In this document: positions 1-18,719 of the stretch, piece after piece
Numbering within the stretch: the first letter of the stretch is position 1
How the letters are laid out: each line of letters starts with the position of its first letter
Assembly: GCA_030043155.1 (NCBI GenBank)
Contig: JASHYE010000381.1
Coordinates: 1-18,719, forward strand
Length of the DNA stretch: 18,719 nt
Direction of reading: 5' to 3'
DNA from: Candidatus Acidiferrales bacterium
Lineage (GTDB): Bacteria > Acidobacteriota > Terriglobia > Acidoferrales > UBA7541
Made by a program: the position numbers and the translations under genes
The notes under the pieces: model-generated
Databases searched by the model: none
What the model was told of the DNA's origin: nothing
Seen by the model: the letters and a program-made list of their open reading frames with translations, nothing else

Positions 1-1253
1 CGCACATAATGCCGTTCTTTCGCTTTTGTGCGAATGAACCGTCGGTAGACGTCTTCCACCAGGTACGAAGTGCCCCAGTTCAATTGCGTCGCAATCGTGG
101 ACATAAACGCCGCCAGGAATCCTGCCAGAATGATTCCGCGCAACGCATGCGGCACGTAATCATTCACAATCATCATGTAGCTCGTCTCGGGATGCGCCAG
201 TCCGGGATAAAGAACGATTGCCGCCAGCGCCGTCAAAATCCACGGCCACGGCCGCACCGCGTAATGCGCGATGTTGAACCACAGCACCGAATACAATCCC
301 TGCTTCTCGTCTTTCGCGCTGAAAATTCGCTGCGCGATGTATCCGCCGCCGCCCGGCTCCGCTCCCGGATACCAGAACGCCCACCATTGAATTCCCAGAT
401 ACGTCACAAACGTAATCACTGGCAGCGTCCACAGCGTCTCACTCGAAAATCCGTGCGAAAAATCTGGCAGAAACGCCAGCGGGTCTCCGCCTCCATTGCT
501 CGCGCGCATGGCCTCAATTTTGGCCAGCATGTGCGTCATCCCGCCCGCGCCGACAACTCCGAAATACGCCACCACGATCACGATTCCCATCTTCAGCACA
601 AACTGAAACATGTCCGTCCACAGCACGCCTCGCAGCCCGCCGAGCGAAACGTAAATCCCCGTGAACGGAATCAGGAAAAAAATGCACAGAATCAACGCCT
701 GTCCGTTCACTCCCGAAAACATGTGCCCGAAAATCGCAATCATCACCCGCTGAAATCCGTTCAGGAAACGCCAGCCTTGCATCGTCGGACCCATCGTTGT
801 GGCGATGATTCCAATCATCGCCTTCGTCACCCATCCCAGAATCAGGCAATTCATCAGCAGGCCCAGATAAACGGCGCGAAATCCCCTCAAAAAAGCCGCC
901 GGCTTTCCCGCGTAGCGAATTTCCGCGAACTGCACATCGGTCATGAGCCCAGAGCGCCGCCACAGTCGCGCAAACAGAAACACCGTCATCATTCCCGACA
1001 GTAGAAACGCCCACCACAGCCAGTTGCCCGCGATTCCTTGCGTGTAAACCAGCCCCGCCACCAGCAACGGCGTGTCTGCCGCAAACGTCGTCGCCACCAT
1101 CGACGTCCCCGCCAGCCACCACTTCACATCGCGTCCCGAAACAAAATATTCTTCCGTACTTGCGCTTGCCCGCCGCCGGAAATAAATTCCCAGCAACAGC
1201 GTGATGACCAGGTAACCGAGGATCGCGGACCAATCGAGAAGTGTGAATTTCAT
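1..1253 (-). CDS. Sodium:solute symporter (SSS family), 3' end outside window
   Basis: Read on the minus strand from ATG at 1253-1251, the frame stays open to the window edge (417 complete codons). The protein begins MKFTLLDWSAILGYLVITLL and then has EEYFVSGRDVKWW, the SSS-family pattern of a first hydrophobic helix followed by a 'eyfvagr..' stretch. Further hydrophobic helices follow, with TSMVATTFAADTPL, GLVYTQGIAGNWLWW, a FLIPFTGIYVSLGGLRGVLWTD segment and AGFLAAFMSTIATQLNWGTSYLVEDVYRRF; the last is the typical SSS helix with Ser/Thr Na+-site residues. It would be an inner-membrane Na+-coupled importer. The substrate cannot be named from sequence. The C-terminal helices are missing because the gene leaves the window. 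It is divergent from the FAD oxidoreductase, so a shared role in amino-acid or amine use is possible but is inference. Confidence 0.93.
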   Translation of the reverse strand, partial: MKFTLLDWSAILGYLVITLLLGIYFRRRASASTEEYFVSGRDVKWWLAGTSMVATTFAADTPLLVAGLVYTQGIAGNWLWWAFLLSGMMTVFLFARLWRRSGLMTDVQFAEIRYAGKPAAFLRGFRAVYLGLLMNCLILGWVTKAMIGIIATTMGPTMQGWRFLNGFQRVMIAIFGHMFSGVNGQALILCIFFLIPFTGIYVSLGGLRGVLWTDMFQFVLKMGIVIVVAYFGVVGAGGMTHMLAKIEAMRASNGGGDPLAFLPDFSHGFSSETLWTLPVITFVTYLGIQWWAFWYPGAEPGGGGYIAQRIFSAKDEKQGLYSVLWFNIAHYAVRPWPWILTALAAIVLYPGLAHPETSYMMIVNDYVPHALRGIILAGFLAAFMSTIATQLNWGTSYLVEDVYRRFIRTKAKERHYV

Positions 1254-1394
1254 TTGATAGCCGTTAGCGCATGGCTGATTCTTTGGCCGTTCGTTATGTC
1301 ACAGATATTCGCCCGGCGCAATGCGCTTTCTGCGGGTTCCGTGGCCTTGGCGACGCGCAACTTGCGAATTGCATCGAACTTCTTGAAACGCAAC

Positions 1395-1398
1395 GGAG
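1395..1398 (+). promoter_or_regulatory. Shine-Dalgarno GGAG deciding a TTG start at 1406
   Basis: GGAG lies seven bases before a TTG at 1406-1408 that is in frame with the FAD oxidoreductase. The upstream in-frame ATG at 1271 has no recognisable ribosome-binding site and would leave only 17 bases between the divergent symporter and oxidoreductase starts. The TTG start restores about 150 bases for the two divergent promoters. Confidence 0.5.
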
Positions 1399-1405
1399 TC
1401 GCAAT

Positions 1406-2530
1406 TTGTCTTCTCCCGTTCAACTCGGCAGAGCTCGCTCGCATTGGGGTCAGCCTCCATGGGAAATCGATTTCCATCCGTCGCCGCACCCGATTCCTGA
1501 TCAGGTCGACGTCGCGGTTGTCGGTGGCGGCTTCGCGGGATTGGCTGCAGCGGCGTGGCTGCGCCGTCTGGCCCCCTCAAAGAGCGTTGCTGTATTCGAA
1601 GCTCAAACCATCGGCTCCGGTTCAAGCGGACGCACGGGCGGGATGGTCCTCGCCGAAACTGCTGCTGGCGATCTTCCCGGCCTCGGCGACGTTCTTGCCG
1701 GATTCTCCTCCACGCTCCGTGAACTCGCCATCGACTGCGATCTGCAACTGCGTGGCGCATGGGAGATCGGCCGCAGTAATCCTATCGCCAATTCTCCGAT
1801 TGACTGGCAGGACTCCGGCAATCTTCGCGTCACCGACGAGCTTCCCGGCGGCACTCTCGACCCCGGCAAACTTGTTTCTGGCTTGGCCTATGCTGCGGAG
1901 CGCTCCGGCGCATCGATCATTGAAAATGCGCCGGTAGAAAACGCCCGCGCATCGGGCAACTCGCTTGTTTTGTCCGTTCAGGGAAGGGAACTTCGCGCTT
2001 CCCGCGCCATCCTCGCCACAAACGCTTTTTCTCTCGAACTGACCGGCCTCTCACGTGCCGAGCCAAAACTCACTCTTGTCGTCGCGACGGTTCCGCTCGA
2101 GCCTGCCGAGCTCGAAGTGCTTGGCCTTTCTTCGGGACACTCTTTTTATACTGTTGACCTTCCTTATCTCTGGGGGCGAGTGCTTCCCAATGCAGGAGTC
2201 ATTTTCGGGGGCGGCCTCATCGACGTCGAGAGCTGGCGTGACCTCGAAACTCTTGACATCAGCACCGGCAAGCCTGCGGAAGTCATCGCCAAAGTCGAAC
2301 GCCGCGTCCGCGGACTTCATTCTGCTCTCCGCTTCGTTGGTTTTTCTCATTGGTGGGGTGGACCAGTGCTATTTGCGGAGGACTGGAAGCCTGTCTTTCG
2401 CCCGCATTCGAGTCTGCCAAATACCATCACCCTGGGCGCATTTTCCGGTCACGGCGTCGCCCTGTCTGTCTACCTCGGTTGTTGGGCCGCTGAGGCCGCT
2501 CTTGGCCGCAAAGCACTGCCGTCTTGGTAG
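1406..2530 (+). CDS. FAD-dependent oxidoreductase, DadA/glycine oxidase type
   Basis: From the preferred TTG start the product is 374 residues. A Rossmann FAD-binding motif VDVAVVGGGFAGLAAAAWL lies at about residues 34-52, with the ribose-binding acidic residue Glu65 at the end of the second strand, then GSGSSGRTGGM, the usual flavin-contacting segment of the DAO family. The C-terminus has FSHWWGGPVLFAEDWKPVFR and LGAFSGHGVALSVYLG, the conserved second FAD-contact region. The family oxidises amino acids or secondary amines; the substrate is not determinable here. There is no signal peptide, so it should be cytoplasmic or membrane-associated. ATG at 1271 gives a 419-residue version with a 45-residue extension of unusual Cys-containing sequence and no ribosome-binding site, so I prefer 1406. 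Confidence 0.88.
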   Translation: MSSPVQLGRARSHWGQPPWEIDFHPSPHPIPDQVDVAVVGGGFAGLAAAAWLRRLAPSKSVAVFEAQTIGSGSSGRTGGMVLAETAAGDLPGLGDVLAGFSSTLRELAIDCDLQLRGAWEIGRSNPIANSPIDWQDSGNLRVTDELPGGTLDPGKLVSGLAYAAERSGASIIENAPVENARASGNSLVLSVQGRELRASRAILATNAFSLELTGLSRAEPKLTLVVATVPLEPAELEVLGLSSGHSFYTVDLPYLWGRVLPNAGVIFGGGLIDVESWRDLETLDISTGKPAEVIAKVERRVRGLHSALRFVGFSHWWGGPVLFAEDWKPVFRPHSSLPNTITLGAFSGHGVALSVYLGCWAAEAALGRKALPSW

Positions 2531-2744
2531 TCGATTTTGCCCCGGCCTTACGCCGTTCCCGTCCTATGTTGACCGTTTGCACAACCAGGTGTCCAAACCG
2601 GCCCACCTCCTGCCAATTCCTTTTAACATGGTATCTGGACGGGGTCGTCCACTATGCTTCGCTATGCCTTGCACCGGTTTTGCGCACGCCGGCGCCTCGT
2701 CCTTTAGCCCAGGCACTTGCACGCGCACGTTCAGCGGAGGATTC

Positions 2745-2924
2745 ATGTCCGAAGACTCAAGCTCGGGCTCGAGGGCGCCCGATTCGCCTCCGGCCGCCGA
2801 TCGCCGGAAGCCGTACGTAAAGCCAGAAATCATCTCTGAACCGATTTACGAAACCATGGCTCTCGCGTGCGGCAAAGTACCCGGTCAAAGCTCCGCCTGC
2901 AACGCCGCGCCGCGCCGTTCCTGA
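2745..2924 (+). CDS. Small Cys-containing peptide, possible RiPP-type precursor
   Basis: A 59-codon gene starts at ATG 2745 with a strong GCGGAGG ribosome-binding site seven bases upstream (2735-2741). It stops 16 bases before the next gene. The N-terminal part is Ser/Pro/Asp-rich (about residues 1-20). The middle has RRKPYVKPEIISEPIYET (about 20-38), which contains Y-x-x-P-x-I, and the tail is MALACGKVPGQSSACNAAPR with cysteines at about 42 and 52. There is no signal peptide and no membrane segment. A leader with YxxP followed by a short Cys-containing tail resembles precursors of ribosomally made, modified peptides whose leaders are recognised by PqqD-like domains. No modifying enzyme lies in the window, so this is a hypothesis. 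That it is translated at all is supported by the ribosome-binding site and tight spacing. Confidence 0.6.
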   Translation: MSEDSSSGSRAPDSPPAADRRKPYVKPEIISEPIYETMALACGKVPGQSSACNAAPRRS

Positions 2925-2940
2925 GGACGAAAGGCCACGC

Positions 2941-5229
2941 ATGCAACTTCCGCCTATATCATCAGAATTCTCAGTCAAGCCGCTCACGAGCCGCTTCTTT
3001 CAGACGGCCCTCATCGCCCTGCTTTGCCCATTTCTGATCATCGTGCTTGCTCTGCCTTTGAATGCCACCGAGCAGGTCATCCTCCAGAAATCCACCACGA
3101 ATCCCCAGACTCGCGCCGCCGAAAATTTCCTGGACGAAGCCAATCCAAATACCGTGAATGCCAACGCGCTCCAGGTCGAATCAGGCCGAAACGCGAATCG
3201 CCGCTCCCTCGTGCTCTTCGATTTTTCTGAATTGCCAAACGTCGGCATCAAGAGCGCCGTTCTGACTCTCACAGTCGAAACGGCTCCATCCATCCTCGAC
3301 GGAACTCGAACCTACGATGTTTATCCTCTGGATAGTTTCTTTGTACAACCCGACGCCACTTGGAAAGCGCGGGTCGCCGATTTGGACTGGGGTGCCGCAG
3401 GAGGCGACATCCCTGGGACCGCCACGGCCACGGCTACTGTCAATTTCCGCACAACGCAAGCAAGCTGGACCATTACGTCGGATGTCCAATCGTGGTATTC
3501 CGGCAGCGCGGCTGGCGTGCCCGTTCCCAATTACGGCGAGCTGATAAAGGACTCCGCCGAGGGCTCTGCCCTCGACATCACCACGGTTTTCGACTCCAAC
3601 ACCTCCGCCGATCCTCCGGAGCTCGACGTCACTTTCGTCCAGAACGTTAACAGTCTAAGCGCCATTCCCGGAAGTAATCAGGTCACACTGAACTGGACTT
3701 ACCCTGCGGCTATCGGAACCATCCTCGAGGCCACTACCGGCGTCCTCATCCTGCGCAGCACCTCCGGCGTCCCCGTCGATAAGGGTTCGGTCCCCACCGA
3801 TGGAACTGCTTACACGCTCTGCTCCACCATTGGCAACGGAACCGTCGTGTTCAACAACACCGGCCTCGCTACCACTTTCACCGACAGCGCCTCTGATGGT
3901 TGCGGCGGTCCCACCAACGGCACAATGGCTTACTACAAAGTTTTCACGCAGGATTCCGCGCACAATTACAGCGCCACCGGCACTTCCGCCGATGGCGGCT
4001 CGCTCACCGTTCCTGAAGTTGCGGCGATGCCCAGCGCCTCCGAGCCCTACACCTCAAATTGGATGCTCGCCAGTTACAGCACAACTCTCGCGCCGCCATC
4101 GCTCTTTCCCGGTCTCGTGGCCATGCTCGGCACCCAGACCGATTTTGTCTTCGCCGTTAATCCCAATACCGGGCTTCGCTCCTACCCTCCCATTTCGCTG
4201 GGCGGACCAATTTCCGGGCGTTCGCCAATCATCGATGCCGCCGATTCCTCGCTGGGCGATGACATGATCTACGTAGCCGATCAGACCGGCCTCGCCTATG
4301 GCGTCGACACTGATACCGGCCAGATTCTTTGGTCCGTCGATCCACTCAATTCAGGCGGCACGCCCTTTTACGCTGCTGGCGCGCTCGCCGTGAAGAGCTT
4401 CGCCAGCTCCATATATACACTTGCGCACGATGTCCTGATTTTTGGGACGCGCGACACGGCCACCACTTCCGGCAACTCCATCGTCGCTGTCGACGGCAAT
4501 ACTGGAGCCACCATCTGGACGGACACGGGGAACACCACCGAAGCCGTCGGCGCGATTCCCAAGATGGACATCATCAACAACACGCCGGCCATTTCTTACA
4601 CCCAAAACACTGTGTGGGTAACATCGGAGAGCGATGGCGGCACCACTCAGCCCAGCCTTTGGGAGCTCAACCTCAATACTGGCAAGATCGTCGCCACTCT
4701 CGATTTAGGCCCCATCGACAGCTCACCCGTCCTCACGCCCGACGGAAGCATTCTTTTCGTCGGCAACAACGCAGGAACGGTCTACGCAATCAATACGGCG
4801 ACGGCCACGGTCATCACCTCTATTGCAGGCGGCGATGGCGCCATCGTGGATTATCCGGCCCTTGTTGGCTTCTCCTCGCCCTACTCTATTTATTTTTCGG
4901 GGACCGCCAGCGTTCACGGCCTCACTTACAGCTCCACCACAAGTACCTTTACTGCCAACTGGAAAACGACCTTCCCGACCCTTACAGGGGGCGCCACCAA
5001 TACCCCTTCTGCACCCATCGCCATCTTCGGTCTTAACGACGTCTATGTCGGTGGCGCTGATGGCCTGATTCACGAGCTCAACGCAACCACTGGCGTGGAC
5101 ACTCGCGACATCCAGGCCAATATCGGTCAGCCCGGCGTCGTCGGCAATCCCAGCCTCGATGTGACCCTGATGCAGATTCTTGTCTCCACAACCGATCAGC
5201 GAATGTATTCCTTTCCGTTCCCCTACTGA
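2941..5229 (+). CDS. Exported DNRLRE-domain protein with FN3-like and PQQ-type beta-propeller regions
   Basis: The ATG follows an AAAGG site (2930-2934) with a six-base gap. The 762-residue product has a long charged n-region and a hydrophobic core (about 22-42) ending in LPLNATEQ, a Sec signal peptide. Residues about 47-230 match the DNRLRE pattern: a 'vilqkstt...d' start, RRSLVLFDFSELP, a hydrophobic beta-rich run, and WTITSDVQSWYSG. Residues about 233-345 form a fibronectin-III-like strand set (SAIPGSNQVTLNWTYP). From about 374 to the end there are beta-propeller blades of PQQ type, with recurring 'ntGxxxW' and 'vyAlnxxTG' elements such as VDTDTGQILWSVDP, VAVDGNTGATIWTD and ELNLNTGKIVATL. 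DNRLRE domains are found in large secreted surface proteins. Enzymatic activity cannot be inferred from a degenerate propeller. It probably works at the cell surface or periplasm, together with the flanking peptide and lipoprotein. Confidence 0.85.
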   Translation: MQLPPISSEFSVKPLTSRFFQTALIALLCPFLIIVLALPLNATEQVILQKSTTNPQTRAAENFLDEANPNTVNANALQVESGRNANRRSLVLFDFSELPNVGIKSAVLTLTVETAPSILDGTRTYDVYPLDSFFVQPDATWKARVADLDWGAAGGDIPGTATATATVNFRTTQASWTITSDVQSWYSGSAAGVPVPNYGELIKDSAEGSALDITTVFDSNTSADPPELDVTFVQNVNSLSAIPGSNQVTLNWTYPAAIGTILEATTGVLILRSTSGVPVDKGSVPTDGTAYTLCSTIGNGTVVFNNTGLATTFTDSASDGCGGPTNGTMAYYKVFTQDSAHNYSATGTSADGGSLTVPEVAAMPSASEPYTSNWMLASYSTTLAPPSLFPGLVAMLGTQTDFVFAVNPNTGLRSYPPISLGGPISGRSPIIDAADSSLGDDMIYVADQTGLAYGVDTDTGQILWSVDPLNSGGTPFYAAGALAVKSFASSIYTLAHDVLIFGTRDTATTSGNSIVAVDGNTGATIWTDTGNTTEAVGAIPKMDIINNTPAISYTQNTVWVTSESDGGTTQPSLWELNLNTGKIVATLDLGPIDSSPVLTPDGSILFVGNNAGTVYAINTATATVITSIAGGDGAIVDYPALVGFSSPYSIYFSGTASVHGLTYSSTTSTFTANWKTTFPTLTGGATNTPSAPIAIFGLNDVYVGGADGLIHELNATTGVDTRDIQANIGQPGVVGNPSLDVTLMQILVSTTDQRMYSFPFPY

Positions 5230-5234
5230 GGTGA
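5228..5234 (+). promoter_or_regulatory. GAGGTGA ribosome-binding site overlapping the upstream stop
   Basis: GAGGTGA shares its first two bases with the TGA stop of the preceding propeller gene (5227-5229) and sits five bases before ATG 5240. A second ATG at 5237 is in frame but only two bases away. This argues for translational coupling and for the 5240 start rather than an in-frame ATG at 5180 inside the upstream gene. Confidence 0.55.
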
Positions 5235-5239
5235 AGATG

Positions 5240-5722
5240 ATGCCCCTTCCACATTCCTGTCCAGCACGCTCACGCAGCCCGCTATTCGCTGCGTTGCTCC
5301 TTTTTGCTGGACTCTGTGGCTGTACTCTCGTTTCTCAACCGCAGGGCACTGACCCGCTCGCTGGCCTCGCTCAGCCCTCCGCTAAAATTGTTTTTTGCAA
5401 TGTTCCTGGCCCCTCCTGCACTCCTGCAACCAGCTTCTCTATCTCTAAACTTCGCGACCTGAATATCGTTGTCAACTGGACCAAACTGTCCCCGGGCAAT
5501 CATGCCGAACGCATCGCTGTTGACCACACGGCAGGTGGCCTCTATCAATCGTTCCACAGAGCTTTTATCGTGCCTGAGGGATCCACATCTTTCTCAACGT
5601 CTGATGCTCTGCCTGTCGCCGGCGCCTGGATCGCCCAGCGACATCTGACCGGCGCTTGGACGATTCAAGCCTCCCTCGACGGCCAGCTCATCGCCACGCA
5701 AACCGTCACTCTCGCTCCCTAA
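5240..5722 (+). CDS. Small predicted lipoprotein of unknown function
   Basis: The 160-residue product begins with a charged n-region (PARSRS), a hydrophobic run LFAALLLFAGL and a Cys-containing end LCGCTLVSQ, which looks like a lipobox with the lipidated Cys about residue 29 (the -2 position is Cys instead of the usual small residue). The mature part has CNVPGPSCTPATSFSISKL and beta-rich stretches such as LNIVVNWTKL, YQSFHRAFIVPEGSTSF and TGAWTIQASLDGQLIATQTV, suggesting a single immunoglobulin-like or beta-sandwich domain. The two mature Cys (in CNVPGPSC) could form a disulfide. I do not recognise the family. Its start abuts the upstream propeller gene, so both are probably made from one transcript and may act together at the envelope. 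Confidence 0.72.
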   Translation: MPLPHSCPARSRSPLFAALLLFAGLCGCTLVSQPQGTDPLAGLAQPSAKIVFCNVPGPSCTPATSFSISKLRDLNIVVNWTKLSPGNHAERIAVDHTAGGLYQSFHRAFIVPEGSTSFSTSDALPVAGAWIAQRHLTGAWTIQASLDGQLIATQTVTLAP

Positions 5723-5852
5723 CACGTATCTTGTTGCGCGAAATGCCTAACGCTTCTCACTCCCTTGCGTCCAATCAGGCGTATCATAATTCCACGAGGA
5801 ACGTCGTGAGCCACATCGCCGCTTCTCCGACGCGCGCTGCACTTCCACGAAC

Positions 5853-7739
5853 ATGAGAAAAATCTCGCTCGCTTTCGCCGCGGTCGTTTTTTCGCTCGCA
5901 ACTTTGAATATTCTTCCCGTCGCTCGCGCGGCGCAGGATTCCAAGTCCGCAACTCTCCCGGTGAGCGCTGCGCGCCAAAAAGCGCAGGCCGATATCAGCC
6001 TCGGCGACGTCGCCAACCAAAACGGCACCACCGACGAAGCCATCGCCGACTACAAAGCCGCCGTCATCGCCGATCCCAGCGATACCGATGCCCACACGAA
6101 ATTCCTGCGCGCTTACAACGAAAAGGTCTATGCTTTCCTCACCCCCAAGAAAATCAAGAACGCGAAGAAAAAGCCCACCAAGGAACAGATTGCAGCGAAG
6201 CAGAAGAAGGATCAGGCAAAGCGCGCAAAGCTCGAAGCCAAGTACACCAAACTGCTTCTCGCCACTTATGATGGCTGGATCAAGAAAAATCCGCAGCGGC
6301 CCATGTTCTACTGGGGCAAAGCCCAGATTCTCGAAGACGAGGACAAAAATCCCGAAGCCATCGCCTTGCTCAATAAAGCACTCTCGATTGATCCTTCTTG
6401 CGCGCCTGTTTGGGCCGATCTTTCCGATCTTGCCGCGACTGCCGGCGACGTTTCAACGCAGCGCGCCGACGCCGAAAAAGCCCTCGCCATCGATCCGGGC
6501 GACGCCTCCGGCGTGTTTTTCCAATACGCTCTGACGTATCTCACAGCCGATCCTCCCAGGTATCGTCAGCTCGTCGAAGGCCGCGCCGCAAAATATCCGG
6601 ACGGCTTGGAATTCCTCCTCGTTCTTGCTGCGGAAAATGCTCCTACTGTTGCAGAGGAGGAAGCCGTCTACGAAAAGGTGTACCAAATCTACGGGCCCAA
6701 TTCCGCGAAGCCTTCCGGTGATGTAATTGAGATCATGGTTGATCTCTTCAACCTATACGCACGGACCGATTCCGTCAAAGCGCTCGCCTTTGCGCAGCAG
6801 ATGCGAAAGGCCGAAGCCGAAGAGCTGGCCAAGAAAGCCGCCGCTGAAAAGAAGACTCAAACGGCCAGCAAAGATCCCAAGAAGGCTGGCGCCAAACGTC
6901 CGAAACACACTTGGGAAGCCATCTCTGATTTTCAGGAGAGCCTCGTCGACGCTCAGTCTCTTATCGCCCAGAAAAAATATGCCGGCGCTCTCACGTTGCT
7001 CGACAAGGTGAACTTCAGCGATCAAAACGATCCGATCTCCGACGTCGAGCAGACCCCTTACGATCTCACGAAAGCTGAAGCGCTCGCCGGAAGCGGCGAG
7101 AATCAGAAAGCGTACGACGCAGTCAAAACAGCTCTCTTGCCGCAGCCTGACGCCTCGCTTGAAAACGCGCTGCTCGTTTACGGCGCAAAGCTTGGCAAGA
7201 CCCCGGCCCAGATTGACGGAGACATCTGGCAAACGCGCGAATCCAAAGCCAAGCCGATGGTGCCCTTTGATCTCAAGCAGTACGTCACCGACAAAGAGAT
7301 CAAACTCGCCGATTATCGCGGCCAGGTGGTCCTCGTGAATTTCTGGTTCCCGGGTTGAGAGTGGTGCCGCGCGGAGTTTCCGCGCTTGGAGCAGGTTCTC
7401 GATAAATACAAGGCGCAGAATTTTCATGTCGTCACCATCAACGTCATCGGCAGCCAGGCCGAAGGCGCGGTAAAAATCATGAGCAATTACAGCTTCGTTG
7501 CGCTCAAGAATCCGGGCGGCGATTGGGATTGGGCAGGAAAAAACTACGGCGTCCGCGGCACGCCCACCAGCTTCCTGATCGATCCCAAGGGCAACATCGT
7601 CTTCAACGTGCCCGGACTCGAATCCATCGAATCCACGAAGCTCTGCGACGAAGAAGTCGCCGGCCTGCTCAAATGGTCTCAGAGCGCTAGCGCCAATTCC
7701 GATCGCGCCGCGGCGCCCGCCGCAAAGACCCAGCCGTGA
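5853..7739 (+). CDS. Exported TPR-thioredoxin (TlpA-like) selenoprotein, read through an in-frame UGA
   Basis: Translating from ATG 5853 and reading the TGA at 7356-7358 as selenocysteine gives 628 residues. Residues 1-27 are a clear Sec signal peptide (MRKISLAFAAVVFSLATLN, then ARA-A). Residues about 45-440 are TPR-like helices (for example NPEAIALLNKALSIDPSCAPVWADL) with two Lys/Ala-rich charged stretches (about 90-130 and 310-350). Residues about 465-620 form a TlpA/thioredoxin domain: IKLADYRGQVVLVNFWFPG, then U502-E-W-C505, RAEFPRLEQVL, and GVRGTPTSFLIDPKGNIVF with cis-Pro571. The fold is complete only if the TGA is decoded. Stopping at the TGA would leave the TPR part plus half a thioredoxin strand. 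A SECIS-like hairpin follows directly. The protein should be a periplasmic thiol-disulfide oxidoreductase. A DsbD-alpha-like gene comes next on the same strand. The alternative is a single Cys-to-stop mutation, which the hairpin makes less likely. Confidence 0.85.
7356..7358 (+). other. In-frame TGA predicted to encode selenocysteine
   Basis: The TGA falls at residue 502, exactly the first position of the thioredoxin CxxC active site, giving U-E-W-C. The upstream residues (VNFWFPG) and downstream residues (RAEFPRLE) match the TlpA active-site surroundings, and the frame is open for 127 codons after it, to TGA 7737-7739. Confidence 0.82.
7359..7392 (+). promoter_or_regulatory. Bacterial SECIS-like hairpin
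   Basis: Bases 7369-7375 (GCGCGGA) and 7379-7385 (TCCGCGC) are perfectly complementary and enclose GTT (7376-7378). Opening the A-T closing pair gives six G-C pairs with an AGTTT loop. The loop G lies 18 bases after the TGA. Known bacterial SECIS elements are hairpins just downstream of the UGA with a short loop containing G/GU at about this distance; E. coli fdhF is the model. A weak extension (CC 7367-7368 with GG 7388-7389, past a two-base bulge) is possible. SelB would bind here to deliver Sec-tRNA. Confidence 0.75.
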
Positions 7740-7814
7740 GCCCAACGAGTGGGCTTCGGATCGCTACATTAGGCTTATGCCGCGTGGTAGGTCGCCGCAA
7801 AAGTGCTTTAATTG

Positions 7815-7863
7815 TCATTCCGAGCCAGCCCGCCACGGCGGGCGCAGCGAGGAATCTGCAGTT
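7815..7863 (+). repeat. REP-like intergenic palindrome (CATTCCGAG...CGAGGAATCTG type)
   Basis: The outer arms ATTCC (7817-7821) and GGAAT (7851-7855) are inverted, and an inner GC stem GCCCGC (7828-7833) pairs with GCGGGC (7838-7843) around CACG. The text 'GTCATTCCGAG ... GCGAGGAATCTGCAG' is a pattern I recognise as a dispersed intergenic element in several environmental bacterial genomes. Only one copy is in the window. It lies between the selenoprotein and the DsbD-alpha-like gene, where such elements often stabilise or end transcripts. Copy number elsewhere in the genome is not visible. Confidence 0.6.
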
Positions 7864-7876
7864 AGCGTTTTTTTTC

Positions 7877-7881
7877 AGGAG
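7877..7881 (+). promoter_or_regulatory. AGGAG ribosome-binding site before a possible ATT start
   Basis: AGGAG lies seven bases before ATT 7889-7891, which is in frame with the DsbD-alpha-like gene and immediately precedes its signal peptide. No ATG, GTG or TTG occurs in frame between GTG 7784 and the mature domain, so a rare ATT start is the best fit to both the ribosome-binding site and the signal peptide. Confidence 0.4.
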
Positions 7882-7888
7882 AATTCAG

Positions 7889-8425
7889 ATTCCTCATCGG
7901 TTCGCTTCTCGGAATAGCAGTTGCATCGTATTTTGCAGCACCCTGCTGATCTTAGCGGCAGCGCTGCCCCCCGCTTCCCGCGCTCAGGAAGCGCCTCCTG
8001 CGCCCATCCACTGGACCGCCGCGCTTTCGTCCGCTGCCCACGCCTTGCAATCCGGCCAGAAAGTCACCGTCGCTCTCACCGGCGACATTGACGCTGGCTG
8101 GCACGTCTACGCGTTTCCTCAACCTCCTGATTCACCCATTATTGCCACGCAAGTCACTGTGCCCGAAGGCCAGCCATTGTCTCTCTCCGGAGAAATTGCT
8201 CCGCCCAAAGCCGAATCGCTCATGGATCCCACAACGGGCAAAGAGACGAGCGTCTACACCAATTCCGTCACGATTAATCTGCCCTTGCAGGTCGCCCATA
8301 AAGCCCATGCAGGCAAGCAGGACCTCGAAATGGACGTCCGCTATCAAGCCTGCAACAACCGCCTCTGCCTTCCTCCTCGCACCGATAAAGTCACACTCCC
8401 GGTCGAAATCTCCTCTCACCGCTGA
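7889..8425 (+). CDS. Exported DsbD-alpha-like (disulfide corrector) domain protein
   Basis: The frame is open from GTG 7736 but the 5' part crosses the REP-like palindrome, so I start it at ATT 7889, giving 178 residues. A signal peptide follows: IPHRFASRNSSCIVFCSTLL, then ILAAALPPASRAQ. The mature part is a single N-terminal DsbD-type immunoglobulin-like domain: IHWTAAL, VTVALTGDIDAGWHVYAFPQP and YQACNNRLCLPP, with Cys155 and Cys160 as the expected redox pair ahead of the conserved LPP turn. In DsbD this domain receives electrons from the membrane part and passes them to periplasmic partners. Here no membrane or C-terminal thioredoxin domain is attached. Lying downstream of the TlpA-like selenoprotein suggests it is a partner in the same periplasmic thiol relay (inference). 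The start codon is uncertain: GTG 7736 and GTG 7784 are alternatives, but neither gives an N-terminal signal peptide. Confidence 0.8.
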   Translation: MPHRFASRNSSCIVFCSTLLILAAALPPASRAQEAPPAPIHWTAALSSAAHALQSGQKVTVALTGDIDAGWHVYAFPQPPDSPIIATQVTVPEGQPLSLSGEIAPPKAESLMDPTTGKETSVYTNSVTINLPLQVAHKAHAGKQDLEMDVRYQACNNRLCLPPRTDKVTLPVEISSHR

Positions 8426-8573
8426 TTTTTCCTTAGGTCAGCGCTGCGAGACGATCGGCAAATACTATCAGTCCAGTAGAAGACGCGGAAAAGTCGGCAA
8501 CTTGAATTCGCCGGATTCGTCTAAGGTTAGAGTGTCCGGGCCCGCAATCAGAATCGATTTGGAGGTTACGGGG

Positions 8574-11018
8574 ATGAGCGCCTTCCGTCACGATATTCTC
8601 GCTGAGCGTTTACGAGATAGCGATCGAAGCAGCCCTCGCGTCGCAATCCGATTTGCCGTAACTCTTTGCCTCGCTCTGTTTTTGTTCCATGCACCTGCAC
8701 TTCACGCACAGGCCAACACCGGCGAATTGCGGCTGAAAGTTACCGACGCCTCTGGGCTCGGCGTGAAAGCGACAGTGCGGCTGCAGAATGAAGCCAGCCA
8801 GTACGACAACACCCTGCAAACTGACGATAGCGGGCGGCTAGACGCGAAACGACTTTCTTTCGGCACCTATCAGGTGCAAATCGAGCGACAGGGTTTCACT
8901 CCCTATTCGCAGTCGGTGCAGGTGGGTTCGGAGTTGCCGGTCGACGTCACCATCTCCCTCAAACCCGCTTCCGTCAATACGCGAGTCACTGTCAACGCCA
9001 ACAAGACCCTCCTTGATCCCGACCAAGCTGGTTCGGTGAATCAAATTGGCTCTTCGACAATTCAGAATCGTTTGTCTTCGCTTCCCGGCCGTTCCATGCA
9101 GGATTTGGTGAACTCGCAACCGGGCTGGCTGTATGAAGGCAACGCTGTTCTTCATCCACGAGGATCGGAGTATCAAACACAATTCGTAGTTGACGGAATT
9201 CCGCTCACCGACAACCGCTCGCCGAGCTTTGGGCCTGAACTGGAAGCAGACGACGTGGACTCAATATCGATCTACACGGCGGGTTTCCCGGCGGAGTACG
9301 GCCGAAAGATGGGCGGAGTCGTTGAGATCAACACCATGCAGGACACCACCGCCGGCTTTCACGGAGAAACCGTATTTTCCGGCGGCAGCTACGATACAGC
9401 CGGTGCGTTTTTCAAAGGCGAATATGTCTGGGGCCAAAATTTTTTTGATGTCAGCGCGAGCGGCGACGGGACCGCTCACTACTTGAACCCGGTGGTTACG
9501 CAGAATTACACCAATCGAGGCACGGTAGGCGATTTTTCCGCTAATTACGAACGCGATTTCACGCCAAAAGACCGTCTGACGATGAGCGTCCGTCACGAAC
9601 TTTCGCGATACGAACTCCCCAATGAAGATATTCAGGAATCAGCAGGCCAGCTTCAGACCGCGGATAATTTCGAGACCATGGGTATCATTTCCTATGAGCA
9701 CACCTTCTCGCCCCACGCGATTGCGGATTTAAGCGGAATGGTGAGAGACAACGCCAATGATTTCTATTCCAACGCCGACTCGACCCCGATTCTGATTACC
9801 CAGCACAATTGGTTCCGCGAAGGCTATTTCAAGGGAACCACAACGATCGATCACGGAAAGCAAGAGATAAAGGCCGGGGTCGAATCGGACAATATTTTTC
9901 TGAACGAAAACTTCCACTATGTGATCCCAAATGTCGACACGCAGTTGGCCTACTTTGATTCCAGCACGCCGCTCACGTTCAGCTTCATGGCGAATCGCCC
10001 GGACCTTGAGCAAGCAGTGTTTGTGCAGGACTTGATCCGCGTCGGCGACTGGACCATCAACGCGGGAGTTCGCTGGGACCATTATCAGTTGCTTTTGAAT
10101 CGCCAGGAGACACAGCCACGGCTTGCGATTTCGCGCTACTTCCCAGATGCAGGCGTCATAGTTCATTTCTCTTATGACCGTATTTTCCAGACGCCTTCCT
10201 TTGAAAACATATTGCTCTCAAGTTCTACCGCCGCAGCAGGCCTCGACACGGTCTCGCTTCAGTTGCCCGTTCAACCTTCCGAGGGCAACTATTACGAAGC
10301 AGGATTATCGGAGGCTTTCCGGAATAAAGTCAGGATCGATGGCAATGTTTTTCGCCGCGACGTAAGCAATTACGCGGACGATGACCAGATCGAAAACACC
10401 ACCATCAGCTATCCCATCGCGTTTGAGAAAGCGATCATTTACGGCGCGGAAGGCAAGCTTAGTTTAGTGAACTGGAGGAAATTCTCCGGATTCGCAAGTT
10501 ATTCCTATGAAGTTGGCAATGCCTGGTTCCCGGTAACCGGCGGACTGTTCCTCGGCGATGACGCCATCCTTCCAACGTCCGGTCATCTGCCGGATTCGCA
10601 GGATCAGCGCAACACCGTGCGCGGACGCCTCAACTATCATCTGACGCGGCGTCTGTGGCTTGCCGGCGGAATCCAATATGACACCGGCTTGCCATTCGAC
10701 TTCCAGTGCCCGGGCGCTACCGGCAGTCAAACGCCTCAGCAGGCTCTCCAGCAGTGCATCGCTGGTCAGGCGGCCATTTACGGCTGGGATGTCGTGGACC
10801 GTCTGAACTTCGATCTTGGCCGCATCCTGCCGTCCTTTCAAGTGAGCGCATCCACTGGAGTGGATTTGTATAGGTCCGAGCGGTTCAATGTGCACTTGCA
10901 GGCCGACGGAGAAAATCTCACGAATGTGGTTGAAGTCATCGATTTTGGCGGCCTCTTCTCCGGCAACGCGATCGGACCTGGCCGCAGCTTTTACCTCCGC
11001 CTCCGAACGGACTTTTAG
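8574..11018 (+). CDS. TonB-dependent outer-membrane receptor with carboxypeptidase-regulatory-like N-domain
   Basis: ATG 8574 has a GGAGG site eight bases upstream (8561-8565); the frame is open further upstream but without support. The product is 814 residues. A long n-region and hydrophobic core (IRFAVTLCLALFLFHAPAL) end in HAQA, a signal peptide. Residues about 48-130 are a carboxypeptidase-regulatory-like beta-sandwich (LRLKVTDASGLGVKATVRL, FGTYQVQIERQGF). The plug follows at about 140-265 (MQDLVNSQPG, QFVVDGIPLTDNRSP, ISIYTAGFPAEYGRKMGGV). The rest is a beta-barrel with alternating aromatic strands, ending in SFYLRLRTDF with the C-terminal Phe needed for outer-membrane assembly. It imports an unknown substrate using TonB energy. 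No SusD-like partner is adjacent, as is usual for Acidobacteriota receptors of this type. A tonB gene lies 5.3 kb away on the other strand. Confidence 0.92.
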   Translation: MSAFRHDILAERLRDSDRSSPRVAIRFAVTLCLALFLFHAPALHAQANTGELRLKVTDASGLGVKATVRLQNEASQYDNTLQTDDSGRLDAKRLSFGTYQVQIERQGFTPYSQSVQVGSELPVDVTISLKPASVNTRVTVNANKTLLDPDQAGSVNQIGSSTIQNRLSSLPGRSMQDLVNSQPGWLYEGNAVLHPRGSEYQTQFVVDGIPLTDNRSPSFGPELEADDVDSISIYTAGFPAEYGRKMGGVVEINTMQDTTAGFHGETVFSGGSYDTAGAFFKGEYVWGQNFFDVSASGDGTAHYLNPVVTQNYTNRGTVGDFSANYERDFTPKDRLTMSVRHELSRYELPNEDIQESAGQLQTADNFETMGIISYEHTFSPHAIADLSGMVRDNANDFYSNADSTPILITQHNWFREGYFKGTTTIDHGKQEIKAGVESDNIFLNENFHYVIPNVDTQLAYFDSSTPLTFSFMANRPDLEQAVFVQDLIRVGDWTINAGVRWDHYQLLLNRQETQPRLAISRYFPDAGVIVHFSYDRIFQTPSFENILLSSSTAAAGLDTVSLQLPVQPSEGNYYEAGLSEAFRNKVRIDGNVFRRDVSNYADDDQIENTTISYPIAFEKAIIYGAEGKLSLVNWRKFSGFASYSYEVGNAWFPVTGGLFLGDDAILPTSGHLPDSQDQRNTVRGRLNYHLTRRLWLAGGIQYDTGLPFDFQCPGATGSQTPQQALQQCIAGQAAIYGWDVVDRLNFDLGRILPSFQVSASTGVDLYRSERFNVHLQADGENLTNVVEVIDFGGLFSGNAIGPGRSFYLRLRTDF

Positions 11019-11041
11019 GTGCTTAGCAGCCACTTTTCCCC

Positions 11042-11070
11042 TTGACATTACGTTAACCATAAGGTACACA
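11042..11070 (+). promoter_or_regulatory. Candidate sigma-70 promoter with imperfect GTTAAC dyad in the spacer
   Basis: A consensus -35 TTGACA (11042-11047) is followed after 17 bases by TACACA (11065-11070), a weak -10. The spacer holds GTTAAC (11052-11057) flanked by TTA (11048-11050) and TAA (11060-11062), an imperfect inverted repeat such as MerR-type regulators bind between -35 and -10. Transcription would start near 11077. Confidence 0.45.
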
Positions 11071-11123
11071 TAGGAAGTGATTTAGCTGGGAATTTGCCAG
11101 GAGATAAAAAGGGAGTTACGGTT

Positions 11124-11145
11124 GCCGCGGAAACGCGGCTTTTTG
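11124..11145 (+). terminator. Rho-independent terminator with GAAA tetraloop
   Basis: GCCGCG (11124-11129) pairs perfectly with CGCGGC (11134-11139) around a GAAA loop, followed directly by TTTTTG and then another T-run. It lies about 105 bases after the TonB-dependent receptor stop and about 50 bases after the likely start site of the 11042-11070 promoter. It can therefore end the receptor transcript, or act as an attenuator or sRNA terminator for the local promoter. Confidence 0.7.
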
Positions 11146-11363
11146 CTTTTAATGGGAGCTGAAATTTCTAATCGACGCACCTCGAAATTATTAGAATTGC
11201 CCGTAAGCCACACAAAACAAAGCCACAACGTTTTTCTAATCGATAACTTTTGCGCGTTTTTTGCCTTCCGGTCGCTGCTCCGGAACGCACTTTTCGTTCC
11301 CCCCGCAAGCTCGCCACCTGCGATACCATGGTGCGCCCCAAAAAGAGCCGTTGGAGCCGCTGA
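11146..11363. other. Intergenic leader of the glycoside hydrolase, no clear element
   Basis: This is the rest of the 345-base gap between the receptor and the glycoside hydrolase. It is AT-richer than its surroundings up to about 11260 and contains TTCTAATCGA twice (near 11165 and 11234), but I see no convincing -35/-10 pair or stem-loop. GGAG at 11353-11356, seven bases before ATG 11364, is the ribosome-binding site of the hydrolase. Confidence 0.4.
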
Positions 11364-14042
<2,679 letters not shown>

Positions 14043-14089
14043 AGTGCGCAACAAAGCAGCTTTTGGGGAATCTTCCGGAGCGCCTTCGT

Positions 14090-14620
14090 TCAGAAATCGG
14101 CGACGAGGCCGAGGCCGAAAGAAACGCGGTTGATGTAATTGAAGAATGCGATAGTGAGAACGGCTTCGCGCAGCGCGTCCTGGCTCCAGCCCACGCGCAG
14201 CACTTCCTCGGCGTCGCTCTCTTCAACTTCAACGGGCTTGCGCGTCAGCTTATCGGCAAAGCGAAAAAGCGCTTTTGTTTTCTCGTCGACGGCGGCATGT
14301 GCATAGTCCGTCGCCAGCTTGCGCGCGAACTGCTTATCGAATCCAAACTGCTGGAGCAATTCCATGTGGATCGTGATGCAGTATGAGGATGCGTTGATTC
14401 CGCTGACGACGACTCCGATTTGCTCCTTCACGGCCGCCGAAAGCGCGCCGTCTCCCATGATGGCGGAATTCATTTTCAATTGTGCCGCAATCACTTCCGG
14501 CACAGCGCCGAGCGCCTTGAAATAATGAGGCACAGCGCCGAAGCCTTTTTCGATTGTCGCGTAGATTTCCTGCAACTCCGGAGTTGCTTGCGTTTCTTCG
14601 ACTTCACTCACGTATGCCAT
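14090..14620 (-). CDS. AhpD-like / carboxymuconolactone decarboxylase family protein with SxxC active site
   Basis: The start is the ATG at 14620-14618, preceded on the minus strand by AAGGGG with a good gap; a GTG two codons upstream overlaps that site. The 176-residue, all-helical protein carries the AhpD core: Glu66 (AVKEQIGVVVSG), then NASSYCITIH with Cys81 and His85. The spacings Glu-to-Cys (15) and Cys-to-His (4) equal those of AhpD (Glu118, Cys133, His137 in the mycobacterial protein). The partner cysteine of the CxxC pair is Ser78 here, so the usual disulfide cannot form. The family includes alkylhydroperoxidases and peroxidase-related enzymes. This one would be limited to one-Cys chemistry or another role. 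It is last in a minus-strand run of four genes. Confidence 0.86.
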   Translation of the reverse strand: MAYVSEVEETQATPELQEIYATIEKGFGAVPHYFKALGAVPEVIAAQLKMNSAIMGDGALSAAVKEQIGVVVSGINASSYCITIHMELLQQFGFDKQFARKLATDYAHAAVDEKTKALFRFADKLTRKPVEVEESDAEEVLRVGWSQDALREAVLTIAFFNYINRVSFGLGLVADF

Positions 14621-14708
14621 AAACACCCCTTCGGTTTTCTGCTTCTGATGTTAGTACGCAAGAAACGGTTGGACGGTTTCGGCTGCCGAGGATCAAGGCA
14701 ACGAAATT

Positions 14709-15305
14709 TTACCGTTTTGCTTCCACCAATTCGATGAGAATTCTCCCGCCACTGGGAATATTCGTCAGGAAGAAATTGACGCGAGTGCCATCTGCGCCGG
14801 GTCGCGTCGCAGGATAAACGGAAGAAACATGCAACCGCGAAGCGAGCAGCCGCGTGACGGAATCAACGTCATCGGCGAGAAATTCCACTTGCTGGATTCC
14901 CTCGCCGAATTTCGCGAGGAATTTCGCGATTGCGCCGTCTTCGCCGGGGGCGCACGTGGTCAAAACATCGAGCTGCACGCCGGGATCGAGGTTCCACTCG
15001 AACTCCTGCGCGTCCTGATCGGGGGAAACTTCGGCGAGGCGCGGCTGGCCGAGCGCGGCGCGAATCTCTGCAAAGCGCTCTGGCGTGACGGCAATGCCAA
15101 CTGTAGCGCGAAAAGAAATCAGCGGAGCGATTTGCGGATCGGCCCGCCAGGAAGCGATTGCGGTTTCGGCATCGGCGTGGCCACGGCGAAATAGCTCGCG
15201 CGCCGCTGCCTCGCGCGATTCACGTCTAGCTGAATCCAGAAGCGCGATGAGCTGCTCGTTGGTCAGCATGCTTAGCTCGAGATGGACGTTCTCCGGTGCG
15301 CTCAT
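14709..15305 (-). CDS. VOC-superfamily (glyoxalase fold) protein with a helical N-terminal extension
   Basis: The 198-residue product has about 62 N-terminal residues of charged helices (LTNEQLIALLDSARRESREA, ARELFRRGHA), HEAT-like in feel, followed by a VOC fold: ATVGIAVTPERFAEIRAALG, VQLDVLTT, FGEGIQQVEFLADDVDSVTR and GGRILIELVEA. The layout resembles methylmalonyl-CoA epimerase and glyoxalase relatives, including the C-terminal metal-ligand Glu (ILIELVE). The histidine positions of the first strand (here T68) and of the 'GIHHV' strand (here IQQV) are not His, so the canonical metal site is incomplete and catalysis by the standard mechanism is doubtful. No clear ribosome-binding site precedes ATG 15305; an internal ATG (residue 13) is an alternative. 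It sits between the exported hypothetical gene and the AhpD-like gene on one strand. Confidence 0.78.
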   Translation of the reverse strand: MSAPENVHLELSMLTNEQLIALLDSARRESREAAARELFRRGHADAETAIASWRADPQIAPLISFRATVGIAVTPERFAEIRAALGQPRLAEVSPDQDAQEFEWNLDPGVQLDVLTTCAPGEDGAIAKFLAKFGEGIQQVEFLADDVDSVTRLLASRLHVSSVYPATRPGADGTRVNFFLTNIPSGGRILIELVEAKR

Positions 15306-15368
15306 CGGCCGACAATTCTACAGGGAAGTGTACGAGTCTCAGCGGCGAATGCAAAGAGCGGGTGGAAT

Positions 15369-16241
15369 TCAGGGCAGCGGCTTGGAAGGCACGGCGTTGT
15401 AGTTAGAAAGAATGACTTGCTTCGCCTCGCCGGCATGAACTTCGACCTGCGTGTCCCATTTTTCGTGCGCGTCGCCGACCTGCCCATAAATATTGAGCGT
15501 GCTAAGCCAATATGTTCCGGGAGCGACTCCGGCGAAACCCGCGCGGCCATTCACGTCGGTCTGCGTCTGGGCGACGAAATAGCGCGATTGCGCCGCGTCG
15601 AGGGCCATGCGATGAATCCCGTTTTCGCGCTCAGCGAGTTTGTCATTCCACTGTGGGCTAGGATCGATGGGAGCGAGCTCCTCATCCATCTCCGCCTTGC
15701 TGTCGGGGTTCTGCTCGATATATTTCGTCACTCGCGCGTGATAGTCGTCCACTTCTTGCTGGTATTTCTCGGGCTTGCGAACTCTGTCGCGGTCATCATA
15801 CTTGGGCATGGGAAAACCGAAGGCTTTGCTCCCGGCATTAATCTCGAAATAGGCCTGCCAGAATTCCGGAATATAAATGATTTCGTGCGGTGTCAGATTT
15901 TTTGCGAACTCGTCGCCCGTGAGCGTGAGGGTGTGATTCTTGTGCATCCAGGCGATCAATTCCTTCGAGAGCTTCAGGGTGTCGATGAATTTATCCATCG
16001 AAGGATGCGGGACGCTCGATTCCGCATCGGCCTGAATGGCGGTGAAACTCTTGCGGAGCAGAAAAACGGGAAGTCCTCGCACGGGTTCGGCAAGCCCGGC
16101 TGAGGGAGTGAGTTGCACTTTGAAGCTGATAGAGGCAGTCTCGGCCTGCGCGAAGGAAGTTCGCGCACTGAGACCGAACAACGCCCCCGAGAGGAAGATG
16201 GCAACGCAAAGCGCAACCGGTGTGCGGAGACTCAGTCTCAT
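15369..16241 (-). CDS. Exported hypothetical protein with a carboxypeptidase-regulatory-like C-terminus
   Basis: The 290-residue product starts with a clear signal peptide (RLSLRTPVALCVAIFLSGAL, cleavage after SFA). The mature protein has SISFKVQLTPSAG, a charged helical middle (about 60-200, with IPEFWQAYFEINAG and a Lys/Glu/Asp-rich run), and a C-terminal beta-sandwich-like section (QTQTDVNGRAGFAGVAPGTYWLSTLNIYG, shown here in part) of carboxypeptidase-regulatory/prealbumin type. No catalytic motif is visible and I do not recognise a named family. The first strand also reads like part of such a sandwich, so the helical segment may be an insertion. It follows tonB with a 99-base gap on the same strand, so an envelope role linked to TonB systems is possible but unproven. 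Confidence 0.74.
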   Translation of the reverse strand: MRLSLRTPVALCVAIFLSGALFGLSARTSFAQAETASISFKVQLTPSAGLAEPVRGLPVFLLRKSFTAIQADAESSVPHPSMDKFIDTLKLSKELIAWMHKNHTLTLTGDEFAKNLTPHEIIYIPEFWQAYFEINAGSKAFGFPMPKYDDRDRVRKPEKYQQEVDDYHARVTKYIEQNPDSKAEMDEELAPIDPSPQWNDKLAERENGIHRMALDAAQSRYFVAQTQTDVNGRAGFAGVAPGTYWLSTLNIYGQVGDAHEKWDTQVEVHAGEAKQVILSNYNAVPSKPLP

Positions 16242-16340
16242 CGAGGCTATGCTAACAAAGAGAACACACTCCGCAGTGGAATGATTGCGATGCGTGTGCT
16301 GAGTTGTCCAACGGAGGAAAAGCGAAGCGTCCGGAAGAGA

Positions 16341-17531
16341 TCAGTAGAGGCGGAAATCGATGTCAATCAGCATGCGAACTGTCGCAGGCTGTCCGTTCGG
16401 GCCGGCGGCAGGCTTGAATCTCCAAATATCGCGCGCGGATTTCACCGCTTCTTCGTCGAGGCCGTAGCCCAGGCCCTTGACAACGTGGATCGAAGTTGCG
16501 CGCCCATCGACGCCGATCACAACGTCCAGCACAACTTCGCCCTGAATTTTTAACTTGAAGCCGGCATCGGAGTATTGCGGGTCAGGGCAATACAAGCACA
16601 CGGGCTGACCGTAACCGTTTTCTCCCGCCATCGGCGGTCCGCCGCCAACTCCATATTCGGAGCCGCTGCCGATGCCGCTGCCGTTGCCGCTACCCATGCC
16701 GCTGCCGGCACCATTGCCCATCGAGTCATTCACGAGAGCGCTCGTCGGGTCGCCGGTCATTGGAAGATTGGGAGTCGGCATGTGAATATTCGGAGGAACC
16801 ATCACGGAAGCCTGCGTGACAAGCTTGGCGTGCTCCGGAGGCTTCACTTCCGGCGGTGCGAGTTGCTTCATGGAAAACACAGGCAAACGCCCGCGAGTGG
16901 GCGGCGCGATATCGGGGCGTCCACCGCCGCCACCGGCGCGCTTGTTGCCCATTTTCAGCTTCGCGAGATAGGGCGAGAGGTCGATCATTTGCACAGGCTG
17001 ATTATTTGCCTGTGTCGGAGGAGACATAAACTCCGGAAGGAGCGGCAAAACAATCAGCACGATAACGACCACGTGCAGCGCCACGGAAAGCGCCTGCACT
17101 TTCGTGAATTGCTTGTTTTTTGACCAGATCTCGGGCACATCCACCGGCTCGCTGGTGGTTTGCAGCGGAGGCAGCTTCTTCGGCGCGACGGTGTCGCGAA
17201 TGTTTTCCCAGAAACTTGCGAACCAGCCTTTCGACGATACGAGCATTTCCGAATCTGTTTTGACCCGTGCGGAGGGCGGAAGCGGGCGCAGGAACTCCTT
17301 GAAATTCTCGGAAAAAGACGACCCGAAGCCGCCGGTCTCGAACGGGCTTGGCTCGCTGCCACGGGGAATTTTCACCGGCCGCTCGTTCAAAAATTCCTTT
17401 AGATTTGACCAAAACACCTTGAACCCGGATTTCCGCTGAATGGCCTGGCGGGCGGATTTCAGATCGAGGCCGGCGGCAGGCGCCTCGTTGGGTTCGGGTT
17501 TCAGTTGGGGATTGTTTTCCTTCGCATCCAT
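16341..17531 (-). CDS. tonB: TonB-family energy transducer with triplicated cytoplasmic motif
   Basis: The 396-residue product is cytoplasmic for about 145 residues, then has one membrane helix (about 146-165, ALSVALHVVVIVLIVLPLL). A Gly-rich stretch (about 197-206), a Pro-rich segment and a Gly/Ser repeat linker (GSGMGSGNGSGIGSGS) follow, and a TonB C-terminal domain ends it: DAGFKLKIQGEVVLDVVIG, GRATSIHVVKGLGYGLDEEA and IWRFKPAAGPNGQPATVRML. The cytoplasmic part has three related blocks at about 36-56, 68-86 and 102-122, each 'G-F/W-x4-F-W/S-x-N-x-K/R-E/D-...-P-x-L/K-P'. A CxxC (C312, C315) precedes the TonB domain. TonB couples the inner-membrane proton gradient to outer-membrane receptors; ExbB/ExbD are not in the window. 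Gene-symbol use is by family, not by orthology to the enteric gene. Confidence 0.88.
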   Translation of the reverse strand: MDAKENNPQLKPEPNEAPAAGLDLKSARQAIQRKSGFKVFWSNLKEFLNERPVKIPRGSEPSPFETGGFGSSFSENFKEFLRPLPPSARVKTDSEMLVSSKGWFASFWENIRDTVAPKKLPPLQTTSEPVDVPEIWSKNKQFTKVQALSVALHVVVIVLIVLPLLPEFMSPPTQANNQPVQMIDLSPYLAKLKMGNKRAGGGGGRPDIAPPTRGRLPVFSMKQLAPPEVKPPEHAKLVTQASVMVPPNIHMPTPNLPMTGDPTSALVNDSMGNGAGSGMGSGNGSGIGSGSEYGVGGGPPMAGENGYGQPVCLYCPDPQYSDAGFKLKIQGEVVLDVVIGVDGRATSIHVVKGLGYGLDEEAVKSARDIWRFKPAAGPNGQPATVRMLIDIDFRLY

Positions 17532-17653
17532 GCTTGCCTACACGTTAAGCCCGGATTTACGCCTAATGTTTAGATTCTGAACGTCACAAAAGGATGTATG
17601 GGGCGTGCGGCTGACACCCATGGTTTTATATTGTAACATACGGATTCGACCGA

Positions 17654-17675
17654 ACGCGGATCGCCGCATCCGTGT
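17654..17675 (+). promoter_or_regulatory. Leader stem-loop in the ileS-tonB divergent gap
   Basis: ACGCGGAT (17654-17661) pairs with ATCCGTGT (17668-17675) with one G-U pair and a six-base loop. It is not followed by a T-run, so it is not a terminator. It lies 46 bases before the ileS start in the 190-base divergent gap. That gap also contains a TATATT -10-like box (17627-17632) but no matching -35, and no T-box hallmarks. Confidence 0.3.
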
Positions 17676-17721
17676 ACGAAAAAGTACAGCGAAGTACAAC
17701 AAAACCCAAGAATAAGGGCCC

Positions 17722-18719
17722 ATGGCGAAATCGATCGACCTGAAAAGCACCATCAATTTGCCGCGCACCAGCTTTCCCATGAAGGCGCAATTGCCGCAGC
17801 GCGAGCCGCAGCAACTGGTGGAATGGGAAGAGCAGGGTCTCTATCGCCGGATTCTGGAATCACGCAAAAACGCGCCGATTTTCAGCTTTCACGATGGGCC
17901 GCCTTATCCCACTGGAGATATTCATCTGGGAACCGGCCTGAACAAAATCTGCAAAGACATGGTGGTGAAGTCGAAAACCATGGCGGGATTTCGCGCGCCG
18001 TATATCCCCGGCTGGGACTGCCATGGATTGCCTATTGAGACGAAGGTCGAAAAAGATCTCGGCGGGAAAAAGCACAGCGTCTCAGCGGCGGAATTTCGGC
18101 GCATGTGCCGCGCGTTTGCGACCAAGTACGTGGATCAGAACCGCCGCGACTTCAAGCGACTGGGCATTTTCGGCCAGTGGGACCATCCGTATCTGACGAT
18201 GGATCCGGAACACGAAGCCGTGATTGCCGATGCGTTTTTGACGTTTCTCGAAAAGGGTTACGCATACAAAGGACTAAAGCCGGTTTATTGGTGCTTGCAC
18301 GACCGCACCGCGCTCGCCGAAGCCGAAGTCGAATACGAAAATCACACCAGCCCGTCGATTTGGATTCGCTACAAAGTCGTCGAAGCGCCCAGCTTGAAAT
18401 TGGCGCGGCCCGGGCGCGGCGAGTTCTACGCGCTTGTGTGGACCACGACTCCGTGGACTTTGCCGGCCAGCATGGCGCTGGCGTTCCATCCCGATCTCGA
18501 ATACGTCCTCGCGGAAGTGGAAAACGGTGACGTTTACATTGTGGCGAAGGGCCGAGTGAATGCGGTGCAGGAGGAGACTTCGCTGAAATTCGTGAAATTC
18601 AGTGAGCCGGTGCGCGGGAAAACTTTTGAAGGCGCGAAATTCAAGCATCCGTTTCTCGACCGCATTGAGCCGGGCGTACTGGCCGAATACGTCACGCTCG
18701 AACAGGGAACTGGAATCGT
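17722..18719 (+). CDS. ileS: Isoleucyl-tRNA synthetase, N-terminal 332 codons (3' part outside window)
   Basis: ATG 17722 follows AAGGG (17714-17718), and the frame is open to the right edge. The protein has the class I signature in GPPYPTGDIHLGTGLNK (the HIGH motif reads HLGT at residues 68-71), then YIPGWDCHGLPIETKVEKDL, the hallmark 'GWDCHGLPIE' of isoleucyl/valyl enzymes. FKRLGIFGQWDHPYLTMDP follows, which points to IleS over ValS and LeuS, then KPVYWCLHDRTALAEAEVEY. The editing (CP1) domain begins with WTTTPWTLPASMALA. The enzyme charges tRNA-Ile and hydrolyses mischarged Val-tRNA in the cytoplasm. The KMSKS loop and C-terminal zinc region lie outside the window. It is divergent from tonB. 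Confidence 0.95.
   Translation, partial: MAKSIDLKSTINLPRTSFPMKAQLPQREPQQLVEWEEQGLYRRILESRKNAPIFSFHDGPPYPTGDIHLGTGLNKICKDMVVKSKTMAGFRAPYIPGWDCHGLPIETKVEKDLGGKKHSVSAAEFRRMCRAFATKYVDQNRRDFKRLGIFGQWDHPYLTMDPEHEAVIADAFLTFLEKGYAYKGLKPVYWCLHDRTALAEAEVEYENHTSPSIWIRYKVVEAPSLKLARPGRGEFYALVWTTTPWTLPASMALAFHPDLEYVLAEVENGDVYIVAKGRVNAVQEETSLKFVKFSEPVRGKTFEGAKFKHPFLDRIEPGVLAEYVTLEQGTGI

Follow-up and report, generated by a model that had tools for sequence, protein, structure and literature searches.

Bacterial selenoproteins in which selenocysteine (Sec) occupies the first position of a UxxC motif on a thioredoxin fold are well documented. Table 1 of PMC13188914 includes among them a Prx-like thiol:disulfide oxidoreductase (PF00578), a thiol-disulfide isomerase-like protein (cd02966) and the Redoxin family (PF08534), in agreement with an earlier note on the DNA analysed here, which had stated that such proteins are known. 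That table, in a 2026 inventory which counts 119 families and subfamilies, contains several UxxC TlpA/Redoxin types and names no fusion to tetratricopeptide repeats (TPR); the terms TPR, tetratricopeptide and Acidobacteri have 0 occurrences in the main text of the inventory. The impression recorded in the earlier note, that a TPR architecture was not familiar as a described selenoprotein, matches the inventory to this extent. In the sections cited here, earlier papers attribute 3 families and 4 selenoproteins to Acidobacteria as of 2006 (PMC1794560), describe other selenoprotein fusions (PMC2398784), and give as a general rule for such genes a bacterial SECIS (bSECIS) directly downstream of the TGA, a stem-loop just 3' of the codon with a G in its small apical loop (PMC1088965). 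Our literature search, with subscription papers, preprints and supplements outside its scope, found no description of a TPR-fused UxxC family.

Here we describe a gene in a stretch of 18,719 nucleotides of DNA from Candidatus Acidiferrales, analysed at its full length and called the window below. The gene very probably encodes a periplasmic, TPR-carrying thioredoxin-fold selenoprotein of the ResA/TlpA-like reductase class, a judgement that is drawn from sequence and concerns the protein itself, apart from the redox relay proposed below.

An in-frame TGA at the active site of a TPR-thioredoxin protein

The reading frame opens at ATG 5853 and runs for 501 codons, ending VNFWFPG, to a TGA at 7356-7358. 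Beyond this codon it reads EWCRAEFPRLEQVLDKYK... and continues for 126 more codons (127 codons if the Sec codon is counted) to a terminal TGA at 7737-7739. Under the standard code the same frame yields a 501-aa ORF (5853-7358) and a 117-aa fragment starting from TTG 7386. The gene is laid out as follows.

5853..7739, + strand: whole gene, predicted exported TPR-TlpA selenoprotein of 628 residues with Sec at residue 502 (frame reading, homologues, Pfam, AlphaFold2 model)
5853..5930, + strand: probable Sec-type signal peptide, residues 1-26, ending A-R-A (judged by eye)
5967..7247, + strand: TPR/helical-repeat array, residues about 39-465 (Pfam TPR, model helices 39 to 465, Foldseek)
7245..7685, + strand: ResA/TlpA-type thioredoxin domain, residues 465-611
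7356..7358, + strand: TGA read as selenocysteine (U502), first UxxC position (same codon in two close relatives, L001 and L002, and at 18 further acidobacterial sites)
7365..7367, + strand: putative resolving Cys505 (TGC) of UxxC (invariant alignment column C505)
7563..7565, + strand: cis-Pro571 in the GTPTSF loop (invariant alignment column P571)

The earlier note had placed the TGA at the first Cys of a CxxC motif (U-E-W-C) after VNFWFPG, followed by a 127-codon continuation with the GTPTSF cis-Pro loop. On re-reading, the sequence is as it claimed, the cis-Pro codon lying at 7563-7565, and the truncated TPR protein and 117-residue fragment that it expected from standard gene calling were reproduced.

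Pfam placed TPR_16, TPR_14, TPR_11, TPR_19 and TPR_8 above their gathering scores in the window protein and also reported AhpC-TSA/Redoxin. An AlphaFold2 model, for which the TGA was entered as Cys, had a mean pLDDT of 87.9 and a pTM of 0.83, with mostly low pLDDT over residues 1-32. In this model the TPR part forms a folding unit complete in itself, which Foldseek matched to the TPR arrays of OGT/SPINDLY at low TM. The C-terminal domain combines the features that define the TlpA/ResA type: a thioredoxin fold, UxxC in place of CxxC, and the cis-Pro.

Conservation of the TGA and of the frame beyond it

A scan of reference genomes returned two loci, L001 (77% in the best segment) and L002 (76%), both from Candidatus Acidiferrales MAGs, and both carry TGA at the aligned codon. 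That both relatives retain this very codon shows the observation to be more than chance. The earlier note had proposed asking whether homologues have U or Cys at this position, and the alignment gives both answers: the position is the catalytic Cys in homologues, and TGA in L001 and L002.

More distant relatives were sought with the window protein as query. At E 1e-15 it had matches, some of them Cys forms, in 15 of the 396 phylum genomes, and at 1e-25 in 4 of the 95 genomes from the order. Within one class, a profile search matched 34 of 38 genomes at 1e-20, with no stop in many of the hits; 30 rows became loci, and the active site was read in the fetched loci. UxxC or CxxC was located by pattern, and every TGA-flagged row of the phylum, order and class searches was followed up. 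The TGA falls on the first UxxC position in 21/21 sites, namely the window, L001, L002, 11 more, two in L076 and five in L108-L112. In 12 loci re-read for stops, none other occurs within 100 codons downstream, and the next stop lies at or beyond the gene end. One further TGA-flagged locus, L059, was rejected; it has Cys at the active site, and its TGA is the terminator only. In the relatives read as DNA, the unrelated frameshifts and stops that the earlier note had named as signs of pseudogene decay are absent, and both the TGA and an open frame are kept.

Substitution rates were estimated by the Nei-Gojobori method. Before the TGA, dN was 0.150 for window-L001, 0.141 for window-L002 and 0.205 for L001-L002; over the 108-110 codons after it the same pairs gave 0.027, 0.084 and 0.106, so that dN falls past the TGA in 3/3 pairs. 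The corresponding omega values were 0.243, 0.128 and 0.154 before the TGA and 0.038, 0.096 and 0.162 after it, a fall in 2/3 pairs, the exception being L001-L002. The 11 codons right after the TGA show 0 synonymous changes in all pairs, and the remainder has a dS of 0.77-1.06.

Since the window is a single metagenomic contig, a sequencing or assembly error converting TGC to TGA might be invoked for it. The same codon stands in the same place in the separate records L001 and L002 and at 18 more sites, and we regard an error in the window as having negligible probability. As an explanation for the family it is excluded.

A covarying hairpin downstream of the TGA

The segment that follows the TGA can fold into a hairpin.

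7369..7385, + strand: bSECIS-like hairpin with a 7-bp stem GCGCGGA/TCCGCGC and loop GTT (conserved apex GGAGTT) (pairing, covariation)

The loop starts 17-18 nt after the TGA, and the element has the form given in PMC1088965, a stem-loop whose small loop at the apex contains a G. The earlier note had suggested a bSECIS prediction near 7356-7400, and what emerged at 7369-7385 is a bSECIS-like hairpin that covaries across the family. Rfam at gathering cut-offs gave 0 matches in the window.

In the register used for the family, columns 14-19 after the TGA pair with columns 25-30. An alignment of 14 sites has 98.8% of cells paired, with double changes at three pairs; across 19 divergent sites 98.2% of 114 cells are paired, and 21 double-change cells are spread over four of six pairs. 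Covariation over the 19 sites was 0.467 vs 0.222 (sd 0.031) in shuffled alignments, and 0/500 shuffles scored as high. When the partner strand was slid by 1-3 columns as a control, 28.9-64.9% of cells were paired. The covariation links the third base of a Pro codon (Ser in L111) with the second base of an Ala, Val, Glu or Arg codon. Both L076 sites were excluded from the 14- and 19-site alignments, having 3 and 2 of 6 pairs in the fixed register and 7- and 6-bp stems in a shifted one.

Cys homologues provide a comparison. In the same register, 31 of them form 0-4 of 6 pairs; a row with Ser at this position, L036, was kept outside the Cys counts and has 3 of 6. With any register allowed, the best stem averages 6.4 bp at TGA sites (at least 6 bp in 15/16) and 4.7 bp at Cys sites (6-7 bp in 6/31). 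The mean folding energy of nt 7-36 is -12.2 kcal/mol at TGA sites vs -5.1 kcal/mol at Cys sites. Resampling with the protein and local codon use held fixed reached the observed pairing in 0.5-5% of cases for the 14 sites; when the two L076 sites were scored in the fixed register, the figure was 85%. Because codon choice can thus yield the observed pairing, single hairpin sites are unconvincing alone and it is the sites as a group that make the case; within its own flanks the window hairpin has a z of only -1.83.

Taken together, the conserved TGA and open frame in relatives and the covarying hairpin support the proposal of the earlier note that 5853-7739 encodes one 628-residue exported selenoprotein with a TPR array.

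Database relatives are split at the site of the TGA

A protein search scored 7996 candidates sharing most words with the query, at lengths of 0.55-1.75 times its own, and listed 64 homologues, the window's own product among them. Of these, 56/64 end at FWxP[G/S]. Every one of the 54 other listed relatives at or above 45% identity closes with FWxP plus one final residue, which is G except in P0041, where it is S; the remote P0061 (27%) likewise has FWFPG as its last residues. The TPR-TlpA proteins P0057-P0060 do read through; they are remote (29-33%) and have the active site CGPC; among the 54 close relatives, within the 7996 scored candidates and this length range, there was no Cys version. 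Because most relatives are known as protein alone, the identity of the stop as TGA is known only for those whose DNA was read. Searching with the downstream 126 residues returned 24 proteins of 83-124 residues, 57-92% identical, all 24 of which start after the Sec codon; 11/24 lie on a contig equal in size to that of a truncated relative, and 2 are annotated "thioredoxin-related protein". Among the 60 records of a plasmid search, none reached 80% query coverage. In the public databases that were searched, this family stands in two pieces, cut at the recoded stop.

This split is exactly what standard calling and the databases would also give if the TGA were a real stop, leaving a 501-residue TPR protein and a thioredoxin part that is decaying or separately translated from TTG 7386; omega, moreover, is about equal before and after the TGA in one of three pairs. 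Such a reading is nonetheless very unlikely, given that the TGA takes the first active-site position in all 21 sites read, that the 12 re-read loci have no other in-frame stop within 100 codons downstream, that dN is low after the TGA in all three pairs, and that the hairpin covaries. A fragment started separately would, in addition, be missing both the UxxC and the strands with which the fold begins.

A different proposal is that the UGA acts as a selenium-dependent switch, so that selenium shortage would give a periplasmic protein made of the TPR part alone, and an ample supply the full reductase. In its favour, the TPR part folds as a complete unit in the model, and the lack of a listed Cys version in the 54 close relatives is what would be expected if the dual meaning of the codon were kept on purpose. 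We nevertheless consider a switch unlikely: a function of the short form would be hypothetical, some truncated product is to be expected whenever a bacterium expresses a selenoprotein gene, and L039 and L040, both Cys paralogues, dispense with the TGA codon.

Sec, Cys and Ser forms across the phylum

Related TGA genes were found in 14 genomes of the phylum, 3 of which also have either a paralogue with Cys or Ser or more than one Sec copy. Cys paralogues lie alongside TGA forms in the same genomes in the case of L037 in G244 and L039 in G449, and in G452 the Cys form was the only one found. The paralogue L036, alongside TGA forms in G205, has Ser at the Sec/Cys position (FWNPGSGTC) and possibly an altered or inactive active site.

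The count per genome reaches at least 4 TGA sites in G205 and three in G449. On the G449 contig C65, downstream of the L041 gene, locus L076 adds two more TPR-TlpA genes (at 7516 and 10083), both with an in-frame TGA in UxxC (UEFC and UGPC) and a GGAGTT hairpin. Five more TlpA-like genes, L108, L109 and L110 in G205, L111 in G158 and L112 in G076, have the TGA exactly in UxxC, in the motifs WATWUGPC, WATWUVPC, FFPTUGPC and FATWUGPC, and the same hairpin.

Pfam TPR matches are above cut-off in the window protein, L041, both L076 proteins, L039 and L037, and below it in L040, L023, L027 and L034; the remote TGA relatives L022, L024, L025, L026, L030 and L035 had no Pfam TPR match. The TPR fusion is not established radiation-wide, because in several scanned relatives Pfam TPR is sub-threshold or absent. 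In a tree of 25 thioredoxin domains (without P0057-P0060), 6 changes are required to account for the Sec label, and supported branches force at least 2 of them; the tree gives no direction to these changes.

Selenocysteine machinery in the genomes of relatives

The survey of Sec machinery covered genomes of relatives rather than the source genome of the window; in the window itself ARAGORN found no tRNA. The two nearest genomes, G001 and G002, both have a tRNA-Sec with anticodon TCA, SelB (371 bits and 366 bits, respectively) and SelA (563 and 578 bits). SelD was above cut-off only in G002 (361 bits), with sub-cut-off matches only in G001, a MAG. The SelD match of G002 (L017) contains one in-frame TGA and is probably itself a selenoprotein.

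Thirteen TGA genomes were surveyed (G001, G002, G205, G382, G376, G244, G166, G092, G158, G106, G296, G260 and G449). ARAGORN found tRNA-Sec (TCA) in 11 of the 13, G244 and G092 being the ones where it was missing, and SelB was found in 12 of the 13, all but G244; genome completeness was not given for these counts. SelA was present in 11/12, with G449 outside the count and no match at cut-off in G106, and it was also present in G076, a fourteenth TGA genome. Two selA matches above cut-off occur in each of G205 and G260; G205 also has two selB matches, and G260 two ARAGORN tRNA-Sec genes (L088, L100). Matches to RF01852 of 47-52 bits (L005, L006, L097-L099 and L101) were dropped as tRNA-Sec, ARAGORN reading them as tRNA-Ser(TGA), as was L096 in G149 (58.6 bits), which ARAGORN reads as tRNA-Ile. 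The machinery is not specific to TGA carriers, because SelA occurs in 250/396 genomes drawn from the phylum, SelB is present in G452, where only a Cys form was found, and G134, with a Cys-form match, has tRNA-Sec and SelA.

Readthrough by itself would fit the conserved frame even if the UGA were decoded as another residue, through a variant code or Trp suppression. This is extremely unlikely, since TGA also serves as the terminator of this same gene (7737-7739) and of L001 and L002, since the position is the catalytic Cys in homologues, and since tRNA-Sec and SelB are found in 11/13 and 12/13 of the TGA genomes.

We infer insertion of Sec because of the conservation, the covariation and the machinery in relatives. 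SelB bound to the hairpin at 7369-7385 would deliver Sec-tRNA(UCA) to the UGA at 7356, and decoding of this codon would produce the 628-residue chain instead of only the 501-residue truncated one.

Neighbouring genes and a possible periplasmic relay

Another gene follows on the same strand.

7736..8425, + strand: single-domain DsbD_N (nDsbD-like) gene with a CNNRLC cysteine pair (PF11412, 58.9 bits; longest ORF, true start probably later)

A DsbD_N gene also adjoins in L001 and L002, and another lies beside the Cys paralogue of G449 (L083). No DsbD_N was recognised next to the remaining TGA copies, where the neighbourhood was read at the level of ORFs and several contigs are short. A receptor gene comes next after the DsbD_N gene in the window and in L001 and is absent from the L002 ORFs of at least 150 aa. 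DsbD_TM had 0 matches among the seven window ORFs scanned. The genomes G001 and G002 encode DsbD_TM proteins of 293-328 aa, which we take to be CcdA-sized, and no longer DsbD_TM frame.

Elsewhere in the window, 2745-2924 (+) encodes a 59-residue peptide ending ...KPYVKPEIISEPIYETMALACGKVPGQSSACNAAPRRS, which L002 also has in conserved form, flanked by the same pair of genes. The peptide resembles a RiPP-type precursor, next to an FAD oxidoreductase, and had 0 NCBIfam or Pfam matches.

After export, as fold and motif suggest, the protein would work as a ResA/TlpA-like disulfide reductase in which Sec502 makes the nucleophilic attack and the thiol of Cys505 resolves the intermediate, with the TPR array probably docking a partner or client. 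Electrons might pass from a CcdA-type membrane protein to the UxxC domain and on to the nDsbD-like neighbour or to client disulfides, a path proposed because of the DsbD_N neighbour and the CcdA-sized DsbD_TM proteins. Fold and motif support the reductase class; we infer the partner, direction and client. That the soluble modules of DsbD are encoded here as separate genes forming a relay is suggested by gene order and homology only, and we give it slightly less than an even chance.

Discussion

The findings add a selenoprotein family, with an architecture that the main text of the 2026 inventory does not name, in a major soil phylum. They may also be part of a larger picture, which we offer tentatively and think somewhat improbable as a whole: a phylum-wide radiation of exported Sec-TlpA proteins, several per genome, in which the TPR-fused clade of the window gene keeps Sec and, together with an nDsbD-like protein encoded apart from it, forms a selenium-dependent periplasmic relay, a DsbD-type system in split form, the UGA perhaps serving also as a selenium-sensed switch. 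The covarying hairpin provides an acidobacterial SECIS consensus (GGAGTT apex) usable to find more such genes, and the Sec, Cys and Ser paralogues that share genomes constitute a natural test of Sec retention in thiol-disulfide exchange outside the cytoplasm.

The UxxC thioredoxin fold itself is already known, and the TPR-fused family may be described elsewhere or under another name. With the UxxC selenoproteins tabulated in PMC13188914 the window protein shares a thioredoxin-type domain and Sec in the first position of UxxC; a TPR fusion is not among the names in that table, and its representatives, such as HEU0032618.1 of the Redoxin family, may be relatives. No NCBIfam model reached its cut-off on the window protein. 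Two of these models describe thioredoxin-fold selenoproteins with motifs unlike that of the window, NF041054 (ResA-like, WAxxUGC) and NF053656 (TUGYCR (seleno)protein), and the scores of 26.3 bits (cut-off 300) and 18.7 bits (cut-off 100) place the window protein outside both. The ResA, TlpA and DsbE models were likewise below cut-off, at 58.1 of 170, 51.3 of 230 and 38.7 of 123.15 bits.

DsbD joins nDsbD, a CcdA-like core and a thioredoxin domain, and the window likewise has thioredoxin-fold and nDsbD-like domains side by side. Unlike DsbD, the window has no DsbD_TM among the seven ORFs scanned, and its thioredoxin part carries TPR and Sec, so the relation is one of analogy. Compared with the membrane-anchored or periplasmic reductases ResA, TlpA and CcmG (DsbE), the window protein differs in having Sec for the first Cys, an FPGUEWC context and a large N-terminal TPR array.
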